Source of the DNA: a virus
Virus record (IMG/VR): IMGVR_UViG_3300021404_000005
Coordinates: 99,510-163,509 of that record
Direction: 5' to 3' (one strand)
DNA: 64,000 bases
A program made the translations under genes and the position numbers. Under the pieces are notes generated by a model, which searched no databases, was not told the DNA's origin, and was given only the letters and a program-made list of their open reading frames with translations. Positions 1 to 64,000 of this stretch are shown here, piece after piece; position 1 is the stretch's first letter; each line of letters opens with the position of its first letter.

Positions 1-161
1 GTAGCGGATATGCGTATACCACCATCAGTGTGACCCTGACTCAGAATTGGACGACTACGACCGGAGGTGCTTGCCCGTCTTACGGGCACGGCGCTCACCA
101 CAGCACGGCTCATGTCCACCTCGCCGTCAATGACCCGACCCTCAACCTGACCAAGTTCTAA
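1..161 (+). CDS. C-terminal end of an upstream gene (partial)
   Basis: An open frame runs in from the left edge (first full codon at base 3) and stops at TAA 159-161. The visible 52 residues are rich in Thr, Gly and His (ends NDPTLNLTKF) with no recognised motif. A beta-rich structural or tail-associated protein would fit the place next to the lysis genes, but this is a guess. A GGAATAAT motif begins 2 bases after the stop. Confidence 0.6.
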   Translation, partial: SGYAYTTISVTLTQNWTTTTGGACPSYGHGAHHSTAHVHLAVNDPTLNLTKF

Positions 162-162
162 C

Positions 163-203
163 GGAATAATTTCATGGCCCTGAGTGCTATACTCAGGGCC
201 ATG
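163..203 (+). promoter_or_regulatory. GGAATAAT motif and start-codon hairpin before the HNH gene
   Basis: GGAATAAT (164-171) is followed by a perfect 13-bp inverted repeat: CATGGCCCTGAGT at 173-185, 5-base loop, ACTCAGGGCCATG at 191-203. The 3' arm ends on the ATG of the HNH gene. There is no Shine-Dalgarno site. If AATAAT acts as a -10 box, the transcript would begin near G176 and carry a 10-bp hairpin abutting the AUG. The loop also holds TATACT, an alternative -10 box for a leaderless transcript. The same layout recurs at 966-1020 and 16198-16236. Confidence 0.6.
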
Positions 204-581
204 ACTATTCTCGTGATTCTTATCCTTTTGGCGGTAGGCGGGTACTGGTATTACCAGGCCCGCAGTGAGAGACTGAGACAGCAGCAGGCCATGAGGCGTC
301 TCTACAGAGGCCCAATACGCCGTGCCCGTCGTGCTGCCTACAGGCAGCGTAAGTCTACTCGCGGTGGACGTTACGTCTCCAAGGAGCTGCGTGCCGCCAT
401 CCTGCAACGAGACAACTTCACCTGCCAGCACTGCGGCATCAACCGACAGTCGCACCCAGACGTGCGCCTGGAGCTAGACCACATCACGCCTTATTCTTGG
501 GGCGGCAAGACCACTTACGCTAACCTTCAGGTTCTTTGCAGGCGGTGTAACCAACTAAAAGCGAATAAGTTCGCGGGGTAG
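201..581 (+). CDS. HNH endonuclease with N-terminal membrane anchor
   Basis: 126 residues. The first ~20 form one hydrophobic segment (ILVILILLAVGGYWYY), then a basic Arg-rich stretch, then a compact HNH domain: RDNFTCQHC, LELDHITPYSWGG and NLQVLCRRCNQLK carry the zinc cysteines and the His-Asn-His elements. HNH nucleases nick or cut DNA; free-standing phage copies are packaging helpers or homing-type enzymes. A membrane-anchored HNH protein is unusual. An ATG at 174 is in frame but lies in the hairpin arm and has no ribosome site, so 201 is preferred. The next gene starts 3 bases after the stop. Confidence 0.8.
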   Translation: MTILVILILLAVGGYWYYQARSERLRQQQAMRRLYRGPIRRARRAAYRQRKSTRGGRYVSKELRAAILQRDNFTCQHCGINRQSHPDVRLELDHITPYSWGGKTTYANLQVLCRRCNQLKANKFAG

Positions 582-584
582 TGA

Positions 585-971
585 ATGAAGAGTAAGCAGA
601 TACTACTAGGACTCGCCATAGGCGCAGTCGTAGTCGCGCTGATTCAGTTCTACCCTGCCTGGCAGCATTGGCTAGCTTTCGAAACCGGAAGCCAGAACTC
701 ACCCGGCACAGCTCATGACTACAATTACTGGTCGGGTTTCGGTAGTGTCTTCCCGTGGTCTATGGGAATGCTTGCGTCGCTTTGCACGCTCATCTGGGTG
801 CACACTAAGAAAGCTAACTGTCATACGCATAAATGCTTGCGTATCGGTAGTTATCCAGTCGGTGATTATAAGGTGTGTAAGAGGCACCACCTTGAAGCGA
901 CAGGTTCACATCCGACTATGGAACATCTTAGAGAGCATTATCATAGGAAGTTTTCACTTACCCAAGAATAG
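585..971 (+). CDS. Membrane protein with conserved Cys/His tail (lysis-region family)
   Basis: 128 residues with two membrane segments (about 6-24 and 53-70), the second preceded by DYNYWSGFGS. The cytosolic tail has CHTHKCLRIG and VCKRHH, a likely zinc site. Small actinophage membrane proteins with a WSGFGS segment and a CHxxxC...CxxHH tail are, from memory, often found near endolysins, so a holin or lysis-accessory role is reasonable but unproven. Its stop codon is part of the AAGAATAG motif that precedes the endolysin leader. Confidence 0.7.
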   Translation: MKSKQILLGLAIGAVVVALIQFYPAWQHWLAFETGSQNSPGTAHDYNYWSGFGSVFPWSMGMLASLCTLIWVHTKKANCHTHKCLRIGSYPVGDYKVCKRHHLEATGSHPTMEHLREHYHRKFSLTQE

Positions 972-1020
972 CTAAGCACGGTATCCTTTGAGTGAGCAGT
1001 CACACCTGGAGGATACCGTG
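966..1020 (+). promoter_or_regulatory. GAATAG motif and start-codon hairpin before the endolysin
   Basis: AAGAATAG (964-971) overlaps the upstream stop. CACGGTATCCT (977-987) is the exact reverse complement of AGGATACCGTG (1010-1020), which ends on the GTG start; a G-C pair at 976/1021 extends it. The 22-base loop and 3' arm include the ribosome site GGAGG, so a folded leader would hide both ribosome site and start codon. This suggests delayed endolysin translation. Confidence 0.6.
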
Positions 1021-2106
1021 CCTATCGTTCGCTCTCTTAAGACCCTCAAGACGAGGGTCGCATCGGCAGTATCGCCGCAGCTAGGCGCGCTTAAGGGCAC
1101 GCCTGTTATCTATATGGAAGATGCGGTTACTGTATCTGACCTACAACCAGGCTTTCCTGCCTACGCAGGCTACTACAACGGTACTTATGCCAACTTGACG
1201 GAGATGCGCGCACGATTCCCGCGTGCTTATATTGTAAGTGTCTCTCCGAACGGCGCTAACGGCGCTATGTGCATTGACATCGAGCCTGGCGACGCTGTGC
1301 CGGCTAACGCTCCCGGCTTCTGGCATAACTCTAGTCACGGTGGCGCTGTTAAGCCGTGGTTCTACGGCAGCGCTAGCTGGACTTCGTCCATTGTGAACGC
1401 TCTGACCTCAGCGGGAATTCCTCGCTCGTCTTACTTCATCTGGTCAGCGCACTACATCGGCGCGCATATCTGCGGTCCCGGTACGTGCGGTTATCCGCAG
1501 GCAGACGCTACTCAGTACGCCACTAACAATGCTTACGATACGTCTATCGTGCCGACGTACATGGTTGGCACCGGGCCTCTTCCCCCGCCGCAGGAGCCTA
1601 CCATACAGGAAGGTAGCACGAACAAGGCTGCTGTTGACAAGCTGCGAATTCTACTGGATTCTCACAACGCTCAGCTAGGCAATGCTGATGGTGGTCCGGA
1701 TGCGTTCGGTCCTACCGTCAAGAAGGCTGTACAGGAGTTCCAGTCAGTGAACAAGCTAGCAGCCGATGGTATCGTAGGACCTGCTACGTGGGGCGCTCTA
1801 GTAAACAAGAAGTCCAAGCCTATTCCGAACCCCACTCCCGCTCCCCCGGTTCCCCCGGTACCACCGACGCCTGCTCCGGCACAACTAACGGTATCTGATT
1901 ACGTAACAGCGACGATTAGCTGGGACGTAATTCCGGGTGCGACTAAGTACGTAGTACTGCTGTCACAGCAGGACGGTAAGGTTACTTCTCAGGTAGTTAG
2001 CACTAACGCTGCTCAGGTAAGCGTTCATCGTGAGTGGACTTACAAGGTAACTGTTCGCGCCGATGTTGTCGGCGCTAAGGCAGCCACCTACAGCCTCGTT
2101 GTCTAG
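1018..2106 (+). CDS. Endolysin: glycoside-hydrolase-like domain, PG-binding domain, FN3-like tail
   Basis: 362 residues from GTG 1018 (GGAGG upstream). Residues ~25-190 resemble DUF1906-type glycoside-hydrolase-like catalytic domains of actinophage lysins (VIYMEDAV, GAMCIDIEPGD, YFIWSAHYIG), with acidic residues in the D/E positions expected of a muramidase. Residues ~205-265 are a peptidoglycan-binding domain (VDKLRILLDSH, FGPTVKKAVQEFQ, ADGIVGPATWGAL). A Pro-rich linker leads to a fibronectin-III-like domain (ATISWDVIPGATKYVV). No signal peptide, so holin-dependent release is expected. It ends convergently with the next operon (4-base overlap). Confidence 0.85.
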   Translation: MPIVRSLKTLKTRVASAVSPQLGALKGTPVIYMEDAVTVSDLQPGFPAYAGYYNGTYANLTEMRARFPRAYIVSVSPNGANGAMCIDIEPGDAVPANAPGFWHNSSHGGAVKPWFYGSASWTSSIVNALTSAGIPRSSYFIWSAHYIGAHICGPGTCGYPQADATQYATNNAYDTSIVPTYMVGTGPLPPPQEPTIQEGSTNKAAVDKLRILLDSHNAQLGNADGGPDAFGPTVKKAVQEFQSVNKLAADGIVGPATWGALVNKKSKPIPNPTPAPPVPPVPPTPAPAQLTVSDYVTATISWDVIPGATKYVVLLSQQDGKVTSQVVSTNAAQVSVHREWTYKVTVRADVVGAKAATYSLVV

Positions 2107-2345
2107 TTGTAGCTTTCGTCCCAAAGAATTATGCGTCGTTTACTGCCTGTGCTTTCCTGCGAAGGGAAGGTACAGGCAGTAACGTTATTAGTGTGCTCAA
2201 AGATAGCTAGCTTAGTGTCATCTAGGTAGACTTCGGCCGTTACAGTTTCGTGTTCCTCACGCCATACTATGCGCCCCCTATTCCCGGCAACCATAGCGTA
2301 CAGCCGTTCCATGCAGCGCTTATCGCTGCTATTTAGCTTAACCAT
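2103..2345 (-). CDS. Hypothetical protein
   Basis: 80 residues, ATG start overlapping the upstream stop. The middle alternates in a beta pattern (RIVWREEHETVTAEVYLDDTKLAIFEH). Not recognised. Last gene of the leftward operon 2103-4421. Confidence 0.6.
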   Translation of the reverse strand: MVKLNSSDKRCMERLYAMVAGNRGRIVWREEHETVTAEVYLDDTKLAIFEHTNNVTACTFPSQESTGSKRRIILWDESYN

Positions 2346-2544
2346 TCATGACACCATGCAAGTCGATACCAAATTCGATAGCTGCATACTCAACCATATC
2401 GCGGACGCGCTCTAGAGCTTCCCAGCAGTCGTCTCCAAGCTTGTCTTGGAGCGCTCCGTGATACATCTGACTATTAATTAGTCGCCACGCTAGCCTAACG
2501 TCCCGCGCTGATTTGATAGGCGGGTTCTCGATATCGCTAGGCAT
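2338..2544 (-). CDS. Hypothetical protein
   Basis: 68 residues, helical by composition, with TAATG coupling to the preceding gene. Not recognised. Confidence 0.6.
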   Translation of the reverse strand: MPSDIENPPIKSARDVRLAWRLINSQMYHGALQDKLGDDCWEALERVRDMVEYAAIEFGIDLHGVMNG

Positions 2545-2783
2545 TAATCTTCGCTGTCCGGGTAAGGGCAGTGGTCAAGGGCGTTAGTTAGGTAGTCCTG
2601 CACTAGCTGGAAGTCGTCTTTAGCATCTATACAGCGCAAAGCAGCGTGGTACACGTCTTCAGGCAGGTCAGGAGGTAGGTCACTTAGCGCAAGCCCGTAG
2701 CTCATGACAAGTTCAGTGAAGTTTCCTTCCCAGTCAGCCTTTGAGGCCAGCTCGTAGCTGTTGCGGTATCCGTCAGTAGTCAT
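2544..2783 (-). CDS. Hypothetical acidic protein
   Basis: 79 residues (MTTDGYRNSYE...). The ATG at 2783 follows AGAAAGGAAG, so it is preferred over an in-frame ATG at 2813 inside the upstream gene. Acidic C-terminus. Not recognised. Confidence 0.6.
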   Translation of the reverse strand: MTTDGYRNSYELASKADWEGNFTELVMSYGLALSDLPPDLPEDVYHAALRCIDAKDDFQLVQDYLTNALDHCPYPDSED

Positions 2784-2910
2784 CGATGCACTCGCTTCCT
2801 TTCTCCGGGTCAACTTCTGAGCAGTTAGTGCAGATGGTCATGACCCCTTGTAGCGAACCAAAGTACTTCACGGGCACGTGACCTTCTGGATGAAATCCTG
2901 TTCCAGCCAC
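2773..2910 (-). CDS. Small CxxC protein
   Basis: 45 residues from GTG 2910, which shares one base with the stop of the MazG-like gene; GGAAGAGG lies just upstream. Contains ICTNCSEVDPEKGSEC, a half zinc-ribbon. It overlaps the next gene by 11 bases. Confidence 0.55.
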   Translation of the reverse strand: MAGTGFHPEGHVPVKYFGSLQGVMTICTNCSEVDPEKGSECIDDY

Positions 2911-3452
2911 TATATCCTCTTCCCGCCATTGCGATAGGCCCTAGTGGCGTTGTATTCCATCTTGCGCATGTAGTCCAGCTCAAGGTTAAGCTCGAACAAC
3001 TGCGCACAGGCATCTACCGTACCTAGCAGCAAGCCTAGGCCACGTCCTACTTCTCGTTCACCAGTAATCCTGTAGGACTCTGTTACAGCAGCAGCACAAG
3101 CATGCATGTCATTCAGGCAGCGGCTAACCATGTCGTACTCGTCTAGTGTGCCCATGTCCCAGGTGACGTAAGGAACAAGGTCGTGAGAAACAGGAACTTC
3201 GTAGCGTCCGATATTGTCCATAGTGCGAATGAAGACATCAGCCAGTTCAATACCGAATCCGTCAGGACCGCCAGACGGAGACTGGTAAGGGATGAAGCGA
3301 GCGTTCTTGTACGCTTGCCAGGCTTCCACAATCTCTGTGTGCACCAGCGCCATAGCCTCAGGAACCTGGACAACCATGTCGTCCCAGCCATGCTCGGCAC
3401 ACCAGTTTCTGACTTCATCCTTAATTTCAAGGAGGCGTATGGTCGTGAACAT
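2910..3452 (-). CDS. MazG-like nucleotide pyrophosphohydrolase
   Basis: 180 residues. All-alpha NTP pyrophosphatase signature: ALVHTEIVEAWQAYKN supplies the ExxE metal ligands and GIELADVFIRTMD the second E/D pair. The C-terminal KMEYNATRAYRNGGKRI also fits the family. Such enzymes hydrolyse (d)NTPs or alarmones; phage copies are thought to adjust nucleotide or ppGpp pools. TAATG coupling to the upstream gene. A second, different MazG-like gene lies at 12484-12921. Confidence 0.75.
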   Translation of the reverse strand: MFTTIRLLEIKDEVRNWCAEHGWDDMVVQVPEAMALVHTEIVEAWQAYKNARFIPYQSPSGGPDGFGIELADVFIRTMDNIGRYEVPVSHDLVPYVTWDMGTLDEYDMVSRCLNDMHACAAAVTESYRITGEREVGRGLGLLLGTVDACAQLFELNLELDYMRKMEYNATRAYRNGGKRI

Positions 3453-3637
3453 TACAGCCCCAGCTCTCTCAGAATCTTGTCGGCAAAATCCAGCGTCTCG
3501 CGTGTGTACTCACCGACAGGTACCCACGTATCTACATTAAACCATCCGTCATCGACAATATATTCCTGAACCCTGACAGTTCCTTTGTTAACGAACGCGC
3601 GGTAGCGTCCATCTTCAGATTCCCAGTCAGCACTCAC
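3452..3637 (-). CDS. Hypothetical protein
   Basis: 61 residues from GTG 3637 with GGAG upstream. Beta-rich (RYRAFVNKGTVRVQEYIV) then a helix. Not recognised. Confidence 0.6.
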   Translation of the reverse strand: MSADWESEDGRYRAFVNKGTVRVQEYIVDDGWFNVDTWVPVGEYTRETLDFADKILRELGL

Positions 3638-3646
3638 TGATGTCTC

Positions 3647-3793
3647 CTACTGATTCCTGTAGGCTTCTGCGAAGCACTCGTAGTCTGCTTGAGTAACTTT
3701 GCCGTCTGGGAGCGGGCCGAAACGAGCCACTACCCACTGAACGAACTCGGGATATTGTACGGTTAGGTCTTTCCAGGTTACGTTAGCACTCAT
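3647..3793 (-). CDS. Hypothetical protein
   Basis: 48 residues (MSANVTWKDLTVQYPEF...). The ATG follows GGAAGGAAG and overlaps the upstream gene by 4 bases. The chain ends KVTQADYECFAEAYRNQ. Not recognised. Confidence 0.6.
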   Translation of the reverse strand: MSANVTWKDLTVQYPEFVQWVVARFGPLPDGKVTQADYECFAEAYRNQ

Positions 3794-3915
3794 AGTGTCT
3801 TCCTTCCTGCGGTCTTAAAATAGTGACGGGCCATGACCTTTTCTTTAAGCCTCATAGGTAGTAGCCAGAACCACCACGATTCCATGTACGCAAAGCTGTC
3901 CTTTTTCTTAGGCAT
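3790..3915 (-). CDS. Small basic Trp-rich protein
   Basis: 41 residues: Lys-rich start, a SWWFWLLPM segment, then a basic tail. ATGA overlap downstream and an 8-base overlap with the release-factor-like gene. Possibly membrane-associated through the aromatic segment. Confidence 0.5.
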   Translation of the reverse strand: MPKKKDSFAYMESWWFWLLPMRLKEKVMARHYFKTAGRKTL

Positions 3916-4261
3916 CGTCCACCACCTTCCACTGCTTGCCGTCCTTTATCTCCACGCGAAGGTTCTTGTCCTGCATGTCTTTATCTACGCGCTGCTCGGG
4001 AGACTGACCGCGATACCACAGTTGCCTGTTGACCCACAGCTTGAACAAAGCATGCTCTGTCATGCGTCGGAATGCACGTCGCTTGTTCATTAGCTGGGAG
4101 CGCTCTTCTCGCGACTCGCCACGTGCTCCGGACGGGTGATGGATGATTCTGATGCCTGTGTTACTAGTGTTCTGATGTTGCCCACCGGGACCTCCGGCAG
4201 AGAAGTCTTGGACCTCACAGTCTTTAAGGGTCACAGAGAACACATGTTCTTTCTTAGGCAT
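3908..4261 (-). CDS. Peptide chain release factor-like (RF-1 domain, GGQ) protein
   Basis: 117 residues. Residues ~18-95 are an RF-1 catalytic domain: SAGGPGGQHQNTSNTGIRI holds the universal GGQ that triggers peptidyl-tRNA hydrolysis, followed by HHPSGARGESREERSQ. Stop-codon-reading domains 1 and 2 of RF1/RF2 are absent, so it resembles stand-alone rescue factors such as ArfB/YaeJ or PrfH-type proteins, although the basic ribosome-entry tail of ArfB is not obvious. It may rescue stalled ribosomes late in infection. Starts inside the upstream gene's last codons. Confidence 0.8.
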   Translation of the reverse strand: MPKKEHVFSVTLKDCEVQDFSAGGPGGQHQNTSNTGIRIIHHPSGARGESREERSQLMNKRRAFRRMTEHALFKLWVNRQLWYRGQSPEQRVDKDMQDKNLRVEIKDGKQWKVVDDA

Positions 4262-4421
4262 GCTTATCGCTTTCGCCGTCTTTGTAGCCTATTTCGTAAG
4301 CGTCACCTAGCACGTCCATCAGTGCAATAGGTATTCCCTTGTGCTGAGTTTTCTGCCACTTCTTGCACAGCTCCCAGACAATAGTGTCCCGCCGCCGCTC
4401 GTACTCAGTCTTCATGTCCAT
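4254..4421 (-). CDS. Hypothetical protein, first gene of leftward operon
   Basis: 55 residues (MDMKTEYERRRDTIVWELC...), helical and charged, 8-base overlap with the release-factor-like gene. A second ATG at 4415 is possible. Divergent from 4452 across only 30 bases. Confidence 0.6.
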   Translation of the reverse strand: MDMKTEYERRRDTIVWELCKKWQKTQHKGIPIALMDVLGDAYEIGYKDGESDKHA

Positions 4422-4451
4422 ACTAACGCTGAGCCATGGTACGATATTCCT
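4422..4451. promoter_or_regulatory. Compact divergent promoter region
   Basis: 30 bases separate divergent starts. On the plus strand TACGAT/GATATT lies 6-12 bases before ATG 4452 with no ribosome site, suggesting a leaderless transcript. On the minus strand TAGGAATATC resembles the recurring GGAATANT motif. Confidence 0.4.
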
Positions 4452-4709
4452 ATGAACGAACTAATTCTTCGCCTTAAGGCCCTGTTCCTCGGAGTCGAGA
4501 AGACCGCCAAGGCCGACGAGCAAATCGTCGCCAACATCGTTGCCAAGGACCGCGTGGCCGTTCTCACTGCCCTTCAGGCAGCGGAGGACGCTGCTATCGC
4601 TGCCGTCAAGGCAGACACCCCCGAAGTAGAGGCACTGGTTAAGACGGCTGTCAAGGACGTTGTAGACGCCCTGCTGGCCAAGCTCCCCACCATCCTCACC
4701 ACCATCTAG
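4452..4709 (+). CDS. Ala-rich helical protein
   Basis: 85 residues; almost entirely amphipathic helix (VAVLTALQAAEDAAIAAVKA). No ribosome site before the ATG. Composition suggests a coiled-coil or oligomerising protein. An in-frame ATG at 4341 would extend into the divergent gene and is rejected. Confidence 0.65.
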   Translation: MNELILRLKALFLGVEKTAKADEQIVANIVAKDRVAVLTALQAAEDAAIAAVKADTPEVEALVKTAVKDVVDALLAKLPTILTTI

Positions 4710-4740
4710 TTCACTGCCGCGCATGAGGTAGGCTAGGGAC

Positions 4741-5136
4741 ATGAACGAGAACTTCGGGCAGGTCCCCGGTGCTTACTCGCCGGAAGAGATGATGGCTCTC
4801 GAAGGCTATACGCCAGAGAGACTAGAGTCATTCCGTGAAAAGGCCAAGACAGATATTGAAGAGGCGCACCGCGCTAGGCTTAAGGACAAGCTGCATTCTC
4901 AAAAGCCTGTAGTGCTGGCAGAAGAAGAGAAGAAGCTTCGGAACGTAACTGTTTTGCTAGGTAACGGCAAGCTGGTTACGTTCCGTAAGGTAGCTGACCT
5001 TGACTTCGGTTCCAAGAACGATGAGGGATTCAGCACTCTGTTCTTTCTTGACGCAGACGATAACGTCATTGCTCAGTTCGAGCCTACGACGTGGGCGGCG
5101 TACTACTTCACAGACCATTGCCAGGGAATACAGTAA
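4741..5136 (+). CDS. Hypothetical protein
   Basis: 131 residues: charged helical N-terminal half, then a beta-type segment (RNVTVLLGNGKLVTFRKVADLDF). TAGGCT lies exactly 6 bases before the ATG with no ribosome site, the layout of an actinobacterial leaderless promoter. The GGGAATAC motif lies in its last codons. Confidence 0.65.
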   Translation: MNENFGQVPGAYSPEEMMALEGYTPERLESFREKAKTDIEEAHRARLKDKLHSQKPVVLAEEEKKLRNVTVLLGNGKLVTFRKVADLDFGSKNDEGFSTLFFLDADDNVIAQFEPTTWAAYYFTDHCQGIQ

Positions 5137-5159
5137 GCCGCGAGAGTGTTATCGTTGTC
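5121..5159 (+). promoter_or_regulatory. GGGAATACAG motif and short leader
   Basis: GGGAATACAG (5123-5132) sits in the last codons of the upstream gene, with 27 bases to ATG 5160. No clear Shine-Dalgarno site and no strong hairpin. Confidence 0.35.
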
Positions 5160-5303
5160 ATGACTGTGCAGCAGCTACTCACCCAGCTCACCGGACTCGG
5201 CTTGGGCGGTCTTGACGAGAGCGATTCTCAAGTCGTGTTCAAGGACGGCACTCCGTTGACCGCGGTAGCTACAGACCTTACAGGTAAGGTAATCCTGTCA
5301 TGA
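5160..5303 (+). CDS. Hypothetical small protein
   Basis: 47 residues (MTVQQLLTQLTGLGLGG...). ATG 5160 chosen because an earlier in-frame ATG lies within the upstream gene. ATGA overlap with the next gene. Not recognised. Confidence 0.55.
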   Translation: MTVQQLLTQLTGLGLGGLDESDSQVVFKDGTPLTAVATDLTGKVILS

Positions 5304-5512
5304 AGTGGACTGAACGTGAGCGGCAAGTACGAGACGGGGAACGACTGTACAAGCTCACAGCGCTAAACGAGGAAATGTACGGTATCACCGGCGCTAGTGA
5401 CCTGGCTGCTACGGACTACTATCTCCTGGAGGCGCTTATCGAGAAAGCTTTCAGCCAAGGTGAGGCGTTCGGTTATGACGAGGGATGGGCAGACGCTCCG
5501 GATGGGTGGTAA
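5300..5512 (+). CDS. Hypothetical protein
   Basis: 70 residues ending in an acidic, Gly-rich FGYDEGWADAPDGW tail. Predicted helical, translationally coupled by ATGA overlap. Not recognised. Confidence 0.6.
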   Translation: MKWTERERQVRDGERLYKLTALNEEMYGITGASDLAATDYYLLEALIEKAFSQGEAFGYDEGWADAPDGW

Positions 5513-5514
5513 TC

Positions 5515-5673
5515 ATGTACCTGCGTTATGCATTGTTTAGTTTTGCCGCACTTATCTGTGCGCTGTCAACACTCATCAGTATCGTGAAGCAAGATAACTC
5601 AGCTATACGAGCTATTACTACTGTGCTGAACTTGTTCATCATTTGGCTGCTAATTTGGGGCGCGTTGTCCTGA
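5515..5673 (+). CDS. Small membrane protein, two segments
   Basis: 52 residues from ATG 5515. Two hydrophobic helices (about 4-24 and 35-52) separated by a short polar loop. Overlaps the next start by one base. Confidence 0.55.
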   Translation: MYLRYALFSFAALICALSTLISIVKQDNSAIRAITTVLNLFIIWLLIWGALS

Positions 5674-5798
5674 TGTTTACGCCAGAGCCTTACGACGTGT
5701 GCACCTGCGGGCATCCGCGTTCGTCTCATGGGTCTTCCACCGTAGATACCGAGAGTAGCTGTTTCAAGTGCGGGTGCTGGGGGTTTGAAGAGCAATGA
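5673..5798 (+). CDS. Zinc-ribbon microprotein
   Basis: 41 residues with CTCGHPRSSH and CFKCGCWGF, a CxC..H/CxxC zinc-binding pattern common in actinophage small proteins. ATG overlaps the upstream stop (TGATG); ATGA overlap downstream. Confidence 0.6.
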   Translation: MFTPEPYDVCTCGHPRSSHGSSTVDTESSCFKCGCWGFEEQ

Positions 5799-5938
5799 CC
5801 GAGTTGCGAGTATACATTTGTGATTACAATCTTCAACGGCCGGACGGCACATGGGGCCCTTGCAAGCAGGAAGCTGATTACGAACTAGCCTGGTGCAGCG
5901 CGAAGATACACGTTTGCCGTGACCACTGGAGTAATTGA
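5795..5938 (+). CDS. Cys-containing small protein
   Basis: 47 residues with YICDYN, GPCKQE, AWCSAKIHVCRDHW, four Cys and two His that could form a zinc site. The last codons overlap the next ATG. Confidence 0.55.
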   Translation: MTELRVYICDYNLQRPDGTWGPCKQEADYELAWCSAKIHVCRDHWSN

Positions 5939-6150
5939 TGACGGCTCACTTTGAGATAGGGACTCCTGTTGAAATAGGCACTCCCGGCATGTGCCAGCGT
6001 CCTGTTTACTGGCCCAGCAGTAACACCAGCTACCCGTGCGGGCAGCCGGGAACGCTTCAGCGCGACCCTTTTACCGGTGAAATCTGGAATAGCGAAGACT
6101 ACGTGTACTTCTGTGACTACCATTTCTCGGAGCGCGCAGATGATATATAA
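5938..6150 (+). CDS. Small Cys/His protein
   Basis: 70 residues. CQRPVY, YPCGQPG and YFCDYHF suggest a zinc-binding fold like the preceding small protein. TGATG coupling. Confidence 0.6.
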   Translation: MTAHFEIGTPVEIGTPGMCQRPVYWPSSNTSYPCGQPGTLQRDPFTGEIWNSEDYVYFCDYHFSERADDI

Positions 6151-6334
6151 CCACGATGGCAAGCTTAAGCTAGTCGGCCGCTATCTAGCCACTAACGAGA
6201 AGTACGAGCAGTTCGTTACTGACGATGCCGATGAGCTGCATGCGTGGGTGAACGCACAGCAAGGTCCCTGCCACATGCAGGATATCGAATTCTACCTAGG
6301 CCCTATCCTAGAGGATATGAACCGTGGAAGTTGA
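6140..6334 (+). CDS. Hypothetical protein
   Basis: 64 residues from ATG 6140 inside the preceding gene's end. Mixed alpha/beta (LKLVGRYLATNEKYEQFVT). An upstream in-frame ATG (6077) would overlap fully and is rejected. Overlaps the metallo-hydrolase gene by 11 bases. Confidence 0.55.
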   Translation: MIYNHDGKLKLVGRYLATNEKYEQFVTDDADELHAWVNAQQGPCHMQDIEFYLGPILEDMNRGS

Positions 6335-7769
6335 GCACATCGGCCACGCCGGTTTCATCATCACGTCAGGTGACAAGAAGCTAGTCTGCGACCCGTGGTT
6401 TAACCCTGCGTTCCTTAAGTCGTGGTTCCCATGGCCTGATAACAGGCACCACATGAATGCGGCGCGCACCGCTGACGCCTTGTACATCTCGCATGCGCAT
6501 GAGGACCATTTCGACCGTGAGTTCTTGAAGACGATGCCTGACAAGGGCATCGAAGTTCTCGTTCCTAGGTTTCGTTCGCGCTATTTGGCTAAGGAAATCA
6601 AAGAGCTGGGCTTCACCAACGTCAAGGAAATGTCACACCGAGACAGCTACTGGCTATTCGATAGCCTTGATGTCACCATGCTAATTGACCAGTCCCACAA
6701 GGAAGACTCTGCTCTTCTGTGTGAAGACCTAGTAACAAATTATCGTTTTCTGAATAGCAATGATTGTGAGCTAGCTGCAAGTGATTGGCCGCAGGGCATA
6801 GACCTGCTAGCTGCACAGTACTCTGGGGCTTTCTGGTACCCTCACTGCTATGATTACACACAGTCCCAGCAAGTTGCCAAAGCCGATGAAGTCGTCAAGA
6901 ACAATATCGACAGGCTTTGCCGTCGCATCAAGCTCACAGGCGCTAAGCAGTACCTGCCATCGGCTGGGCCAGCTGTATTCCTGGACCCTGAGTTGCGACA
7001 CTATAACTTCAGCGGTATCTTTCCTCAGTTTGTTGATGTAGAAGAGGAAATTGAACGGCAGTGTCCTGATATTAAGCTGCATCGAGCTATGCACGGCGGT
7101 ATCTATTTCTTCACGGACTACCTTAACGACCGTCGCCACGAGTGGCGTTCTTGGTTTGAGGAAGACGATGCTCCTGCTGAATCTCACGAGCTAGCAGCGC
7201 ACTTCAAGAATCTTGAGCGTGCAAATAGCAGGTTCATGGGTGACTATCGTAACGACCTAGCCGTTTACTCCGGGCGGGATGACTGGCAAATCCAGCTAGG
7301 CGTAGTGGAGGACGAGCTTGAGGAAAGCTTTGACCCTCATTACTTCATGAACGTCCCACCGCGCGTGCTACGTGCTGTACTGGACGGCCGGGCAACGTGG
7401 GAGACGGCGCTGCTTTCTAACCGCATCAAGCTTAAGCGCAAGCCTGACAAGTACGATTACAAGCTCATGGGACTACTTTCGTTTGGAGACAGGCCGGCTC
7501 AGACGCGTGCTATGCATCGGGCACAGCGAGCTAGCGAGACCATTACTCGTGACGGTCTTATTCTGCCTAAGTACTGCCCCCATGCCGGTGAGAGTTTGTC
7601 CATCGCAACTATCTGCGACGGGGTTATTGAATGTCCTAGGCATAACTGGACATGGACAACTTCTGGTGAATGTATCACTGCACAAATTCCCATTGAAGTG
7701 AGAAAAAGCATAGACTTAATACATGAGCTTCGCATGGTACTTCGCTATTTATCATTGGCTAGAACTTAA
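6324..7769 (+). CDS. Metallo-beta-lactamase fold hydrolase fused to a Rieske [2Fe-2S] domain
   Basis: 481 residues from GTG 6324. The N-terminal ~270 form an UlaG/CMAH-like metallo-beta-lactamase fold: IGHAGFIITSG, the metal motif SHAHEDHFD and later DQSHKEDS. Residues ~413-450 carry a Rieske signature, CPHAG with GVIECPRHNWTWTTSGEC, giving Cys-His/Cys-His cluster ligands. Both domains occur in CMP-N-acetylneuraminate hydroxylase, but there the Rieske domain is N-terminal; here it is C-terminal. This predicts an iron- and metal-dependent oxygenase or hydroxylase acting on a nucleotide-sugar or other small molecule, needing host ferredoxin-type reductants. Substrate unknown; an auxiliary metabolic gene. 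It overlaps the next gene by 47 bases. Confidence 0.75.
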   Translation: MEVEHIGHAGFIITSGDKKLVCDPWFNPAFLKSWFPWPDNRHHMNAARTADALYISHAHEDHFDREFLKTMPDKGIEVLVPRFRSRYLAKEIKELGFTNVKEMSHRDSYWLFDSLDVTMLIDQSHKEDSALLCEDLVTNYRFLNSNDCELAASDWPQGIDLLAAQYSGAFWYPHCYDYTQSQQVAKADEVVKNNIDRLCRRIKLTGAKQYLPSAGPAVFLDPELRHYNFSGIFPQFVDVEEEIERQCPDIKLHRAMHGGIYFFTDYLNDRRHEWRSWFEEDDAPAESHELAAHFKNLERANSRFMGDYRNDLAVYSGRDDWQIQLGVVEDELEESFDPHYFMNVPPRVLRAVLDGRATWETALLSNRIKLKRKPDKYDYKLMGLLSFGDRPAQTRAMHRAQRASETITRDGLILPKYCPHAGESLSIATICDGVIECPRHNWTWTTSGECITAQIPIEVRKSIDLIHELRMVLRYLSLART

Positions 7770-8157
7770 CGGTTTCTACAGGGACATCCTGGCCAGTGCT
7801 ATTGGCTTGGGCGCTGCCCGGACTATAGCCGCACGTCCTCTGCGGGGCGTCAAGGCTGCTCAGGCGCGTCAGGAAGACCTGCTAGACACCAGCACACCTG
7901 GTGGTCTTACTGAGGTCAAGGAGGAGCTTAGGGCGCTACGTCACCTGTTGTCAGGTGGAACCAATCAAGAGCATGAAGAGGGCGAAGACGAGTCACCCGA
8001 GATGGATGACAGCGATAAGCCAGCCGTGCCAGATGAAAAGTCAAGCTGGCTGGACCATTATCGCAGGTCTCGTAAGGGACACGGCGGTGCGGGTGGTGCC
8101 AAGGAGTCTGAAACGGTAAGAGAAACGCCACACATTTTGCCACCGGGACGACACTAA
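7723..8157 (+). CDS. Membrane-anchored protein with charged tail
   Basis: 144 residues: one or two N-terminal hydrophobic stretches (about 1-38), then a Glu/Asp-rich and finally basic, Gly-rich tail. A scaffold-like or holin-like small membrane protein is possible; not recognised. ATG overlap with the next gene. Confidence 0.55.
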   Translation: MSFAWYFAIYHWLELNGFYRDILASAIGLGAARTIAARPLRGVKAAQARQEDLLDTSTPGGLTEVKEELRALRHLLSGGTNQEHEEGEDESPEMDDSDKPAVPDEKSSWLDHYRRSRKGHGGAGGAKESETVRETPHILPPGRH

Positions 8158-8516
8158 TGACTTCTAAGTACGCCTCTGGTTCCGTGTATAGGCGCATGAC
8201 CAAGTTCGTATTCGAGCGCTGGGGCGACCGTTGCCACCTTTGCAGCCATCATGATGCTAAGCACCTGGACCACGTTGAGCCACAGACTGAAAATGAAGCT
8301 CGTAAGCACGACGTTACAAACCTACGTCCCGTTCATGGTTCGCCTGGTAATCCTTGCCGTGAGTGCTCTCGTGCTGCGGGCAAGAACATTTACTGTAATC
8401 AAATTAGGGGTGGCTACACCATTGAGCGGGCCATACGCAGGCTACGTGAGCTGACAGGACTGCCGATTCCTGATTACGGGAAGCCTACTCTTCAAGCTCC
8501 TGCTCGGGAGTGGTAA
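8157..8516 (+). CDS. HNH endonuclease
   Basis: 119 residues. CHLCSHH, LDHVEPQTE, NLRPVHGSPGNPCRECSRAAG give the zinc Cys pairs and the H-N-H core typical of actinophage HNH enzymes. Unlike the first HNH gene it has no membrane anchor. Its end overlaps the convergent gene by 32 bases. Confidence 0.85.
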   Translation: MTSKYASGSVYRRMTKFVFERWGDRCHLCSHHDAKHLDHVEPQTENEARKHDVTNLRPVHGSPGNPCRECSRAAGKNIYCNQIRGGYTIERAIRRLRELTGLPIPDYGKPTLQAPAREW

Positions 8517-8826
8517 TTTCTACCAGCTCCGGGATTCCGTACTCATCGCTAAGGTCAATCCAGTAGCCGCGAAGGTTGCCGATGATAATCCCGGCCTGCT
8601 CAGGATGAGCACGCTGCACATCCTTCAGCCATTCCTCGCTCATGCGCCACCGGAAGCGCTTGTCTAGCCAGCCTGCACGAGAGTTCTCAATTTCGTACTC
8701 TAGGTGGTCGCGTAGCGCCACGTAGAATTCAATCTCGTCCTTGGTGTAAGGGTCAGCGCCGACGTACTTCCGGTACTTACAGTTCTTGTCCGCAGCCTTG
8801 AACTGCTTCGCAGTAATCCTAGCCAT
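8485..8826 (-). CDS. Hypothetical protein
   Basis: 113 residues, helical and charged (ITAKQFKAADKNCKYRKYVG). TAATG-type junction with the HTH gene upstream. Not recognised. Confidence 0.6.
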   Translation of the reverse strand: MARITAKQFKAADKNCKYRKYVGADPYTKDEIEFYVALRDHLEYEIENSRAGWLDKRFRWRMSEEWLKDVQRAHPEQAGIIIGNLRGYWIDLSDEYGIPELVEITTPEQELEE

Positions 8827-9137
8827 CAGACTATATTCCTGTAGGTAACGCCATTCACAATCTGGCGCACTGTACTGCGAGACGGCATTCCAGGCTGCTT
8901 TGAAATCTTCCAGTCACTAAGTCCCTGTGCATTAAGCCGCTTGATTTCTCGTACGGTGTCGTCACCAAGAGTGCGGTCACTGCGGGCCTTAATGGGCTTG
9001 CTGTGGCTGACGCCGTTCAGCACGTTGTAGATGGTAGCCGGGTTAACATCGTACTCTTTAGCCAGCGCACTAACTTTTGCGATAGAGCCTAGCACCTTAA
9101 TCATCTCGGCGTCATCTGCCGTTAGCTTACGAGTCAT
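8826..9137 (-). CDS. Helix-turn-helix DNA-binding protein
   Basis: 103 residues with two HTH-like segments: SALAKEYDVNPATIYNVLNG (about 28-47) and WKISKQPGMPSRSTVRQIVNG (about 77-97), the arrangement of resolvase/Hin-type or small phage HTH proteins. GGAAGGG ribosome site. Divergent from 9193, so it may regulate that promoter. Confidence 0.7.
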   Translation of the reverse strand: MTRKLTADDAEMIKVLGSIAKVSALAKEYDVNPATIYNVLNGVSHSKPIKARSDRTLGDDTVREIKRLNAQGLSDWKISKQPGMPSRSTVRQIVNGVTYRNIV

Positions 9138-9192
9138 GTCACTAAACCCTTCCGCATCCGCAATGGTTCATTACCTGTGATAGTCTTGCGCC
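9138..9192. promoter_or_regulatory. Divergent promoter region
   Basis: 55 bases. On the plus strand TAGTCT lies 6 bases before ATG 9193 with no ribosome site, a leaderless-type promoter. GGTTCA is a possible weak -35 box. The minus-strand gene has a GGAAGGG ribosome site in this gap. Confidence 0.5.
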
Positions 9193-9402
9193 ATGGATGA
9201 AACGCACTTGGTTCAAAATCCTGCGACGGACCCTATCACTATGGAAGAGTACCCCGTTGAGGTGTCGCAGAATATCGGACTTAGGCTCGCAGCCTCCGAA
9301 GGACTTACTGAAGCCGAGGCACTAGATGCTTTCATTGAAGCCCTTCCTGACATCGTGACTACCGACAAGGGTGACATCCGCCTTATGTTCGTGGTCAGCT
9401 AG
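9193..9402 (+). CDS. Hypothetical protein
   Basis: 69 residues, acidic (VEVSQNIGLRLAASEGLTEAEALDAFIEAL). First of a two-gene rightward unit, with a probable leaderless start. Not recognised. Confidence 0.6.
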   Translation: MDETHLVQNPATDPITMEEYPVEVSQNIGLRLAASEGLTEAEALDAFIEALPDIVTTDKGDIRLMFVVS

Positions 9403-9409
9403 GAGTGAC

Positions 9410-9721
9410 ATGAGCGGTACTCTTGACGATAACCCTGGGGGTGCAACTAAGTTCACCCTGCCGTACGTAGAAAAAGTCTTGGAGAAGTTTCCGTTCATTG
9501 GGGTGTCTGAGCGGGACCAGATTCTGGCCAACCTCAAGGACGGTAAGCAAGTACTCCTGCACTTGGAGAAACGGCCTGATGCTCAGTGCTTCCTGATGAT
9601 TGTCAAGGTAGGTGAAGGACTTTACAGCGCTAAGCTGATGCCTCACGACATTGGCCAGGCGCTGCTTGCAGCTAACGAGATTCTGTTTTCTTTGGAGCAG
9701 CCTGATGAACCAGAAGAATAG
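9410..9721 (+). CDS. Hypothetical protein
   Basis: 103 residues from ATG 9410 (AGGAG upstream). Residues ~48-75 look like a beta sheet (QVLLHLEKRPDAQCFLMIVK). Its stop is part of an AAGAATAG motif at the start of the structured RNA candidate. Confidence 0.65.
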   Translation: MSGTLDDNPGGATKFTLPYVEKVLEKFPFIGVSERDQILANLKDGKQVLLHLEKRPDAQCFLMIVKVGEGLYSAKLMPHDIGQALLAANEILFSLEQPDEPEE

Positions 9722-9914
9722 TTCACAGGGACGCGTATCCACTTTCCGTAGAGCCTCACACATGCCGGCAATGATTCTCAACTCAGTCAGTTCACCCTGC
9801 TGTAGCGCAACAGGTGCACGGAACTAACGAGGAAAACCTTCACCTATTCCCTACCCGAAGCAAGTGGCTATTGTAAGCGGCGAAAGGAGGAAGACCGCCC
9901 GCGTCCCTGTGAAT
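9722..9914 (+). ncRNA. Structured RNA candidate closed by a 14-bp stem
   Basis: TTCACAGGGACGCG (9722-9735) pairs perfectly with CGCGTCCCTGTGAA (9900-9913), closing a 164-base interior with no plausible gene. Inside are a hairpin around CACCCTGCTGT/ACAGGTG (about 9792-9815) and one near the 3' end, GGCG...CGCC (9879-9899), whose loop is GAAAGGAGG, almost the full complement of the 16S rRNA 3' end. AAGAATAG at 9714-9721 precedes it, like other leaders here. The plus strand is preferred on that basis; minus-strand transcription would expose CCTCCTTTC instead. No match to tmRNA or RNase P was seen. Confidence 0.5.
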
Positions 9915-9928
9915 CTTAGCCCAGCTTG

Positions 9929-10303
9929 TTAGCTGGAAGTACGGTACATTAGCTTCGGCTTATGCTCTTCAAAGAACTTATCTATAGGGCGTGCTAGTCC
10001 TGAACCCGCCCGTAGTATGGAGCTGTAGCTAACTGAACAAGACGTGAAGGACTCAATGACAATACCGTCAGCAGCCGCCCACAGCTTTCGCACGTACCAG
10101 TCAGTTCCCTGATTGCTGCGCCACACATCGCCTACCTTGACCTCAGGCCGGACTTTATCCATTAGGCTATAAGGCAGGAAAGCCTGGCGAGGTGAACCTT
10201 CCGGGTCAGGAATGGTGACCCACGCTCCGGTAGAACCCGGCATGTCAATCTTGGTGCGCAGTTCCCGGACGATGACCTCATCGCCCTTACTGAATAGCGT
10301 CAT
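9929..10303 (-). CDS. Hypothetical protein, SH3/KOW-like start
   Basis: 124 residues. KGDEVIVRELRTKIDMPGSTG and VKVGDVWRS suggest one or two small SH3-like barrels, a fold repeated in several proteins of this phage. Last gene of the long leftward array; its stop lies in a CCAGC/GCTGG hairpin. ATGA overlap upstream. Confidence 0.6.
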   Translation of the reverse strand: MTLFSKGDEVIVRELRTKIDMPGSTGAWVTIPDPEGSPRQAFLPYSLMDKVRPEVKVGDVWRSNQGTDWYVRKLWAAADGIVIESFTSCSVSYSSILRAGSGLARPIDKFFEEHKPKLMYRTSS

Positions 10304-10545
10304 TGCGAATCCCCTTCTAGCACTACTTCCCCCTCAGGCCCAAAGCGCTTGACCAGGACCCTCTCGTCACCGTACAACGCGAAGACGTTCTGGCTTATTC
10401 CGGCGTTCACCGCTAGCATCTGTGCGTCCTTGAGAGCTTGCGTGACGCCCTTGAGCGTACCGGGGTATATCGTGGCGCTAGGCCATGGACAGGGCTTCTC
10501 CGTGCCGCTACGGCGCAGGTAGCGGTCAGCCTTACGTTCCGACAC
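10300..10545 (-). CDS. Hypothetical protein
   Basis: 81 residues. Basic N-terminus, then TLKGVTQALKDAQMLAVNAG and NVFALYGDERVLVKRFG. Overlaps both neighbours. Not recognised. Confidence 0.55.
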   Translation of the reverse strand: MSERKADRYLRRSGTEKPCPWPSATIYPGTLKGVTQALKDAQMLAVNAGISQNVFALYGDERVLVKRFGPEGEVVLEGDSQ

Positions 10546-10912
10546 GAGCTAGCTCGTCCGGTACTAGTTCTCCGTCACGGAAACGCCAGTTATGCCCGTA
10601 ATAGTTTGCGTACTTTTCAGGACCCTCACTACTTAGCATGTCTTCAACAGCTCGCATTACTTCCAGAGCCTCTTCTACGATGAATCCCATGACCGATACC
10701 TGCCACAGCTCATGTTCCAGGCCGCCAGCCCGGTTCCAACGCTTGCTACTGGAATGAATGAACACCGTTGGGCCGCCCCAGATATTGTTGGACAGGTCAG
10801 CCGCGTAATCGTAGGAGACTTCTGCTGTTCGCACGTTAATAGTTTGCAGGTGCCTCGTGCACGAGTCCCACAGGCTGGAAATAACAGGCGCACGGAACAT
10901 GCGTTCAGTCAC
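10532..10912 (-). CDS. Hypothetical protein
   Basis: 126 residues from GTG 10912, overlapping the upstream stop. Trp-rich; C-terminal helix ALEVMRAVEDML. Not recognised. Confidence 0.6.
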   Translation of the reverse strand: MTERMFRAPVISSLWDSCTRHLQTINVRTAEVSYDYAADLSNNIWGGPTVFIHSSSKRWNRAGGLEHELWQVSVMGFIVEEALEVMRAVEDMLSSEGPEKYANYYGHNWRFRDGELVPDELARVGT

Positions 10913-11076
10913 GGCAGCTCCTGAATGTCCAGTTCAGCTACCCAGCCATCGAATTCCCTGTACCACGACGGTGCGTTAGACCGACTACTGAACTCAGCGC
11001 TGATGTCAATAAAGTCTTGCCTCGCCTGAGCTAGCAGTCTCGTCAGGGCTTTCTTGTCTACACTAACCCGACTCAT
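10909..11076 (-). CDS. Hypothetical small protein
   Basis: 55 residues (MSRVSVDKKALTRLLAQ...), helical; GTGA overlap with the downstream gene, 14-base overlap upstream. Not recognised. Confidence 0.55.
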   Translation of the reverse strand: MSRVSVDKKALTRLLAQARQDFIDISAEFSSRSNAPSWYREFDGWVAELDIQELP

Positions 11077-11305
11077 TTACGACCTTCAATCGCTTGGTAA
11101 GTTCTTCCTGCATGTACTGATAGCCTCGCGACAGTGGGCGCGCTACACCATGCTCTTTGAGCATGTGCACGCACAGCTCTACCTCACAGTCAGCATCACT
11201 TTGATAGCGTCCGCACTGCCACTCCCAGTCACAAAGCTGTATGCCGTCATCATCTTCGCTAAGGTCACAATAGGCTTCGTAGCTGGTGTAAGGCTCAACA
11301 GGCAT
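11063..11305 (-). CDS. Hypothetical Cys-containing acidic protein
   Basis: 80 residues from ATG 11305 after CTAGGAG. CDLSEDDD, QLCDWEWQCG, ADCEVELCVH give five Cys in an acidic context. A longer in-frame start (11368) lacks support. Confidence 0.6.
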   Translation of the reverse strand: MPVEPYTSYEAYCDLSEDDDGIQLCDWEWQCGRYQSDADCEVELCVHMLKEHGVARPLSRGYQYMQEELTKRLKVVNESG

Positions 11306-11312
11306 GTTACTC

Positions 11313-11789
11313 CTAGTTACAGTACTTGTAGCCAGACACTTCCACCAGGAAGCCGCCTTGTACAGCACGCTCCAGTAGATAATCCACCGTGCCCGCTTCT
11401 GAGTATTCGTCTAGGTCGGCGGGGATGCGCAGGTTACGGCTAGTGGTGCTGTTGACAATGCCCGGCGCGGAGAACACTACGTTGATTGTCTTGACATTCT
11501 CCGTCAGTGACAATGGCTCATCACACCCACAGTTCTGGCACGTGAATCCCTCAGGCGGGAGGTAAAAGCACTTGTGACAGGATGCCTTGACCTCCCACTC
11601 CCTGACTTCAAAGGCGTTAGCGATAGCTGCTAGCGGTGGCGTGCCGCGAGTGCCCTTTTCCATGCGCAGGACGTGGCTCTTGTGCACGCCTAGCAGCAGC
11701 CCTACAGCCGCTAGTGACATCTTGTTTTCAGTGCGCAGCCGTCGCAGGGAACGACGTGCTAGCTCTTGGTCTTGCTGGAGCTTATCCAT
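11313..11789 (-). CDS. Xre-type HTH regulator with zinc ribbon
   Basis: 158 residues. Residues ~18-60 form a Cro/CI-type HTH (MSLAAVGLLLGVHKSHVLRM, then EKGTRGTPPLAAIANAFEV). CHKCFYLPPEGFTCQNCGC (about 71-89) is a zinc ribbon. The C-terminal ~60 residues resemble no known domain. Probably a phage transcriptional regulator. Confidence 0.75.
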   Translation of the reverse strand: MDKLQQDQELARRSLRRLRTENKMSLAAVGLLLGVHKSHVLRMEKGTRGTPPLAAIANAFEVREWEVKASCHKCFYLPPEGFTCQNCGCDEPLSLTENVKTINVVFSAPGIVNSTTSRNLRIPADLDEYSEAGTVDYLLERAVQGGFLVEVSGYKYCN

Positions 11790-12087
11790 CTACAATCCTA
11801 ATAGTGACTTGCTTAAGCGGAGGTGATGCGAAGGTAAGGATGGCAACATCTGCGTCTTCCATAACCAGGTCCAGGTAATGCAGAAGCTTGCCGACTTTCT
11901 TTCGAATCGCCGGGTCATACCTGAACCAGTCAAATACAAGAAATTCTGTATCCGGCAGGCCGTCGCTTCCGCTCACCGGGCTGAGAAGGACCTCACCCTG
12001 TAGCGGTGTCTCATGGGAGACACCATGCTCGTCTATGCCACCGACGTGGAAGCCGAACTGGTACTTCTCTAGCTCCACTTCTATCAT
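11782..12087 (-). CDS. Hypothetical protein
   Basis: 101 residues, 8-base overlap with the HTH gene. Beta-rich start (VELEKYQFGFHVGGIDEHGV). Not recognised. Confidence 0.6.
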   Translation of the reverse strand: MIEVELEKYQFGFHVGGIDEHGVSHETPLQGEVLLSPVSGSDGLPDTEFLVFDWFRYDPAIRKKVGKLLHYLDLVMEDADVAILTFASPPLKQVTIRIVDG

Positions 12088-12269
12088 TCGAATTTCTCCA
12101 CTCCGCAGAACAAGGGGCCTAGCTCAATGTGAAGCCAGTACACCGAACTGTTAAAGCTAATGTAAAGGTGTACCCAGTCGCGCCAGCTTCTGCTACGGAT
12201 AGGACTCTTGGCTAGAGGCGACCAGTAAAAGTAACAGTGCTCTTTAGTGAGGACAATTTCAGGTTTCAC
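12084..12269 (-). CDS. Hypothetical protein
   Basis: 61 residues from GTG 12269, preceded by GGGGAGGAAAG. A longer frame up to 12392 exists but is covered by the next gene; the GTGA overlap supports the short form. Aromatic-rich (CYFYWSPLAK, WVHLYISF). Confidence 0.6.
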   Translation of the reverse strand: MKPEIVLTKEHCYFYWSPLAKSPIRSRSWRDWVHLYISFNSSVYWLHIELGPLFCGVEKFE

Positions 12270-12484
12270 GTCAACGCTTTCCTCCCCGTAGTGCCAAGCA
12301 CTGCTATCTCCACGAGCCTCATGGTGTAGACGTGCTCCAGAGCGTAGCGCATAGTGCGCTTCCAGTAAGGAGAAGCCCCGTACTGACGGCACTCAGGGTT
12401 GCTGCAATACCACTCCCACAGTTTGCCAGAGGCAGCGGTTGGCCGCTTGTGCACGTGACAGTGATGTTCGTGGTCCCAGTGCAC
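12266..12484 (-). CDS. Small zinc-binding protein
   Basis: 72 residues. HHCHVHKRPTA and WYCSNPECRQYG form a plausible His/Cys zinc site. ATG coincides with the stop of the MazG-like gene. Confidence 0.6.
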   Translation of the reverse strand: MHWDHEHHCHVHKRPTAASGKLWEWYCSNPECRQYGASPYWKRTMRYALEHVYTMRLVEIAVLGTTGRKALT

Positions 12485-12921
12485 TACTGTTCATCCCAAG
12501 GCAGCTCTTCCTGATTCTCCAGTAGCCGCTTGATGGCAGGTTCTGCGGGCATGTAGTGCGGTCCCTTTAGAATCTTGCCGTCGTCGCGCAGAATAGGTAT
12601 CGCGTCTGAACCAAGCTTGGACATGTTAGACGCGTGAACCAACCGCAAAACCTCGTCCAGGTTGATGCCGTAAGTAATCGCAGTTCCATAGGCTACGTAA
12701 ACGACATCAGCAAGTTCCTTGGCGATAGCCACGAGTTCATCTGATTCAAGAGCCTCAACAAGCTCACGCGTTTCCTCCCACTGAAGAGATGAACGCAGGC
12801 TTATCTCCTGATTGTCAATGCTTGCAGGCTGCGCGGGTGTGTTGCGCATGGGCAGGTCGAACATCGCATGGAAGTTAGCGACTTCCCACGCAGCCATAGA
12901 GACCCCATCAGGTACAGGCAT
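12484..12921 (-). CDS. MazG-like (HisE-related) pyrophosphohydrolase
   Basis: 145 residues. NFHAMFDLPMRNTP, LQWEETRELVEAL, AKELADVVYVAYGTA (metal ligands E/E and E/D) and HASNMSKLG, ILRDDGKILKGPHYMP match the phage MazG/phosphoribosyl-ATP pyrophosphatase-like group. Predicted to cleave NTPs or dNTPs to monophosphate and PPi, perhaps to shape nucleotide pools. Distinct from the MazG-like gene at 2910-3452. Confidence 0.85.
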   Translation of the reverse strand: MPVPDGVSMAAWEVANFHAMFDLPMRNTPAQPASIDNQEISLRSSLQWEETRELVEALESDELVAIAKELADVVYVAYGTAITYGINLDEVLRLVHASNMSKLGSDAIPILRDDGKILKGPHYMPAEPAIKRLLENQEELPWDEQ

Positions 12922-13205
12922 TACACGTCCACCCCTTTCTCTTTACTGCCCGCCAGGTGCGCTGTATGCAATTTGTCAAGAATCCATGCTTCACCCTGGC
13001 GCATTGCTTTCTTGCGGAACTTCTCGCACCCTATTAGCATCCCGGACTGAGACTGTATTACCCAGCCTCGAACAGGCCCACGGCTGACAGCAGCAAGCTT
13101 CTCGTATCGCCCCCCTGTTTTCCTGAGCACGAGAATTCGGGAGCCGTCAGCTTCATGTTCCCAGAACATCGTGCTCTCACCAGGGGCAAGCTTAACGCGA
13201 CGCAT
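12921..13205 (-). CDS. Hypothetical protein, start uncertain
   Basis: 94 residues from ATG 13205; an in-frame TTG at 13262 gives 113. Neither has a clear ribosome site. The short form overlaps the upstream gene by 14 bases rather than 71. Basic; TGGRYEKLAAVSRGPVRGW is the most patterned part. Confidence 0.5.
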   Translation of the reverse strand: MRRVKLAPGESTMFWEHEADGSRILVLRKTGGRYEKLAAVSRGPVRGWVIQSQSGMLIGCEKFRKKAMRQGEAWILDKLHTAHLAGSKEKGVDV

Positions 13206-13518
13206 CCGGCTGCCACAGCAGAGTGAGATTTCCCCTAGCGCTGTTCCGCGAGTAATGGCCAACGTCTCCGAACCTGCGTAGCGGTACCTCCGCGTTAGTG
13301 ACCTGCCAGACTACGCCTGCATCATCTCGGTATATAGCGCCGGGGATTAGCGGTTTTTCAATAGACTTAACTGTCACGATGTGAGCCGGGTGAACGTAAG
13401 ACTCCATGCCGGAGTCATCCTTTACGTTAAAGCCATTAGCGTCCGACAGCCTAACCCAGCCCTTGATTGTAACTTCTACGAACTCGCCGTCGTGTGGGTA
13501 GATGAATGCGTTAGGCAT
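13192..13518 (-). CDS. Hypothetical SH3-like protein
   Basis: 108 residues from ATG 13518 (AGGAG upstream). DGEFVEVTIKGWVRLSDANG and PGAIYRDDAGVVWQVTNAE look like two short beta barrels. Not recognised. Confidence 0.55.
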   Translation of the reverse strand: MPNAFIYPHDGEFVEVTIKGWVRLSDANGFNVKDDSGMESYVHPAHIVTVKSIEKPLIPGAIYRDDAGVVWQVTNAEVPLRRFGDVGHYSRNSARGNLTLLWQPDASR

Positions 13519-13684
13519 TGCCTTGTGACTCCTGTCGTGCTCGCTCAATTACCTTAAGGGACAGTGCAGGAAACAGCTTGTCACCTTTAAGGAACAGTCC
13601 CATGTCCAGATAACGTTCGAATGCCTTTAGGGCAGTACGGTAGAGGACCGGATTAGCGTCCCCCGACTCTTGGTTCTTACTCAT
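13511..13684 (-). CDS. Hypothetical helical protein
   Basis: 57 residues from ATG 13684 after GGAGGACCGG. Helical (YRTALKAFERYLDMG). The longer frame to 13795 covers the next gene and is rejected. Confidence 0.6.
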   Translation of the reverse strand: MSKNQESGDANPVLYRTALKAFERYLDMGLFLKGDKLFPALSLKVIERARQESQGNA

Positions 13685-13706
13685 CCGGTCCTCCACGTGT
13701 GTACTG

Positions 13707-13844
13707 CTAGGCTGGAACTGGCTCGCGGGCAGGCTCGGGAGCAGCAGGCTCAGTGACCGGGGACTCCGCTGGCTCCTCCAGCGGCTCCAGCTCAATCTTC
13801 CGCAGGGGCTTGCCGATATCCCCGTTGCGTGGTGTCGGAATCAT
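13707..13844 (-). CDS. Pro/Glu-rich small protein
   Basis: 45 residues from ATG 13844 after CGGAGGTAAAG. The second half is a low-complexity Pro-Glu-Ala run (TEPAAPEPAREPVPA), probably disordered. Expressed behind the GGGAATACTC motif at 13889-13900. Confidence 0.55.
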   Translation of the reverse strand: MIPTPRNGDIGKPLRKIELEPLEEPAESPVTEPAAPEPAREPVPA

Positions 13845-13900
13845 CTTTACCTCCGTCATGTCGTATGTTGTAACAAGTTGCCAAGGGTGAGTATTCCCTA
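13845..13900 (-). promoter_or_regulatory. TAGGGAATACTC motif and 50-base leader
   Basis: TAGGGAATACTC begins at the stop codon of the upstream gene (13900). AATACT could be a -10 box. The leader begins CACCCTTGGCAACTTGTTAC; a similar TTGGCAAGTT leader follows the same motif at 25918-25927. CTCACGCGC lies ~19 bases upstream, as it also does (22 bases) at 16236. Confidence 0.4.
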
Positions 13901-14158
13901 GGCTGGCGCGTGAGGCGGTCCCGGCTGGGAGAAGTCAGCGTAAGGAAGTCGTTCCTCACAACCGTCTTGTCCCCGCCATATCTGGTAGTCGTACTTGACT
14001 TTAGGGAGATAACCGTCCCTGTCACACGACCTCGCCATCCAGATAACATCACACGTAGTGCAGTGCAGCATGTAGTTAAGCGCTTCATAGCGCTGTCCTC
14101 CACCACCGCACAGCCAGCATTCAAGGATGGGTTCCCCGTAGCCAGTTGCAGGACCCAC
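13898..14158 (-). CDS. Zinc-ribbon protein
   Basis: 86 residues from GTG 14158, which follows AAGGAGGTG; a longer frame (14194) lacks such a site. ECWLCGGGGQRYE and LHCTTCDVIW form a CxxC/CxxC ribbon. Confidence 0.65.
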   Translation of the reverse strand: MGPATGYGEPILECWLCGGGGQRYEALNYMLHCTTCDVIWMARSCDRDGYLPKVKYDYQIWRGQDGCEERLPYADFSQPGPPHAPA

Positions 14159-14186
14159 GGGGAACACCTCCTTAGTAGTGGTGAGG

Positions 14187-14348
14187 CTAGGCACTCTGGA
14201 ACCGTCGCACGGGTGGTGCGAAGAATGCCCCAGGAGAGTACTCGTCCTGTATGTCTAGCAAAAAACCCTGCGTCTGTATCCAGTCTTGCAGAGTCCTGTT
14301 GCTAAGACCATCACACGGGAACTCTTCGTCAAACGTTGAGTCGTCCAT
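14187..14348 (-). CDS. Hypothetical acidic protein
   Basis: 53 residues (MDDSTFDEEFPCDGL...). Precedes the zinc-ribbon gene. Not recognised. Confidence 0.55.
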   Translation of the reverse strand: MDDSTFDEEFPCDGLSNRTLQDWIQTQGFLLDIQDEYSPGAFFAPPVRRFQSA

Positions 14349-14353
14349 GTCGT

Positions 14354-14686
14354 CTACTTAGGCTCGTAGACAGTGATGGTCTTAGGCTTAGCCTCTACCT
14401 CTTCAAAGGTACCGTCCCAGTCGTAGCCATAGTGGGAGGCGTAGTAACCTTCCTTACGGAATAGCTGGTCACCGATGCGGATAACCATCCACGCTTCCGA
14501 CCCCAGGTCAAGGCCACCGTAATTCTCTTCACCCTTAAGGCGAACCTCTTCGCCTCGCAAGGTGATGGTGTAAGTATGGCGACTGCCGTAGCTGCTATAT
14601 AGGTCGGAGTTCAGCTCACCCCAGCCAACATCGTCAAGGATTTCCTGAAGGGCTTCTAGAACTTCCGCGCGAGTGTAGTCAGTTAT
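14354..14686 (-). CDS. Paralog of the next gene; apparent ATA start codon
   Basis: 110 residues if it begins at ATA 14686, which has AGGAG 5 bases upstream. The N-terminus then reads ITDYTRAEVLEALQEI, aligning with MTEYSLAEVKEAAEAL of the neighbouring 109-residue gene, and both end in a TVYEPK tail with the shared block GDQLFRKEG/GNQLFKKEG. No ATG, GTG or TTG occurs in frame before TTG 14560, which would remove 42 conserved residues. Either a rare ATA start or a start-codon mutation. Function unknown. Confidence 0.7.
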   Translation of the reverse strand: MTDYTRAEVLEALQEILDDVGWGELNSDLYSSYGSRHTYTITLRGEEVRLKGEENYGGLDLGSEAWMVIRIGDQLFRKEGYYASHYGYDWDGTFEEVEAKPKTITVYEPK

Positions 14687-14694
14687 CGCTTCTC

Positions 14695-15024
14695 CTAGTC
14701 GTTCTTCGGCTCGTAGACGGTGGTGTACTTCTTGGACGCCTTTACCTCAGTCACATTTCCATCCCACTCGGAGTCTCCGTAAGAATCAGACCATCCCTCT
14801 TTCTTAAAGAGCTGGTTGCCTATCTCGAAGATGACGAAGTTCTCTTGCGCGTCTTGCTCGTAACCATCGAAATGACTACCGACCTTGGCGTCCACGATGG
14901 TGAACGTAACAGGCTCGTCATGAAGCCACAGGGCACCGAGATGCCCGGCCCCACGCCGGGCCACCACGTCCCAGTTGAGAGCTTCAGCGGCTTCCTTAAC
15001 CTCAGCGAGGGAGTACTCAGTCAT
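14695..15024 (-). CDS. Hypothetical protein, paralog of 14354-14686
   Basis: 109 residues, ATG start overlapping the upstream gene by 8 bases. Shares the MTEYSLAEVKEA start and KEGWSDSYGDSEWDGNVTEV block with its downstream paralog. Mixed alpha then beta; function unknown. Confidence 0.65.
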   Translation of the reverse strand: MTEYSLAEVKEAAEALNWDVVARRGAGHLGALWLHDEPVTFTIVDAKVGSHFDGYEQDAQENFVIFEIGNQLFKKEGWSDSYGDSEWDGNVTEVKASKKYTTVYEPKND

Positions 15025-15817
15025 TGACCTCTCCTGTCAGTTGCAGCTTGTGCTTGTTGTCTAGGTGCCTGCTCACGTAGTCACAGTCAGGCGTCATGAG
15101 TAGGTCCAGGTTAAGCATCAAAAACAGTGCCCACTCTCCCTTAAACAGGCTCGTGGCCGTACGCCGTAGCGCCCAGTGGTAGGCCGCTCGTGGCGACCCC
15201 CGGTACTGCTGAGGAATCAGGATGCGCTCCAGTGCCGTGGTGTAGATTTCCTCGCGTACCAGCTTAACCTGAGTTTCGAAGTCCATCGACCAGAACTTGG
15301 CGTTGTCCACGAGAACGTCCGAGCCGTCCCGCAGGATGGCCTCGTATAGAGGCCGCTCGCCGTAGGCTACCGAGTCGTGCACCGAGTCGTGCACGTATTT
15401 ACGGACTACAGCGTCAGCAAAGAACTTGTCAGCGTTCTGGTTCAGGTTAGTCGAGTGCTTCTTGTAGCGTTCTTTCCAGATAGGGAAGAGGATATCGTAC
15501 AGCGAACGTAGGAACTGACAGCCTTTACGTGACAAGAACACGATGTCATAAGCATGCTTATCCCAGTCACGCGGGCCGTTAATTTCCCAGAAGCTATGAG
15601 AAATCTTAAGCGTGTACAACTCATTAGGACTTGCCAGCGAACACCACGGCCAAGCATCCAGTCGCTCGTCAGTGAACACATCATAACGGCGCTCGGGGAA
15701 GAGGTCCGCAGGTGGGTTGGTTGGCTCGGCGCTGATGTAGTCCCAGTCACCATTAGGCTCCCGCGCATCTGGATACCAGCGCTTCATCGCACGGGAACCT
15801 GTCAAGGTCACCGTCAT
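15017..15817 (-). CDS. Nucleotidyltransferase-like phage protein
   Basis: 266 residues from ATG 15817 (TAGGAG upstream). The N-terminus LTGSRAMKRWYPDAR...GDWDYISA resembles the GS...DxD nucleotidyltransferase motif of a phage family (from memory, DUF7275-like). Later segments WDKHAYDIVFLSRKG and YVHDSVHDSVAYGE are uncharacterised. Candidate transferase for RNA or a small molecule, or an inactive relative. Confidence 0.5.
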   Translation of the reverse strand: MTVTLTGSRAMKRWYPDAREPNGDWDYISAEPTNPPADLFPERRYDVFTDERLDAWPWCSLASPNELYTLKISHSFWEINGPRDWDKHAYDIVFLSRKGCQFLRSLYDILFPIWKERYKKHSTNLNQNADKFFADAVVRKYVHDSVHDSVAYGERPLYEAILRDGSDVLVDNAKFWSMDFETQVKLVREEIYTTALERILIPQQYRGSPRAAYHWALRRTATSLFKGEWALFLMLNLDLLMTPDCDYVSRHLDNKHKLQLTGEVND

Positions 15818-15825
15818 GACATCTC

Positions 15826-15993
15826 CTACTTCTCTGCGACGTTAACTATAAAGGTCTGTGCGTTGCGAAGCTTCACTTCAAACTGGAACACGTTACCTAC
15901 TTGTCCCATGAAGTGCGTGTTCTTCACAACAGTAAGCTGTTCTACCGCTGCCGCTAGTACAGCGGCCATATCTCGTTCAGACCACTGAGCCAT
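15826..15993 (-). CDS. Hypothetical small protein
   Basis: 55 residues (MAQWSERDMAAVLAAAVEQ...). Helix then beta hairpin (VFQFEVKLRNAQTFIVNV). Abuts the upstream stop. Confidence 0.55.
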   Translation of the reverse strand: MAQWSERDMAAVLAAAVEQLTVVKNTHFMGQVGNVFQFEVKLRNAQTFIVNVAEK

Positions 15994-16200
15994 CTATCCC
16001 CCGATTTGCTCTATGAGATGCCTGATGAGGGTGCGCGCTGACTCTGATGACGCAGCCTGGTGAAGGACGAAAGGCTGTTGCGGACCCACAACAGAAGCGC
16101 ACACTTCCCACGTACCTCTGGTGACGTTCTCCCTGAAAAACAGGCGAGCAACGTGGTCTACGCCGATGAAACTACCGTCAAGTGCGGGGATGAACTTCAT
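15994..16200 (-). CDS. Hypothetical protein behind a start-codon hairpin
   Basis: 68 residues from ATG 16200 (MKFIPALDGSFIGVDHVAR...). No ribosome site; the ATG closes the 3' arm of an inverted repeat (16198-16227). An upstream start would translate the hairpin itself and lies in the preceding gene. Not recognised. Confidence 0.6.
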   Translation of the reverse strand: MKFIPALDGSFIGVDHVARLFFRENVTRGTWEVCASVVGPQQPFVLHQAASSESARTLIRHLIEQIGG

Positions 16201-16236
16201 GACCGGAACAACGCTGTCCCGGTCATGAGTATTCCC
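16198..16236 (-). promoter_or_regulatory. TAGGGAATACTC motif and start-codon hairpin
   Basis: Reading leftward: TAGGGAATACTC begins at the stop of the membrane-protein gene; then CATGACCGG (16227-16219), a 12-base loop and CCGGTCATG (16206-16198), whose last three bases are the start codon. A T-A pair extends the stem. If AATACT is a -10 box the transcript would start near GACCGG, giving a 5'-terminal hairpin abutting AUG. Confidence 0.6.
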
Positions 16237-17123
16237 TAGTGGCCTAGCGCGTGAGTGGCTGGCCCGCCCAGATAGTTCAACCAAATTCCGAACCCTAGCA
16301 AGAACATGAGCACCGGAATCGCAATGAATAGGGCCACCTTCAAGACCTTGCTCTGGTTTGCCACGCGAAGCGCAGCTTCCTGCTGGTCGTCGTATTTGTC
16401 ATCAAGGTAGGCGTAACGGTGTCGGTAGTTCGGCGGGAACCACTTAGGCGGCGGGGACTTGCGGGCAAGTCGCTTCTCCGCTTGCATGGTCTGGAACGTC
16501 CCGAACACCGGAGCCAGAATCTTATGTGCAGGAATACCAGCGGCGATACCAATGATAGTTAGCTGCCACGACCCCTTGTTAACCCAGTCAGCAACCCACG
16601 GGTTACCACTCTTGGTACCCCAGTGCTCAGCAAACGCAAGCCCGTGAGACAGCAGGACAATCATGATGGCAGCAACAGCAGCCGAAGCTAGGAACGCAAG
16701 GACAAGATGTCCCAGCATTGCAGGCCACTTAAGCTTCTTCACATACTTAAAGCCCACCATGATACCCAGCACGAGCAAGGTACCCAGGAAACCAATGAGC
16801 ACATGTCGTGCGTCATGCCGAGCGGTAACCCACCAGGTAGGTGCTGACTGACTGTGCAGTCCGAATGCCTGGTAGACATGTCCTAGGTACTTGTTGTGCA
16901 GTGCGTTCTGAATGTGAACAGGCAGGCGGTCCCACGTGTCCTTCAGGCCGATGAAGGTGGTAGTGGTGTTACCGTACCTGGTCTGGTATGCGACCTGAGT
17001 GACCAGAAAGTAGATAGCCGAGCCAATAGGCACAGCGACCTGCGATAGTACAGCACCCCACATCAGCAGCAAGCCACGGTCAGTGACCCTAAGCTTGTGC
17101 TTCTTTAGCAGAGCATCAGACAT
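16236..17123 (-). CDS. Polytopic membrane protein
   Basis: 295 residues, about five membrane segments (around 18-42, 103-125, 134-158, 187-207, 262-285). A polar loop PPPKWFPPNYRHRYAYLD lies before the last. AAGGAG upstream. Sits with the lipoprotein and glycosyltransferase genes; it might support the envelope-directed functions there. Not recognised. Confidence 0.65.
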   Translation of the reverse strand: MSDALLKKHKLRVTDRGLLLMWGAVLSQVAVPIGSAIYFLVTQVAYQTRYGNTTTTFIGLKDTWDRLPVHIQNALHNKYLGHVYQAFGLHSQSAPTWWVTARHDARHVLIGFLGTLLVLGIMVGFKYVKKLKWPAMLGHLVLAFLASAAVAAIMIVLLSHGLAFAEHWGTKSGNPWVADWVNKGSWQLTIIGIAAGIPAHKILAPVFGTFQTMQAEKRLARKSPPPKWFPPNYRHRYAYLDDKYDDQQEAALRVANQSKVLKVALFIAIPVLMFLLGFGIWLNYLGGPATHALGH

Positions 17124-17132
17124 GCTAACTCC

Positions 17133-17558
17133 TTATCCTCGAACAATCTTGCCGCCGGTGAGAGCAGCAAACCCTAGTACATCAGCGGTGCTGATGCTGT
17201 CAGTGGAGCACGTCCAGCCGTCTAGCCTGACGCCGCCCGTAGCGTTAAGGGTGAAGCCCTTGCCGGGGTAGCAGGTCCATGTAGTCCCGTCCAGGGCGGC
17301 CACGACGTACGGAGTGCCTTGTGCGTCCACCTTGACGACAGGATTCAAGCCATCGGTGCGGAACACAGACACCAGTGCACCGGGCTTGACTGGCTTAGGC
17401 TGAGGGTGGACTCTCGGGTGTGGCTTCGCAATCTTCGTAGCCGTAGGGGTCGTCGTCGGAGAAGGAATCGAATGATGCCAACCAGGAACGGAACAACCGG
17501 CCAAGCATGCAATGGCTCCAATCGTAATCAGAGGGTAGATGAGGTTTCGCAGCTTCAT
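17133..17558 (-). CDS. Lipoprotein
   Basis: 141 residues. Signal peptide with lipobox LAGC (Cys ~22), then a Pro/Thr/His-rich linker (about 30-58) and a small beta domain with two Cys (TWTCYPGKGF, DGWTCSTD). Expected on the outer face of the host membrane. ATGA overlap with the methyltransferase gene. Confidence 0.7.
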   Translation of the reverse strand: MKLRNLIYPLITIGAIACLAGCSVPGWHHSIPSPTTTPTATKIAKPHPRVHPQPKPVKPGALVSVFRTDGLNPVVKVDAQGTPYVVAALDGTTWTCYPGKGFTLNATGGVRLDGWTCSTDSISTADVLGFAALTGGKIVRG

Positions 17559-18280
17559 GAAAGTAGCCTGTTCATTTCTTGTGCGATGTAGAACGCGAAG
17601 TGTGGTGGGATGCTTTCACTAAGCGCTCGCTGAGGAATGAGGTCATCAGGGTCGTAACCCATCCCCGCTCTTGTTACGTGCAGGTTGGATACGTGCCCTT
17701 GGCAGGAAATCCTCTTGCCTAGTTCTGCCGGACGACCCATCTTAACTACAGTTTGCTTGTGCGGGTAGTGGTCAGGCTGCGCCAAGCTTAGATTGCTCTC
17801 GAAATGCCTCGGCCGATACACGCGAAGACCGTAGAACATACAACCGCAAAGCATCAACGGAGTTACCAGCGGAGCCTCAGGCACATTCTCTATCACGTAA
17901 GGCTTGCCAATACTAAGTAGTCTTTCACGCACAGGACTTACAAGGTCTTCATATCCCTCCCCACTTAGCGGACTAGTCACGCTGTAAAGCTGGCACGGTG
18001 GACTCGCCCATATCCAGTCTGCCCAGTCGGCATGCTTGTCTAGCGCATCTTGCCAGGGCAATACCTCGATAGTAGATAGCGCGTTTTCCGCTATCCACTC
18101 CCAAGGTTGACGAACAGGTGCGTTGAATCCACCGTGTGGTGAACCATCATATGAATCGATACCAATAGGGTTGTGGTACAGGTAACCAGCATCGATGTCA
18201 GTAGCTATCACCTGATTACCAGCTGCAACTAGGCCGCGCGATGCCCCACCCGCGCAAGCGAACAGCTCTAGAACCTTCAC
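17555..18280 (-). CDS. DNA cytosine-5 methyltransferase-like protein
   Basis: 241 residues from GTG 18280. LELFACAGGASRGLVAAG is the SAM-binding motif I; ATDIDAGY motif II; WASPPCQLYS holds the catalytic PCQ Cys; YVIENVPEAP is the ENV motif. The target-recognition region is short, so it is a minimal phage-type C5 methyltransferase or related pyrimidine modifier. Probable role: protecting phage DNA from host restriction. GGGAATAGCC precedes the start. Confidence 0.75.
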   Translation of the reverse strand: MKVLELFACAGGASRGLVAAGNQVIATDIDAGYLYHNPIGIDSYDGSPHGGFNAPVRQPWEWIAENALSTIEVLPWQDALDKHADWADWIWASPPCQLYSVTSPLSGEGYEDLVSPVRERLLSIGKPYVIENVPEAPLVTPLMLCGCMFYGLRVYRPRHFESNLSLAQPDHYPHKQTVVKMGRPAELGKRISCQGHVSNLHVTRAGMGYDPDDLIPQRALSESIPPHFAFYIAQEMNRLLS

Positions 18281-18296
18281 GCGGCTATTCCCTGCC

Positions 18297-19721
18297 TCAC
18301 GGCTTCATCCCACGGTGTCGTCGCAGGATTCGCTTGACCATCATCAGGCACTGCAAGGCAGTAAGCACGGCAAGGATACGCCACCCTGTAAGCAGGGTGT
18401 AGTCCTGCCAGTCACCGGGAAGGTGCTGCCACGCAGTAACTACTCCGTAAACGAATCCGATGAGTAGCAAGGAGAACCCGACAATCTTAGGGCCAAAGCC
18501 CATCGACTTACCGGACTCTGCTTTCTTCTGTGTCGCCCAGCCATCACTGCCCGTGCCCGTAAGGACCTTGAACGTTGCCACTGTCATGGACGTAGCCCGG
18601 AAGATGAGGTAAAGCTCTACCGGAACCAGCGTTGCCGCTGATACCACATCCAGTGGTGTCCTGTTAGGCATCCGCATTGTCTGCCGGATGTTCAGCAAGA
18701 TAGCTAGCGCTGGCGGGATAAGCCAGTACCAAGACCAGTCAAACTTATGCACCGACAGTGAAGCGGTAAGCATCACGACAAACATCAGTCGCATGAACCC
18801 ATTGAATAGCAGTCCTGCTACCTGAGTAGCCAGAGTTGCCGTCCACTTGTTCAGTCCCGATGTCATGATGAGCCGTGCGATACCCTGGTCCCACTTCTGG
18901 CGCTGTGCCCACAGGGACTTCAGGTTGTGCATGGCACCGGGGTAGGCCCTAGCCTCAGGGTTAACTGTAGTCTTGTAGCCAAGGCCACGCAGGTCACCCG
19001 TGAGCTGCATGTCCTCAACCTGGCTGGAGGTGTCCCACGGGACGCCCATGCGCTTCTCAGCCACCTTCAGCAGCGCGCTAGCACGGAACAGGCTGAGCTG
19101 ACCGCCAAGGACGTAGGTGTTGCGCTTGTTGTGCAGGAGTGAGTCAGTCCAGTCACTGAACTCCACTCGCTGCATGCGAACTAGCATTCCCCCCTCTTGG
19201 TGGAACGTGTAACGTGCCATTACGCCACCAACGTTTCGGTCCTCGCGTAGTTCCTTCTCCAGATGCTGCAACGCATCTGGCTCAAGAACAGTGTCAGCAT
19301 CGACACCCGCGATGTATTCGAAGCCCTTGTGGTGGTGTTCCCACCCCTGGTTAAGGGCACCGGTCTTCTTGTCGCGATTACCGACAGTCTCCATCACAGT
19401 GGCACCGTACTGCCGCGCAACACCAGCAGTGTTGTCACCACAGTTGTCAGCAATAACAACGATGCGGTCTGGCGTACGAGTCTGACGCTTAAGAGCAGTG
19501 ATGGTAACGCCGATGGAATCCTGCTCGTCGTGGGCGGGAATCATTACGAGAACTCTGCCAGTCTTAACAGCCTTAGCAGGGTCACGGTAGCGAATCTTGT
19601 CCACCGCACGGGAAACTTCACTGACAAGAACCCTAGCGGACTGCTTGAGCTTTGCAGTCGGGCTGAGTCGTGGTGCGCGAGCGGCTGGCGGTGTCCACAG
19701 AACGACATCGGTCCCAGTCAT
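18297..19721 (-). CDS. Processive family-2 glycosyltransferase (cellulose-synthase-like)
   Basis: 474 residues. GT-A domain (about 52-300): VMIPAHDEQDSI, VIADNCGDNT, AGVDADTVLEPDA (DxD), VEDMQLTGDLR (ED catalytic base), QRQKWDQG (QxxRW-like). C-terminal membrane segments about 298-318, 325-340, 360-385, 405-430, 445-462. These are hallmarks of processive beta-glycan synthases (cellulose, chitin, hyaluronan). It likely polymerises a sugar nucleotide and may extrude the chain. Next to a secreted GH5-like enzyme, recalling the Streptomyces cslA-cslZ pairing of synthase and cellulase. No PilZ domain seen. Confidence 0.8.
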   Translation of the reverse strand: MTGTDVVLWTPPAARAPRLSPTAKLKQSARVLVSEVSRAVDKIRYRDPAKAVKTGRVLVMIPAHDEQDSIGVTITALKRQTRTPDRIVVIADNCGDNTAGVARQYGATVMETVGNRDKKTGALNQGWEHHHKGFEYIAGVDADTVLEPDALQHLEKELREDRNVGGVMARYTFHQEGGMLVRMQRVEFSDWTDSLLHNKRNTYVLGGQLSLFRASALLKVAEKRMGVPWDTSSQVEDMQLTGDLRGLGYKTTVNPEARAYPGAMHNLKSLWAQRQKWDQGIARLIMTSGLNKWTATLATQVAGLLFNGFMRLMFVVMLTASLSVHKFDWSWYWLIPPALAILLNIRQTMRMPNRTPLDVVSAATLVPVELYLIFRATSMTVATFKVLTGTGSDGWATQKKAESGKSMGFGPKIVGFSLLLIGFVYGVVTAWQHLPGDWQDYTLLTGWRILAVLTALQCLMMVKRILRRHRGMKP

Positions 19722-19743
19722 TGAATTACCTTTCGGGTTATTG

Positions 19744-21357
19744 TTACGGGTTTAGCGTGCTGAACCAGGACTGGAGGTCTTGGCCCGCGCCTTGGGTGGG
19801 TGTGTCAGGAGTCAAACAGGAGTAAGGTGTTGTGTTGTAGTTGTTAGCCGTAGCAGGACTACCATCATCTTGATTCAGGATGCCGTTGCCGTTAACGTCA
19901 CCCGTACCAAGCGTCCAGCCCAGCAGTCCTATTCCCTCGCCTTGCAGGTAGCGCAAGTAATGCGGAACTGACACCGGAGCGTCACCCCAGCATTCATTTA
20001 CGTCTCCATTAGAAAAGGGAGTTCCGGTACGCAAAGTGCGCTGGCTCCATTCACCGTTAACTACAGCGGCTTCCTGGTGCTTTACCAGGTTGCCGAACTG
20101 CACATCCCAGTTAGCCCACGTGCGAGCGACACCGTCTGAAGTAGGGTGGTGGAATTCGTACACGGTTAGCTTGTCTGGGTCTGTGATGTGCCAGTCGGTG
20201 AAGTCAGAAGCAACTCGTCCCAGTGATTGTTCTCCAACGTTTCCGGTGAAGTCAGGAGTCTCTGCCCACAGCATGTTGGTGTAGCCCTCACTCCGTAGTG
20301 TCGCAACTAGTGAGTTCATGCCAACGTAGGTAGTGTCACCCGAGAAGCCACCGTTAAGCCATAGGTTCCACATTGAGTTGTCAGTCATTGTGTCGTCCGA
20401 ACGTGGCTCGTTGAACGGGTCAACGATTACTGAGTTGTCACCTGCGAAGTAAGGTGCAAGTGCGTTCCACACGTTGACGGTAGTGTGCGTGGGTAGTGGT
20501 TGGTTGTCGTGGGCAATAGCGTCTGGCTCAGTCTGGTCCACTAGTACTACCATCAGTCCGTCTGCTTGAGCATGACTAACTACTTCCCTGAGTCCGGCAA
20601 GGTAATTAGCGTCTACATCTCCAGAAGCAGGGTCCACGAGTGTGTCTTGGCTAATGAAGATGCGAACTGTATTGGCGTGCCAGGTGTTAACGCTAACGTC
20701 TTCCTGGTCTTCTGCTTGTGTTTCCCACGAGGTGTACTGTGGCTGACCTTGACCGTCAAGGTACCAGGCATTGTCAAGCTGACCGGGGTCAACGCCGTAA
20801 GGATACTGCGTGCCATTAAGGTTGATGCCTAGCGGAATGTAGTACTTGTCTCCCACAACCATGTTCAGGCCATGAAGGGACACGTCTCCGCGTGTAGTAC
20901 TGAAGCCGGGGAAAGCCCCGCCGTTCATCACCCAGTCTCCATGGAAGCTTGCACCAGAACCTTTAGCCGTTATGATTCCTGGTAGGGAGTAGGTCCAGTG
21001 CTGTGCGTTATCTACATTGCACTCCCACATCTGAGCTTCTAGCGGGTTGTGGTTAGACGAATTGTCCAGGCAGTAAGCACCACCGCTAGCCCTCATGGTG
21101 AGAGTTCCGTCTAGTGACAAGTTCCACTGCTGCTCGTTAGTACCATTGCAAGTCTCTCCTGCCACAGCAACGCCGTTCTTAGGCGTACCCGTAAGGCAGT
21201 GCCCGCCACTTGTGATGGTGCCCCATGACATGGAATTAACGGGCTTGAAATGGAGCTTAGGACTCTTGTGCGACGGAGCTGAGTACGCTGGTGCGGCAGC
21301 GAATACCGATAGTAGTACGGTAGGCAGCAAAGCTGCCGCAAGCCAGCGTATCTTCAT
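19744..21357 (-). CDS. Secreted GH5-family glycanase with ricin-type lectin domain
   Basis: 537 residues. Signal peptide 1-26 (cleavage near AYSAPSH). Residues ~45-135 form a ricin-B/CBM13 lectin with QQW and AQHW repeats. The rest is a TIM-barrel glycanase of GH5 type: TVRIFISQD, VIVDPFNEPRSD (acid/base Glu in NEP), YEFHHPTSDG, VVNGEWSQ (nucleophile Glu) and a final GWTLG. Predicted exported beta-glucanase/cellulase. Follows the glycosyltransferase gene in the same operon order; it could trim or release the polymer, or degrade host surface glycan. Confidence 0.8.
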   Translation of the reverse strand: MKIRWLAAALLPTVLLSVFAAAPAYSAPSHKSPKLHFKPVNSMSWGTITSGGHCLTGTPKNGVAVAGETCNGTNEQQWNLSLDGTLTMRASGGAYCLDNSSNHNPLEAQMWECNVDNAQHWTYSLPGIITAKGSGASFHGDWVMNGGAFPGFSTTRGDVSLHGLNMVVGDKYYIPLGINLNGTQYPYGVDPGQLDNAWYLDGQGQPQYTSWETQAEDQEDVSVNTWHANTVRIFISQDTLVDPASGDVDANYLAGLREVVSHAQADGLMVVLVDQTEPDAIAHDNQPLPTHTTVNVWNALAPYFAGDNSVIVDPFNEPRSDDTMTDNSMWNLWLNGGFSGDTTYVGMNSLVATLRSEGYTNMLWAETPDFTGNVGEQSLGRVASDFTDWHITDPDKLTVYEFHHPTSDGVARTWANWDVQFGNLVKHQEAAVVNGEWSQRTLRTGTPFSNGDVNECWGDAPVSVPHYLRYLQGEGIGLLGWTLGTGDVNGNGILNQDDGSPATANNYNTTPYSCLTPDTPTQGAGQDLQSWFSTLNP

Positions 21358-22058
21358 TACATAAACTCCTTAAGCTTCTCTACTTCATTAACGATTGGAA
21401 CCCCCGGAACAATCTGCTCAACTAGCTGCTTAATTTCATCAGCCATTTCTTCAGCTGTCTTGTCGAAGAACTTTTCCATGGAGGCGTCGAATATAGGATG
21501 CCTATTCGGCGTCACCACAGCTAGCGCAATCATCTTCATCTTCTGAGACCGGAATCCCTTTTCACCTATGATGGTGCGGCCGGCCCCCTCGCCTACCCCT
21601 TGAATGTGGGCCTTAACCCAGGCAGGCTTATCACGCAGTGAAAATTCTGCCCAGTAACCGTCAAGGGTAAACGCTGGGTAGCTGAAGTCCACCGGTCCAT
21701 TCTTGTGAACATTGCGTGTAGGCTCCCAGAACGCCCAGAAACCACAACCACACATCTCTGCCGGGATATCGGAAGGGCTGTGAAATTCAGGCAACATCGT
21801 CTGAAGGGTATTACTATGAGCGTCCTGCTCTAGGTGAGCCATTCTCTCAGCGAGGTCGCAACGTGCTTCCTGCCAATCACTACCCGTCCACTGCCCACCC
21901 CAGTGACCCATAAGATAGTTGTCGGGAACCAGAGGCTCCTGAGGGAACTTGCGAGAGTACTTAAGTTGCCATTCCCTGTAGCCCTTCACTGTTCCGGCTC
22001 CGAACTCCCACTCCCCCGCCTCACTGAAACCCTCCATACCAGAAATGCGTCCGGGCAT
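21357..22058 (-). CDS. Conserved family protein, copy 1 (GHWGGQW/CGCGFWAFW)
   Basis: 233 residues. Blocks GFSEAGEWEFGAGTVKGYREW, GHWGGQW, CGCGFWAFW and GRTIIGEKGFRSQKM are shared with 24328-25107 and 26187-26945. The Cys pair and invariant aromatics suggest a metal or ligand site. Relatives occur in actinophages and actinobacteria (from memory) with no known function. Follows GGGGG at its ATG. Confidence 0.7.
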   Translation of the reverse strand: MPGRISGMEGFSEAGEWEFGAGTVKGYREWQLKYSRKFPQEPLVPDNYLMGHWGGQWTGSDWQEARCDLAERMAHLEQDAHSNTLQTMLPEFHSPSDIPAEMCGCGFWAFWEPTRNVHKNGPVDFSYPAFTLDGYWAEFSLRDKPAWVKAHIQGVGEGAGRTIIGEKGFRSQKMKMIALAVVTPNRHPIFDASMEKFFDKTAEEMADEIKQLVEQIVPGVPIVNEVEKLKEFM

Positions 22059-22066
22059 AATTCCCC

Positions 22067-22582
22067 CTAGAAGAATGAAACGAGTGCCAGCACTCTAGGC
22101 CCTGGCTGCTCAGCAGGGTCGAATTCCAGTTGCATGAGCGTGACAGCGCGATTAAGAATCGCGTCGTAAGAGTTCAAGGTAGCGGGGTCGAACCAGTTAC
22201 GATTAATTTCCAGGATGTCGTAACCTGACCCTAGCTTTATGCCAAAGGCCCACTGGTCATAATCATATGATGCGCCCCGGCTATCGAAAACCAGCTTGTC
22301 AATGCCAGCGGCCTGCTCGGCCGCTTTCTTGCGTGCGAAGTAGTCACTAGCGGACGACGCCCGATACTCTTCTGTGAATCCTGCCATCTCTCGTAGAAGA
22401 TAGTCACCTGCTTGCTCAGCAAAACCCTCGTCCTCAGAATCGTCGGGGTAACCGTCTTCGTTCAGCTTCACCCAGGACGGCCACGCTGTCTCGTACTTAC
22501 CAGCCTTGTTGAACTTCCAGCCGGCTTCCGACCCGCCAAGGTCGTAGCCATACACTACCGTCACGTCTAGGGAGCGTCCCAC
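22067..22582 (-). CDS. Hypothetical protein
   Basis: 171 residues from GTG 22582. DVTVVYGYDLGGSEAGWKF start; acidic middle; C-terminal YDAILNRAVTLMQLEF. The GGGAATACTT motif lies 45-55 bases upstream. Not recognised. Confidence 0.6.
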   Translation of the reverse strand: MGRSLDVTVVYGYDLGGSEAGWKFNKAGKYETAWPSWVKLNEDGYPDDSEDEGFAEQAGDYLLREMAGFTEEYRASSASDYFARKKAAEQAAGIDKLVFDSRGASYDYDQWAFGIKLGSGYDILEINRNWFDPATLNSYDAILNRAVTLMQLEFDPAEQPGPRVLALVSFF

Positions 22583-22621
22583 AGTGGTCCTCTCGTAGTC
22601 TCGACCGATGCCAACAACTTG

Positions 22622-22792
22622 TCAGTCGGAAGTATTCCCGTAGTTATGAAGGACGTATTCGAGCATTTCTTCAATAGCGTCTATAGCACCGAAGTTGTAA
22701 GCCTCAGCCACTTCATCGAATCGGGAATCGGCTAGCTTTCTTTCATAACGATTCTTTGCTTGCTCTAGGAACTGCTTGATGTACGCGTCCAT
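22622..22792 (-). CDS. Hypothetical helical protein
   Basis: 56 residues (MDAYIKQFLEQAKNRYERKL...), all helix. Its last codons contain the GGGAATACTT motif. TAATG coupling upstream. Confidence 0.55.
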   Translation of the reverse strand: MDAYIKQFLEQAKNRYERKLADSRFDEVAEAYNFGAIDAIEEMLEYVLHNYGNTSD

Positions 22793-22962
22793 TACAGGTC
22801 CTTAACATCAGTCATATCATCCGGATAAACCTGTCCGAATACGTACGGTGGAAGCTGGCTCATCAGTGCTTCTAGCGTGCCGAGCCCAATCTCACTGTTG
22901 TCCGGGTCCGTCGTAAATCCCGAGCACATCACGCTGATGAACTTAGCCGTAACATTCTTCAT
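22792..22962 (-). CDS. Hypothetical small protein
   Basis: 56 residues (MKNVTAKFISVMCSGFTTDPD...). TAATG overlap with the downstream gene. Not recognised. Confidence 0.55.
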   Translation of the reverse strand: MKNVTAKFISVMCSGFTTDPDNSEIGLGTLEALMSQLPPYVFGQVYPDDMTDVKDL

Positions 22963-22996
22963 GTCAGCATTCCCCTCCTAAAAAGCGATTAGGCAA

Positions 22997-23389
22997 CTAG
23001 TTGTCATTAAACTTGACTAGCAAGTCTCTCGGGAAGTAGACAAACAAATCCTCTAGGTAGTTCTCATGAAAGCACCACCCTACCGGATAAAGCTCTTCAA
23101 CGCCTAGAAGCTCACGCAGAGCGTGGACGCCGTAGTCCCTGTTTTCCTTATCGTTTTCGCCTGTGAAAACCACTTGAACCTTACCGTCTTCAGTGAAGTG
23201 CCCGTAAGGGTTGTACTCACAGCTCCACTCGTTCCAGCACTCACAAGAGAACCGGGTAACTACTCCCTGCTTCCACAGTGCTTTAAGCAGCTTAACCATG
23301 CCGCTATCCACACGGATGCGCTTGTAGGGTGCCCATGGCGGGGCGCTGACTCTTGATTGGGTGTGTTGCCAGCCGTTAGCTGCGAGCAT
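22997..23389 (-). CDS. Hypothetical protein
   Basis: 130 residues from ATG 23389 after GGGGAGG. VVTRFSCECWNEWSCEYNP has three Cys in a possible metal site; VQVVFTGENDKENRDYGVHAL follows. CACTTGTTGAC lies ~30 bases before the start, a motif also found before 31869. Confidence 0.6.
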   Translation of the reverse strand: MLAANGWQHTQSRVSAPPWAPYKRIRVDSGMVKLLKALWKQGVVTRFSCECWNEWSCEYNPYGHFTEDGKVQVVFTGENDKENRDYGVHALRELLGVEELYPVGWCFHENYLEDLFVYFPRDLLVKFNDN

Positions 23390-23434
23390 CGAGCAATCCT
23401 CCCCTAAAACCCTATTAGTCAACAAGTGAACAGA

Positions 23435-23581
23435 TTACGGACGCCTGGCTTCTACAATCAGTCGCGCCATCGGTATCGCGAGAAATATGAACCAGGGGCT
23501 ATGTGTGATAACCACCATAGTGACCATGATGGCGTACAGGCTTACTATTAGAATTGCGCAGGCCCACGGTTTCGTAATCAC
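23435..23581 (-). CDS. Small membrane protein
   Basis: 48 residues from GTG 23581. Two hydrophobic segments (about 6-24 and 28-42) and a basic tail. GTGA coupling upstream. Confidence 0.5.
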   Translation of the reverse strand: MITKPWACAILIVSLYAIMVTMVVITHSPWFIFLAIPMARLIVEARRP

Positions 23582-23817
23582 ATGACTTCCAGCAACATTC
23601 CGGCCACTTCATCATTAGAGATTTCCAGTAGCCGAGCCACTATCTGCATAAGCACGCCGCTGATAGTCATAGACCCCAGAAGCATCTCCGTAACGCGGTC
23701 AGGCTCCCGGATAAAGGTGGCTAGCTTGTCCCGGACGGCACTATCGTCGTCATTGGCCACCATCAAGGCGATACCCACGGCTTCGCGGTCTACGACATCC
23801 TGACGTTCGTCACTCAT
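23578..23817 (-). CDS. Hypothetical protein
   Basis: 79 residues, acidic and helical (GVLMQIVARLLEISNDEVAG). ATGA coupling to the upstream gene. Not recognised. Confidence 0.55.
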   Translation of the reverse strand: MSDERQDVVDREAVGIALMVANDDDSAVRDKLATFIREPDRVTEMLLGSMTISGVLMQIVARLLEISNDEVAGMLLEVM

Positions 23818-24071
23818 GAGGTCTCCAGCACTGTGAAAGAGCTACGGCGCACGTAAAACAGTGCGTTTTCCCGCAACCCGAATTTACGCTCCATGCCATC
23901 CGGCCATAGCTCGTAAGCAACGCCATCGGGCCAGTGCTCTTGTACCGTACACTCAGTAAGGTCGTATCGCTGGTGAGGGTCACAGTAACCTGCAACGCGA
24001 TACTCACCGTGCGCGTAGTCGATGCTACCGTGGTAGCGGACTAGGGTCTCTAGTGCAACACGCTCTGTCAT
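23814..24071 (-). CDS. Hypothetical protein
   Basis: 85 residues, aromatic, with GYCDPHQRYDLTEC. Beta-type; ATGA and TAATG junctions. Not recognised. Confidence 0.55.
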   Translation of the reverse strand: MTERVALETLVRYHGSIDYAHGEYRVAGYCDPHQRYDLTECTVQEHWPDGVAYELWPDGMERKFGLRENALFYVRRSSFTVLETS

Positions 24072-24328
24072 TACAGGTACTCCCAGGTTATTAGCAGGCC
24101 CTTAACGGCACCGTGGTGCGGACACCAAACCTTGCCGTCTAGCAGCTTCTGGTGGCAGCCCTCGCAAACGAATTTAGCGGTAAGCCAGCCACAGTCTGCG
24201 CACTTAGGGCGGATATGGTATGCGCTGGGGTGTCCGCAATCTCGCCTGATAATCGACGGCAACGCACACGGAGGGACGTTATCTAGGTCGATGCCCTCAA
24301 TTACGACTTCTTCTATTGCTGCTGTCAT
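24071..24328 (-). CDS. Double zinc-site protein
   Basis: 85 residues from ATG 24328 (the 24364 form overlaps the next gene). DCGHPSAYHI, KCADCGW, VCEGCHQ, WCPHH give two likely Cys/His zinc sites. Confidence 0.6.
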   Translation of the reverse strand: MTAAIEEVVIEGIDLDNVPPCALPSIIRRDCGHPSAYHIRPKCADCGWLTAKFVCEGCHQKLLDGKVWCPHHGAVKGLLITWEYL

Positions 24329-25107
24329 TAGAACCCCGTGATAACTCGTATCGTCTTTCGCCACATCGGGTCATTGGGATGCCAAGTAGGCCCGTAAACA
24401 GGGTCAGCTTCGGTGTTTTGCTTGATTGAATCGTGAACCGGATTGGTGAAAGGCGTATTCTTGCCACCCCTGAAGACCGGAATCCCGAATGTCTTCTCCA
24501 AGTCGTCAGTAACGTCCTTGGGGGTGTTATGCACTACGAACAGGTGGGTTAGTGTGGCCTTTTCGCACCGGAAGCCCTTTTCCCCAATTACGACGCGACT
24601 GCTACCCTCAATACGCCCCGCCACTGGCCAGTAAACAGCACTACCGCTTCTATCCATGGCGAAATCAGCGTCTGCTGGCAGGTCCCAGTAGGCCCAGATG
24701 CCACACCCGCACTCATCCGGCTTGTCCAGTACTCGCGGGCAGTTAATAACTGCGGAAACTCTAGAGGGCCAGCCACCGATAAAAGGCCACCCCACTGATT
24801 CATCGCGTGAGCACTTAGCTTCCATGACCTTAGTGGGCCATTGCTGCCCCCACTTACCGAACAGTCCATGAGAACAACGGCACGCACCACCAGAATACCA
24901 AGACGAGTGGTAACCGAGCCGTTTAAGCAGCTCCTCAGAACTGTAACTGTATGCGTCGAACCTATCGTATGCGTCCATAGCATTGTTCATAATCCGGCAC
25001 GTGTTGTTATGCCGCCGGAAATTCCAAGAGCGGTAGCCGATGACCTTACCTAGCCCCAGGTCCCAGCCATCGGGTTCCCGCTTTTCTGTAAAGCCCTCTA
25101 GCGGCAT
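24328..25107 (-). CDS. Conserved family protein, copy 2 (CGCGIWAYW)
   Basis: 259 residues. Same blocks as copies 1 and 3: GWDLGLGKVIGYRSW, KWGQQWPTKVMEAKC, ECGCGIWAYWD, RVVIGEKGFRCEKATL. An extra Cys pair (GGACRCSHG) lies before the middle. Function unknown. Confidence 0.7.
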   Translation of the reverse strand: MPLEGFTEKREPDGWDLGLGKVIGYRSWNFRRHNNTCRIMNNAMDAYDRFDAYSYSSEELLKRLGYHSSWYSGGACRCSHGLFGKWGQQWPTKVMEAKCSRDESVGWPFIGGWPSRVSAVINCPRVLDKPDECGCGIWAYWDLPADADFAMDRSGSAVYWPVAGRIEGSSRVVIGEKGFRCEKATLTHLFVVHNTPKDVTDDLEKTFGIPVFRGGKNTPFTNPVHDSIKQNTEADPVYGPTWHPNDPMWRKTIRVITGF

Positions 25108-25262
25108 TACTCCCCCTCTTGAAGCGCTTCTAGCTCTTCGACTTTCTTAGCCGTTATCGCCAGCTTCTTTGCAAGCATTCGCACTGTTGCCCTGAGGTCA
25201 GCGGCTTCTTCCTTTAGGCACTTTAGCAGTTCAATTTCTAGTTCAGATTGCTTCTCCGGCAC
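25107..25262 (-). CDS. Coiled-coil microprotein
   Basis: 51 residues from GTG 25262 after AGGAG. Nearly continuous heptad-type helix (LEIELLKCLKEEAADLRATV). Longer start at 25316 overlaps the lipoprotein gene and is less likely. Confidence 0.5.
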   Translation of the reverse strand: MPEKQSELEIELLKCLKEEAADLRATVRMLAKKLAITAKKVEELEALQEGE

Positions 25263-25272
25263 TTTATGGCTC

Positions 25273-25701
25273 CTACTTAGCGAATGCCTTGCAGAACTGC
25301 TTGCCAGCAGCGTCACTCAGCGCGTTCTTGGAGTACACCGTGACGGTGTAGCCCTTGGTGGACGTAGCCGAGCACACCGACTTGTAGGACGCCGGGATAT
25401 CGGTCACCTGCGTAACCGTGACGTGCTTCTGGTGCGTGGCGACCTTGGTAAGCTCGTGGCACTGGGAACTAGCCGTAAGGCCGTCTACGGTACCGTGGAA
25501 GTCCAGGTAAGCGGTAATGCCCTTGGCGGTCAGGCTGACAGCACAGTCAGCGGCGGGCACTGCCCCGCCAGCAACGCCCACGTTTTCTAGCTTGACCTTG
25601 TGCGTAGCACCGGAGCTGTTGTGAGCAGGGCCACATGCAGTGAGCGAGATACCCACGATGCCCGCCGCCACAACGCCGCCGATGACAATCTTACGGTTCA
25701 T
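25273..25701 (-). CDS. Lipoprotein
   Basis: 142 residues. Basic start, hydrophobic stretch and lipobox LTAC (Cys ~23). Mature part has four Cys (ADCAVS, SQCHEL, SVCSAT, QFCKAF), suggesting disulfides outside the cell. Second lipoprotein of the window; could modify host surface properties such as superinfection, by inference. Confidence 0.7.
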   Translation of the reverse strand: MNRKIVIGGVVAAGIVGISLTACGPAHNSSGATHKVKLENVGVAGGAVPAADCAVSLTAKGITAYLDFHGTVDGLTASSQCHELTKVATHQKHVTVTQVTDIPASYKSVCSATSTKGYTVTVYSKNALSDAAGKQFCKAFAK

Positions 25702-25880
25702 GACTTTGTCCCCTTAAATGCGTCACGCGCTTCTCGTCGCGCTTTACTGATTTGTTCCCTGCGCTTCTTACTGTGCATGAGAGAGATGTCGAACCTGTTG
25801 AAGAAAGACAGTAGGAACACGTAGTAGTCGCTGTTGATGCTCAGGTAGAACGAACCCTTGTCTATCTTAATCCTGTTCAT
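25698..25880 (-). CDS. Basic small protein
   Basis: 60 residues: beta segment (FYLSINSDYYVFLLSFFNRF) then a basic helix (SKKRREQISKARREARD). ATGA overlap with the lipoprotein. GGAGG sits in the loop of a small CACC/GGTG hairpin before its ATG. Confidence 0.55.
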   Translation of the reverse strand: MNRIKIDKGSFYLSINSDYYVFLLSFFNRFDISLMHSKKRREQISKARREARDAFKGTKS

Positions 25881-25927
25881 GGTGTCACCTCCCGGTGCAC
25901 TAACAACGAACTTGCCAAGAGTATTCC
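25881..25927 (-). promoter_or_regulatory. TAGGAATACTC motif and leader
   Basis: TAGGAATACTC starts at the upstream stop codon. The leader begins TTGGCAAGTTCGTTG, similar to the leader at 13845-13900, and ends with GGAGG before ATG 25880. Confidence 0.4.
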
Positions 25928-26190
25928 TACCGCCCTGGTACAGGCGGCCCTGGTGACAGCCTTTTTCCGCCGGTATCCACGTCCACCCACGGTTCCTCGT
26001 CCGCTAGCCCTCTAGCGCCGGGAGGGTGCCCAAAGGCCGTAGGAGGCTTAGGCTCAGGAACCAGCAAGCCAGCCTCACGCAAGGCAGTAACAATCTGCTC
26101 TGCTACGGGAGCCACCTGAGCACTTCCGGTAACGCCCATTTCTCGCAGAGCATCACGGACAATCACCTTGGCTATTAGGTCGATGTTCAT
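25927..26190 (-). CDS. Hypothetical protein
   Basis: 87 residues: helical first half (LIAKVIVRDALREMG), Pro/Gly-rich second half likely disordered. Not recognised. Confidence 0.55.
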   Translation of the reverse strand: MNIDLIAKVIVRDALREMGVTGSAQVAPVAEQIVTALREAGLLVPEPKPPTAFGHPPGARGLADEEPWVDVDTGGKRLSPGPPVPGR

Positions 26191-26945
26191 TTAGTACTCC
26201 TATAGCTCGCATAAGCCGCTGCCAGGTTATTGATTGAGCTTTCGAGCGGTACGTCAATTCCTGCTTGCGTTAGGCCGTAACTAACTAGGTCAATAACGCT
26301 AACGCCTATTAGTTCTTCAATCTCCGCTCTAACTTGGGTTTGCTTACTTGCTATGAACCCGCCTCCTATAATAGGTTCAGGAATTGCGAGATTCTTGATT
26401 ACTGCTTTCTGGCAGCGGAATCCTCTTTCACCAATAATGGTGCGTCCGAATCCCTCGATAATGCCCTTTAGGGGCACATCCAAACCTGCAATAGGACACT
26501 TGTACCACGCCTCATTGAGGTCTCGAATCCAATTTACGTCGTCTACCCCTGTATATTGGGCGGTATCGTACGGTGCAGCTTCAATCTTGTGATATTCCGC
26601 GCTCAACTGTCGATGCGGATAGATACATCCGAGTGGCTCGTGTGCTTCCCAGTACGCCCAGAATCCACACCCGCAGTTTTCGCTAGGAACCGATTCGTGA
26701 GGACTGTTACAAAGACGGGCATCCGGATTTTCAATCCAGTTCTGCGTCATGGCGTATCTGCATGAAGCTTCCTGCACGGCAGAAGACCAGTGTCCTCCCC
26801 AATGTCCCGTAACCCTGAAACTAACCTCTGACAGCTCCGGGCCGGGATTACTGACTTCCATCGTCCATGAACGAAAACCGTAGACACTTCCGGCTGCGAA
26901 ATCCCAGTCTCCGTCTTCGCTGAAACCCTTCATGCCCGTAGTCAT
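26187..26945 (-). CDS. Conserved family protein, copy 3 (CGCGFWAYW)
   Basis: 252 residues from ATG 26945 (AAAGGG upstream). GFSEDGDWDFAAGSVYGFRSW, GHWGGHWSSAVQEASC, CGCGFWAYWE, GRTIIGERGFRCQKAVI match copies 1 and 2. C-terminal ~70 residues are helical. Function unknown. Confidence 0.7.
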   Translation of the reverse strand: MTTGMKGFSEDGDWDFAAGSVYGFRSWTMEVSNPGPELSEVSFRVTGHWGGHWSSAVQEASCRYAMTQNWIENPDARLCNSPHESVPSENCGCGFWAYWEAHEPLGCIYPHRQLSAEYHKIEAAPYDTAQYTGVDDVNWIRDLNEAWYKCPIAGLDVPLKGIIEGFGRTIIGERGFRCQKAVIKNLAIPEPIIGGGFIASKQTQVRAEIEELIGVSVIDLVSYGLTQAGIDVPLESSINNLAAAYASYRSTK

Positions 26946-27142
26946 CAGATAACCCTTTCGCCGTCCTTGCGAAGCTCGAATTGACCACCGGGACACCGTA
27001 GTGTGTAAGCACCGCTCTTAGCTGTGAAATCGATAGCGTCGAGTGGTTGCCAGGTCTCCAGAAGTTCTAGCATTTCGTGCACAACACCTTCCGGAACTTC
27101 CAGAAGCGCCTTTAGGTATTCGTGCATTGCGGCATAGGTCAC
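26945..27142 (-). CDS. Hypothetical protein
   Basis: 65 residues; helix then GAYTLRCPGGQFELRKDGE, a small beta unit. TAATG-type junctions. Not recognised. Confidence 0.55.
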   Translation of the reverse strand: MTYAAMHEYLKALLEVPEGVVHEMLELLETWQPLDAIDFTAKSGAYTLRCPGGQFELRKDGERVI

Positions 27143-27420
27143 TAGTCACCACCTGCCTTACGGTGCGCTTTCAGCTGCCCCAGCACTTCCTTGCGCCAGG
27201 TGAACAATAGCGCCTCACAGTCTTCCAAGGCGTACAACTTGTCGTAGTAGTCGTCTATAGCGTCAGAACGAGTCAGATAGTGCGTAATGAGCTTGCCTAT
27301 TAGCAGGCGAGTAGCTTCGTCGTCCAATCCTCGTGCCAGGTTAAGCAACGACGTAGTTACGATGTCTGTATAGTCTACAGTCTCGACTGTTTCGCGCATC
27401 ATTCGATATCGCTCGTTCAC
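27142..27420 (-). CDS. Hypothetical helical protein
   Basis: 92 residues, all-alpha (LLNLARGLDDEATRLLIGKL). ATGA overlap upstream. Not recognised. Confidence 0.55.
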   Translation of the reverse strand: MNERYRMMRETVETVDYTDIVTTSLLNLARGLDDEATRLLIGKLITHYLTRSDAIDDYYDKLYALEDCEALLFTWRKEVLGQLKAHRKAGGD

Positions 27421-27632
27421 AGCGGAACTTCCTCCAGCATGAGACCCGTAACGCGGTAGCGCTTGGCATTGCCGTAACTGTCCAGGACCTGACGAACGCC
27501 GTTATCCTGAAGACGCTCATAAACAGTCCATTCACCGTTAGGCCCTGCGAGCCACATGTAACCGTCTTCCTCGCGACTGTCACCGGGCTTGAACGCGCCA
27601 CCGGAAATGATTACTGAGTGCGGGGGTGTCAT
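27417..27632 (-). CDS. Hypothetical beta-rich protein
   Basis: 71 residues (GGAFKPGDSREEDGYMWLAG, RYRVTGLMLEEVPL). SH3-like pattern of short strands. Abuts the next ATG. Confidence 0.55.
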   Translation of the reverse strand: MTPPHSVIISGGAFKPGDSREEDGYMWLAGPNGEWTVYERLQDNGVRQVLDSYGNAKRYRVTGLMLEEVPL

Positions 27633-27850
27633 TACTGCTCCTGTATGTATTCGATGTGGGAACGCCTGAGGTAACGAGTGCAGCCATCTCGGATGACGAA
27701 CTCGTTACCGTAGTCTGCGCGTTCAAGGATACCCGCGTAAACAAGGGCAACGCGTACGCGCTTACCTTCGTAGTCCTTCAGCTTTTCGAGTGGGATGGCA
27801 GACAAGTCATTGCATGGGCCACCCCATTCCCGTATCCAGAACTCAGTCAT
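27632..27850 (-). CDS. Hypothetical beta-rich protein
   Basis: 72 residues. YEGKRVRVALVYAGILERAD and RYLRRSHIEYIQEQ suggest a small barrel. Not recognised. Confidence 0.55.
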   Translation of the reverse strand: MTEFWIREWGGPCNDLSAIPLEKLKDYEGKRVRVALVYAGILERADYGNEFVIRDGCTRYLRRSHIEYIQEQ

Positions 27851-28056
27851 TAAATCTCCGTAACTGTCTTAGTCGTGCGCACGACCCGGAATTCCCAGCC
27901 CTTAGGGCCAGCGGACAGCCGCCACCGGTTTACGGTGGCGACCATCTCAGCTAGTTCCACATCAGTGGCAGAGCGCTTGGAGTACCCTACAGGCGTCCAG
28001 CTATGACGCTCAGCCGGACGACGCTCTTCCACGTGAAAGGAATCTTCCAGAACCAT
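27850..28056 (-). CDS. Hypothetical protein
   Basis: 68 residues from ATG 28056, one base from the Ku stop. Basic; KGWEFRVVRTTKTVTEI ending. Not recognised. Confidence 0.55.
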   Translation of the reverse strand: MVLEDSFHVEERRPAERHSWTPVGYSKRSATDVELAEMVATVNRWRLSAGPKGWEFRVVRTTKTVTEI

Positions 28057-28899
28057 TTAGGCGACACTCTTCCTACGCGACTTAGGCTTGTCCGCCTTAC
28101 TTGCGTCGATGGTCTGCTGGATTGCAGTCATCATGTCCGTGAAAGAGGTAGCGTCCTTATCCGCACTGATAGCCTCATCAGCCGTTACATGTGTCGGGCC
28201 ATTAGCAATCTTGGCCATGACGATATTCTCAAGGCGCTCAGCGCTCTCGTCCTTGTGCTGCGAGAAATCGAACTCGTCATCAGACAGAGTCTCGATAAGC
28301 TGGTCAGCCAGCGAGTTGTCCTTGTCCGAGAACGTGGCGCTGGGAGCCTCAAAATCAGGCCGCGTCATGTCATTGCCCCAATGAAGCTGGGACAACACCA
28401 GGTAGCCCTCATCGTCTGGCGACAGGATGGCAAGGTGAACGCTGTCGCGCATCGCGAAGCGAAGCACTCCGACCTTCCCAGCACGCTTCAGCGCCGCGTG
28501 AAGCAGCGCGTAGCCCCTGTCGCCCCCGTCACCGGGCTTGACGTGGTAGGACTTGTCGATAGCCTGAGCAGGGATGTCAGACGCCTTGGCGAAGGTGACG
28601 ATTTCCCCGCAGTGCCTCTCGTCCCCCTTGACTTCCGCTAGCTCAGCATCAGTGAGCAGGACATTGCCGCCAGGAATCTCAAAGCCACGCCCGATGTCCT
28701 CCCAGCGAACCTCGTTAAGCTCCCCCCTCTCCCGGTCAGCCTTGGCAACGCGCACGTACTCGATACGAGAGCCATCAGACTTCCGCATCATGTGCAAGCC
28801 GCCGTTCTTGTTGCTCGGGACCACTGAGCCAAGACGGACGGGAAGAGAGAAAGGACCGAAAGAAAAGACGCCTCGGAATGCGGTATGGATGATAACCAC
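28057..28899 (-). CDS. Ku-family DNA-end-binding protein
   Basis: 280 residues from GTG 28899. The N-terminus RGVFSFGPFSLPVRLGSVV matches the bacterial Ku start (S/T-FGLVxVPVKL). Then VLLTDAELAEVKGDER, IVTFAKASDIPAQAIDKSYH, YALLHAALKRAGKVGVLRFA and MRDSVHLAILSPDDEGYLVL follow the Ku core in order. The acidic/basic C-terminal tail (KADKPKSRRKSVA) is like those of bacterial Ku. Ku dimers thread onto DNA ends; mycobacteriophages Omega and Corndog use phage Ku with host ligase D to circularise genomes. No ligase is visible here. Confidence 0.85.
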   Translation of the reverse strand: MVIIHTAFRGVFSFGPFSLPVRLGSVVPSNKNGGLHMMRKSDGSRIEYVRVAKADRERGELNEVRWEDIGRGFEIPGGNVLLTDAELAEVKGDERHCGEIVTFAKASDIPAQAIDKSYHVKPGDGGDRGYALLHAALKRAGKVGVLRFAMRDSVHLAILSPDDEGYLVLSQLHWGNDMTRPDFEAPSATFSDKDNSLADQLIETLSDDEFDFSQHKDESAERLENIVMAKIANGPTHVTADEAISADKDATSFTDMMTAIQQTIDASKADKPKSRRKSVA

Positions 28900-28926
28900 T
28901 CCTTCTTTAAAGACGAACCGGATTAC

Positions 28927-30693
28927 TTAGTTACCCGGACGCAACCCGAGCGTGCGCAGCTCGCTCATGGGGTAACGGTAGGTGTAGGGTTCACCATCGT
29001 TTCGCTCAACTCGACGGTCGTTCTCAGCGTAGAAGCTAACAATGGGGTTGGTAACCCGGTCACCGAATTCCACTCCCGTCACGTGATAGCGCATAGAACC
29101 GTTGAAACGGATGACATCTCCGACTACGGGCACCCAACTGGAATTCGCTCCGGGAATGACGCCAACTAGTCCTGCCTCCCGTAGTTCAGGCATAGTGCGC
29201 TCGAATACGTAGTTGCCGCCTAGAACGCGAAAGCGGACACCGCGCCCTACCAATTGGTCAGAAGTACCGACCACCTCAAAAACCGTATTGGCACTCATGC
29301 TGCTGTCGATGTGAGTTGTAGCGCGGTTACACCTGAAATTGTCTCCCACCTGTAGGTCGGTGTCAGGAACGTTAGCCGGGGCAACATCTTCCCTGTCAGT
29401 CCGTCGCATGCCTAGCGCTCGCAAGCGGGCCACGCGACGCGTGTAAGCACCATCGGGGTTAGCAGCCGTCGTAAGGCGGACGTTGGGGTTCGGCCGACCA
29501 TCGTCATCGAAGACCGTAGTGTCCTGCGTAACGTGGTCCACCGTGAAAACGGTGATGTCGGTAGGGTCGTTACCTGAAAGGCCGTTAGGCAACTCGATAA
29601 CATCACCAGCACTCGGGATGTAGAACTGCGGTAGCATTTGCAGTTGCTCCTCAGTGGCACGAACAAGCCCGTTAGAGCGCATCCACGAAAGACTACGCGT
29701 ATAGGCCATTCCACCCTGGGAGTCAGTGAACGCAAAGCTAGCATGGTCTAGGCTGCTAGGAGTGCCCACGCTAGGCGTAACCTGCATAATGCGGCACGGA
29801 CCCGCTGCGAATTGCGGAATCATCACGTAGTCGCCCTCAGACGGCACGTAATCCGTTGTGGCAGCAAGAGCTTCAGCGAACTGAAGTGCCCGCTCTTCAG
29901 CCTGGGCTTCCGCGCGCTCGTTCCTGATACGGTCTGTCTCAGCCACCAAGTTACGAGATTGCCGAACCATGTTCGTGAAGATAGCAGGTGCAGGGTTGAT
30001 TGCGCGGGAAGCGCGAGACAGATTCTCTCGCGCACTCCGGACAATGTACTTACACTCTTCCATGTACGTTACGCTAATATCCTCTTCGTTGAGGTAACCA
30101 ACGGCTTCCCGGAGAGAGCTAAGAGCGCGCTCCATCTGCGTGATGGAGCTGTCAACCTGCGCACGCACTTCGCGCTTGCGCTCCTCAAGCTCAGTCTTAA
30201 GCCGCTCGACAAGAGGCTGCTGGATAGCAAGACGGGGCATCTCATTTCCTTCCGGATAGTAGTTAATGTTCCACGACAAGCGGTTCAGACCGCTAGTGTT
30301 ACTGTTGTATGCGTTGACGGTGTAAGGCTCAGTGCGGCCTATGGTTGCGGGTATCGCATCATTGCCGCTGTTCCTGCTTGTACGGATTCGGCCACCGCTA
30401 GCGTAACCGCGATAGGGTGTAGGAGTTGCCCATTGGATACCACCTATAGGCTCAGACTGATTACGACCTGTAGGGGAACGGTGAGAACTATCACCGTTTA
30501 GGTAATCACGTAGTTCCAACTGCTCTGGAGTTAGCGCGTGGATGTGGCCGTTATCATCAGCGAAGCCGTAGTCTTGCGGATATCCTCCGCTGTTTTGAAT
30601 ACGTTCGCGAATAGCCGTAAGCGCAGCTAGTGCTTCTAGCGATTGTGTATCCCGCCGTTGTTCTTCGCTATCGTCAGGGCGTCGTCTCGGCAT
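28927..30693 (-). CDS. Large multidomain protein with four SH3-like GD repeats
   Basis: 588 residues from ATG 30693 (GGAGGTGA upstream). Disordered N-terminus (to ~130), a coiled coil (about 160-270), then four ~70-80 residue repeats, each beginning P-x-x-GD-x-I/V (YVPSEGDYVMIP, YIPSAGDVIELP, LQVGDNFRC, WVPVVGDVIRF) and ending in a motif like YTRRVARLRALGM. The same domain occurs in the amidoligase and amidotransferase proteins at 44-48 kb. Possibly a binding scaffold; function unknown. Confidence 0.65.
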   Translation of the reverse strand: MPRRRPDDSEEQRRDTQSLEALAALTAIRERIQNSGGYPQDYGFADDNGHIHALTPEQLELRDYLNGDSSHRSPTGRNQSEPIGGIQWATPTPYRGYASGGRIRTSRNSGNDAIPATIGRTEPYTVNAYNSNTSGLNRLSWNINYYPEGNEMPRLAIQQPLVERLKTELEERKREVRAQVDSSITQMERALSSLREAVGYLNEEDISVTYMEECKYIVRSARENLSRASRAINPAPAIFTNMVRQSRNLVAETDRIRNERAEAQAEERALQFAEALAATTDYVPSEGDYVMIPQFAAGPCRIMQVTPSVGTPSSLDHASFAFTDSQGGMAYTRSLSWMRSNGLVRATEEQLQMLPQFYIPSAGDVIELPNGLSGNDPTDITVFTVDHVTQDTTVFDDDGRPNPNVRLTTAANPDGAYTRRVARLRALGMRRTDREDVAPANVPDTDLQVGDNFRCNRATTHIDSSMSANTVFEVVGTSDQLVGRGVRFRVLGGNYVFERTMPELREAGLVGVIPGANSSWVPVVGDVIRFNGSMRYHVTGVEFGDRVTNPIVSFYAENDRRVERNDGEPYTYRYPMSELRTLGLRPGN

Positions 30694-30901
30694 CATTCAC
30701 CTCCAGGTCAAACTTCTCGTCACGACCACACGTAACGCATGCGCCAATCAGGTATTCCTTGAACCCCGCACTGCCCGCATTACGCACATCCTTGCCCATT
30801 GACGCCCATGCATGACGCCGTTCTTTCTTGGGCAGGTCGCTGCGATTACCGCAAGTTACTGGTGCCGACTGCGAAAGCGGGAAGTGATTGAGGTCCACCA
30901 T
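30674..30901 (-). CDS. Small zinc-binding protein
   Basis: 75 residues. VTCGNRSDLPKKERRHAW and GACVTCGRDEKF give four Cys. Overlaps the upstream gene by 46 bases; a later start is possible. Confidence 0.55.
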   Translation of the reverse strand: MVDLNHFPLSQSAPVTCGNRSDLPKKERRHAWASMGKDVRNAGSAGFKEYLIGACVTCGRDEKFDLEVNDAETTP

Positions 30902-31308
30902 GACGAATTTGGCTGCTCGCTTGCTGATGGCTCTTCCCCTTCCGGTTCAGGTTCTGGCTTAGGTGGCTCTGGGTAATCACGATGACTGGCGGTAATTTCT
31001 ACACTTCCGTCATAGTGGTTCTTACCTATGAAGAACACAGGCGCGTTTACAGGCAAACCCAGTAGTTGCAGTGCCTCACGCTTATCGAATTCCCACGTCT
31101 CGTGAGATACGTGGTCTACCTCGCGGCCCCAGGCATCCTTGTTCTTTTGTGTTTTCACGTTCACGTGAACGATTATCTTTTGTTCGTAGGAGCGAAATTC
31201 CACGTTAAAGAAAGGCGTTCCGGGCGGCATTCCCAGTCGCTTAACGAACTCCTTATTAGAGAATGTCCACTTATCGTGCGCCCACTTATCTACCTTGTGA
31301 TTAGGCAC
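30856..31308 (-). CDS. Hypothetical protein with duplicated motif
   Basis: 150 residues from GTG 31308. Two related halves: WTFSNKEFVKRLGMPPGTPFF and WEFDKREALQLLGLPVNAPVF each followed by a beta strand, so an internal duplication. Acidic Pro-rich then basic tail. Upstream AGGAATACG may serve as ribosome site. Confidence 0.6.
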   Translation of the reverse strand: MPNHKVDKWAHDKWTFSNKEFVKRLGMPPGTPFFNVEFRSYEQKIIVHVNVKTQKNKDAWGREVDHVSHETWEFDKREALQLLGLPVNAPVFFIGKNHYDGSVEITASHRDYPEPPKPEPEPEGEEPSASEQPNSSWWTSITSRFRSRHQ

Positions 31309-31519
31309 TCGTATTCCTATTCACGAATTTTTCGACCTTATCAACTAGCGCGAAGTCCTCTGTGTTAAAGAGGTCCGGCATAGGGTCGGGTCCTAGTGCA
31401 TTTACCAGTAGCTGACCCAAGCGCATAGTGGGCTGCCTTTTCCACGCTAGCTCTAGCCTGCGCATTACCTGCTCTTTATCGCGTTCTGTTTGCGCTCGCT
31501 GGTGAATGTACTCAGGCAT
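31301..31519 (-). CDS. Hypothetical protein
   Basis: 72 residues, helical, basic first half. TAAATG junction with the small gene upstream. Not recognised. Confidence 0.55.
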   Translation of the reverse strand: MPEYIHQRAQTERDKEQVMRRLELAWKRQPTMRLGQLLVNALGPDPMPDLFNTEDFALVDKVEKFVNRNTSA

Positions 31520-31627
31520 TTAATCCTCCATGCGGAGAAGATGAATAAGGAAACTTTCCTGTGTGCCACAGAAAGCGCTATCCTCATTCACCCGCTGCAA
31601 CACAGCATCCAGCTCTTCGTCACTCAC
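31520..31627 (-). CDS. Microprotein
   Basis: 35 residues from GTG 31627 (MSDEELDAVLQRVNEDSAF...), one amphipathic helix. Abuts the genes on both sides. Confidence 0.45.
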   Translation of the reverse strand: MSDEELDAVLQRVNEDSAFCGTQESFLIHLLRMED

Positions 31628-31869
31628 TAGATTTCCTCGCGGGTCTCGTCCCAGCCAATATCACTGTTAAGCAGGTTCACCACAGCCTTGGCCCGTGACT
31701 CATCCTCCAGGCGGATAACAAGTCGCTTGTCACCTTCGGGGGTAACGCCTACGACATCGTGAGAATCCGTCAGGGAGCTGTAGGTGCACTCGTAGTGGGT
31801 GTAACCGTGCTCTCGTCCTAGTTCGCTCAAAGCCGCTAGTTCCTTTAGCTTGCCCATCACTGACCCCAT
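31627..31869 (-). CDS. Hypothetical protein
   Basis: 80 residues from ATG 31869 after GAGG. Pattern helix, HYECTYSSL strand, GDKRLVIRLED strand, helix: a small alpha/beta fold. CACTTGTTGAC lies 26 bases upstream of the start. Confidence 0.55.
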   Translation of the reverse strand: MGSVMGKLKELAALSELGREHGYTHYECTYSSLTDSHDVVGVTPEGDKRLVIRLEDESRAKAVVNLLNSDIGWDETREEI

Positions 31870-31916
31870 CTGTAGTCCTCGTCCCTTAACCCTTGTCAAC
31901 AAGTGCCGTGCTCTGC

Positions 31917-32153
31917 TTATTCCCGCGCCCAGTCTCGCACGAACGCATCCAACGGCTTCAGCCCGTAACTGCCATCACAGTGCGACTGGTGGTACCAGGC
32001 AGCGAGTACCTTACGGTGAAAGCGGCTCCGCGTGTTCAGGTCAAACTTGCGGTACCAGTCTTCGTCTTTAACTATGCTGTCAATACGATTCTGGAAGTAG
32101 TAGATAGAATCTTCTGAAAAGTCTTTCAGCTTCTCATCTATAACCGTGCTCAT
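31917..32153 (-). CDS. Hypothetical protein, paralog of the next gene
   Basis: 78 residues from ATG 32153 (ATGA overlap). DWYRKFDLNTRSRFHRKVLAAW and final FVRDWARE align with EWFVLMDSDTKALVVHKALQAM and WVEEWAR of 32150-32362. A local gene duplication. Confidence 0.6.
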   Translation of the reverse strand: MSTVIDEKLKDFSEDSIYYFQNRIDSIVKDEDWYRKFDLNTRSRFHRKVLAAWYHQSHCDGSYGLKPLDAFVRDWARE

Positions 32154-32362
32154 CGCGCCCACTCCTCTACCCAGTGCCGGATGTGAATGCGCGGGATGTT
32201 ACCGCTAGCCTTTTGCTTGTCCATGTCTGCGAACATAGCTTGCAACGCCTTGTGCACCACAAGAGCTTTCGTATCGGAGTCCATAAGAACGAACCACTCG
32301 TGCTGCTCAAGTACGGATTCGACTTTCGTTAGCAAGTGCTGATTGAACGCCGTCTTCTCCAT
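32150..32362 (-). CDS. Hypothetical protein, paralog of 31917-32153
   Basis: 70 residues; helical. Forms a tandem pair with the next gene downstream. Overlaps the upstream gene by 56 bases. Confidence 0.6.
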   Translation of the reverse strand: MEKTAFNQHLLTKVESVLEQHEWFVLMDSDTKALVVHKALQAMFADMDKQKASGNIPRIHIRHWVEEWAR

Positions 32363-32531
32363 TACCCCACTCGATTCCGAAAGAAAGCTGGTCCTTATCG
32401 AAGATAATCTCCGTGTCCTTAAGAACAGCTACGCCTGTCATCATTGCCTGACCGACTGCGATTACCGCAACATCTCGATTAAATTTTCGAGTAAGGAGAG
32501 TTACCGCATAGTCAAAGTTTCCGATGTGCAT
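32307..32531 (-). CDS. Hypothetical protein
   Basis: 74 residues from ATG 32531 (DYAVTLLTRKFNRDVAVIAVG). Abuts the upstream stop. The 56-base overlap with the next gene is unusually long here. Confidence 0.5.
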   Translation of the reverse strand: MHIGNFDYAVTLLTRKFNRDVAVIAVGQAMMTGVAVLKDTEIIFDKDQLSFGIEWGNGEDGVQSALANESRIRT

Positions 32532-32759
32532 CTACCACTCCGGGTTTGGGGCCTCAGCAGACCAGTGCTCACGGTGGCCGCCTGTCTTTAGTTCCTTCAG
32601 CAGCAACCGGCCAAGTGCCGCCGCAACTTCTTCCTCAACGTCATACAGCATAGAGCCATCGTAAGCGCGGTAAGCGAATTCCTTGCCATTCATGCTCACG
32701 TTGTAACCGCTATAGCCGTCACCGGAAATGCCAAGGATAATGCTGAACGTGCGTGCCAT
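32532..32759 (-). CDS. Hypothetical protein
   Basis: 75 residues. FSIILGISGDGYSGYNVSMNG suggests a beta hairpin start, helix after residue 42. Not recognised. Confidence 0.55.
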   Translation of the reverse strand: MARTFSIILGISGDGYSGYNVSMNGKEFAYRAYDGSMLYDVEEEVAAALGRLLLKELKTGGHREHWSAEAPNPEW

Positions 32760-32992
32760 TACTCTTCCTCACTATCGGTAGTGACCTTAAGCTGGAATAC
32801 GCTCTCGTCAAATTCACGCCCGAAATTGTTTGGATGTGAAGGAAAGCCAACAAGCACTTTTCCCGCCAAATCGGGGGTAGCCAGCCTAGTAGCTCCCTTA
32901 AAGAGCCAAGAGCGTCCATCAGGGTCTAGAAGAATATCACCTCGCCGGATAACAGCCCCAGTCACGTCCCGAGCTATAAGGTGAGGCACCAC
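32759..32992 (-). CDS. Small SH3/KOW-like protein
   Basis: 77 residues from GTG. VIRRGDILLDPDGRSWLFKG, then ATRLATPDLAGKVLVGF, matches the layout of 55402-55629 (VKRGQTVTDFRGDTATFQS, ATRASSLGKSGKVVVKW), so the two are distant paralogs. Confidence 0.6.
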   Translation of the reverse strand: MVPHLIARDVTGAVIRRGDILLDPDGRSWLFKGATRLATPDLAGKVLVGFPSHPNNFGREFDESVFQLKVTTDSEEE

Positions 32993-33168
32993 TACTTAAC
33001 CGCCTCCAGGCATGAATCAGGAACGCAAGTCTCCTGGTCATGGAACATAATCCACCAGCTCAGACCTGAGCGGCTTGCCCTTACGAATTCGTAAACGTGA
33101 TTTGGTGTAGTACTCCAGTAAGAGGAATACAGTTCACGAAACCTGACCTTCGTCGGTATGTTTGGCAT
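32992..33168 (-). CDS. Hypothetical protein
   Basis: 58 residues from ATG 33168 (GGGGAAAC upstream). Aromatic, beta-type (VYEFVRASRSGLSWWIMF). Not recognised. Confidence 0.5.
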   Translation of the reverse strand: MPNIPTKVRFRELYSSYWSTTPNHVYEFVRASRSGLSWWIMFHDQETCVPDSCLEAVK

Positions 33169-33346
33169 TGTTTCCCCGCTTAACGTATTCGCGTTCAATC
33201 TCACCAATGCAACGGTAAAACCGCTTGTACAGCGGCTCCAGGCCAGGATTAAGACGCGCCCATTTGTTTAGCTGGTTGATACAGTCACGCAATTCATGAA
33301 GGGAAGTCAACTCGTCTTTGAGCTGCTCCCCGTGACTGTATGACAT
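33134..33346 (-). CDS. Hypothetical helical protein
   Basis: 70 residues, all-alpha (LHELRDCINQLNKWARLNPG). ATG adjoins the upstream stop. Not recognised. Confidence 0.55.
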   Translation of the reverse strand: MSYSHGEQLKDELTSLHELRDCINQLNKWARLNPGLEPLYKRFYRCIGEIEREYVKRGNNAKHTDEGQVS

Positions 33347-33511
33347 CTAAACCCTAGGGTCGGCAGTGGGCCTCCACGCACTAGCCTTGCGCTTGACCTT
33401 CTTCTTGGTATAGCGCTTATAAGCGAACTTAAGTGCCAGGAATGCTAGTCGCATGGCGAGAATACGCATTTCCTTCAGGTCCTCATCTTCGTCTTTACGA
33501 GCTAGGAACAT
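33347..33511 (-). CDS. Basic small protein
   Basis: 54 residues from ATG 33511, two bases after the upstream stop. Contains LAFLALKFAYKRYTKKKVKRK; may bind nucleic acid or membrane. Weak ribosome site. Confidence 0.5.
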   Translation of the reverse strand: MFLARKDEDEDLKEMRILAMRLAFLALKFAYKRYTKKKVKRKASAWRPTADPRV

Positions 33512-33513
33512 AT

Positions 33514-33792
33514 TTAGTGGTCCGAACCCTGAAGCTTGTTCTCGTTGGCCAGTGACGGGTGCTGGTGCGGCTCGAAGCCGAACGCGCGCCCATGGTGCCC
33601 GCACAGGCTCAGAGAGCCACCCTGCGGGAGCTTGTCAGTAGGAGGCAGGCAGACCTCAATGAGCGCGATAACGCCCACTCCGCAGCCGTCGCAGGTGTGG
33701 TCGGTAACCGTCTCAAGCATGGTGTAAACCGGCTGGGTGGTGACTTCCGGCTGCTCGGCTGGCAGGGCAAGAGTGGTAACTTCAGTCATCAT
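33514..33792 (-). CDS. DUF7455-like zinc-binding protein
   Basis: 92 residues. HTCDGCGVGVIALIEV with GGSLSLCGHHGRAF is the C-x-x-C...L-C-x-H-H pattern of a small actinobacterial family (from memory DUF7455). First gene after a 45-base gap; GGAG before the ATG. Confidence 0.65.
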   Translation of the reverse strand: MMTEVTTLALPAEQPEVTTQPVYTMLETVTDHTCDGCGVGVIALIEVCLPPTDKLPQGGSLSLCGHHGRAFGFEPHQHPSLANENKLQGSDH

Positions 33793-33837
33793 GGGTCTCC
33801 TGTCTGGGTACTACTGTTGTCGTTAGTTTACCGCGTG

Positions 33838-34026
33838 TTAGGTGTATAGCGCGCTCTTGAGGCCATCTTCCAGCTTGAGCAGGGTAGCCGCCGTGCCATC
33901 GGCCGCCAGAACAGGCAGCATGACAGGAACTGTCCGATTGCGGTGCAGGGCACTCTTGAGCCGAAAAGCCTCCTTTTCGGTAAGAACTATAGTGATTGTC
34001 TTCTCTGTCTTTCCCGAGATGTCCAT
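33838..34026 (-). CDS. Hypothetical protein, paralog of the next gene
   Basis: 62 residues from ATG 34026. TITIVLTEKEAFRLKSALHR and TLLKLEDGLKSAL align with the upstream gene's TVTLSDIEATKLQVALGHEL and RLLGLRHALLNTI. Confidence 0.55.
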   Translation of the reverse strand: MDISGKTEKTITIVLTEKEAFRLKSALHRNRTVPVMLPVLAADGTAATLLKLEDGLKSALYT

Positions 34027-34030
34027 CAAA

Positions 34031-34222
34031 TCACCTAATCGTGTTCAGTAGTGCATGACGCAAGCCGAGTAGCCTATCTACAGTGCCGTTATTGGCTAGG
34101 TCTGGGCTCTTTTCAACATCCATCTCGGATAGTTCGTGTCCCAGCGCAACCTGAAGCTTGGTGGCTTCTATATCAGAGAGTGTAACTGTGTACTTAACTG
34201 ATGCTTCGCGTCGAACGTCCAT
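34031..34222 (-). CDS. Hypothetical protein, paralog of 33838-34026
   Basis: 63 residues; strand-helix-helix pattern shared with the tandem copy downstream. Not recognised. Confidence 0.55.
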   Translation of the reverse strand: MDVRREASVKYTVTLSDIEATKLQVALGHELSEMDVEKSPDLANNGTVDRLLGLRHALLNTIR

Positions 34223-34489
34223 CTACCCTCCTAGTTGGTGAGCGCCCTCTTCAATAAGAGCTTGGACCATTGTTGCCGAGTTATCCTCGTAGTATTCGCC
34301 TAGTAGCCATCGCTTGAGCATTCCCGCGCTGACTTCAGGAGTAACAGGCCCCAAGTCGAATAGCTGGACAATGAACCATGCGAGTACTTCTGCCGCTGCG
34401 TCCTTGTCACGCTTACCAGTTAGGATGTCTACCTGAGCTTGAGCTACTTGCAAGGCATCAATAACATAGCGGTTACGGTGGAAGGTCAC
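34223..34489 (-). CDS. Hypothetical helical protein
   Basis: 88 residues, all-alpha (DALQVAQAQVDILTGKRDKD). ATGA overlap with the SsgA-like gene. Not recognised. Confidence 0.55.
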   Translation of the reverse strand: MTFHRNRYVIDALQVAQAQVDILTGKRDKDAAAEVLAWFIVQLFDLGPVTPEVSAGMLKRWLLGEYYEDNSATMVQALIEEGAHQLGG

Positions 34490-34947
34490 AGCGTGTCGCT
34501 TTCTCCCAGGATGGCGGCTAGTCCCTCATCCATGTGCAGGTACTCTAGCTCCTCACCTACAGGCACCAGCGTGTAAATGTCGTCAACGAAAGCATTAACC
34601 AGCTTCTCGTTCATGACGAAATTGGCAACGCCATAAGGCGATGTGAGCGTCATGGAAATGAGCTTGCCCGCACCAGTTAGTGAGAACATGGAACTCTTGT
34701 CCTGAATCAGGCCAGCAGGCCCAATCTTAACGTCTCCGTCACCACTGAGCTGGGTCAGCCCGCTCTTCAGCAGCTCTCGCGAAAATGTCCACACCACGGC
34801 CCCGTCAAGACCCGTGTTGAACGTAACCTCTACAGCGTAGGGGTCAGCAGTCGTGTAAACGAACTCAGCGCTAAGAACTACAGCAGCTTCGTCCATCATG
34901 AGACGAACGGGGACACTCTTACGCACGACAACAGGACTACTCATCAT
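34486..34947 (-). CDS. SsgA/SsgB-like sporulation-cell-division protein
   Basis: 153 residues. FVYTTADPYAVEVTFNTG, VVWTFSRELLKSGLTQLSGDG, DVKIGP, MTLTSPYGVANFVM and FVDDIYTLVPVGEELEYLHM follow the SsgA-like protein family block by block, including the hallmark TADPYAV. In Streptomyces these proteins (SsgA, SsgB) recruit FtsZ and control sporulation septation. A phage copy could redirect host division or development during infection. It is the best host marker in the window. Confidence 0.85.
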   Translation of the reverse strand: MMSSPVVVRKSVPVRLMMDEAAVVLSAEFVYTTADPYAVEVTFNTGLDGAVVWTFSRELLKSGLTQLSGDGDVKIGPAGLIQDKSSMFSLTGAGKLISMTLTSPYGVANFVMNEKLVNAFVDDIYTLVPVGEELEYLHMDEGLAAILGESDTL

Positions 34948-35230
34948 AGCTTTCTTCCTCTCCTACTTCTGGAGAACTACCCGATACTGACAGGATAAGC
35001 TTCCTGAATTCCCACGGCGTAATCCCTGCCTCTTCCAGGCACGCCTCCGGCACTACAGCATTGACTAGCTCAGCGAAGCCGAGCCAAGTCATGGCGAACA
35101 TGCCGCCCTGGGAGAAGTCCAGGTGCACGCGAGTTGCAGTAACGCCAACAGCAAGGTCAACGCGTGGACAACGTGAAGTCGCCTTGTTGCTTCCCTTGCT
35201 CAGCTTTCTAGTGCCCTTAATGATTACCAT
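34937..35230 (-). CDS. Hypothetical protein
   Basis: 97 residues from ATG 35230. Basic N-terminus (IIKGTRKLSKGSNKATS), then RVHLDFSQGGMFAMTWLGFAE. Coupled to the SsgA-like gene (11-base overlap). Longer start 35302 covers the next gene. Confidence 0.55.
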   Translation of the reverse strand: MVIIKGTRKLSKGSNKATSRCPRVDLAVGVTATRVHLDFSQGGMFAMTWLGFAELVNAVVPEACLEEAGITPWEFRKLILSVSGSSPEVGEEESYDE

Positions 35231-35378
35231 CGCATCCACTCTCGCTATCGTCAGCAATTCGCGCTGCCGCGCGCATGCGGGCAATGCGCTCAAAATCCTC
35301 ACGTTCCTCGGGATGCATGGCAGCCATACGCTCTTCCAGCGTGCCGAGCTTGGCGTTAAGGTACTCGCGTAGTGTCAT
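35217..35378 (-). CDS. Hypothetical helical protein
   Basis: 53 residues (MTLREYLNAKLGTLEERMAAM...), charged helix rich in Arg/Glu. One base from the upstream stop. Not recognised. Confidence 0.55.
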   Translation of the reverse strand: MTLREYLNAKLGTLEERMAAMHPEEREDFERIARMRAAARIADDSESGCDGNH

Positions 35379-35825
35379 TTAATAGCCTCTGTGTCCGGGA
35401 TAACCGTACTTGTGGTGCTCGGGCTGCTGTAGTTCCTGAACCAAGCTAGTTACCTTGTCTAGTTCTCGCTCAGCGTTCTTGATGTCTTCGTTAAGCTTGT
35501 TAAGCCGTTCCCTCTTACGTGTAGCCTTGCGTTCCGATAGCGGAACAGGCTCCGTCATTATCCACCTGCTTAGGTTGGTTGCTCTAGCTGTAGCTCTCGT
35601 GCCCTTATACGCGAGCATCACTGGGACCGTTGCAGGCCAGAAGAGTGCTACCATACCTATGATTGGCGCGTCCGCGCTAAGAGTTTCACTTATATCGCGG
35701 CCTCCGTATAGTGCGGGATACTCGCGCCTGTTGTACCGATGCATGTGCCACAGCACTTGGCGAAAGGTAATAACACTCCCGACGAGGTATGAGATTACGG
35801 AGAAAGCCCACCAGAAAGCAATCAT
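35379..35825 (-). CDS. Membrane protein with coiled-coil tail, paralog of the next
   Basis: 148 residues. Begins FWWAFSVISYLVGSVI; two membrane segments (about 3-24, 52-75), then RKRERLNKLNEDIKNAEREL coiled coil and PGHRGY end. Near-identical ends in DNA and protein to 35828-36295 show a recent duplication. Confidence 0.65.
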   Translation of the reverse strand: MIAFWWAFSVISYLVGSVITFRQVLWHMHRYNRREYPALYGGRDISETLSADAPIIGMVALFWPATVPVMLAYKGTRATARATNLSRWIMTEPVPLSERKATRKRERLNKLNEDIKNAERELDKVTSLVQELQQPEHHKYGYPGHRGY

Positions 35826-35827
35826 GA

Positions 35828-36295
35828 TTACGAGCCTCTGTGTCCGAGAACTTCATACTTGTAGCCAGGCAACGGCGGCGGCGGGGGCGGCGGTATAGCA
35901 GGCTCAGGAACGGGACCGGCTTGCAGCGAACGGAGGTTCGCGTTGACCTTGGCCAGTTCTACCTCAGCAGCCTTAATGGCGTCGTTAAGCTTGTCCAGGC
36001 GTTCCCGCTTGCGAAGGGACTTGCGCTCAGCGCGCGGCATTGGCTTGCTGTTGAACCAGCGCCCTAGTCCTACGCCGATAATAGTTCGCCTTATACCTAG
36101 GACAAAGAGAGTGGGGGGTGCGCACGCAGGCCATAGAAGTGCGTATAGCGCAACTAGAATCCATTCCTCTTCAAGGTCTGTAAGTTCGCTGTAGCAGTAG
36201 TCCTTATCTACAAAGAACCAGCCAACGCGCTTAACTGAAATACCCGCACCGATTATGTACGAGATTACGGAGAAAGCCCACCAGAATGCAACCAT
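35828..36295 (-). CDS. Membrane protein with coiled-coil tail, paralog of 35379-35825
   Basis: 155 residues from ATG 36295. FWWAFSVISYIIGAGI start, RKRERLDKLNDAIKAAEVEL coil, a run of seven prolines, and a LGHRGS end. Same architecture as its tandem copy. Start chosen by TAATG coupling. Confidence 0.65.
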   Translation of the reverse strand: MVAFWWAFSVISYIIGAGISVKRVGWFFVDKDYCYSELTDLEEEWILVALYALLWPACAPPTLFVLGIRRTIIGVGLGRWFNSKPMPRAERKSLRKRERLDKLNDAIKAAEVELAKVNANLRSLQAGPVPEPAIPPPPPPPLPGYKYEVLGHRGS

Positions 36296-36495
36296 TACAC
36301 TCTGCTCCATTCTTGAATAGGCTCAATGGTTACCAGGAACTTGCCGCCATCAACTGTCTGGAGAATGAGCTTGTGGCTATTGCCGGTAACAAAATTTTGT
36401 CCCGGATGCGCATCGCGAATGCGAGAGAACCTATGGTCAGACGACAGAGCGTGCTTAATGTTATTACTTACGCCCTTAACGCTCCATGCAGTCAT
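36295..36495 (-). CDS. Hypothetical protein
   Basis: 66 residues; helix then NSHKLILQTVDGGKFLVTIE beta hairpin. GGGGAAAGG upstream. First gene after the terminator hairpin at 36517-36542. Confidence 0.55.
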   Translation of the reverse strand: MTAWSVKGVSNNIKHALSSDHRFSRIRDAHPGQNFVTGNSHKLILQTVDGGKFLVTIEPIQEWSRV

Positions 36496-36516
36496 CGCAT
36501 GTCCTTTCCGGGGAAA

Positions 36517-36542
36517 GCGGGGCGGCGTCGTTGCCGCCCCGC
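36517..36542 (-). terminator. Strong hairpin terminator after the LysM gene
   Basis: Perfect 10-bp GC stem GCGGGGCGGC/GCCGCCCCGC with 6-base loop, 20 bases beyond the stop at 36563. Leftward transcripts would continue TTTCCCC, a weak U run, so partial termination is likely. Confidence 0.6.
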
Positions 36543-36562
36543 GCTATCTACTTACTTACTTA

Positions 36563-37108
36563 TCAGGTGCCGGGGCATCCGTCTGCGGCCCACGCGGACG
36601 CGCCAACGGTCTCGTAGATGTGCGTGAACGCAGCCTTTTGCTGCGACAGTGGCTCACCCGCGTAAGTACCGTCACCGGAAGCCGAGATAATACCGTACAC
36701 ACCGCCGTCCGCGCCCTGGTTCGTTCCGTTCGTAGACTCCCGGAACGCCACGCACTGAGCGAAGCTGCTCGGGACGCCCGGAACATCACTAAGGCTACCG
36801 CCCGACGAACCGCCACTAGGCGCACTCTGGGAGCTGCCGGACGAGTCTCCCGAGATGATGGCGGACGAATCGCCAGACGTGTCGGTGCTAACCGACGACG
36901 GGGACGGGGACGACTCCGCAGGCGCGGAAGCGCTACCGCCAGAAAGGTTGATGGACTCGCCAACGTAGATGAGATTAGGGTCGCTAATCTGAGGGTTGGC
37001 GGCTTCCAGCTGGCTCAGCGAGACACCGTTGTTAGCGGCGATACCGCTTAGGGTGTCACCGGACTGAGCAGTGTAGATGGAAGTCGCAAGTGCGAGTGCA
37101 TGAAACAT
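36563..37108 (-). CDS. LysM and Rpf/transglycosylase-like cell-wall protein
   Basis: 181 residues. Short hydrophobic start (possible weak signal), LysM at ~12-56 (YTAQSGDTLSGIAANNGVS, IYVGESINL), Ser/Gly-rich linker (57-110), then a C-terminal domain FAQCVAFRESTNGTNQGADG ... AADGCPG resembling resuscitation-promoting-factor or lytic transglycosylase folds, with the catalytic-type Glu in FRES. Could cut or bind peptidoglycan; separate from the main endolysin. Confidence 0.7.
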   Translation of the reverse strand: MFHALALATSIYTAQSGDTLSGIAANNGVSLSQLEAANPQISDPNLIYVGESINLSGGSASAPAESSPSPSSVSTDTSGDSSAIISGDSSGSSQSAPSGGSSGGSLSDVPGVPSSFAQCVAFRESTNGTNQGADGGVYGIISASGDGTYAGEPLSQQKAAFTHIYETVGASAWAADGCPGT

Positions 37109-37206
37109 TAAAAGTATTTCCTATCTTTAGGGTGTATTAGTACTGCGCTATCGAATAGGCGTATCACCTCCCTAAGACCCCTTGCTTCCCCTGCCGTCAA
37201 CAGGGC
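37109..37206 (-). promoter_or_regulatory. 98-base gap before the LysM gene
   Basis: Contains TTGACG near the far end, TTAGGGAGGTGATACGCC and GGAAATACTTTT just before ATG 37108. Could hold a promoter, but no consensus pair at correct spacing is clear. A 19-codon frame starting GTG is too short to claim. Confidence 0.3.
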
Positions 37207-37479
37207 TTACAGTGCGCGCCGATAGGCGGCAAGTTTTGTAGAAGCGGTAACCAACTTAGAAACAGCTATTTGCAGTTCCTGCTTAGCGTCCTGCACTCGG
37301 CATTCCAGGCGCTGAATATCGTCAGCGGTTGCATTGCGAATACCGTACGAAATGTCTTCCATCGTCGTACAGACTTGCGCTAGCGTGAAATTGCCCAGGC
37401 TAGAGTGCCCGCTAGCCTCATTAAGAGGCTGGTAAGCGTCGTGTCCTAGCTGGCTGCGCTCTTTCCAGTTATCCGTCAT
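37207..37479 (-). CDS. Hypothetical helical protein
   Basis: 90 residues, coiled-coil-like C-terminal half (LECRVQDAKQELQIAVSKL). ATGA overlap upstream. Not recognised. Confidence 0.55.
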   Translation of the reverse strand: MTDNWKERSQLGHDAYQPLNEASGHSSLGNFTLAQVCTTMEDISYGIRNATADDIQRLECRVQDAKQELQIAVSKLVTASTKLAAYRRAL

Positions 37480-37565
37480 TTCCTGTTGTCCTTGCGGTAG
37501 CGGAGATACAGCCGGGTCAGAGCGTAAGCCATCAGGGCTAGCCCTATCCAGAACAACGGTTGCAT
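37476..37565 (-). CDS. Membrane microprotein
   Basis: 29 residues from ATG 37565 (TGATG coupling): one membrane helix (LFWIGLALMAYALTRLYL) and a basic tail. Confidence 0.45.
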   Translation of the reverse strand: MQPLFWIGLALMAYALTRLYLRYRKDNRK

Positions 37566-37867
37566 CACATCTCGTATTCCGGGTAGAACTCCAGCACCTC
37601 TTCGTAAAGCCTGCGAGCGCAGCTCGCAGTCAGCTCACTTAGTGCCCACACCACACTGTCAACAACTTCCGCAGGCTCTCGGGGATTGCCCTCTACAGCG
37701 GAATTAAATTCCTTCTGCTTGACTTCACGTAGCTTCGCAATTAGCACGTCTAGTTCAATCTGCACGATGTCCTCCTGGGCGGGCTCTTTACTGGCCATCT
37801 GCTCAAGTTCTCCACTCGTGAACACGAGACTGTTGATACGGCCGGGTAGCTTTCCAACATCACCCAT
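37565..37867 (-). CDS. Hypothetical helical protein
   Basis: 100 residues, acidic (IELDVLIAKLREVKQKEF, EVVDSVVWALSELTASC). Abuts the upstream gene. Not recognised. Confidence 0.55.
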   Translation of the reverse strand: MGDVGKLPGRINSLVFTSGELEQMASKEPAQEDIVQIELDVLIAKLREVKQKEFNSAVEGNPREPAEVVDSVVWALSELTASCARRLYEEVLEFYPEYEM

Positions 37868-38251
37868 TTATACTCCTAGAGAAGAGGCGAAGTTAAGTAG
37901 GTCGCTAGTAGTGTCAGCGTTAACCACGAGGAAACCCTGCGAGCAATTAACGGAAACCTTGCCACTATCGTGGAGGGACAAGATAGCTTCCTTAAAGCCG
38001 TTCTCACCCTGGCAGCCCTGGCTCGCCCACTCTGCTTGACCAGCACCGTTGATGCCGATGTCTGATGCGGAAGGGTTGGTGATGCCCGGAGCTTGCGTGT
38101 AGCCGTCGTGCTGAAGCTTCTGGAGAGGCGTGGTGGGGGTAGAACTACTCCCGCCCGTAACCATGACTACGATGATTCCAATTATCACGCCAACGAGGAT
38201 GACGATGCCGCCAAATAGAATGGCCTTGCACGGAGACTTGAATAGACTCAT
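37868..38251 (-). CDS. Membrane-anchored exported protein
   Basis: 127 residues. One membrane segment (11-33), Ser/Thr/Pro linker, then an outside domain with two Cys (GCQGENGFKEA, VNCSQGFLVV) like small host-surface proteins. AAGGA before the ATG. Function unknown. Confidence 0.6.
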   Translation of the reverse strand: MSLFKSPCKAILFGGIVILVGVIIGIIVVMVTGGSSSTPTTPLQKLQHDGYTQAPGITNPSASDIGINGAGQAEWASQGCQGENGFKEAILSLHDSGKVSVNCSQGFLVVNADTTSDLLNFASSLGV

Positions 38252-38291
38252 TATTGGTGTCCTTACAGGCTCAGGGTAAGAACCTTATTAG

Positions 38292-38408
38292 TTATTGGGC
38301 GAAGTTATGGCACGTGTCTGGGTAAAGGCATTCACCACGTGCCATGCACGCGCAATGCGCGTACCAGAATTGATGACAGTTCTTGCATTTATCTACGGGG
38401 GTAGGCAC
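38292..38408 (-). CDS. Cys-rich microprotein
   Basis: 38 residues from GTG 38408: DKCKNCHQF, HCACMARGEC, DTCHNF; seven Cys and three His, probably binding zinc. GGAG lies 11 bases upstream. Confidence 0.5.
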   Translation of the reverse strand: MPTPVDKCKNCHQFWYAHCACMARGECLYPDTCHNFAQ

Positions 38409-38412
38409 CTAT

Positions 38413-38577
38413 TTACCATCTCCTGTTACTATCTACCCATATACCGAATGTGGTGCAGGCTAGCCCGCATGCGAAGCCGATGAGGATAGCGCCGATATCT
38501 GAATGCACATGACCGAAGTAAGTAATAAGGACCGCCATGACGATACCGGTTATGATGCCGATGAACGTGAACAGCAT
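38413..38577 (-). CDS. Small membrane protein
   Basis: 54 residues with two membrane helices (about 3-21, 30-48). TAATG coupling to the upstream gene. Confidence 0.5.
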   Translation of the reverse strand: MLFTFIGIITGIVMAVLITYFGHVHSDIGAILIGFACGLACTTFGIWVDSNRRW

Positions 38578-38876
38578 TAGTCGCGCCCCTTCTTGGCGAG
38601 GATGATTTCGTATTCGCCTACACGCGATTCCTTGAACAAGGCGATAGCCTCGTCAAAAGAGTCAGCGTCTATTAGCGTGTTGAATGGCTTCTGAATGCCG
38701 TGCGCCGTGTACTTAATGCCGTAAGTGTTCTTGGCAAGCCTGTTGTTGGCTTCCGATGGCGTAAGTCCCTCTAGCCGCAACTCAAGGAAACGGGTTAGCT
38801 TATCTATTACCTGCTGTGAGGGGGTTTGCTCTCGCAGCGTCTTGAGCGCTACCTCGTCTGTCCAGCGGTATGTCAA
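38577..38876 (-). CDS. Hypothetical protein
   Basis: 99 residues; VIDKLTRFLELRLEGLTPSE helix and SFDEAIALFKESRVGEYEII ending, an alpha/beta design. Not recognised. Confidence 0.55.
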   Translation of the reverse strand: MTYRWTDEVALKTLREQTPSQQVIDKLTRFLELRLEGLTPSEANNRLAKNTYGIKYTAHGIQKPFNTLIDADSFDEAIALFKESRVGEYEIILAKKGRD

Positions 38877-38877
38877 G

Positions 38878-39027
38878 TTAATACCCTTCTGGTCCGGGGA
38901 ATACGAAACTCGCGATTATCACTAGAATTGCGGGGATAAACAGCACTATAAACCACCAGCTATGCAGGCCAATCTCTACGTACAAGCCCGCGCCCATACA
39001 GGCAAGCGCGAACAGCCTGAACAGCAT
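38878..39027 (-). CDS. Small membrane protein
   Basis: 49 residues, two hydrophobic segments (2-20, 24-43). Its ATG overlaps the upstream stop region. Confidence 0.5.
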   Translation of the reverse strand: MLFRLFALACMGAGLYVEIGLHSWWFIVLFIPAILVIIASFVFPGPEGY

Positions 39028-39611
39028 TACAGTCCCCTAGCTCGCAGCTTGGCCGCAACTTCTAGTGCTTCCACGGCGTGTGTGTCCATCTTGGCTCGCT
39101 CCCTGGCAAAGTACGCTTGCCTGCTGACGATAGGTGCCGGACGCGCGCTAACCGTAACACCGCTCTTACGCTTGCTCTTAGCGGCTGAGTCACAGCCCTT
39201 GGCAAAGGCCCAAATACCGAACGCAAGCCCGATGACAAGCACGAACCAGGCAGCAGCATGCGACTCGGGGTAGGGCTGAGCAATACCGAACGTGATGAAC
39301 GACAGTGCGATAGCACCGATGCCACTAAGGATGCCAGTCAGGCCAGGGTGAGTCTGAGCAGGGCTGCCACCCCACTTGCGCTCTTCCTTGTTTATGTACC
39401 AGGCAGCACCCATGACACCAGCGGCGGCAACAGCCTCAGACGCGACCATGCCAGCGCCACCAGCGCGCATGATAGGCCCTGCGAGGTTGGGACCGCCCCC
39501 GCCTAGGCCCTGAGTGATAACGGCGTTCATGCCGTTGCCAGCACTGCCCATCGCACGGGTCTGTCCCCGAGCAGCAACACGTGCCGCGAACAGCGGCCAA
39601 AGTCGAATCAT
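39027..39611 (-). CDS. Membrane protein
   Basis: 194 residues from ATG 39611 after CGGAGG. Gly/Ala-rich start, two or three membrane segments (about 50-70, 92-112, 120-140), and a basic helical tail. Not recognised. Confidence 0.6.
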   Translation of the reverse strand: MIRLWPLFAARVAARGQTRAMGSAGNGMNAVITQGLGGGGPNLAGPIMRAGGAGMVASEAVAAAGVMGAAWYINKEERKWGGSPAQTHPGLTGILSGIGAIALSFITFGIAQPYPESHAAAWFVLVIGLAFGIWAFAKGCDSAAKSKRKSGVTVSARPAPIVSRQAYFARERAKMDTHAVEALEVAAKLRARGL

Positions 39612-39841
39612 GATAGCCTCCGTTCCTTCCACCCATCGGGATGAAGTATGAACACCCAGTCTTGAATGCCACCCTGCCCGCCACTAGAGCGTGACGGCTG
39701 ATACTCTTCTAGTTCTTGCAGCTTAGCGCTAGCAGCCTCTTGGGCTTCAGCGTAGCTGTCATAAGTAGTCTTGTACGGCTTGGAACTGATGTAATAGAAC
39801 TCACCATCAAACCGGTCCATGCCCATCAGTCGCCACTGCAT
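39608..39841 (-). CDS. Hypothetical protein
   Basis: 77 residues. FDGEFYYISSKPYKTTYDSY then AEAQEAASAKLQELEEY helix; strands then helix as in small adaptor folds. ATGA overlap downstream. Behind the TGCGTAAGGAAT repeats. Confidence 0.55.
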   Translation of the reverse strand: MQWRLMGMDRFDGEFYYISSKPYKTTYDSYAEAQEAASAKLQELEEYQPSRSSGGQGGIQDWVFILHPDGWKERRLS

Positions 39842-39858
39842 TGCGTGCTCCAGGAATC

Positions 39859-39899
39859 TGCGTAAGGAATCGAAAATCTGTGTAATGTGCGTAAGGAAT
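39859..39899 (-). repeat. Direct repeat TGCGTAAGGAAT x2 in leader
   Basis: TGCGTAAGGAAT at 39859-39870 and 39888-39899, both in the gap before ATG 39841. GTAATGTGCGTAAGG (39882-39896) recurs exactly at 54961-54975, also just upstream of a leftward gene. Possible regulatory site. Confidence 0.4.
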
Positions 39900-40129
39900 T
39901 AGTCCAGTTCTCCGCTACCTACGAATACAAGCCAGAACAGGGTCATCAGAATTGACAGAATAATGGGAATAGCGATGAGAGAGCCTACGCCACCATTATG
40001 ACCGTGAAGAGAGAACGCTGCATGCTGGTGCTGTCCAGCCTCAGTCATGAACTTAATCGCCATGTACGTAGACCAGATAAACCAAAGACCGATAATCTCG
40101 CCAGTAAACCAGGTACCGAACCGACCCAT
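39899..40129 (-). CDS. Small membrane protein
   Basis: 76 residues from ATG 40129 (GTGGGGGTC upstream). Two membrane helices (about 8-28, 50-72) with a His-rich loop (GQHQHAAFSLHGHNG). Not recognised. Confidence 0.55.
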   Translation of the reverse strand: MGRFGTWFTGEIIGLWFIWSTYMAIKFMTEAGQHQHAAFSLHGHNGGVGSLIAIPIILSILMTLFWLVFVGSGELD

Positions 40130-40141
40130 GCAGACCCCCAC

Positions 40142-40251
40142 TTGGCAATCATTGTCAATAAGTCCCGGCCCACGAGCCGGGGTTAGATGCCCTCAAGCAT
40201 GTTACAACGCGCGCACGCGCCATCTGATTCCCCACGGAGAAGACCTAGCGG
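40142..40251 (-). terminator. Gap with CCCGGC/GCCGGG hairpin
   Basis: 110 bases without a gene. A 6-bp stem at 40164-40181 with 6-base loop, then leftward ACTTATTGACA, giving a weak terminator followed by a TTGACA box (40152-40157). GCGCGCACGCGC lies upstream. May insulate the genes on each side. Confidence 0.4.
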
Positions 40252-40422
40252 TCAGCACTCAGGATGATGGTCCGGCTGTGCCGGATTTAGCGGGTCAGGG
40301 CAACACCACGGGTCACCGGAGTCTAGCGGTGCGAACCACTGTCCGGTCCTGTCTTGGGTCACTTGCTTACCGCAGCCGGCGCACGGCTGCCAGTCTGCGT
40401 GCCAGATGTCTAGGAAATGCAT
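40252..40422 (-). CDS. Cys-rich zinc-binding protein
   Basis: 56 residues. QPCAGCGKQ, PWCCPDP and HHPEC give six Cys plus His. ATG overlaps the upstream stop. Confidence 0.55.
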   Translation of the reverse strand: MHFLDIWHADWQPCAGCGKQVTQDRTGQWFAPLDSGDPWCCPDPLNPAQPDHHPEC

Positions 40423-40652
40423 CAGTGCCCCGTAGTAGGGTCGTCGTCTGGTGCGAGGGAAGACTCACCCGGCAGGTACTCAGCCAGTCGCGAAGCGGCA
40501 TCATGCAAGGCGGTCTGACGCGCTGCTTCAGCCTCGCTCATAGCCTCAGTGAAGGGCCAAGATGTATTCCACGGGTTAACGTGAACCTTCTGGCGTTCCT
40601 TCTCCTTGTCAAACTCTTCCCAGTAGTCCTCACCGAAAAGGTCTTCTGTCAT
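40422..40652 (-). CDS. Hypothetical acidic protein
   Basis: 76 residues beginning MTEDLFGEDYWEEFDKEKER. Helical, acidic ends. One-base overlap upstream. Not recognised. Confidence 0.55.
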   Translation of the reverse strand: MTEDLFGEDYWEEFDKEKERQKVHVNPWNTSWPFTEAMSEAEAARQTALHDAASRLAEYLPGESSLAPDDDPTTGH

Positions 40653-41098
40653 TACATGTCCTTAACTAGAGTCCTGACAGTCTCCAGGCGTGCTAGTGCG
40701 TGCCGCAAGAACATGCTCTCGATAGTATCAAGCCTAACGCGCACACCCTGGTAATCGTCTTGATTGGACAAACTCACCAGACTATCAACCTGCGAAGCAG
40801 CACCGCTAATCAAGTCACGCATTTCCCCCGCAAGGGCCTGTACACGTGAACGCTGCTGCATAATCGTCACTACGTCAATGCGCTCGGCCGCACCCTTGAT
40901 GTAGTTATCCGTGGTAATAGTCTTATGCACTAGGTCCTTAAGCTCGGAAACCTTAGGCAACTCGAACATGGTGAAGATAAGCTCCGACAACGCTTCGTCG
41001 TAAGACTTCACCTCGTTGTAGTTCGTGTGGCTCATGATGAACTTGTTATAACATTCCCGCGCGCCCTTAAGCGCGTCAATCAGAAGTTCCTTATTCAT
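40652..41098 (-). CDS. Hypothetical helical protein
   Basis: 148 residues, predicted all-alpha, four or five helices (IMQQRSRVQALAGEMRDLIS). Not recognised. Confidence 0.6.
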   Translation of the reverse strand: MNKELLIDALKGARECYNKFIMSHTNYNEVKSYDEALSELIFTMFELPKVSELKDLVHKTITTDNYIKGAAERIDVVTIMQQRSRVQALAGEMRDLISGAASQVDSLVSLSNQDDYQGVRVRLDTIESMFLRHALARLETVRTLVKDM

Positions 41099-41100
41099 AA

Positions 41101-41367
41101 TCAGCTCCCATACTCTGCTACGGCCGCGTCATAACCATCACTGTAACCATCTTCATAACCGCTATAGGCTTGCGCAGCATCTTCATACGCAGATTCCGCA
41201 CCGTACGCATAACCTTCCTCGTACGCAATGGAGCGAACAGCTTCTACAAGCGCGCCGATGGCAAGCTGTCGGTCTGTCACGAGAAGGTCAGGACCACTGA
41301 TATCGGCAACAGCAGCGGCAATAGCCTTATTGCTCAGCTTGCCACTATCATCGTCTAGTTTCCGCAC
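41101..41367 (-). CDS. Hypothetical protein with Tyr/Gly tail
   Basis: 88 residues. The tail YEEGYAYGAESAYEDAAQAY and YEDGYSDGYDAAVAEY has DGYD-type units like the repeat of the amidoligase, so it may be a similar low-complexity element. One-base overlap upstream. Confidence 0.55.
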   Translation of the reverse strand: MRKLDDDSGKLSNKAIAAAVADISGPDLLVTDRQLAIGALVEAVRSIAYEEGYAYGAESAYEDAAQAYSGYEDGYSDGYDAAVAEYGS

Positions 41368-41522
41368 TAGTCTTCCCCCTCCGTATCCGCTTCCGGCTCA
41401 GGCTTAATCACAGTTCTACCTAGTGTGCCATGGAAGGGATTACTCCAGTGGTCGTGATTCTTAGGCTTCCAGCGTGAGCCAGCGCCGCGTCCCGCCGGCC
41501 TGTCATAAGGACGATTAGGCAT
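41367..41522 (-). CDS. Small polar protein
   Basis: 51 residues: Arg/Gly/Pro start, then acidic end; probably disordered. TAATG overlap with the upstream microprotein. Confidence 0.5.
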   Translation of the reverse strand: MPNRPYDRPAGRGAGSRWKPKNHDHWSNPFHGTLGRTVIKPEPEADTEGED

Positions 41523-41620
41523 TAGCTAAAGAACCTCCGGACGTTACGGATAAGTACCCGGACAGTGAAGAAGACCACCATTACGGTGGTCCCCTCCACG
41601 CCCATGATAAGCAGGTCCAT
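41522..41620 (-). CDS. Membrane microprotein 1 of 3
   Basis: 32 residues: hydrophobic helix (VMVVFFTVRVLI) then a basic FFS end. TAATG coupling on both sides. Confidence 0.45.
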   Translation of the reverse strand: MDLLIMGVEGTTVMVVFFTVRVLIRNVRRFFS

Positions 41621-41697
41621 TACAGGACCTTGCGAAGCACCCGCCGCACCATAAAGCCAACGGCCATGCCCGCCACAAGTCGGATAAGCATCTTCAT
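41620..41697 (-). CDS. Membrane microprotein 2 of 3
   Basis: 25 residues: LIRLVAGMAVGFMV helix followed by RRVLRK. TAATG coupling downstream. Confidence 0.4.
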   Translation of the reverse strand: MKMLIRLVAGMAVGFMVRRVLRKVL

Positions 41698-41705
41698 ACT
41701 GCCTC

Positions 41706-41786
41706 CTAGTGCCGAGACCTGAAGTACGAGATAAGTGCGATAGCTAGCACGATTGCCGTAATCGCTTCTGCACCTGGCCAGTTCAT
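41706..41786 (-). CDS. Membrane microprotein 3 of 3
   Basis: 26 residues, one helix (AITAIVLAIALISYF) then SRH. Lies between the ATPase stop gap and microprotein 2. Confidence 0.4.
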   Translation of the reverse strand: MNWPGAEAITAIVLAIALISYFRSRH

Positions 41787-41790
41787 TTAC

Positions 41791-43098
41791 TCACCTCCCC
41801 ATCAACTTGTTCAGGCGGTCCTGCGCACTGTCAGCGCTGACAGGCTCAGAGACGGACTCAGACGGCACGGGAACCTCAGCCTTAGGCGTGGCAGCGCGTG
41901 AGCGCTTCAGTCCGTCAGCGTTGGCCTTGGGGTCGTCTGCAAGCCCTAGCTCAATCTCCCACTGCTCAGGGTCATCGCTGGTCACCTCAGGCTCAGGGTA
42001 CTTAGCCTTGATGAGAGCGTTAGCGGCCGGAACAATGTCGTCACGGAACCGCACGCGCACAGTCTTGCCCTGCCCGCTATCCCACTTAGGGGTGGAGTCA
42101 CAGTCAGCCGCGCGGTGCATCAGGTCAACTAGTCCCTTGCTAGTCAGCCCATCGTAAACCTCACCAGCGTGCGGCATGGTCAGCAGGCCATCAAACAGGG
42201 TCTTAACCGGGAGGTGCTTCGCGCCCTTGTTGGCACGGAACACGTCGGCCATGTCCAGCAAAGCCTGCTCACGCGGGGTAAGCACCGGACGGTCAGACTC
42301 ATCTAGAGCCAGTTCCTCAAAGGCCATCAGGCAACGCACGGGCCAGTCTCCACCAGCAGCCGCAGCAATACCGAATAGCCCAATCCAGATTTCAGCCTTA
42401 CGGTTGACCAGCTTGGGATGAATGCGGTGCCCCGGAGTGTTACGCGCGAACTCCTTGACAAAGTTCTGGTTAGCGCGCGCCCAACGGTGCAGAGACTTAC
42501 TGTAGGCTTCTCCCAGAACAATGGTGTCATCGGCACCAGAGTTACGCAGCATCATCGAACCAGGCTTAGGGTCCATGTCGATGATGATGCACCGTGACAG
42601 AAGGTCAGCGGGAACGGCATTGCCCAGTCCAGCAAGAAAACACATGCCGTAAATGCTGACGAGGTTAGCATTGTGCCCACTGCTGAACAGGTGGGTGGCG
42701 TTCTTCCGGTAACCCCGAACCATCGGGTCATACAGCGGATGCGACTGGCCACCAAGACCGTTACGGCCAAAGATATGGTGAATCTCATCCTTGACCACGG
42801 ACAGTGCAGGCTTACCGTCGTTGTTGATGTACGCAGACGACAGACCGGGAGTAGTACCCGAGCCATCAAGAGGATTGCCCGCTAGCAGCTTAGCGATGTC
42901 CAGACCGGTGGTCTTACCGGACTGCGGGTGCTTGCCACGGAACAGGACACGGGGAACAGCGGTAACCGCATCACACAAGTGCGACAGGGCAAGCGCAAGG
43001 GTAAAAGCGTCCAGCTTTGCACTGTTCGCGTAAAGAATCTCAGAAACGAATTCGCGCGTCTCGTCAAGAGCGCTGGCATCAATAGTGTTCTCAGTCAT
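41791..43098 (-). CDS. P-loop ATPase, DUF3631/helicase-like
   Basis: 435 residues. Walker A FRGKHPQSGKTT (about 53-64), Walker B-type ALSVVKDEIHHIFG (about 98-111), sensor-like FLAGLGNAVPADLLSRCIII. From memory, this resembles DUF3631-type phage proteins annotated as helicase or primase-associated ATPases. Pro/Ser-rich tail. Could act in DNA replication or as a motor. No primase domain is fused. Confidence 0.65.
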   Translation of the reverse strand: MTENTIDASALDETREFVSEILYANSAKLDAFTLALALSHLCDAVTAVPRVLFRGKHPQSGKTTGLDIAKLLAGNPLDGSGTTPGLSSAYINNDGKPALSVVKDEIHHIFGRNGLGGQSHPLYDPMVRGYRKNATHLFSSGHNANLVSIYGMCFLAGLGNAVPADLLSRCIIIDMDPKPGSMMLRNSGADDTIVLGEAYSKSLHRWARANQNFVKEFARNTPGHRIHPKLVNRKAEIWIGLFGIAAAAGGDWPVRCLMAFEELALDESDRPVLTPREQALLDMADVFRANKGAKHLPVKTLFDGLLTMPHAGEVYDGLTSKGLVDLMHRAADCDSTPKWDSGQGKTVRVRFRDDIVPAANALIKAKYPEPEVTSDDPEQWEIELGLADDPKANADGLKRSRAATPKAEVPVPSESVSEPVSADSAQDRLNKLMGR

Positions 43099-43129
43099 AA
43101 GAGCTCCAACCTCTCTAGACTTGGACGCG

Positions 43130-43279
43130 CTAAGATACGCGCGTGGCCCTGTACAAAAGGAACAGGCAAATGGCTTCAGGCAACAGGAATACCATCGCCC
43201 ATGAATGAATGAACGGAAGCGTAGCTATCAGGGCAATCAGGGATACCATCATGCCAGCGAACCACCACATTGGATTCAC
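43130..43279 (-). CDS. Small membrane protein
   Basis: 49 residues from GTG 43279 (GAGGAGG upstream). Two membrane helices. GTGA-style overlap with the next gene. Confidence 0.5.
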   Translation of the reverse strand: MNPMWWFAGMMVSLIALIATLPFIHSWAMVFLLPEAICLFLLYRATRVS

Positions 43280-43440
43280 GCACGCCTCCTCATCACTATG
43301 CTGTAACGAGCAAGGCAGAAGAATTCAGGCACGAGGAAAAACGTACCAAAAACATGGGGATGCAGCATCACGTTCACTATAATCATGGCAGCAAGGCAAG
43401 TTAGCGCACCTGCCATCCACCAAAACGCTTCCCTGCTCAT
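43276..43440 (-). CDS. Small membrane protein
   Basis: 54 residues from ATG 43440. AFWWMAGALTCLAAMIIVNV and VPEFFCLARYSI helices. Similar size and layout to the 43130 gene, so perhaps a divergent tandem copy. Confidence 0.5.
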   Translation of the reverse strand: MSREAFWWMAGALTCLAAMIIVNVMLHPHVFGTFFLVPEFFCLARYSIVMRRRA

Positions 43441-43522
43441 TGCCGTCCCCTTAAGTCTTTTGGAGGCAGGCCAGGAGTAGCGGCGCGCGCTGCTCCCAGC
43501 CTGCATTTACTTATTTAATTGT

Positions 43523-43535
43523 TTATTCAGTTGTA
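43523..43535 (-). repeat. Leader repeat TACAACTGAATAA, copy 1
   Basis: Minus-strand TACAACTGAATAA, repeated at 43791-43803; both in AT-rich gaps between small genes. Possibly a promoter element. Confidence 0.35.
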
Positions 43536-43545
43536 CCTGCGATGA

Positions 43546-43746
43546 TTAGTCACGCTTGCGCACGGTGGCAACCGGGTAGGTACCCCGGCCATCGTTACGG
43601 ACGCGCCGAACGCCGGTCACGACGATAGGAGTGTCCTCACCACTGGCAGCCTGCGCAGCAGCAACCGCGCTGAAAGCGCCGTCCGCCTCCACCTCAACGG
43701 TGTCAGTGGAAAGAACCTTGAAGTCGACCTCATAGCTGTTAGCCAT
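43546..43746 (-). CDS. Hypothetical protein
   Basis: 66 residues (VDFKVLSTDTVEVEADGAFS then VVTGVRRVRNDGRG), beta-alpha-beta. Standalone gene with its own leader; Ala-rich helix. Not recognised. Confidence 0.6.
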   Translation of the reverse strand: MANSYEVDFKVLSTDTVEVEADGAFSAVAAAQAASGEDTPIVVTGVRRVRNDGRGTYPVATVRKRD

Positions 43747-43790
43747 TTGAAATCCTCTGTTTGTGTTTTCCCTTGCAAGGTATTCACTTA

Positions 43791-43826
43791 TTATTCAGTT
43801 GTATCTACCCGTCGGGTTACGACGGG
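43791..43826 (-). promoter_or_regulatory. Hairpin and TACAACTGAATAA before 43746
   Basis: CCCGTCG/CGACGGG 7-bp hairpin (43808-43826) spans the stop of the upstream gene, immediately followed leftward by the TACAACTGAATAA repeat. Looks like terminator plus promoter. Confidence 0.4.
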
Positions 43827-44017
43827 AAGCCGGCCGATTCCATGAACCGGTTGCGGTCGAACGCATCGTTATCGAAAGCGAAGTACGCAGCGAAATCCTC
43901 AGCGGTAGCCTTAAGCGCGGTCATGCCGCCTAGTTGCCCGCCCATAGTCTCTCGCGACCGCTCTACCTGCGTTCGCAGGATGCGCGCTACGTCTTGAAAC
44001 TGCTTACGTGTGTACAT
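43817..44017 (-). CDS. Hypothetical helical protein
   Basis: 66 residues (FQDVARILRTQVERSRETMG). GGAGGGACG before the ATG. Not recognised. Confidence 0.55.
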   Translation of the reverse strand: MYTRKQFQDVARILRTQVERSRETMGGQLGGMTALKATAEDFAAYFAFDNDAFDRNRFMESAGFPS

Positions 44018-44041
44018 CTCGCGTCCCTCCGTCTACTAGAA

Positions 44042-44070
44042 CCACGCGGGGCGTGGGGTTATTCCGGCTA
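44042..44070 (-). promoter_or_regulatory. CCGGAATAACC motif and CCACGC hairpin
   Basis: Right after the amidotransferase stop: TAGCCGGAATAACC, then a 6-bp stem CCACGC/GCGTGG with 3-base loop (44042-44056). Another case of the GGAATA motif followed at once by a hairpin; here the start codon lies further downstream. Confidence 0.45.
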
Positions 44071-45702
44071 GTCAGAGCCAACCTCAGCCTCAGCCTCGTC
44101 AGCCATGGCCAGTACCTCAGCCGCGACTTCATCGGCAATCTTCTCTAGCTCGGCTTGCGTCATGGGCACGTCGCCACTGTCCTTGAAGATAGCAGGAGCA
44201 GCCGGACGCATGACCAGCTTGATTTCCGCACGTCGCCAGTTGTCGAGACTGTCACTCACAATGGACTTACCGCTCTCGCTCTTAAGCGACACGCGGCCAT
44301 CCTTAATCTCGACAACAGTGCTAACGCCCTTAGGCCACTCACGGATACCTAGCCTTACACGGTCACCCACCATAGGCTCATACACGTTGGGAAGCACGTC
44401 CTCAAACGTGATGTCGTCATCTGGCAGGCAACCAGACTCACCACACCACACCTGACACGAGCAACCCCACGACTCGCCGCACGTCAGCTCAAGAAACTCC
44501 CCATACGATAGCTCTCCTGCCTTGAATGCCAGGTGTGCAGCCTCCTTTTCGTCAGGTGAGCAAATCGCAGGTGAATCAGTGGCACTATCATCAGTACCCT
44601 CTAGCAGCGCGCGGTCTTGCGCCAACATGCGACGCATCCACTCAGGCTCCCAGCCATCATCACGCGACCGCGCGGGAACCTGACTGCCAGCAGGAGTGAA
44701 GCAACTGCACTCATCGTCTGTCATGTAGCAATCCTGGCACGAGTCACACGCGCCACAGATGAGGGTAACAACGTCTACCCTAGGCTGGCCACACAAGCAG
44801 CACGTGATGTCTTCGCGCTCACTACCACCCTCCTCAGCATCGCGGAACTGCGTGCCAAGCCCGCATGTGTCAGGCGCACTACTAGCCCAACCGTCATCAC
44901 TGCGCGTCCACTCGCCCGTTTTGTAGTCCCACGTCTGGCCGACGTAGGCCGACCTGCGAGGAACCACGTAAGCGCTGTTGCTGTGCCACGCACCTTCACG
45001 TGTCCAGATGCCGGCGTCCTCGTTGTAAATCTTGTACTCCCACGGAGCACCAGCAGCACGAGCAGCAGGCGACATAGCCTCAGGGTTAACGGTGATAATG
45101 GCAATCTTGTTACCCCCGCCTAGGTAGGCTTCAATTTTCTTGACGCCACGCTTAGACCAAAGGCTTGCAGGCTGCCTGAACTTGGCCTTGATAAGGTCGC
45201 TCGGGTCCTTAACCCTAAGCACACCCTTAAGCAAGTCCGGCATAAGGACTTCCGCGAAGATTCGCGTGTCACTACGCCAGTCACCAGCGTGCGGAGAAAA
45301 GAAAACACCGTTGTGACAAAGCACCGTCTTATCGTCGGCACCGTTACCACTCCAGTTAGTGTCAAAGGGATGACAACCACGCGTGTCCTCAACACCGCCA
45401 GTAGCGAAACGGCTATGGAACATCGCCGGTGTCCCCGGATTGTCCTTACGCAGCTCACAGAAGCGCAGTGCCAGCTCATAGCAGGCATCCACGTTAATCA
45501 CGTTCTGCGTAAAGAACGTACCAGGCTTAGCCTTGGACTCACGGGTTTCGGTGAACGCCTTGCCAATAGCCTTTTCGACCACTAGCGTCCCATCGTTAAG
45601 GACAATGGCGAATCCACAACCATCGGGGTTGGACTGAATACCCTCACTCAGTTCATCATAGTCAGGCTGGACATTCGGGGGATAGAAGCTAAGTAGGCAC
45701 AT
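44068..45702 (-). CDS. Class II glutamine amidotransferase with zinc sites and SH3-like tail
   Basis: 544 residues. The N-terminal Ntn-hydrolase domain begins MCLLSFYPP, so Cys2 would be the nucleophile after Met removal; DGCGFAIVLNDG, FHSRFATGG, CHPFDTNW, VLCHNGVF, SDTRIFAEVL match class II glutaminase blocks. Residues ~310-345 and ~410-430 hold many Cys (CCLCGQPRV, CGACDSCQDC, CSCQVWCGESGC). A YEPMVGDRVRLG module ends it. In amidoligase gene clusters such GATases are expected to supply or transfer ammonia. Leader is strongly structured. Confidence 0.8.
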   Translation of the reverse strand: MCLLSFYPPNVQPDYDELSEGIQSNPDGCGFAIVLNDGTLVVEKAIGKAFTETRESKAKPGTFFTQNVINVDACYELALRFCELRKDNPGTPAMFHSRFATGGVEDTRGCHPFDTNWSGNGADDKTVLCHNGVFFSPHAGDWRSDTRIFAEVLMPDLLKGVLRVKDPSDLIKAKFRQPASLWSKRGVKKIEAYLGGGNKIAIITVNPEAMSPAARAAGAPWEYKIYNEDAGIWTREGAWHSNSAYVVPRRSAYVGQTWDYKTGEWTRSDDGWASSAPDTCGLGTQFRDAEEGGSEREDITCCLCGQPRVDVVTLICGACDSCQDCYMTDDECSCFTPAGSQVPARSRDDGWEPEWMRRMLAQDRALLEGTDDSATDSPAICSPDEKEAAHLAFKAGELSYGEFLELTCGESWGCSCQVWCGESGCLPDDDITFEDVLPNVYEPMVGDRVRLGIREWPKGVSTVVEIKDGRVSLKSESGKSIVSDSLDNWRRAEIKLVMRPAAPAIFKDSGDVPMTQAELEKIADEVAAEVLAMADEAEAEVGSD

Positions 45703-45866
45703 ATTACAGACCTCTTAAGTAGGAATTGCGGCGCATCGCAGCGCACGCGCGAATTGACAAGGCGCACACGAGTTAGGCAGCGGGGTCTAGGCTGCCGTGC
45801 GGGGGACGGTGCATCTCGTGTGCGCCCTGCCAAGTATTACAACAGACCCGGTAGAGCGGCTATTCC
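45703..45866 (-). promoter_or_regulatory. Structured leader before the amidotransferase gene
   Basis: GGGAATAGCC follows the amidoligase stop and TAATACT (45839-45833) may be a -10 box. From near 45826 the leader folds: a perfect 12-bp stem at 45826-45815/45772-45761, extendable to 19 pairs (two G-U) out to 45833/45754. Within it are a CCGT/ACGG hairpin and a 6-bp GGCAGC/GCTGCC hairpin, a three-way junction. A GC-rich hairpin (about 45729-45748) and AAGAGG before the ATG follow. Resembles a riboswitch or attenuator. Confidence 0.55.
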
Positions 45867-48164
45867 CTAGAACAGCTCTGCCTCAACGGTTTCCTCCGAC
45901 GAATCATGACGGGACAAGAACTCCGCAAACGAGAGCAGTTCATCCGATGTCATCCACTCGCGACGTAGCCGCCTGCGCTGTTCGCCCTGAACCTCACGCT
46001 TGGCTTCAGTCTTCTCACTCTCCTGTACGACCTTCTCAAAGGCTGCAAGGTCCGGGTACGTCTCCCGGTTTTCCAGCAGCCATGTACGGAACGCTGACCA
46101 GTCCCAGCCACCCTTAGCCACGGCGTTAGCCGTAAGCTGCCTGGTGTACTCAACACTAGCGGCCACGAACCCAACCCTGGTGCGGAACACACTAGGGTCA
46201 GTGGTGGAAGCGAAGATTCGCACTTCCAAGGTATGGCGGTTGCACGTGTTGATTGCCGAGTAACGGCTAGCAATGGTGTCGTCGGTGTCGATGCCAGTAC
46301 GCGAACGGTAACGCTCACCGCGCGACTCACGCTCAGTGCGAGCGCGTAGCTTCATCTGGTTAAGGGCATGCGCCTTTTGCGTTTCCCTATGACCATCACG
46401 GAAGCCAGCCCACTGGTCCGACCTACGCCCTGCGATGCGCTCGGCATGCGCCTGGTTTCGGTAGACGAACTTCATCCACCTGAACATGTGCGCTTCACTG
46501 GAGAAACCGTCACGACTGACGTGAACGTGAATGCCATTCTCCCGCTCGTTAACGGAAGCACCTTCACTAGCAAGCTTCTTCACAATGTCAAACGGGAATT
46601 CGGCCGTTGCCCACGCCCATGTCATGGGGTGAGTGTTCAGTTCAAATCCCGCAACACTGCCGTCGCTCTTGGGGTAGATAAGTTCCTCAGCCCTCCCAAG
46701 GTCCTTAATCAGGTCCATCTCTTCCGGAGAACAGTCTGATGTCATCTCGATTTCGATGCCGTAAAAGGTCTTAGGCTGAGGGTCGTCAGCCTTAGCCTTG
46801 AAAAGCGGTGTGGGCTTGTAGTCCCACGAGTGCAGCCCAGCGGAATCGGAAGAGTCGTCATAGCGACTGTCGCCATAACGGTCTACTCCGTCTTCATCGT
46901 AACCCTCAGGGTCGTAACCCTCATCATCGTAGCCATCGACGTTGTAGCCGTCACGGTTGTAGCCATCGGCGTTGTAGCCACTAGAGTCGTAGCCATCGGC
47001 GTTGTAACCCTCCTCATCGAATCCATCAGGGTCAAAGCCATCGACATCATAACCTATGGCAATTCCCTCGTCTTCATTACCGTCGTAAGCACCGGCGGTG
47101 TCGATAAGGGTGAAGTTCCAACTGCCGTAACGACGCGACTGCTGGCAGTGCGTCATGAGGACAAGCCCACGGTGCAGGTGCATGAGCGCGCGACCATCAT
47201 TGGTGTTATTACGCGCTTCATCCTGAGTACGTGACAGAATGGCGTAGCCATACGTCCCGCTACCGTAGACATTACGGTCGTAATGGAACGACAGTTCTTC
47301 CGCACGCTCCCCGGTAATCGGGTACCGCTCACCCGCAGGGATGACCAGCGGAGGGTTTGCATCGGCAGGCTCAGAGCCAACAGGCCCCATACCCGGACGC
47401 CTGCCGTCCGCGCGGCGCATGCCACGCTCACGCCAACGCGCAAGGTGGTGGTCATGACGAGTGCCATCGGCATTCACGATTTCCACAACGGTACGGTTCT
47501 CGTACTCATAGTGGTCCGGGCACCGACCGCACGGGCGTACGACATCAACAGTTAGCGGTGCCGGGCCATAGTAGTTCTCATAGCGCTCATTGACGGTGAT
47601 GACATCGCCAACAGCAGGCGCATAAGGCACGTTGGTCTCCTCTACAGTTGGGTCAAGCCACGAGTCAAACGACTGCCTACGCATGGGCGTACGCGAGTAA
47701 CTGCTTGGCAGCCGGTAGCCGTAATCAGTGTGCAATGTCTGCCAGTACTCTTGGTGAGCATTGTTATCGCTATCGCTATCGCTATCGTTGCTGGTACTCG
47801 TGAAGTGAATGACGTGGTGCCCGTAATCCTCGCTGGGATACAGGATGCTGTTGCTGACGCGCGTGACAGTGAAAGGTCCCGCGCCGTAAGGCGAGTTACG
47901 TGATAGTACGAACTGGTCAACAGCAACGGGAGGCTCAGGCATATCAACCTTGTGCAAGCCATACATACGCCAGTAGAAAATCGTGTCCGTAAACTCTTGC
48001 ACCTCTTCTGAGGTGTTGCGCCCACGCAAGACGACACTAGCCCGGTCACCACTGCCCACGACAGAAGCCACGCATGCGATGCCGCGCGGCACAAAGTTAT
48101 TGCCCACTGACACCAGGTCGCCAACAGACGGCGTGTAATCGCTATTAGGAGTTATGCGGGGCAT
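45867..48164 (-). CDS. Amidoligase with SH3-like modules and a 12-unit Tyr/Gly pentapeptide repeat
   Basis: 765 residues. Two GD modules at the N-terminal half (YTPSVGDLVSVG, YAPAVGDVITVN), a Cys/His patch (CGRCPDHYEYE), then twelve 5-residue units of type D-G-Y/F-D/N-x (about 369-428). Residues ~450-700 are an amidoligase: KTFYGIEIEMTSDC (start of the glutamine-synthetase-like fold), FELNTHPMTW, GIHVHVSRDG, NTCNRHTLEVRIFASTTD. Amidoligases use ATP to join carboxyl and amine groups, making peptide-like bonds on proteins or metabolites. Flanked by GATase and GGCT genes, as in the published phage/bacterial clusters. Glu-rich C-terminal helix. Confidence 0.8.
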   Translation of the reverse strand: MPRITPNSDYTPSVGDLVSVGNNFVPRGIACVASVVGSGDRASVVLRGRNTSEEVQEFTDTIFYWRMYGLHKVDMPEPPVAVDQFVLSRNSPYGAGPFTVTRVSNSILYPSEDYGHHVIHFTSTSNDSDSDSDNNAHQEYWQTLHTDYGYRLPSSYSRTPMRRQSFDSWLDPTVEETNVPYAPAVGDVITVNERYENYYGPAPLTVDVVRPCGRCPDHYEYENRTVVEIVNADGTRHDHHLARWRERGMRRADGRRPGMGPVGSEPADANPPLVIPAGERYPITGERAEELSFHYDRNVYGSGTYGYAILSRTQDEARNNTNDGRALMHLHRGLVLMTHCQQSRRYGSWNFTLIDTAGAYDGNEDEGIAIGYDVDGFDPDGFDEEGYNADGYDSSGYNADGYNRDGYNVDGYDDEGYDPEGYDEDGVDRYGDSRYDDSSDSAGLHSWDYKPTPLFKAKADDPQPKTFYGIEIEMTSDCSPEEMDLIKDLGRAEELIYPKSDGSVAGFELNTHPMTWAWATAEFPFDIVKKLASEGASVNERENGIHVHVSRDGFSSEAHMFRWMKFVYRNQAHAERIAGRRSDQWAGFRDGHRETQKAHALNQMKLRARTERESRGERYRSRTGIDTDDTIASRYSAINTCNRHTLEVRIFASTTDPSVFRTRVGFVAASVEYTRQLTANAVAKGGWDWSAFRTWLLENRETYPDLAAFEKVVQESEKTEAKREVQGEQRRRLRREWMTSDELLSFAEFLSRHDSSEETVEAELF
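46880..47059 (-). repeat. 15-bp tandem coding repeat (12 units)
   Basis: Twelve 15-bp units, each encoding DGY or DGF plus two variable acidic/Asn residues, inside the amidoligase gene. Sequence changes are mostly silent or conservative, so the repeat is kept at protein level. Confidence 0.75.
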
Positions 48165-48602
48165 TTAGCTTTCCCTCCAAGGAGACGTGTACTTGACGTA
48201 ATCGCCATCAGGAATCTTAGTGAAGCCAAAGTCTTGGGATGGTCGCACGAGGTTAGGATTGGAGACGTAACACCATGCATCAACGATGTCCCCGTTGTCA
48301 GCAGCCTGAACCTTAACCCCACGTCGCCAGTAGTTGCAGTGCGCCTCACGGTTAGGGTGATAACCCTCGTAAGTATCAAGGTACCTAAGCGCGGCGGCAA
48401 TGTCAGATTCGTGAAAGGAAACCAGGTCACCCGTAATGGTGCCCGTGCCGGGCAGAACGTAGGGAATCCAATTGCGCTCACACATCTCGTATCCGTCTAG
48501 GTAGGCAGTTCCTACGAACATGCCGCGCAAGCCCTTGATGGCATTACCCGCGCCACCTTGGGCACGCAAAGTTCCATAACAGAACAGATGAGTTGTGCGC
48601 AT
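48165..48602 (-). CDS. Gamma-glutamylcyclotransferase-like (AIG2/GGCT) protein
   Basis: 145 residues. FCYGTLRAQGGAGNAIKG is the GGCT signature; VGTAYLDGYEMCE, GTGTITGDLVSF and ALRYLDTYEGYHP (with the Glu of the catalytic region) follow. The family cyclises gamma-glutamyl amines to 5-oxoproline and releases the amine. Beside an amidoligase it would undo or proofread gamma-glutamyl links. Confidence 0.8.
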   Translation of the reverse strand: MRTTHLFCYGTLRAQGGAGNAIKGLRGMFVGTAYLDGYEMCERNWIPYVLPGTGTITGDLVSFHESDIAAALRYLDTYEGYHPNREAHCNYWRRGVKVQAADNGDIVDAWCYVSNPNLVRPSQDFGFTKIPDGDYVKYTSPWRES

Positions 48603-48629
48603 TTGGATTCCCCCGTCCCGTGGTGTTAC

Positions 48630-49019
48630 TTAGCTGGCAGTCTTGCGAGCGCGCGGCTTAGCCGGCGGCGACGGCACCGCAGTAGGCTGCGTAAGGCCCG
48701 TAGCGCCATCCTCAGGCGTGTCCGTGTCATCCGTGGCGTCAGCCACCGACTCAACAGGAACCTGCTCTAGCGGCTTCACGATGGCCTTAGCGCGGATGAG
48801 AACATCGCCATCGGCAGTCAGGCCGGTCTTAACCTTCACGCCGTAGCGTCGGCCAGCAGCCTGCACAGACACGCGCTTGGCGTTGGGGTCACCCGTGAAG
48901 TCCACACCCTTTTCAAGGATGTGCGGCTCACCGTTGAAAAGCAGGTTGTAATCGTGCTTCTCGTTCTGGCCCTTGCGCGAAACCATGGCGGTGAATTCGG
49001 CGTCAGTAATGGTCTTCAT
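48630..49019 (-). CDS. Hypothetical protein upstream of the amidoligase module
   Basis: 129 residues; ordered first half (FTAMVSRKGQNEKHDYNLLF, VSVQAAGRRYGVKVKTGL), then a long acidic and Pro-rich tail. Could be a candidate substrate of the module, since it is co-transcribed; purely a guess. Confidence 0.55.
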   Translation of the reverse strand: MKTITDAEFTAMVSRKGQNEKHDYNLLFNGEPHILEKGVDFTGDPNAKRVSVQAAGRRYGVKVKTGLTADGDVLIRAKAIVKPLEQVPVESVADATDDTDTPEDGATGLTQPTAVPSPPAKPRARKTAS

Positions 49020-49043
49020 TGTTATGCCTTTCGTTGAATTGAA

Positions 49044-49202
49044 TTAATTGGTATTGCGCGGCTTAATCCAGCCGTTGCGGCCCCACGTGGCACCGCAAGT
49101 ATCACATGTGGGAGGGAATTCGCGGTAAGAGCGAATAGGATGCACCCACACCTTATGCATGTAGAAAAGAATGTGCTTGGGGATGTGCTCAGCTAGCTTC
49201 AC
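49044..49202 (-). CDS. Small CxxC protein
   Basis: 52 residues from GTG 49202 (GAAAGGGG upstream). TCDTCGATWGRNGW is a half zinc ribbon or rubredoxin-like knuckle. Overlaps the upstream gene. Confidence 0.5.
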   Translation of the reverse strand: MKLAEHIPKHILFYMHKVWVHPIRSYREFPPTCDTCGATWGRNGWIKPRNTN

Positions 49203-49341
49203 GGTGGCCCCTTTCACTTAGTGCCCCAATTGCTCTTTCCGGCCAATGGTGAAGCCAACGCAATGCGCACTTGGCATCCCATCGCATTGACGGACCTGCA
49301 AATGGGTCCTTTAGAACGGCTATTGCCTCATCTTCTGTCAA
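49189..49341 (-). CDS. Hypothetical small protein, TTG start
   Basis: 50 residues from TTG 49341, preceded by AGGGGATTAA. Trp/His-rich helix (CALRWLHHWPERAIGAL). Adjacent to the upstream stop. Start type less certain. Confidence 0.45.
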   Translation of the reverse strand: MTEDEAIAVLKDPFAGPSMRWDAKCALRWLHHWPERAIGALSERGHREAS

Positions 49342-49530
49342 TTAATCCCCTAGGATTTTATCGCCTACGAAAACAAAGCCACTGAATAGCCAGTCTCCGA
49401 ATAGGAGGAAATCATTCTTAGCGATGAACGTGCCAACGCACCCAATTATCATGGCGGGAAGCCATATCGGATTGAGAAGCGCCACCACCATTATCCACAA
49501 GCACAGCAGCGCTCGCCTAAAGGCGGTCAC
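49342..49530 (-). CDS. Small membrane protein
   Basis: 62 residues from GTG 49530 (GGGGGAGC upstream). Two hydrophobic helices (about 6-28, 32-55). GTGTGA overlap with the upstream gene. Longer start 49572 rejected. Confidence 0.55.
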   Translation of the reverse strand: MTAFRRALLCLWIMVVALLNPIWLPAMIIGCVGTFIAKNDFLLFGDWLFSGFVFVGDKILGD

Positions 49531-49721
49531 ACACGCTCCCCCGATGCGACCTTGATAGCAAGGTCTGGCCATCCAAGGTCAGCGAGCACCTTGCGGGCGT
49601 CATCCATCATTAGTTGGCTCATGTTGCAGTCTTGCAGCACGCGAACCGCTAGCCACTCAGCAGGGTCACGGTCAGCGGTTTGCTCAAGACGCTGTTCGTC
49701 GGTTAGCCAGCCTGTAGGCAT
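49527..49721 (-). CDS. Hypothetical helical protein
   Basis: 64 residues; acidic helices (PAEWLAVRVLQDCNMSQLMM). First gene downstream of the TGGGTCA repeat region. Not recognised. Confidence 0.55.
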   Translation of the reverse strand: MPTGWLTDEQRLEQTADRDPAEWLAVRVLQDCNMSQLMMDDARKVLADLGWPDLAIKVASGERV

Positions 49722-49741
49722 TACTTGGGTCCTCTCTAAGG

Positions 49742-49917
49742 TGGGTCACGTGGTGGGTCATGTGGTGGGTCACACCTCTGAACCGTGGGTCATTAAGTCT
49801 TGGGTCAGGTAAAACCGCAGGTCAGGAGGTGGGTCACGTGTTGGGTCACGTGACCCAAGCTAGGATTTACCTAATTACGCTTGAAAGCACTTGCCAGTAA
49901 AGCTTTTTGGTGGGTCA
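49742..49917. repeat. TGGGTCA repeat cluster with an 18-bp palindrome
   Basis: Copies of TGGGTCA start at 49742, 49754, 49766, 49786, 49801, 49830, 49842 and 49911, plus an inverted copy at 49851. Several are 12 bp apart. TTGGGTCACGTGACCCAA (49841-49858) is a perfect palindrome. The gap 49722-50034 has no gene. Could be operators for a dimeric regulator, or iterons of a replication origin. Confidence 0.7.
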
Positions 49918-49935
49918 GTACCCCTCATTTGCTAG

Positions 49936-50003
49936 TGTGTGGTAGGCTGTGTCGTAGAGCTAGCGGCTCGGAGAGCCTAGCGCTCGAAGACACAGACCAC
50001 ACA
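49936..50003 (-). promoter_or_regulatory. Long hairpin next to the TGGGTCA cluster
   Basis: TGTGTGGT-(3)-CTGTGTC at 49936-49953 pairs with GACACAGACCACACA at 49989-50003, a 15-bp stem with one 3-base bulge. Inside, GAGC/GCTC and GGCTC/GAGCC continue the arm to a 3-base loop. 68 bases in all. Could be a small RNA, leader or origin structure. Confidence 0.55.
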
Positions 50004-50034
50004 GCAACACCTTTAAAAGAATAACCCACTAGGG

Positions 50035-50217
50035 TTACAGGTAACAACCAGTCTGGACATCGCTACCAGAGTGAGGCTTGGCACCTAGCAGTTCCTTGCA
50101 CTGCGCTAGCTCTCTGGTAAGCGAGCCAACAGTGTCCGCAAGCTGCGCAACGATGGACTCTAGGTCAGACTCTGCGGTGCTGCCATCTGGCAGCCTAACG
50201 GTCACGGGGTAACTCAT
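50035..50217 (-). CDS. Small coiled-coil protein
   Basis: 60 residues; SYPVTVRLPDGSTAESDLES then a helix (IVAQLADTVGSLTRELAQCK). ATGA overlap with the upstream gene. Not recognised. Confidence 0.55.
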   Translation of the reverse strand: MSYPVTVRLPDGSTAESDLESIVAQLADTVGSLTRELAQCKELLGAKPHSGSDVQTGCYL

Positions 50218-50426
50218 GGCACTAGATTCCTTTCGATACGAGATTGCCGAATTTCCAGTCGCTCAATTTGGTTTTTCATCCGGACAATGGCAGTCGTGTA
50301 ATACACGATGGCGAAGCCTGATGCGAAAGCCAGGGCATCGTTCGCGAAATGCGCGCCTAGGTAATGCTTAGCCAGCCAGAATGCCCCAATGACCAGCGCA
50401 TAGGCAATTCCTATTACGTAAATCAT
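50214..50426 (-). CDS. Small membrane protein with coiled coil
   Basis: 70 residues: helices at ~3-20 and ~28-47, then MKNQIERLEIRQSRIERN coiled coil. One-base overlap upstream. Confidence 0.55.
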   Translation of the reverse strand: MIYVIGIAYALVIGAFWLAKHYLGAHFANDALAFASGFAIVYYTTAIVRMKNQIERLEIRQSRIERNLVP

Positions 50427-50581
50427 TAGCTATCCCTTACTGCTCGGCTGGCATGAATTCGAATTGGCGGGATAAGCGGGCGGTAATCGCCAGTCATGCG
50501 AGTAATGAACATTTCTTCGCTCTCGTCATCCCATTGGATTACGGCTTTACCCTGCCACAATCGCACGTCGTACTTATGCAT
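50426..50581 (-). CDS. Hypothetical protein
   Basis: 51 residues from ATG 50581 (AAAGGGGG upstream). Beta-type (YDVRLWQGKAVIQWDDES). Not recognised. Confidence 0.5.
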   Translation of the reverse strand: MHKYDVRLWQGKAVIQWDDESEEMFITRMTGDYRPLIPPIRIHASRAVRDS

Positions 50582-50598
50582 TACCGCCCACCCCCTTT

Positions 50599-50733
50599 CT
50601 AGTAATTCAACTTGCAATGCGCAATGGCATGGCAAATGTCGTACTCATTAACCAGGAGATGATTAATGCCAATTGCCAGCACTACGCTCATGACGATTAG
50701 CGTCAGGACCAGAATCCAAGTACTGAGTATCAT
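50599..50733 (-). CDS. Membrane microprotein
   Basis: 44 residues: one long hydrophobic helix (LSTWILVLTLIVMSVVLAIG) and a short outside tail with two Cys and two His (DICHAIAHC). AAAGG upstream. Confidence 0.5.
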   Translation of the reverse strand: MILSTWILVLTLIVMSVVLAIGINHLLVNEYDICHAIAHCKLNY

Positions 50734-50736
50734 TGC

Positions 50737-51282
50737 TTACCTTTCGGTAACAGGCCGATGGCCATCGCGTTGCGCTCGCAGCGTGAACACACTGGCAAGC
50801 CAGTCCGTGTCATGGGCGTACTCACGCATTAGCCTCTGAGCCATCGCGTGAGAGAAGCCGAACCGCGCGGCGAACGCATCCACGGTAGCCTCTGGCACGA
50901 CGAAACCCGCCGCACTGGCCTGGTAGTTGCGCTGCGCAGGAATGAGCGCGTCTGGCGACAGACCACGCAGGAAACGGTTCATGATGCCGTACCACGTACG
51001 ATACTCAGCTATGACAGACCGCGCACGGGTAACCGTGTCGCTATCCTCGTGAGCAGCGAACCGCCGCATGGCGGTTACGTAGGTGTTCGACACGCTGTAC
51101 ATGTCCATTAGCTTTTCCATGTCGCTACCGGGAATGTAGCTGGAACCAGGCGCACCGTACTCTAGGTTAAGCTGACGCCCAATCTTCCAGTAGATTTCGG
51201 CGCGCTGCGCACGGTTGCGGTTAAGCGTATCCGCGAGGGACTGGTGAACGTCAAGGTTCAGAACGGTCATTAGGTTAGGCAT
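50737..51282 (-). CDS. Hypothetical helical protein
   Basis: 181 residues, Arg-rich helices (NRNRAQRAEIYWKIGRQLN); MRRFAAHEDSDTVTRARSVI; RFGFSHAMAQRLMREYAHD near the end resembles a HTH but is not a clear match. No ribosome-site conflict. Not recognised. Confidence 0.6.
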   Translation of the reverse strand: MPNLMTVLNLDVHQSLADTLNRNRAQRAEIYWKIGRQLNLEYGAPGSSYIPGSDMEKLMDMYSVSNTYVTAMRRFAAHEDSDTVTRARSVIAEYRTWYGIMNRFLRGLSPDALIPAQRNYQASAAGFVVPEATVDAFAARFGFSHAMAQRLMREYAHDTDWLASVFTLRAQRDGHRPVTER

Positions 51283-51322
51283 TGTTGTTACTCCGTTAGG
51301 TAGTTTGTTAGGTGGTTTAGCG

Positions 51323-51427
51323 TTAGAGCAGGACGATTGAGATAATCATGGTGATAAACCATGTGTTCCACGGATGCACGGCGGGGAAGTTGTGTGCCCA
51401 CCACACTAGGAACCAAATCGCAATCAC
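51323..51427 (-). CDS. Membrane microprotein
   Basis: 34 residues from GTG 51427 after AGGAGG: IAIWFLVWW and ITMIISIVLL hydrophobic stretches. GTGA overlap upstream. A 12-bp AAACYACCTAAC repeat follows in the leader of the next gene. Confidence 0.45.
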   Translation of the reverse strand: MIAIWFLVWWAHNFPAVHPWNTWFITMIISIVLL

Positions 51428-51579
51428 GCGGGAACCTCCTGAGTTGCAACGGCATTGGCTTCCCACTGCGAGTGACCCGCTAGGCGGGCACGTAGGTACG
51501 CCTCTGCGCTAGCCGCGCGGAGATTGTCGTATTTCATCTGCCAAAGTGCGGCATCATCATTCCATGACCAGTCAGTCAT
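51424..51579 (-). CDS. Hypothetical protein
   Basis: 51 residues (MTDWSWNDDAALWQMKYDNL...), helical. One-base overlap upstream. Not recognised. Confidence 0.5.
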   Translation of the reverse strand: MTDWSWNDDAALWQMKYDNLRAASAEAYLRARLAGHSQWEANAVATQEVPA

Positions 51580-51926
51580 TACTGTCCCGTCTTGATTGAG
51601 TACTCGCGGGTGTTGCTACCGCGCCTGATGTATTCGAGCGCATCACCAATGATGTCAAAACCTGCCACGGGATTGTCCACCCCATCACGGTGAACGTGAT
51701 AGTGGAATCCGGCCCACGGGGCAGGCTTAGGCTTTACGGCCACAACGCGATGCGAAAAAGTGAACACTTCCCTATCGTCAACATGCACGTCATACGAACT
51801 ATATTCTCTATACTTATCGCTAGGACGGACCGCTATGATTATCCCCTCATGTCCAACGAGAGCATTGCCTACCGTGGGTGAGGAAATGAACTTAACGCGC
51901 GTGCCTACAGGCAGCAGTTCCGTCAT
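51579..51926 (-). CDS. Hypothetical SH3-like protein
   Basis: 115 residues from ATG 51926 (GGAAGG upstream). LPVGTRVKFISSPTVGNALV and HEGIIIAVRPSDKYREYSSY look like an SH3/KOW barrel, then a second segment. Not recognised. Confidence 0.55.
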   Translation of the reverse strand: MTELLPVGTRVKFISSPTVGNALVGHEGIIIAVRPSDKYREYSSYDVHVDDREVFTFSHRVVAVKPKPAPWAGFHYHVHRDGVDNPVAGFDIIGDALEYIRRGSNTREYSIKTGQ

Positions 51927-52228
51927 TATCCGTATCCTTCCGAAAGGCGGCGTGAGAGGTACTTGCGAGCACTGTTCTTGCGCCACCGTGGCGCACTGAC
52001 AGACTCCATAGTGGAGAGTGCTTGCGCGTCTGTCCATTCCGGCTCGGGTGCTTCTGATACCGTGACGATTACGGGCCGACCGGAATGGTTTTCCACGTAC
52101 AGATACGGTTCGCTAGTGTAGCGACTTGGACCATTATCGTGCCCATTCAAGTACAAGTTTTGTTTCTCGCTAGGGTCATATGTCTGTTGCACGATAAGGT
52201 CAGGCACGATAGCGTCAGTCATCGACAT
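51926..52228 (-). CDS. Hypothetical protein
   Basis: 100 residues from ATG 52228 (GGAAGTGGG upstream). Middle PYLYVENHSGRPVIVTVSEA beta, then SARKYLSRRLSEGYG. Not recognised. Confidence 0.55.
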   Translation of the reverse strand: MSMTDAIVPDLIVQQTYDPSEKQNLYLNGHDNGPSRYTSEPYLYVENHSGRPVIVTVSEAPEPEWTDAQALSTMESVSAPRWRKNSARKYLSRRLSEGYG

Positions 52229-52547
52229 CAGCCCACTTCCACGAGATTTGCGCCGCATTAAGCGCGTCCGTTACGTCATCCCTGCCAATAGGCACGATGA
52301 TAGGCGGTATGGTCATGTCAGTTACGGTGTCGATATGGCCTAGCATCTCATCACCCATCGATTCGATGCAAGCGCCAAACGTCATAAGGTCACGTGACCA
52401 CGACTCTGCGGTTTTCAGCAGGTTTGACGTTAGTTCGATAGCAGGAGTGGTGAGCAGGTTGCGCAGTTGCCCCACACGTACCCGCACGTTGGCCGCATCG
52501 TTCTCAGCACGTAGCAGGTCCCGGAGTATCTTCTGCCGGATGTCCAT
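52215..52547 (-). CDS. Hypothetical helical protein
   Basis: 110 residues; coiled-coil-like N-terminal half (ILRDLLRAENDAANVRVRVG). GGGGGA before the ATG. Not recognised. Confidence 0.6.
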   Translation of the reverse strand: MDIRQKILRDLLRAENDAANVRVRVGQLRNLLTTPAIELTSNLLKTAESWSRDLMTFGACIESMGDEMLGHIDTVTDMTIPPIIVPIGRDDVTDALNAAQISWKWADVDD

Positions 52548-52613
52548 GTGTCCCCCTAGAACGCGTCAGAACGGCGCGTAACGCTCTCGTATGGCTGATT
52601 GGTGTGAGATTAC

Positions 52614-52832
52614 CTAGGCGCGACGGCTGCGCATCTCAGCGGGGCTAGGAACGCGGGCAGTGGCAAGGTCATCACGGGTGAGCGGTCCCTTGTAGCCATG
52701 CGCGCGGCGGTCGGTAGGCTTGGACTGCTCAGGAATGCGCGGCTTGAAAACATCACGCGGGGAAGGAACGGCAGGCTTGGCAGTCGCCTTAACGAATCGA
52801 CCGGACTTAGCGTCGCGAACGGGAAGAGCCAT
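52614..52832 (-). CDS. Basic, probably disordered protein
   Basis: 72 residues rich in Pro, Lys and Arg (DAKSGRFVKATAKPAVPSPR). Preceded by a strong GGAG. May bind nucleic acid. Confidence 0.55.
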   Translation of the reverse strand: MALPVRDAKSGRFVKATAKPAVPSPRDVFKPRIPEQSKPTDRRAHGYKGPLTRDDLATARVPSPAEMRSRRA

Positions 52833-52843
52833 TGTGTTACTCC

Positions 52844-53047
52844 TTACTTGATTCGGATTGCCAGCGCGCTAGGGTCCGGCGCATTGCGAATGAATTGCTC
52901 GGCGTCATCGATGAATGCGAACGTGGCTAGCCACGCACCATGAGACCAGTTGAATACCTCGTAAGCAGATGGGTCGGGAGTGAACATCATTTCGCGCTCA
53001 TGCGCTAGGTGCATATCCTTGAGTAGCGTGTCATAGTCGATTCCCAT
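52844..53047 (-). CDS. Hypothetical protein
   Basis: 67 residues; helical, ending in NAPDPSALAIRIK. GGAG before the ATG. Not recognised. Confidence 0.55.
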   Translation of the reverse strand: MGIDYDTLLKDMHLAHEREMMFTPDPSAYEVFNWSHGAWLATFAFIDDAEQFIRNAPDPSALAIRIK

Positions 53048-53057
53048 TGTTACTCCT

Positions 53058-53153
53058 TTAGTGAAGGTGTAGGGCTAGCATTATTACGATTATTGCAAGG
53101 TCAACGATTATCACTATGCCTAGAATGCCTACTAGTTTGCCAAGCAATTCCAC
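53058..53153 (-). CDS. Membrane microprotein
   Basis: 31 residues from GTG 53153: essentially one membrane helix (LVGILGIVIIVDLAIIVIML) with a His end. Confidence 0.45.
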   Translation of the reverse strand: MELLGKLVGILGIVIIVDLAIIVIMLALHLH

Positions 53154-53155
53154 GG

Positions 53156-53413
53156 CTACCCCATGTCGTCAGTAGCATCGGCCATTAGCGCGGGCGTCCG
53201 CTTATGCGTGTGCAGCGTGAACAGCGTGGTACCGTCATCGGCAATGGAGTGAAAGCTAACCTCCGTAATGCCGTACTTGGTATTGATGAACGAATGCCCC
53301 TCATTTACCGCGCGGGTAATAGTGCCGCTGATGTCGCCCTTATCGAGAGCGAAGCGATACAGCGATTCCCTCACCATGGTCTGTGTCCAAGTGCCAGCGT
53401 TATACACGGTCAT
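53156..53413 (-). CDS. Hypothetical protein
   Basis: 85 residues; ITRAVNEGHSFINTKYGITE, EVSFHSIADDGTTLFTLHTH. ATGA overlap upstream. Not recognised. Confidence 0.55.
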   Translation of the reverse strand: MTVYNAGTWTQTMVRESLYRFALDKGDISGTITRAVNEGHSFINTKYGITEVSFHSIADDGTTLFTLHTHKRTPALMADATDDMG

Positions 53414-53733
53414 GCGGCCACCTTTACCTTGTCATCGGGGTTAAGCGTAGGCTCGTGATACTCACCGGTATACGCGTGCATTAGCGCAGTGCCGGCTGGC
53501 GTGTAGCTATCGCTGTAGGTAGGCTGCTGAATTCCTCGCTTGCGAGCGCAGTGAATAGCGTGGTCTAGCAGTTGGGTACCTACGCCCATGCGCCTATATC
53601 CGTGAGTGACATAGACGAGCGTGACGTTACCGTATGCTTTCCATTCAATGAACGCCACGGCGTAATCGTCTTCCATCGCGAATACCTGGTGACGTTCGCC
53701 GTACGGCACGTATTCGAATTTCAGCCCTTGCAT
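53410..53733 (-). CDS. GNAT-family N-acetyltransferase
   Basis: 107 residues. Motif A is clear: TLVYVTHGYRRMGVGTQLLD (R/Q-x-x-G-x-G acetyl-CoA loop is RRMGVG), then HAIHCARKRGI. Shorter than typical GNATs (~140+), lacking part of the N-terminal helices. Predicted to acetylate an amine; target unknown. Confidence 0.7.
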   Translation of the reverse strand: MQGLKFEYVPYGERHQVFAMEDDYAVAFIEWKAYGNVTLVYVTHGYRRMGVGTQLLDHAIHCARKRGIQQPTYSDSYTPAGTALMHAYTGEYHEPTLNPDDKVKVAA

Positions 53734-53741
53734 TGCTTCCC

Positions 53742-54086
53742 CTAAGCATTGACTAGTTCCGGACTAGCTTGGATGTGGTAGTACGTTTGACTGTGTACCC
53801 GTGTGCGATTGGCTAGCAAGGATTCGGCATCATGAATAGCAGCTTGCTTGGCAGCACGTGCCTTAATGGCAGCGGCCTTAACCTTTCGCAGCGATGAACG
53901 CGCGACGAACACCGTAACGACTGACGTTGTGATTAGCCCGTAGGCATGCACGCGAATGTCGTATGGAATCCAAAGCGCTTGGATAGCGAGGTTAACCCAC
54001 CATCCAATTCTTGCCTTGTGGTGGCTGATTAGCCATAGGCTAATGCAACCGGAGATTGCCAGTATGAATGAGATTGCCAGCAGCAC
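53742..54086 (-). CDS. Membrane protein
   Basis: 114 residues from GTG 54086 (TTGGGGG upstream). About three membrane helices (1-18, 26-40, 46-62), then an Ala/Lys helix. The frame to 54221 overlaps the next gene and is rejected. Confidence 0.55.
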   Translation of the reverse strand: MLLAISFILAISGCISLWLISHHKARIGWWVNLAIQALWIPYDIRVHAYGLITTSVVTVFVARSSLRKVKAAAIKARAAKQAAIHDAESLLANRTRVHSQTYYHIQASPELVNA

Positions 54087-54114
54087 TAATTTGTTCCCCC
54101 AAACGAATTGGCTG

Positions 54115-54483
54115 CTACTCGTTAATGTACTCGCAGTTAGTGATGGCCGCACTAGGCCGACCAATGGTGTACTCCGGGGGCATCTCCTCATTGAACGGGA
54201 GACGCATACCCTCAGGGTCACAGATAACCTCTACAGGAGTGCACGGACGGAAATCGAACCTGCCTAGTAGGTCGATATTGATGTCGGTAATGGTCTCACC
54301 ATAGGTGGACGCATCATCGCTCACGGTGCCCACGTAGACCTGAGTACTAAACTCAGGCTTACGCCCTTCACTGTGATGGAATTCGGTAACGGTGTCCTGA
54401 TAGAAGCGAATGACATGCCCCTTGCGCAGTTCACGCGCGGGCATATGAGTGGAGACGGCAGTCATTTCATGCGTGAACGGCAT
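54115..54483 (-). CDS. Hypothetical protein
   Basis: 122 residues; LRKGHVIRFYQDTVTEF and GRFDFRPCTPVEVIC suggest beta barrels. AAGGGG before the ATG. Not recognised. Confidence 0.55.
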   Translation of the reverse strand: MPFTHEMTAVSTHMPARELRKGHVIRFYQDTVTEFHHSEGRKPEFSTQVYVGTVSDDASTYGETITDINIDLLGRFDFRPCTPVEVICDPEGMRLPFNEEMPPEYTIGRPSAAITNCEYINE

Positions 54484-54486
54484 TGC

Positions 54487-54588
54487 TTACCCCTTACATT
54501 CGTGAGTGAATGGATTAGCCTCATGTCCGCAATCGGGACAGTGAGTCATTTGCCAGTCAAGCATGTCGCGATAGGTAGCGAAGTTCAT
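54487..54588 (-). CDS. Zinc-knuckle microprotein
   Basis: 33 residues with HCPDCGHEANPFTHECKG, a C-x-x-C-x-H...H-x-C site. Confidence 0.5.
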   Translation of the reverse strand: MNFATYRDMLDWQMTHCPDCGHEANPFTHECKG

Positions 54589-54595
54589 GTCATGC

Positions 54596-54736
54596 CTAAC
54601 TGTGCGGGAACGGTATGTGCTCGGGTGAGATTGGATTGCCCACCTGATAGGCGAGGGTTTCGATTTCCTGGTAAAGCCGCATGTGCTCGGCTGTTGACCA
54701 GTTGCGCTCTAGGAACGTGAACAGGTCTTCTGTCAT
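54596..54736 (-). CDS. Hypothetical small protein
   Basis: 46 residues from ATG 54736 (AGAGG upstream). LFTFLERNWSTAEHMRLYQE resembles the start of 55908-56195 and 58944-59159. Longer start rejected. Confidence 0.5.
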   Translation of the reverse strand: MTEDLFTFLERNWSTAEHMRLYQEIETLAYQVGNPISPEHIPFPHS

Positions 54737-54741
54737 GGTGA

Positions 54742-54936
54742 CTACCTCTCGGCTAGTGACTTCTCTTCCGTGAGCTCTAGGATGAAACCAGCGCTGCCTA
54801 CCTGCCACACAGTGAAGCCGTTGCCTATGGCACGGTGGCCGCCTGCAAGGTCTGACGCGAATTGCCACGCGACGTTAGCGGGCATGTCGCTCATTAGCCT
54901 GAAAACTTCCCGGCTGCTCAGCATGGTCGTGGTCAT
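54742..54936 (-). CDS. Hypothetical protein
   Basis: 64 residues; helix then AIGNGFTVWQVGSAGFILEL beta hairpin. GTAATGTGCGTAAGG lies 24 bases upstream of the start. Not recognised. Confidence 0.55.
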   Translation of the reverse strand: MTTTMLSSREVFRLMSDMPANVAWQFASDLAGGHRAIGNGFTVWQVGSAGFILELTEEKSLAER

Positions 54937-54975
54937 CTGAGTAAGGTCTCCCGATTCTGAGTAATGTGCGTAAGG

Positions 54976-55122
54976 CTAGCGGTCATGCCAGGCGTGCCAG
55001 CCACTCAACATCGCACAGCCACCACGCACGTAGCTACGTGTTGTGGACTTGCAGCGCGGGCATGCCGCAGTGTCAGCGGGCAGGTGGAAAGCGCCGGCCA
55101 TCATCCATACCAGTTCGTTCAC
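54976..55122 (-). CDS. Small CxxC protein
   Basis: 48 residues from GTG 55122 (GGAGATGAC upstream). ACPRCKSTTRSYVRGGC has three Cys in zinc-ribbon spacing. Confidence 0.5.
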   Translation of the reverse strand: MNELVWMMAGAFHLPADTAACPRCKSTTRSYVRGGCAMLSGWHAWHDR

Positions 55123-55123
55123 G

Positions 55124-55285
55124 TCATCTCCGCATATGGCTGTAGGTGATGCGCGTAGTGCTAATGAGCGCTGAGACTAGCCATCCCAGTATCCAAAAGG
55201 CACCAAACATGATGTACATGGCCGCCGTTACCGTGGCGTAAAGCAGGTACCCGAGCATGCGGAACGCTGTGATTGTCAGGTACAC
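55124..55285 (-). CDS. Small membrane protein
   Basis: 53 residues from GTG 55285 (GGGGAGC upstream): long hydrophobic region with two helices. A longer frame to 55333 overlaps the next gene. Confidence 0.5.
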   Translation of the reverse strand: MYLTITAFRMLGYLLYATVTAAMYIMFGAFWILGWLVSALISTTRITYSHMRR

Positions 55286-55287
55286 GG

Positions 55288-55401
55288 TTAGCTCCCCGGT
55301 AGGGTTGGCCCGTAGTGGCCAGTGAATACGCACACGATAGTGATGAGTGCGATAGTGACGACTATGAATGCCGCTATGTCGAGTGAATCGACACGACGCA
55401 T
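55288..55401 (-). CDS. Membrane microprotein
   Basis: 37 residues; helix IAAFIVVTIALITIVCVF and short polar tail. ATG overlaps the upstream stop area. Confidence 0.45.
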   Translation of the reverse strand: MRRVDSLDIAAFIVVTIALITIVCVFTGHYGPTLPGS

Positions 55402-55629
55402 TTAGTCATCCTCCGCAATGACGGTAAGGCCGAACACCTTATCGTAGTACTCGGAAGCGGTGTCATCGTCTCCCGGAGTAGCGTGCCATTTGACGACTAC
55501 CTTACCGCTCTTGCCTAGCGAGCTAGCGCGCGTAGCGCTCTGGAACGTGGCAGTGTCGCCACGGAAATCGGTTACGGTCTGGCCACGCTTAACGCGCTTG
55601 CCATTACTGTCGATTGCCACTAGAGCCAT
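55402..55629 (-). CDS. Small SH3/KOW-like protein
   Basis: 75 residues. RVKRGQTVTDFRGDTATFQS, KSGKVVVKW and YYDKVFGLTVIAEDD. Same layout as 32759-32992, a paralog. May bind nucleic acid or a partner. Confidence 0.6.
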   Translation of the reverse strand: MALVAIDSNGKRVKRGQTVTDFRGDTATFQSATRASSLGKSGKVVVKWHATPGDDDTASEYYDKVFGLTVIAEDD

Positions 55630-55644
55630 GGTCGTACCTCTCAG

Positions 55645-55911
55645 TTAGAACGGTGGGACGTGTGCGTCTTTGGTGAGCGATAGTATCGCGTCGCCCATGT
55701 GTTGGACGCCTAGCGCGTATGCCTCATTCAAGGCGTTCGCGATATGCTCCGCTTCATAGCGGGGAATGCCGTTGCCGCCTAGCATGTCTTGACTGACGCC
55801 AATCTTGTCAACCGTGAAACTGTGCGGCCCGCGTGACGTATGGCGCACACAGAATGAAGCGCCGCTAGGGTGGCGCTGCACGTACCACCAATGGTCAGCG
55901 CAAGCGGTCAC
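55645..55911 (-). CDS. Hypothetical protein
   Basis: 88 residues; beta start (WWYVQRHPSGASFCVRHTS), helix AEHIANALNEAYALGVQHMG. ATGA-type overlap upstream. Not recognised. Confidence 0.55.
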   Translation of the reverse strand: MTACADHWWYVQRHPSGASFCVRHTSRGPHSFTVDKIGVSQDMLGGNGIPRYEAEHIANALNEAYALGVQHMGDAILSLTKDAHVPPF

Positions 55912-56195
55912 TTGAAATCACCTCGCAGGTACGAGATAACAGGCAGGAACACAGCGCGCTTGGATGCTGGCTTACGCTGCTTACTGCTACGCGGCTTAGG
56001 CATGGGGTAGTGGCCATGGGTGTAGTTCCATGACGTACCCTCATTGTAGTTTTCGGTTTCCGACACTAGCCGTTGCTCGGCTTCCGTGGCGTCCGGGGTT
56101 TCCCAGACGCTAGCGATAAGCGCGTTCACTTCATCGGGTGACCAGTTGCGGTTAACCAGGCCAGTGAACTGACTGTCAACAAAAGTCTTTTCCAT
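55908..56195 (-). CDS. Hypothetical protein, family with 58944-59159
   Basis: 95 residues from ATG 56195 (GGGGGAAC upstream). FTGLVNRNWSPDEVNALIAS, VSETENYNEG parallel FTTIVSQNWTQMEADADTVA, AETEAYLEG of 58944-59159. Basic tail. Confidence 0.55.
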   Translation of the reverse strand: MEKTFVDSQFTGLVNRNWSPDEVNALIASVWETPDATEAEQRLVSETENYNEGTSWNYTHGHYPMPKPRSSKQRKPASKRAVFLPVISYLRGDFK

Positions 56196-56203
56196 TGTTC
56201 CCC

Positions 56204-56356
56204 CTACTGCGGATTGTCTAGTGCTAGTTCCACCGTGCCCGCAATCTGGTCTTTGATTGCTGTTAGCGCAAGCGTTACCGCGTGGTATTGTGCCCACGCT
56301 ATTTCAGCTGTTGCGGCACGGGAGATTACCTTACCGTTCACCTTTAGCTCATACAT
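56204..56356 (-). CDS. Hypothetical protein, paralog of 56532-56723
   Basis: 50 residues from ATG 56356. YELKVNGKVISRAATAEIAW and TVELALDN match SYTVMVNGECVSRRLDYTRAW and TIELCEN upstream. Strand-strand-helix-strand; a duplicated small fold. Confidence 0.55.
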   Translation of the reverse strand: MYELKVNGKVISRAATAEIAWAQYHAVTLALTAIKDQIAGTVELALDNPQ

Positions 56357-56363
56357 GGCAGCC

Positions 56364-56522
56364 TTACAGCAGGCACAGCAGGATGAGAAAGAGCAGGACA
56401 CACGCGAGGATTGCAGCCCATGATGCGCGCTCCGCTTGCTTGCGCTTTGGACGCGCTAGCCGCGTACCGCGTGCGTGCATGTCGATTAGGCGTTGCTGCT
56501 GTGGCGTGTAGGTGCTGCTCAT
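56364..56522 (-). CDS. Small membrane protein
   Basis: 52 residues: basic helical part (LIDMHARGTRLARPKRKQAE) then a C-terminal membrane helix (AILACVLLFLILLCLL). Lies between the two paralogs. GGGGG upstream. Confidence 0.5.
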   Translation of the reverse strand: MSSTYTPQQQRLIDMHARGTRLARPKRKQAERASWAAILACVLLFLILLCLL

Positions 56523-56531
56523 TTCATCCCC

Positions 56532-56723
56532 CTAGATGTTCGTGGTATCGAGTACGGGACTGCCGTTGTTTTCACACAGTTCGATAGTGACCGGTGCTGC
56601 TAGCACTTCACTGTGGCTAACCGCGCGGATAGCGGCAATGGTCACGCTGTAATCGTCCCACGCGCGAGTGTAGTCGAGTCGACGGCTAACGCATTCACCA
56701 TTGACCATTACCGTGTATGACAT
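56532..56723 (-). CDS. Hypothetical protein, paralog of 56204-56356
   Basis: 63 residues (MSYTVMVNGECVSRRLDYTRA...). See the paralog for shared blocks. ATG overlaps the next gene upstream by 29 bases. Confidence 0.55.
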   Translation of the reverse strand: MSYTVMVNGECVSRRLDYTRAWDDYSVTIAAIRAVSHSEVLAAPVTIELCENNGSPVLDTTNI

Positions 56724-56934
56724 CCTCGTATTCCCCTTCCCACCATATAGCTACGATTTCCTGCCCGGTTCCTGCTAGGTGCGGGTACTCGGCACAGTGC
56801 TTAGGCAGCGTGCAACCGTAGTAGAGATACATGGCGTTGCATGTCGGCTCACTATCATCGCGGGCACCGTAGTCTTGGTAGGTGTCCCGTAGTTCACCCA
56901 CTAGCTGACCAGCATCGTTACGAACGATTGCCAT
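56695..56934 (-). CDS. Hypothetical protein
   Basis: 79 residues; CNAMYLYYGCTLPKHC has three Cys; acidic GQEIVAIWWEGEYEDV. Not recognised. Confidence 0.55.
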   Translation of the reverse strand: MAIVRNDAGQLVGELRDTYQDYGARDDSEPTCNAMYLYYGCTLPKHCAEYPHLAGTGQEIVAIWWEGEYEDVIHGNGQW

Positions 56935-56936
56935 GG

Positions 56937-57176
56937 CTACCCCCTACGGCGCGCGGTGTTGAAACCGGCGATGTAACCGTCATCGTAACCGTCTAGGTAC
57001 GGAGTACGGTCGGGATTGTAGATGCGCGTAGTGTCGTGCTTACCGCCTAGGTAGTCGTTTGTGCCGTCTACCTCGCCATCACGAACACCCTGCTCGTATT
57101 CGATAGCATCGTGATGGATGCTTTCCTCTTGCCACTCCTCTAGGGAAGTGTAGTAGTCCTCACTGTAAGTGCTCAC
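56937..57176 (-). CDS. Hypothetical acidic protein
   Basis: 79 residues, Tyr/Asp/Gly-rich (RTPYLDGYDDGYIAGFNTAR). DGYDDGY units recall the amidoligase pentapeptide repeat. Not recognised. Confidence 0.55.
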   Translation of the reverse strand: MSTYSEDYYTSLEEWQEESIHHDAIEYEQGVRDGEVDGTNDYLGGKHDTTRIYNPDRTPYLDGYDDGYIAGFNTARRRG

Positions 57177-57185
57177 TTTATTCCC

Positions 57186-57476
57186 CTAGTCTATTTCGTC
57201 CTTATAGAGTCGCGAACGGTCGCCACTGTTGATGACGGTATAGCTCACGTCACCATTGACTGACCACACATTGAACGTGCCGCCTGTTGCCATGCTAGTA
57301 GCGAGTGATGCGTTGTTGCGAAGTATTGTGGTGCGCAGGTATTCGCGCATCTGCACGGCGGACATCTCCGGAGTGATGGCGTACCATGACGTGTCTAGCC
57401 ACACGAAATACTCGCGGGTCATTAGCGCTTCCGACTTGAGATTGCGCTTCTCCGGCGCGTTGCACACAGTACACAT
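57186..57476 (-). CDS. Hypothetical protein with CxxC start
   Basis: 96 residues from ATG 57476 (GGGGGATGAAG upstream); MCTVCNAPEK gives one Cys pair. A second start at 57428 is possible. Later GGTFNVWSVNGDVSYTVINS is beta-type. Confidence 0.5.
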   Translation of the reverse strand: MCTVCNAPEKRNLKSEALMTREYFVWLDTSWYAITPEMSAVQMREYLRTTILRNNASLATSMATGGTFNVWSVNGDVSYTVINSGDRSRLYKDEID

Positions 57477-57560
57477 CTAGTCTTCATCCCCCATCATGCA
57501 ATTCATGCACGGACAGTGGCAACGCCTACCGGGGCAGTTGCTTGTTTCGTGGTCGCACAT
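57477..57560 (-). CDS. Cys-rich microprotein
   Basis: 27 residues with CDHETSNCPGRRCHCPCMNC: six Cys, two His within 20 residues. GAGG before the ATG. Probably a compact zinc or metal-binding peptide. Confidence 0.5.
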   Translation of the reverse strand: MCDHETSNCPGRRCHCPCMNCMMGDED

Positions 57561-57562
57561 GT

Positions 57563-57826
57563 CTACCTCGCTAGCCTGGTCACGGTCACTTGGGATGTGG
57601 GCGATAGGTCAAACGTGCCGCCGTCTGTTTCAACGGTGCCGTGCGTCCATCGCGTCAAAACCATCGCTGAGTCCCTGTTAGGGTGTGGGTAGAGTGCAAC
57701 CACGTCGCCACGCTTCAACGCGCTAGCGTCCATCGTGACGCGCGGGAAGGGCACTCCGTTGGGAACATCGTTAGGGTTGTCGTCCACCGTGTTGTAAGTG
57801 AAGGTGAGAGTGATGCCGCGCGGCAT
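57563..57826 (-). CDS. Hypothetical SH3-like protein
   Basis: 87 residues from ATG 57826 (TAGGGGAAC upstream). ALKRGDVVALYPHPNRDSAM and LSPTSQVTVTRLAR indicate a small barrel; the GDVV turn is shared with the GD modules. Confidence 0.55.
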   Translation of the reverse strand: MPRGITLTFTYNTVDDNPNDVPNGVPFPRVTMDASALKRGDVVALYPHPNRDSAMVLTRWTHGTVETDGGTFDLSPTSQVTVTRLAR

Positions 57827-57836
57827 GTTCGTTCCC

Positions 57837-58004
57837 CTAGTCCACAGTTGCGCTTGCGTAGCAAGCGGTGTCTGTCCATCGCGTGTAGCTGAACACACCG
57901 TCTAGCTTTCCGTAGCCCGTGGCATCCATGTCGTTTAGCATCGCTGAGAATGCCTGGTCAATCCCAAGCAACTCCGTTAGCGAGCGATATATCAGCACTA
58001 CCAT
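57837..58004 (-). CDS. Hypothetical protein
   Basis: 55 residues (MVVLIYRSLTELLGIDQAFSA...), helix then polar. Not recognised. Confidence 0.5.
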   Translation of the reverse strand: MVVLIYRSLTELLGIDQAFSAMLNDMDATGYGKLDGVFSYTRWTDTACYASATVD

Positions 58005-58084
58005 TGTCGTCCCCCCGGAATTCAGCCCTAGCTGTGTGCCACTGGAATAGCGCTAGGTGGATTGCGTCTATGAACGTGAGTCGC

Positions 58085-58321
58085 CTAGGCGAATGACTCT
58101 TCTGTTTCAAGCGCTTCTATCTCCGTAGCAGTGAATTCATAGCCCGCCGCGTTAGCAGCGAAAGCGAGGTATTCCGGCCACCGTGAACCGGCTTCCGTAA
58201 TCGATGCGATAACGTCGCCGTCATCATCGATTAGCGTAACGACTTCTCCGGTAGGGAATGGCACGCTTACCCAATTGCGCATGGTGTGCGTGTAGTATGG
58301 CTCATGGAATTCGATGTGCAT
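58085..58321 (-). CDS. Hypothetical acidic protein
   Basis: 78 residues. EVVTLIDDDGDVIASITEAG, helix EYLAFAANAAGYEFTATEIE. AAGGAG before the ATG. Its leader holds the GGGCATTCC hairpin. Confidence 0.6.
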   Translation of the reverse strand: MHIEFHEPYYTHTMRNWVSVPFPTGEVVTLIDDDGDVIASITEAGSRWPEYLAFAANAAGYEFTATEIEALETEESFA

Positions 58322-58365
58322 TGTGTGTTCTCCTTGTGATTGTCGATTGGTAGCGATACTCAGTA

Positions 58366-58419
58366 GGGCATTCCCTAGTCTCGGTTAGGCCATGGGGGAT
58401 TGGCCACTAAGGAATGCCC
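58366..58419 (-). promoter_or_regulatory. 9-bp stem leader before 58321
   Basis: GGGCATTCC (58366-58374) pairs with GGAATGCCC (58411-58419), enclosing 36 bases with a GGCC/GGCC stem. Leftward, TAGGGAATGCCC resembles the GGAATA motif. In a 110-base gap without a gene. Confidence 0.45.
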
Positions 58420-58431
58420 GGCTCATTAGCG

Positions 58432-58686
58432 CTACTGGAATGAATGCTTAAGTTCGATGATTGCGTTCGTGACCTTTGCGCGATTCTCAGGATTGGTGTA
58501 CCCGGTAGCCTGGTCTTTCGCGTTAACAGCGGAAAGTGCCTCCGCTATCTGAGTGATTTGGCTAGCGCTCACTAGCTGTGACTCGCCACTAGGCAGCGTG
58601 ACATGTACGCCACTGAATTCGGTATTGGCGTAGCCATTGGATATCGTGAACGTGTTACCTTCATCGTCTGTGTACGTGGTAGCCAC
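58432..58686 (-). CDS. Hypothetical protein
   Basis: 84 residues from GTG 58686, which shares one base with the upstream stop; GGGGGG upstream. TYTDDEGNTFTISNGYANTE beta start, helix later. A TTG at 58707 is possible. Confidence 0.55.
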   Translation of the reverse strand: MATTYTDDEGNTFTISNGYANTEFSGVHVTLPSGESQLVSASQITQIAEALSAVNAKDQATGYTNPENRAKVTNAIIELKHSFQ

Positions 58687-58928
58687 TAGCTGATACCCCC
58701 CGCGCAACGGAGCGCTTCCATCTGAGTTTCGTGAGCAGAGAAGTCGGTACCCTCATAGCCCGTGCGAGCTATCCAACCGCCTAGCTCTGTGCTGTGGTAC
58801 ACCCATCCAAGCAAGCCACCATTGGCTAGCCGGACATCGGTACAGTCCTTAGTGAGAGTCTGGTCTGCCGTTACGGCTACCTGACTAGGCGTACCCTCAT
58901 GGCGGTACCCGATGACGATGTGACTCAT
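58686..58928 (-). CDS. Hypothetical beta-rich protein
   Basis: 80 residues (HIVIGYRHEGTPSQVAVTAD). GLLGWVYHSTELGGWIARTG; Not recognised. Confidence 0.55.
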   Translation of the reverse strand: MSHIVIGYRHEGTPSQVAVTADQTLTKDCTDVRLANGGLLGWVYHSTELGGWIARTGYEGTDFSAHETQMEALRCAGGIS

Positions 58929-58943
58929 GCGTGGGACTCCTGA

Positions 58944-59159
58944 CTAGAGGTACGGAGAGTGAAGCGTACGGGTGACGTGACGGTTGCCGCTAGTGCGCTT
59001 GCGCGCGGGGGTGGCGTAACCCTCTAGGTAGGCTTCCGTCTCCGCTGCTAGGTGCTTCTCTGCGGCGTACGCGGTGTCTGTGGCGAACGCTGCCACGGTG
59101 TCGGCATCGGCTTCCATCTGAGTCCAGTTCTGGCTAACGATTGTGGTGAATTCATCCAT
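58944..59159 (-). CDS. Hypothetical protein, family with 55908-56195
   Basis: 71 residues. FTTIVSQNWTQMEADADTVA and AAETEAYLEGYATPARKR share the F-x-x-hV-x-x-NW and ET-x-x-Y-x-EG pattern with 55908-56195. Confidence 0.55.
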   Translation of the reverse strand: MDEFTTIVSQNWTQMEADADTVAAFATDTAYAAEKHLAAETEAYLEGYATPARKRTSGNRHVTRTLHSPYL

Positions 59160-59169
59160 GGTGTTTCCC

Positions 59170-59301
59170 TTATATGGTCGTGATTGCTATGGCCATTACG
59201 CCACTGATTATTGCTAGCAGGAGTACGTAAAGGACAATGACTGTCCCTATGCCCATTGGCTTAGCGTGCTTAGCAGGAGTGCCGCCCATACGGTGGCTCA
59301 T
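59170..59301 (-). CDS. Membrane microprotein
   Basis: 43 residues: polar basic start, membrane helix (VIVLYVLLLAIISGVMAIAI). ATGA overlap with the upstream gene. Confidence 0.5.
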   Translation of the reverse strand: MSHRMGGTPAKHAKPMGIGTVIVLYVLLLAIISGVMAIAITTI

Positions 59302-59495
59302 AGGCTCACGGCGTAAAGGCTAGTGGCAGCCTCAAAGGTAGTGGCACCGTCCACATAGCCAGCGTGCCATAGGGTCAGTTGCCCTAGCTGTGCGCGGCCA
59401 TTGCGTTCTGCCTTGATGAGTGCCTTAACGGCAGTAGTCGTGTCGTGAGCTTGTTCCGCTATCTCAGCAGCGGTCATCATTCGTGATTGCTTCAC
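59298..59495 (-). CDS. Hypothetical helical protein
   Basis: 65 residues (MMTAAEIAEQAHDTTTAVKA). GGGGGA before the ATG. Not recognised. Confidence 0.55.
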   Translation of the reverse strand: MKQSRMMTAAEIAEQAHDTTTAVKALIKAERNGRAQLGQLTLWHAGYVDGATTFEAATSLYAVSL

Positions 59496-59504
59496 TGTGT
59501 CCCC

Positions 59505-59657
59505 CTAGCCCATGTACGGCGCGTACAGTCCCCTACGAATGTAGTACTGCGGTTCGATAGGTATCTGTGCGTCTGTTTCCGCTTGTGTCTCAGGTCGCCA
59601 TTGTGGTGATGGCGCGAATTTCGGCTTGGCTGTTATTGAGCCGATGACAATTCCCAT
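59505..59657 (-). CDS. Hypothetical protein
   Basis: 50 residues (ITAKPKFAPSPQWRPETQAE, then PQYYIRRGLYAPYMG). AAGGG upstream. Not recognised. Confidence 0.5.
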   Translation of the reverse strand: MGIVIGSITAKPKFAPSPQWRPETQAETDAQIPIEPQYYIRRGLYAPYMG

Positions 59658-59695
59658 TGCCCTACCCTTACTGTAGTTTCCGAGTACCCGTAAGA

Positions 59696-59734
59696 GTGTG
59701 GCATGGGCTAGCGCGTTGCTAGCTCACACCATAC
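59696..59734 (-). promoter_or_regulatory. Long imperfect hairpin before 59657
   Basis: Arms 59696-59712 and 59718-59734 form a 17-bp stem with a 6-bp perfect GCTAGC core, four transition-type differences and a 5-base loop. In the 85-base gap before ATG 59657. Confidence 0.45.
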
Positions 59735-59742
59735 GCCGGCGA

Positions 59743-59826
59743 TTACCGTGCCCGCTTAATGGCGCAATCGATGCATGCGGTGTTCGCCCTTATTCGCTTG
59801 TGGCAGTCAGGACATATACAGGTCAT
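59743..59826 (-). CDS. Cys4 zinc-ribbon microprotein
   Basis: 27 residues: TCICPDCHKRIRANTACIDC, a complete C-x-x-C...C-x-x-C ribbon in one of the shortest possible lengths. ATGA overlap with the upstream gene. Confidence 0.5.
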   Translation of the reverse strand: MTCICPDCHKRIRANTACIDCAIKRAR

Positions 59827-60068
59827 CCCGCGCGACCTTCCCGCTTGAATGTGGTATCGAACATTGCCCCGCCACCATTGGCCTTATTGTTCATGGTGTT
59901 ATAGCGGCGTGTTTGCTTGTGGTCTAGTTCGTATTCCGGCTCTAGGCCAGCCACGGGGTTGTAATCGGTGTAGGCGTAGGAGATGCCCTTACTACGATGC
60001 ACGCGCTTACGCTGCGATGCTGTGAAGTGCTCACCCGTGTTGGCTGTAGTGTCCCTGCGCTTACCCAT
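59823..60068 (-). CDS. Hypothetical basic protein
   Basis: 81 residues, rich in Arg, Lys and Thr (SQRKRVHRSKGISYAYTDYN). Probably flexible; Not recognised. Confidence 0.55.
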   Translation of the reverse strand: MGKRRDTTANTGEHFTASQRKRVHRSKGISYAYTDYNPVAGLEPEYELDHKQTRRYNTMNNKANGGGAMFDTTFKREGRAG

Positions 60069-60192
60069 TTTCGACCTCTATCACGATTGAGCCATTGTCG
60101 CCGGCGTGCGTGTGGTATGCCCATTCCGGATGACTGGTGAGAAGTCGCGTAACGCTTCCCATGTCATTGCGGGTAGCGATTTCCAGTGTCAT
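60061..60192 (-). CDS. Hypothetical small protein
   Basis: 43 residues (MTLEIATRNDMGSVTRLLTS...HTHAGDNGSIVIEV). ATGA overlap upstream; 8-base overlap downstream. Confidence 0.5.
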   Translation of the reverse strand: MTLEIATRNDMGSVTRLLTSHPEWAYHTHAGDNGSIVIEVENG

Positions 60193-60287
60193 GACTTCAC
60201 TCCGTAGAACTTGTTAAGGCATGCTTGGCAGTAGTAGCCGTTTAGCCGTGACCACTTATGGCACATAATGCAGTAGTTCTCAGACAT
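60189..60287 (-). CDS. Zinc-ribbon microprotein
   Basis: 32 residues: YCIMCHKWSRLNGYYCQAC, a C-x-x-C...C-x-x-C ribbon. TAATG coupling upstream. Confidence 0.5.
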   Translation of the reverse strand: MSENYCIMCHKWSRLNGYYCQACLNKFYGVKS

Positions 60288-60379
60288 TAGAAGATTCCCC
60301 CGATATCTGTGTCATCGAATGAGTCATCACCGATAAGGTGATGGATGATGCTATCTGCGATTTGCCTAATACGCGCCAT
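60287..60379 (-). CDS. Microprotein
   Basis: 30 residues (MARIRQIADSIIHHLIGDDS...). Amphipathic helix plus acidic end. GGGGGG before the ATG. Confidence 0.45.
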   Translation of the reverse strand: MARIRQIADSIIHHLIGDDSFDDTDIGGIF

Positions 60380-60393
60380 CGCTAACCCCCCGA

Positions 60394-60591
60394 TTAGCTA
60401 GCTTGCGTATAAGTGATGGAGTCTTGCGGACTCATCATTGCCCTAGAGGTAATAACTTGCGTTGCCGCAAGTGTTTCCTTGCGTCCGCCCGGTTGTGGGT
60501 GATTGCGACCGTGGATACCATCGGTGCATGCCATAACCAGCGTAACGGCAATAACGAACATAACTATTAGCTTTTGCCACGTGGTGTACAT
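60394..60591 (-). CDS. Putative lipoprotein, first gene of the long array
   Basis: 65 residues: basic-free start, hydrophobic stretch VMFVIAVTLVMAC ending in a lipobox-like Cys at ~22, then polar tail. Ribosome site weak, so the start is uncertain. Rightmost gene before the 1.7-kb gene-free stretch. Confidence 0.4.
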   Translation of the reverse strand: MYTTWQKLIVMFVIAVTLVMACTDGIHGRNHPQPGGRKETLAATQVITSRAMMSPQDSITYTQAS

Positions 60592-61992
60592 GGCAGGTCA
60601 CATTCTCTCGTATGAGATAGCGTGTCTTGCATCGTACGTGGCACATTCGGTATCGAACCGATTAGGACGTATCCAACGTCCAAGCCGTAGCTAGCAACAC
60701 CTGTTGCCGGTTAGTGCCGAGTGAGCATGGTCGGTGCCGAACCGATAGCCCGCATCCTTAGTCCGCTTGAATTGCAGTCTGGCTAGATATAGTTCCCGCT
60801 TAGACGTTGCCCTAATAGCATTTCACCCAACGAATTGAGTTACTAGACTTTCGGAACATCCCGCGAGTATGAGTCACGTAGTGGATTGCCGTATGCAGGT
60901 GTTCACTAACCATGTCGCAAAGCGAACGTCACGCGTCCATTGCCATGCCCTTGATTGGTTAATTCGCATCATCTTACGGCTGTTAACCGATGTGTTCATC
61001 GCTTGCGTTCGCGTCATGCCTTAACGTCACCAGGCCAAATTCACCTGTCAAGATAGCTCGTATCCCCCGATTGGCCGTTTGATTGCTTCCGTACCGTGTA
61101 CCCTCCGCTCTTGCGAGCATTAACCGGGAATGGTGCTAGCTGACTTAACAGCGCGCTATCTGGCTATCGTCGCTACGTGCTAGGGCTAATTGCTCACTTC
61201 GCACACATTGACAATGCTATTCGGTTTATTCACTGCGATTACGGCAAACGCAGCTAGCGCTCACCGTAAAACAGCCCACAGAGAACCGAAACTCTGATTC
61301 ATAACAGGACTGGTATGCTCACTGCGTTACAGTGTGCCAAACCATTCTGACATCTCGCGTTGCTCTGTTACGCGCTTAACTCCGGTAACCCTTACCGCCG
61401 TTATAGCAACTTTCGCTATCCGTATACGACTTGGAATGACGTTCATTGGCTAGTTTAAAACGTATCGCCATAGGTAATGACGTTACCAACTAATTGTCAC
61501 GACTGTTGACCTTACTTCCACGTTGCCCGTTGCATGCGATACTTCCGTCAATTCCCTCCCACACCGTAATGGTGTGCTTAACCGGGTATTGGCTAGATGG
61601 AACGAATTCCATCGCGTATCTAACGTGATTTCAGTCCTGTAGTTGTATGTCCAGTTTCGCACTCCGGTAACATAAGTCCCATCCGGATAACTTATGTCCG
61701 ATATCACCTATGGTGAACCGTTACCGTCTGACTGGTATGGAGTTTGGGAAGCGCTTTGAGTCTTCCACCTACCTAGTCACTGTCGCTACCGGTTTTCTCA
61801 GCGTTCGCTTCCGGTGTGCTGTTGTGACCTTCACTTAGTAAGACGCTAGCTAGGGGTTGGATGGTTGCTCCGTTCCGAGAAAATCTTTGATGACTTTCTG
61901 TAACCGGCCGGTGCTTCCGTCCGCGCTCTGTGCTGTTGTCCATCTACTAACGACTCTACTCCGGTCTAGAGCCGATACAATCAGGTTTCCTG

Positions 61993-62005
61993 TTGACAAC
62001 GTTGG
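61993..62005. promoter_or_regulatory. TGACAACGTTG operator-like site 1
   Basis: TTGACAACGTTGG; half of the perfect palindrome TGACAACGTTGTCA, overlapping a TTGACA -35-like box. Confidence 0.4.
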
Positions 62006-62184
62006 TAAAAAAATTTGCTTTTGCAAGCGCGTTGTAAGCCTGTTGCAAGCGGTATCGCAGCGATGCGCGAACGCCGGCCACACCGTGGATTCATGCTCGG
62101 CACGTACCCCGAATCTGCCCCTAACGAGCTAGCGGCTACCCGCATGGGTAACCACTGCTAACCGGGGGTCGCTTCGCTCAGAAG

Positions 62185-62204
62185 CCGAATGACAACGTTG
62201 CAAT
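62185..62204. promoter_or_regulatory. TGACAACGTTG operator-like site 2
   Basis: CCGAATGACAACGTTGCAAT; this exact 20-mer recurs inverted at 63452-63471. Confidence 0.5.
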
Positions 62205-62310
62205 CCGGTTGACCGATATATCCGATTTGTCCAATTTGTGTATGCAGCACGAACAATTCAGGAAATTTCACGAAATGCGAACGATATGCGCATAAATCGG
62301 ACATACCGAA

Positions 62311-62326
62311 ATGACAGCGTTGTCAT
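62311..62326. promoter_or_regulatory. TGACAACGTTG operator-like site 3
   Basis: ATGACAGCGTTGTCAT, a near-perfect palindrome of the same family, just behind the terminator at 62342-62362. Confidence 0.5.
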
Positions 62327-62332
62327 GCGCGG

Positions 62333-62362
62333 GTAAAGAAAAACCGGCCATGTCGGCCGGTT
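62333..62362 (-). terminator. Intrinsic terminator
   Basis: AACCGGCC (62342-62349)/GGCCGGTT (62355-62362) with a 5-base loop; leftward the stem runs into TTTTTCTTT. Lies 11 bases beyond the stop at 62373, so it ends the three-gene operon 62373-62935. Confidence 0.8.
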
Positions 62363-62372
62363 CTCCTGCTGC

Positions 62373-62573
62373 CTACCTAGATGGGTACTCGCGGTAGCTG
62401 TGGGCACTGTGTCCGGTACGTGGGCACATACCCGTGCTGTGTGGCGTACCTGCCGTGTGTGGCCCGTATGAGACTGTTGTCATGGCCGTGTGGTATGCGG
62501 CTAGCGTTCGGTCATGCTCACGGGTGAGCGATGCGTAGGCAAGCTCTGTGATGCTTAGGCTTCCGATGTTCAT
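62373..62573 (-). CDS. Hypothetical protein
   Basis: 66 residues from ATG 62573 (AGGTAACGG upstream); His/Thr/Ser-rich second half. Last gene before the terminator. Not recognised. Confidence 0.5.
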   Translation of the reverse strand: MNIGSLSITELAYASLTREHDRTLAAYHTAMTTVSYGPHTAGTPHSTGMCPRTGHSAHSYREYPSR

Positions 62574-62581
62574 CATGTCCG

Positions 62582-62743
62582 TTACCTACTTCCGATTGCG
62601 ATTTCATCGGCATGTCGGTCTTGCGCTTCCATCACGGGGAGCGTGGTAACGCTCCAACGTGAGCGCTTCCCGCATGAGCAGTTCATTCGGTATTCGTCCG
62701 TACCGTCCACCGTGCGGCTTTCCCGGCTGTAGTCGTGGTTCAT
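62582..62743 (-). CDS. Hypothetical small protein
   Basis: 53 residues (MNHDYSRESRTVDGTDEYRM...), with CSCGKRSRW, a short Cys pair. Not recognised. Confidence 0.5.
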   Translation of the reverse strand: MNHDYSRESRTVDGTDEYRMNCSCGKRSRWSVTTLPVMEAQDRHADEIAIGSR

Positions 62744-62755
62744 GTCCGATGTCCC

Positions 62756-62935
62756 TTACAGGTAGCTAGCTGATGAGTTGTAATCCCGAGTGAACGCGAT
62801 TGCGATTGCTTCGCTCATGGTGTGCGTTCCCTCTGTGCTGGTCAGGTATCGGTCACACTGTCCGCTGTAGTCAACCGGCGCACCATCGTTGGTGTCGGTA
62901 ACGAACGCGACTCCGATTGCCATTGCCATCGTCAT
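62756..62935 (-). CDS. Hypothetical protein
   Basis: 59 residues from ATG 62935 (GGGGGGAG upstream). AMAIGVAFVTDTNDG; ends EAIAIAFTRDYNSSASYL. Two similar halves (AIGVAFVTDTN and AIAIAFTRDYN). Confidence 0.5.
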   Translation of the reverse strand: MTMAMAIGVAFVTDTNDGAPVDYSGQCDRYLTSTEGTHTMSEAIAIAFTRDYNSSASYL

Positions 62936-63219
62936 GATTTCCAACTCCCCCCGGTTCATCTCTTAACTTCCCTCTAACACCCATACTAGTCACGCAACAG
63001 TGCAGTGCAACTCACATATCGGACAACAAAGGACATCCTGAAAACCAATATCAACTACTTTAAGTTACTGCACAATCAGCATAAGTTGGACATTCTACAG
63101 CACGCATCGCGATGCTTTGCACGCTGCCAAGTCATTAATAGTTGAAGCTCTGTACGTATGCACGACAGTGGGCGACTGTTGGTGATTCCAGTAATCCCCT
63201 CCCGTTTGCTATTAGTCAA

Positions 63220-63370
63220 CATGTTGTCTAGTTGTTACTGCACAGTGCATATCACACAGTGTCATGCAGTCACAGTTACAGTTAGCTACAGTTGTCAGTG
63301 TGTATCAGTGCATAGTCATAGTTAGCTACAGTCGTACAGTTACTACAGTGCACAGTTAGCACAGTGTATT
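63220..63370. repeat. CAGT-rich repeat tract
   Basis: Many short CAGT/ACAGT words, often as CACAGT, ACAGTTAGC and GTTAGCTACAGT; irregular spacing. Not a perfect tandem repeat. Confidence 0.5.
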
Positions 63371-63412
63371 GCCAGCAGTTCCTATTGATGGTCGACCACT
63401 AGTGAGTGCATG

Positions 63413-63448
63413 GCCATAGTCTCACCCCTTGCCATAGTCTCACCCCTT
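63413..63448 (+). repeat. 18-bp tandem duplication
   Basis: GCCATAGTCTCACCCCTT occurs twice in a row, followed by GCCATTGC, a third partial copy. Confidence 0.7.
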
Positions 63449-63451
63449 GCC

Positions 63452-63471
63452 ATTGCAACGTTGTCATTCGG
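63452..63471. promoter_or_regulatory. TGACAACGTTG operator-like site 4
   Basis: ATTGCAACGTTGTCATTCGG, the exact reverse complement of the 20-mer at 62185-62204. Confidence 0.5.
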
Positions 63472-63730
63472 ACGCTACGCCATTGTTGCGTCTGAGCCTT
63501 ACGCTCACTCCAACCATCGGGTGAGCGCGCGTCAGGATGGATGGGTGGTTGAATCAGTACAAATCAGACATTGTATAAATCAGTCAGTGAACAGTGCTCA
63601 CAAATATAAAGTCACAGTGATATCGATGTCATTAGGCACTCCTGTCAGTGCCAATTGCAGATTGTATATTTGATTGTATAAAGTGTGACAGTGGTCGACC
63701 ATCTCTAGTGAGAAACGCCGATAAAGTAAA

Positions 63731-63770
63731 ACAACGTTGTCAATAGAGGAATAATGTTGGCATCAACATT
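63731..63770. promoter_or_regulatory. TGACAACGTTG operator-like site 5 and adjacent hairpin
   Basis: ACAACGTTGTCAA at 63731-63743 followed by an AATGTTG/CAACATT hairpin (63753-63770) with a 4-base loop. Confidence 0.45.
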
Positions 63771-64000
63771 GTTGATATAGACATGAAGGACAGATATGCC
63801 GACAGTTCCCTAGTACCATCACGCATAGACGTGCATGGTCTAGTGCACGCACTAACGCTCAAAGCTTGTGATGTACGCACAATAGAGGACGACCTTCCCA
63901 AGGAATGGTCGACTAGTAGTGAGGGATGGTAGGATGGCTACGAGGATGGTCGACTACCGTCAGCCATGGTCGGTTTTTTTAGGGGACAGCTACGCGGGAC

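Follow-up and report, generated by a model that had tools for sequence, protein, structure and literature searches.

What chemistry does a virus gain from a glutamine-synthetase-like amidoligase, a class II glutaminase and a gamma-glutamylcyclotransferase (GGCT) encoded side by side, and on what molecule would it act? Amidoligase modules are widespread in phages, where the literature consulted gives them a role in modifying the cell wall that it does not test. We examined one such locus in a 163.5-kb linear virus (IMG/VR record IMGVR_UViG_3300021404_000005; G+C 54%), of which the 64,000-nucleotide stretch analyzed here, the window, comprises bases 99,510-163,509. A first-pass annotation of the window had read the three genes as a peptide-modification module.

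The phage and its three-gene locus

The record encodes an HK97-type capsid, a portal and a prohead protease (Pfam), as well as an actinophage-like terminase, and the virus is a tailed actinophage. An SsgA-family gene is found at window positions 34486-34947 (Pfam family; gene placed by its sequence). This family serves sporulation and cell division in Streptomyces, and its presence points to a morphologically complex actinomycete, for example Streptomyces, as the host. Phage-encoded Ku-like and RtcB genes are also present (window 28057-28899; L003:4729-5913; Pfam families, with the Ku gene assigned by sequence reading). The protein at window 19744-21357 has a signal-like N-terminus; from its sequence we assigned to it the GH5 cellulase and ricin-B lectin families, both of which Pfam detected in the window set. 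A sugar-nucleotide/glycosyltransferase cluster with DegT aminotransferase, epimerase and GT2 genes adjoins the structural genes (L004:10782-18773).

The locus consists of three minus-strand ORFs, with coordinates exactly as in the first-pass annotation:

48165..48602, minus strand, gamma-glutamylcyclotransferase (GGACT/AIG2-like), 145 aa (PF06094, E 7.5e-16)
45867..48164, minus strand, amidoligase (glutamine-synthetase-like), 765 aa (PF12224, E 8e-6; phrog_22302, E 5e-33)
45754..45833, minus strand, conserved hairpin in the ligase-glutaminase gap, with an outer stem of 19 bp (sister comparison, folding)
44068..45702, minus strand, class II glutamine amidotransferase-like protein, 544 aa (alignments, fold match, phrog_25883, E 1e-24)

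The first base of the amidoligase gene is the base directly 3' of the GGCT stop codon, and a gap of 164 nt separates the ligase from the glutaminase. No DNA near-matches to this region were found among phages. A 181-kb sister virus carries the trio in identical gene order, and all three genes are under purifying selection between the two phages (dN/dS 0.23 for the cyclotransferase, 0.21 for the amidoligase and 0.13 for the glutaminase), which argues against a chance arrangement. The gene families named in the first-pass annotation were borne out by Pfam, PHROG, motif and fold matches. The catalytic residues, whose absence from an alignment it had named as grounds for refutation, are present, and the motifs are intact in all three genes. 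Taken together with the sister trio and the low dN/dS, this conservation indicates that the genes look functional and removes the sequence-based refutation.

The intergenic hairpin is 85% identical to that of the sister phage over 131 nt, whereas the ligase genes reach approximately 40% identity at their synonymous sites (pS 0.60). The outer pairs are kept 19/19 in both phages, and three of them have changed on both sides, in a comparison of two sequences from which covariation is not provable. Folding z-scores were -3.0 and -3.5, and a search of Rfam gave no match to the hairpin. The sister phage has extra sequence after its hairpin (L008 9166-9245), with an 18-codon reading frame that has a TTG start.

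The amidoligase and its N-terminal region

The ligase scores 26.3 bits against the Pfam Amidoligase_2 model (PF12224; gathering cut-off 22) and matches phrog_2443, 'amidoligase enzyme', at E 1e-5. All of the Amidoligase_2 motifs were found, namely GxExE (E471/E473), DGS (D501/S503), the following glutamate (E508), HxHxS (H546/H548), YxAxN (Y635/N639) and ExRxF (E647/R649), and these residues, together with R580, are invariant in 10 of 10 aligned viral homologues. In a wider set of 191 ligases, GxExE was present in 189, HxHx[SGD] in 187 and ExRxF in all 191. The assignment rests on sequence because the AlphaFold model of the ligase (mean pLDDT 41.9, pTM 0.28) was too poor for a fold search. Sequence searches of the PDB with the ligase and the glutaminase as queries returned chance-level matches only. 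The fine placement of the window ligase was not drawn from the ligase tree, in which the sister-phage row was wrongly cut and the window branch is long.

PF12224 was silent in eight actinobacterial genomes, though a profile search finds ligase genes there. The Pfam model therefore has low sensitivity towards this subfamily, and the lack of a match to it says little. Module counts based on Pfam, which misses most of the subfamily, are too low.

The ligase and its partner contain the following regions:

47925..48137, minus strand, PxVGD domain copy 1, ligase aa 10-80 (profile from the phage's own copies; putatively SH3-like)
47397..47624, minus strand, PxVGD domain copy 2, ligase aa 181-256 (profile from the phage's own copies; putatively SH3-like)
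46896..47060, minus strand, eleven tandem xxG[YF][DN] pentapeptides, ligase aa 369-423 (eleven in the sister phage as well)
46035..46835, minus strand, amidoligase catalytic core, ligase aa 444-710 (motifs invariant in 10 aligned viral homologues)
44701..44802, minus strand, 8-cysteine cluster of the glutaminase, C301-C334, probable zinc-binding region (alignment of 10 homologues)
44194..44382, minus strand, PxVGD domain copy 3, glutaminase aa 441-503 (profile; matched in the sister-phage amidoligase comparison)

Most relatives carry an array of cysteine pairs at the N-terminus, with at least seven CxxC pairs before the core in 170 of 191 related ligases. The window and sister ligases instead have two PxVGD domains and the eleven pentapeptides where this CxxC (zinc) array would be. 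The replacement of the family's zinc array by putative SH3-like domains and repeats is a new point. According to a profile search, the PxVGD domain also occurs in the C-terminus of the glutaminase and in a 589-aa protein at 28927-30696.

A pentapeptide repeat fused to phage amidoligases

The sister-phage ligase likewise has eleven pentapeptide units. A scan of 2.9 million viral contigs found 46 stretches whose DNA encodes at least four GY[DN] pentapeptides in a row. A core-only profile detected the amidoligase core in ten repeat proteins (E 4e-11 to 2e-92; L184, L186, L189, L192, L197, L199, L205, L208, L222 and L223), one of which is that of the sister phage, and a glutaminase gene is adjacent in 8/10. 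Two further repeat proteins, L203 and L210, seem to be truncated members of this group. Pfam recognizes two of the twelve repeat ligases, and in those that are full-length the motifs can be read by eye. Several are close kin, L184 being identical to L208 and others being 61-76% alike; allowing for this kinship, the sequences point to repeat-amidoligase fusions in at least three phage lineages (the window and sister phages; L197; and the L184/L186/L189 group).

The repeat is not exclusive to ligases, since comparable arrays are present in phage proteins of other kinds, a number of which bear acetyltransferase or kinase-like domains. We found no literature naming the motif. Candidate roles for the repeat are those of an acceptor, a metal-binding element, a scaffold or a spacer. 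One could imagine the eleven acidic, tyrosine-rich repeats as the ligase's own acceptor or tag in cis, amidated or amide-linked by the enzyme, which we consider quite improbable. If it were true, repeat-bearing phage amidoligases would make a modified peptide polymer or a self-modified scaffold rather than an altered cell wall. As a peptide array recurrently fused to such ligases, the repeat is a candidate substrate or scaffold that lends itself to direct testing.

The class II glutaminase

The glutaminase has no Pfam match. Its N-terminus reads MCLLSF, with M1 and C2 found in nine of 10 aligned homologues; in the tenth, from the sister phage, the cysteine codon TGC is present, but ACG occupies the expected start-codon position. 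R98, H130-N131-G132 and S144-D145 are kept in 10/10 aligned viral homologues. The well-modelled N-terminal part of the predicted fold finds the GlmS glutaminase 1xff as its best PDB match (probability 1.0, E 1e-5), and GlmS domains head the fold matches, followed by PurF and EgtC. The protein thus combines the features of class II glutamine amidotransferases: an N-terminal cysteine, the Arg/Asn-Gly/Asp residues of the glutamine site and an Ntn-hydrolase fold. Within its C-terminal cysteine cluster, C301, C304, C316, C319, C322 and C332 are invariant, and C325 and C334 occur in nine of 10 homologues.

The cyclotransferase as an optional part

The cyclotransferase scores 59.2 bits against PF06094 (GGACT; cut-off 22.8). 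Its YGTL motif (Y9-L12) and its candidate catalytic glutamate, E79, are both kept in the GGCT of phage LUZ24. A weak profile match to the mouse AIG2-like protein 1vkb places E79 opposite the glutamate of its LDDFE motif, and we presume the equivalent glutamate to be the catalytic residue.

The first-pass annotation had predicted editing by the GGCT. As a general feature this did not hold: PF06094 was detected in three of 50 viral records with the ligase-glutaminase pair, the window's included, a count that is a lower bound because many records are fragments, yet records of 38-41 kb repeatedly have no GGCT. A tblastn search against phages likewise found no GGCT at 1e-5. If most relatives do without it, the cyclotransferase is not essential to the core reaction; we regard it as an optional part of the module.

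The ligase-glutaminase pair in viruses, chromosomes and plasmids

A single-sequence search of viral contigs gave no match, and profile searches succeeded. From the latter we kept the best 70 of 277 chromosomal loci, all actinobacterial, and the best 80 of 430 viral loci. Among these, the glutaminase accompanies the ligase in 64/66 chromosomal and 72/79 viral loci with a ligase hit. Among these best-scoring loci the two ORFs most commonly overlap by 13 nt (72 of 142 measurable junctions), an arrangement suggestive of coupled translation. In Nocardia, two ligase-glutaminase pairs often stand in tandem, and one 117-kb virus has tandem pairs together with a cyclotransferase approximately 2.7 kb upstream of the first ligase. 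Pairing, overlap and tandem duplication are as expected for partners that work together, and the core conserved unit is the near-obligate ligase-glutaminase pair, whose members adjoin each other in nearly all of these roughly 150 loci.

The pair is also carried by mycobacterial plasmids, in one of which it adjoins DUF4192 and a large methyltransferase-domain protein. In actinobacterial loci it occurs with genes for Prim-Pol, SSB, DUF4192, ArdC and transposition; from these gene contexts, many of the loci look like mobile elements. Tandem pairs near mobile-element genes were observed on actinobacterial chromosomes, in Nocardia above all (L024-L093). The unit of interest is thereby narrowed to a coupled pair that also resides on plasmids and mobile-element-like chromosomal loci, with the cyclotransferase absent near most relatives and the exact residues for mutation now given.

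Proposed function and alternatives

The first-pass annotation had predicted ATP-driven amide bonds on a protein, the cell wall or a small metabolite. Because of the two protein families involved, the expected chemistry would combine ammonia from glutamine with an ATP-activated carboxylate. The N-terminal cysteine of the class II domain would split glutamine, the glutamine-synthetase-like partner would spend ATP on converting a carboxyl group to an acyl phosphate, and the ammonia set free, or else an amine, would then react to give the amide. The acceptor would most likely be a macromolecule of the infected cell, either a protein or, as assumed in the literature, a precursor peptide of the cell wall; the substrate may thus be a peptide, as the first-pass annotation had it. 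The cyclotransferase would be an add-on for disposing of gamma-glutamyl-amines or recycling them, with 5-oxoproline as the product. We infer the ammonia transfer between the two proteins, the amide formation, the target and the role of the cyclotransferase. In favour of an amide ligase are the families and folds, the invariant motifs, the pairing, the dN/dS values and the same gene order in Marvinvirus and LUZ24, as well as published predictions of cell-wall modification (PMC5498523, PMC11945000). For a glutamine-dependent amide ligase whose acceptor is most likely a macromolecular carboxylate, we judge the chances to be evenly balanced.

The target could also lie in host takeover or counter-defence, with the pair modifying a host or defence protein instead of the cell wall. 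A cell-wall target is less obvious for the plasmid and mobile-element loci, and these contexts, together with the CxxC arrays that most relatives carry, put a protein target roughly on a par with it. The methyltransferase-domain protein and DUF4192 beside the mycobacterial-plasmid relatives, the Prim-Pol, SSB, ArdC antirestriction and DUF4192 genes of actinobacterial loci and the suitability of N-terminal CxxC arrays for macromolecular targets all point in this direction. However, the argument is one of context, in which ArdC was matched by one of 42 neighbour proteins scanned at six loci, and the chemistry is shared with the amide-ligase reading, the target alone being different. We consider takeover or counter-defence possible, if somewhat unlikely.

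A gamma-glutamyl protection scheme would have the ligase attach glutamate by its side chain to an amine, with an EgtC-like glutaminase and/or the cyclotransferase removing it later, on the pattern of ergothioneine (EgtA/EgtC) or butirosin (BtrJ/BtrG) biosynthesis. A gamma-glutamyl amidohydrolase resembling EgtC would be compatible with the same catalytic residues, the fold matches include EgtC, and the set joins one bond-forming enzyme with two gamma-glutamyl-cleaving enzyme types. The GlmS glutaminase domains match better than EgtC, however, most relatives have no cyclotransferase and the trio adjoins no other biosynthetic genes, which leaves this scheme unlikely.

In some phages, ligases of the aminoacyl type act on the bases of DNA, and an amide ligase could in principle decorate those of this phage. 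The contig encodes ThyX, but no modified-base synthesis set was detected among the families listed (25 of 29 in the first list; most contig ORFs of at least approximately 125 aa, Pfam), and DNA hypermodification is very improbable. A degenerate or chance assembly of unrelated ORFs, to which the ligase's Pfam score barely over the cut-off might lend itself, has a practically negligible probability, the chance or pseudogene reading being ruled out by the dN/dS values, the sister-phage trio under purifying selection and motifs invariant across distant viruses.

Comparison with known systems

UFV-P2 and LUZ24 encode an amidoligase, a GAT-II, an ATP-grasp protein, a COOH-NH2 ligase and a GGCT (PMC3890496), a set named a 'peptidoglycan modification cassette' (PMC5498523) or a 'putative peptidoglycan modification module' (PMC11945000), for which cell-wall modification against superinfection or to aid lysis has been proposed (PMC5498523, PMC11945000). 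Ligase-glutaminase pairs have also been described in Marvin and OM43 phages. Iyer 2009 and Mageeney 2012 are two primary sources cited by the phage amidoligase papers. The first-pass annotation had likened the trio to clusters from comparative genomics and knew of no test in a phage. The trio was in fact already known in phages (LUZ24, UFV-P2, RIO-1-like), and in the literature consulted we likewise found no experimental test in a phage.

In the LUZ24/UFV-P2/RIO-1-like podoviruses, as in the window, Amidoligase_2, class II glutaminase and GGCT share one region, putatively early in the window, and the LUZ24 ligase adjoins or stands close before the glutaminase. The window trio is contiguous, its GGCT abuts the ligase whereas the LUZ24-type GGCT follows ATP-grasp, and the ligase architecture differs. 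A RimK-type ATP-grasp gave no match in the 163.5-kb contig, which may be incomplete (control positive in 13/14); no match to COOH-NH2_lig (PF14395) was found in the window virus, with the control silent as well. Without a RimK-type ATP-grasp, the window set is not a full LUZ24/RIO-1-type module.

The closest homologues in the annotated phage collection are gp105-gp106 of Marvinvirus (Mycobacterium cluster S; 35% and 30%), which share the ligase-glutaminase order and the C-terminal cysteine cluster of the glutaminase. Unlike the window ligase, that of Marvinvirus has a cysteine-rich N-terminus and neither PxVGD domains nor repeats. Marvin gp104 was considered as a missing GGCT and rejected, since its translation has no GGCT motif and PF06094 found no match in the one cluster S genome tested. 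In many records the Marvin-type amidoligase gene (L002:4827-6188) is annotated 'glutamine amidotransferase domain protein', the same as its neighbour.

The pairs of Nocardia, Amycolatopsis, Actinoplanes and mycobacterial plasmids are the same as that of the window, with ligase core identity of up to 46%, but are often tandem-duplicated, often have overlapping ORFs and carry N-terminal CxxC arrays. Ergothioneine EgtA/EgtC and butirosin BtrJ/BtrG each couple a ligase with a gamma-glutamyl-removing enzyme and resemble the window in joining a ligase to a partner of related fold (EgtC). Other biosynthetic genes of a small-molecule pathway such as theirs were not found adjoining the trio (ORFs, Pfam). 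Set against these systems, the gene set itself was already known, and what is new is the architecture of the ligase, the fusion of repeats to amidoligases and the conserved hairpin.
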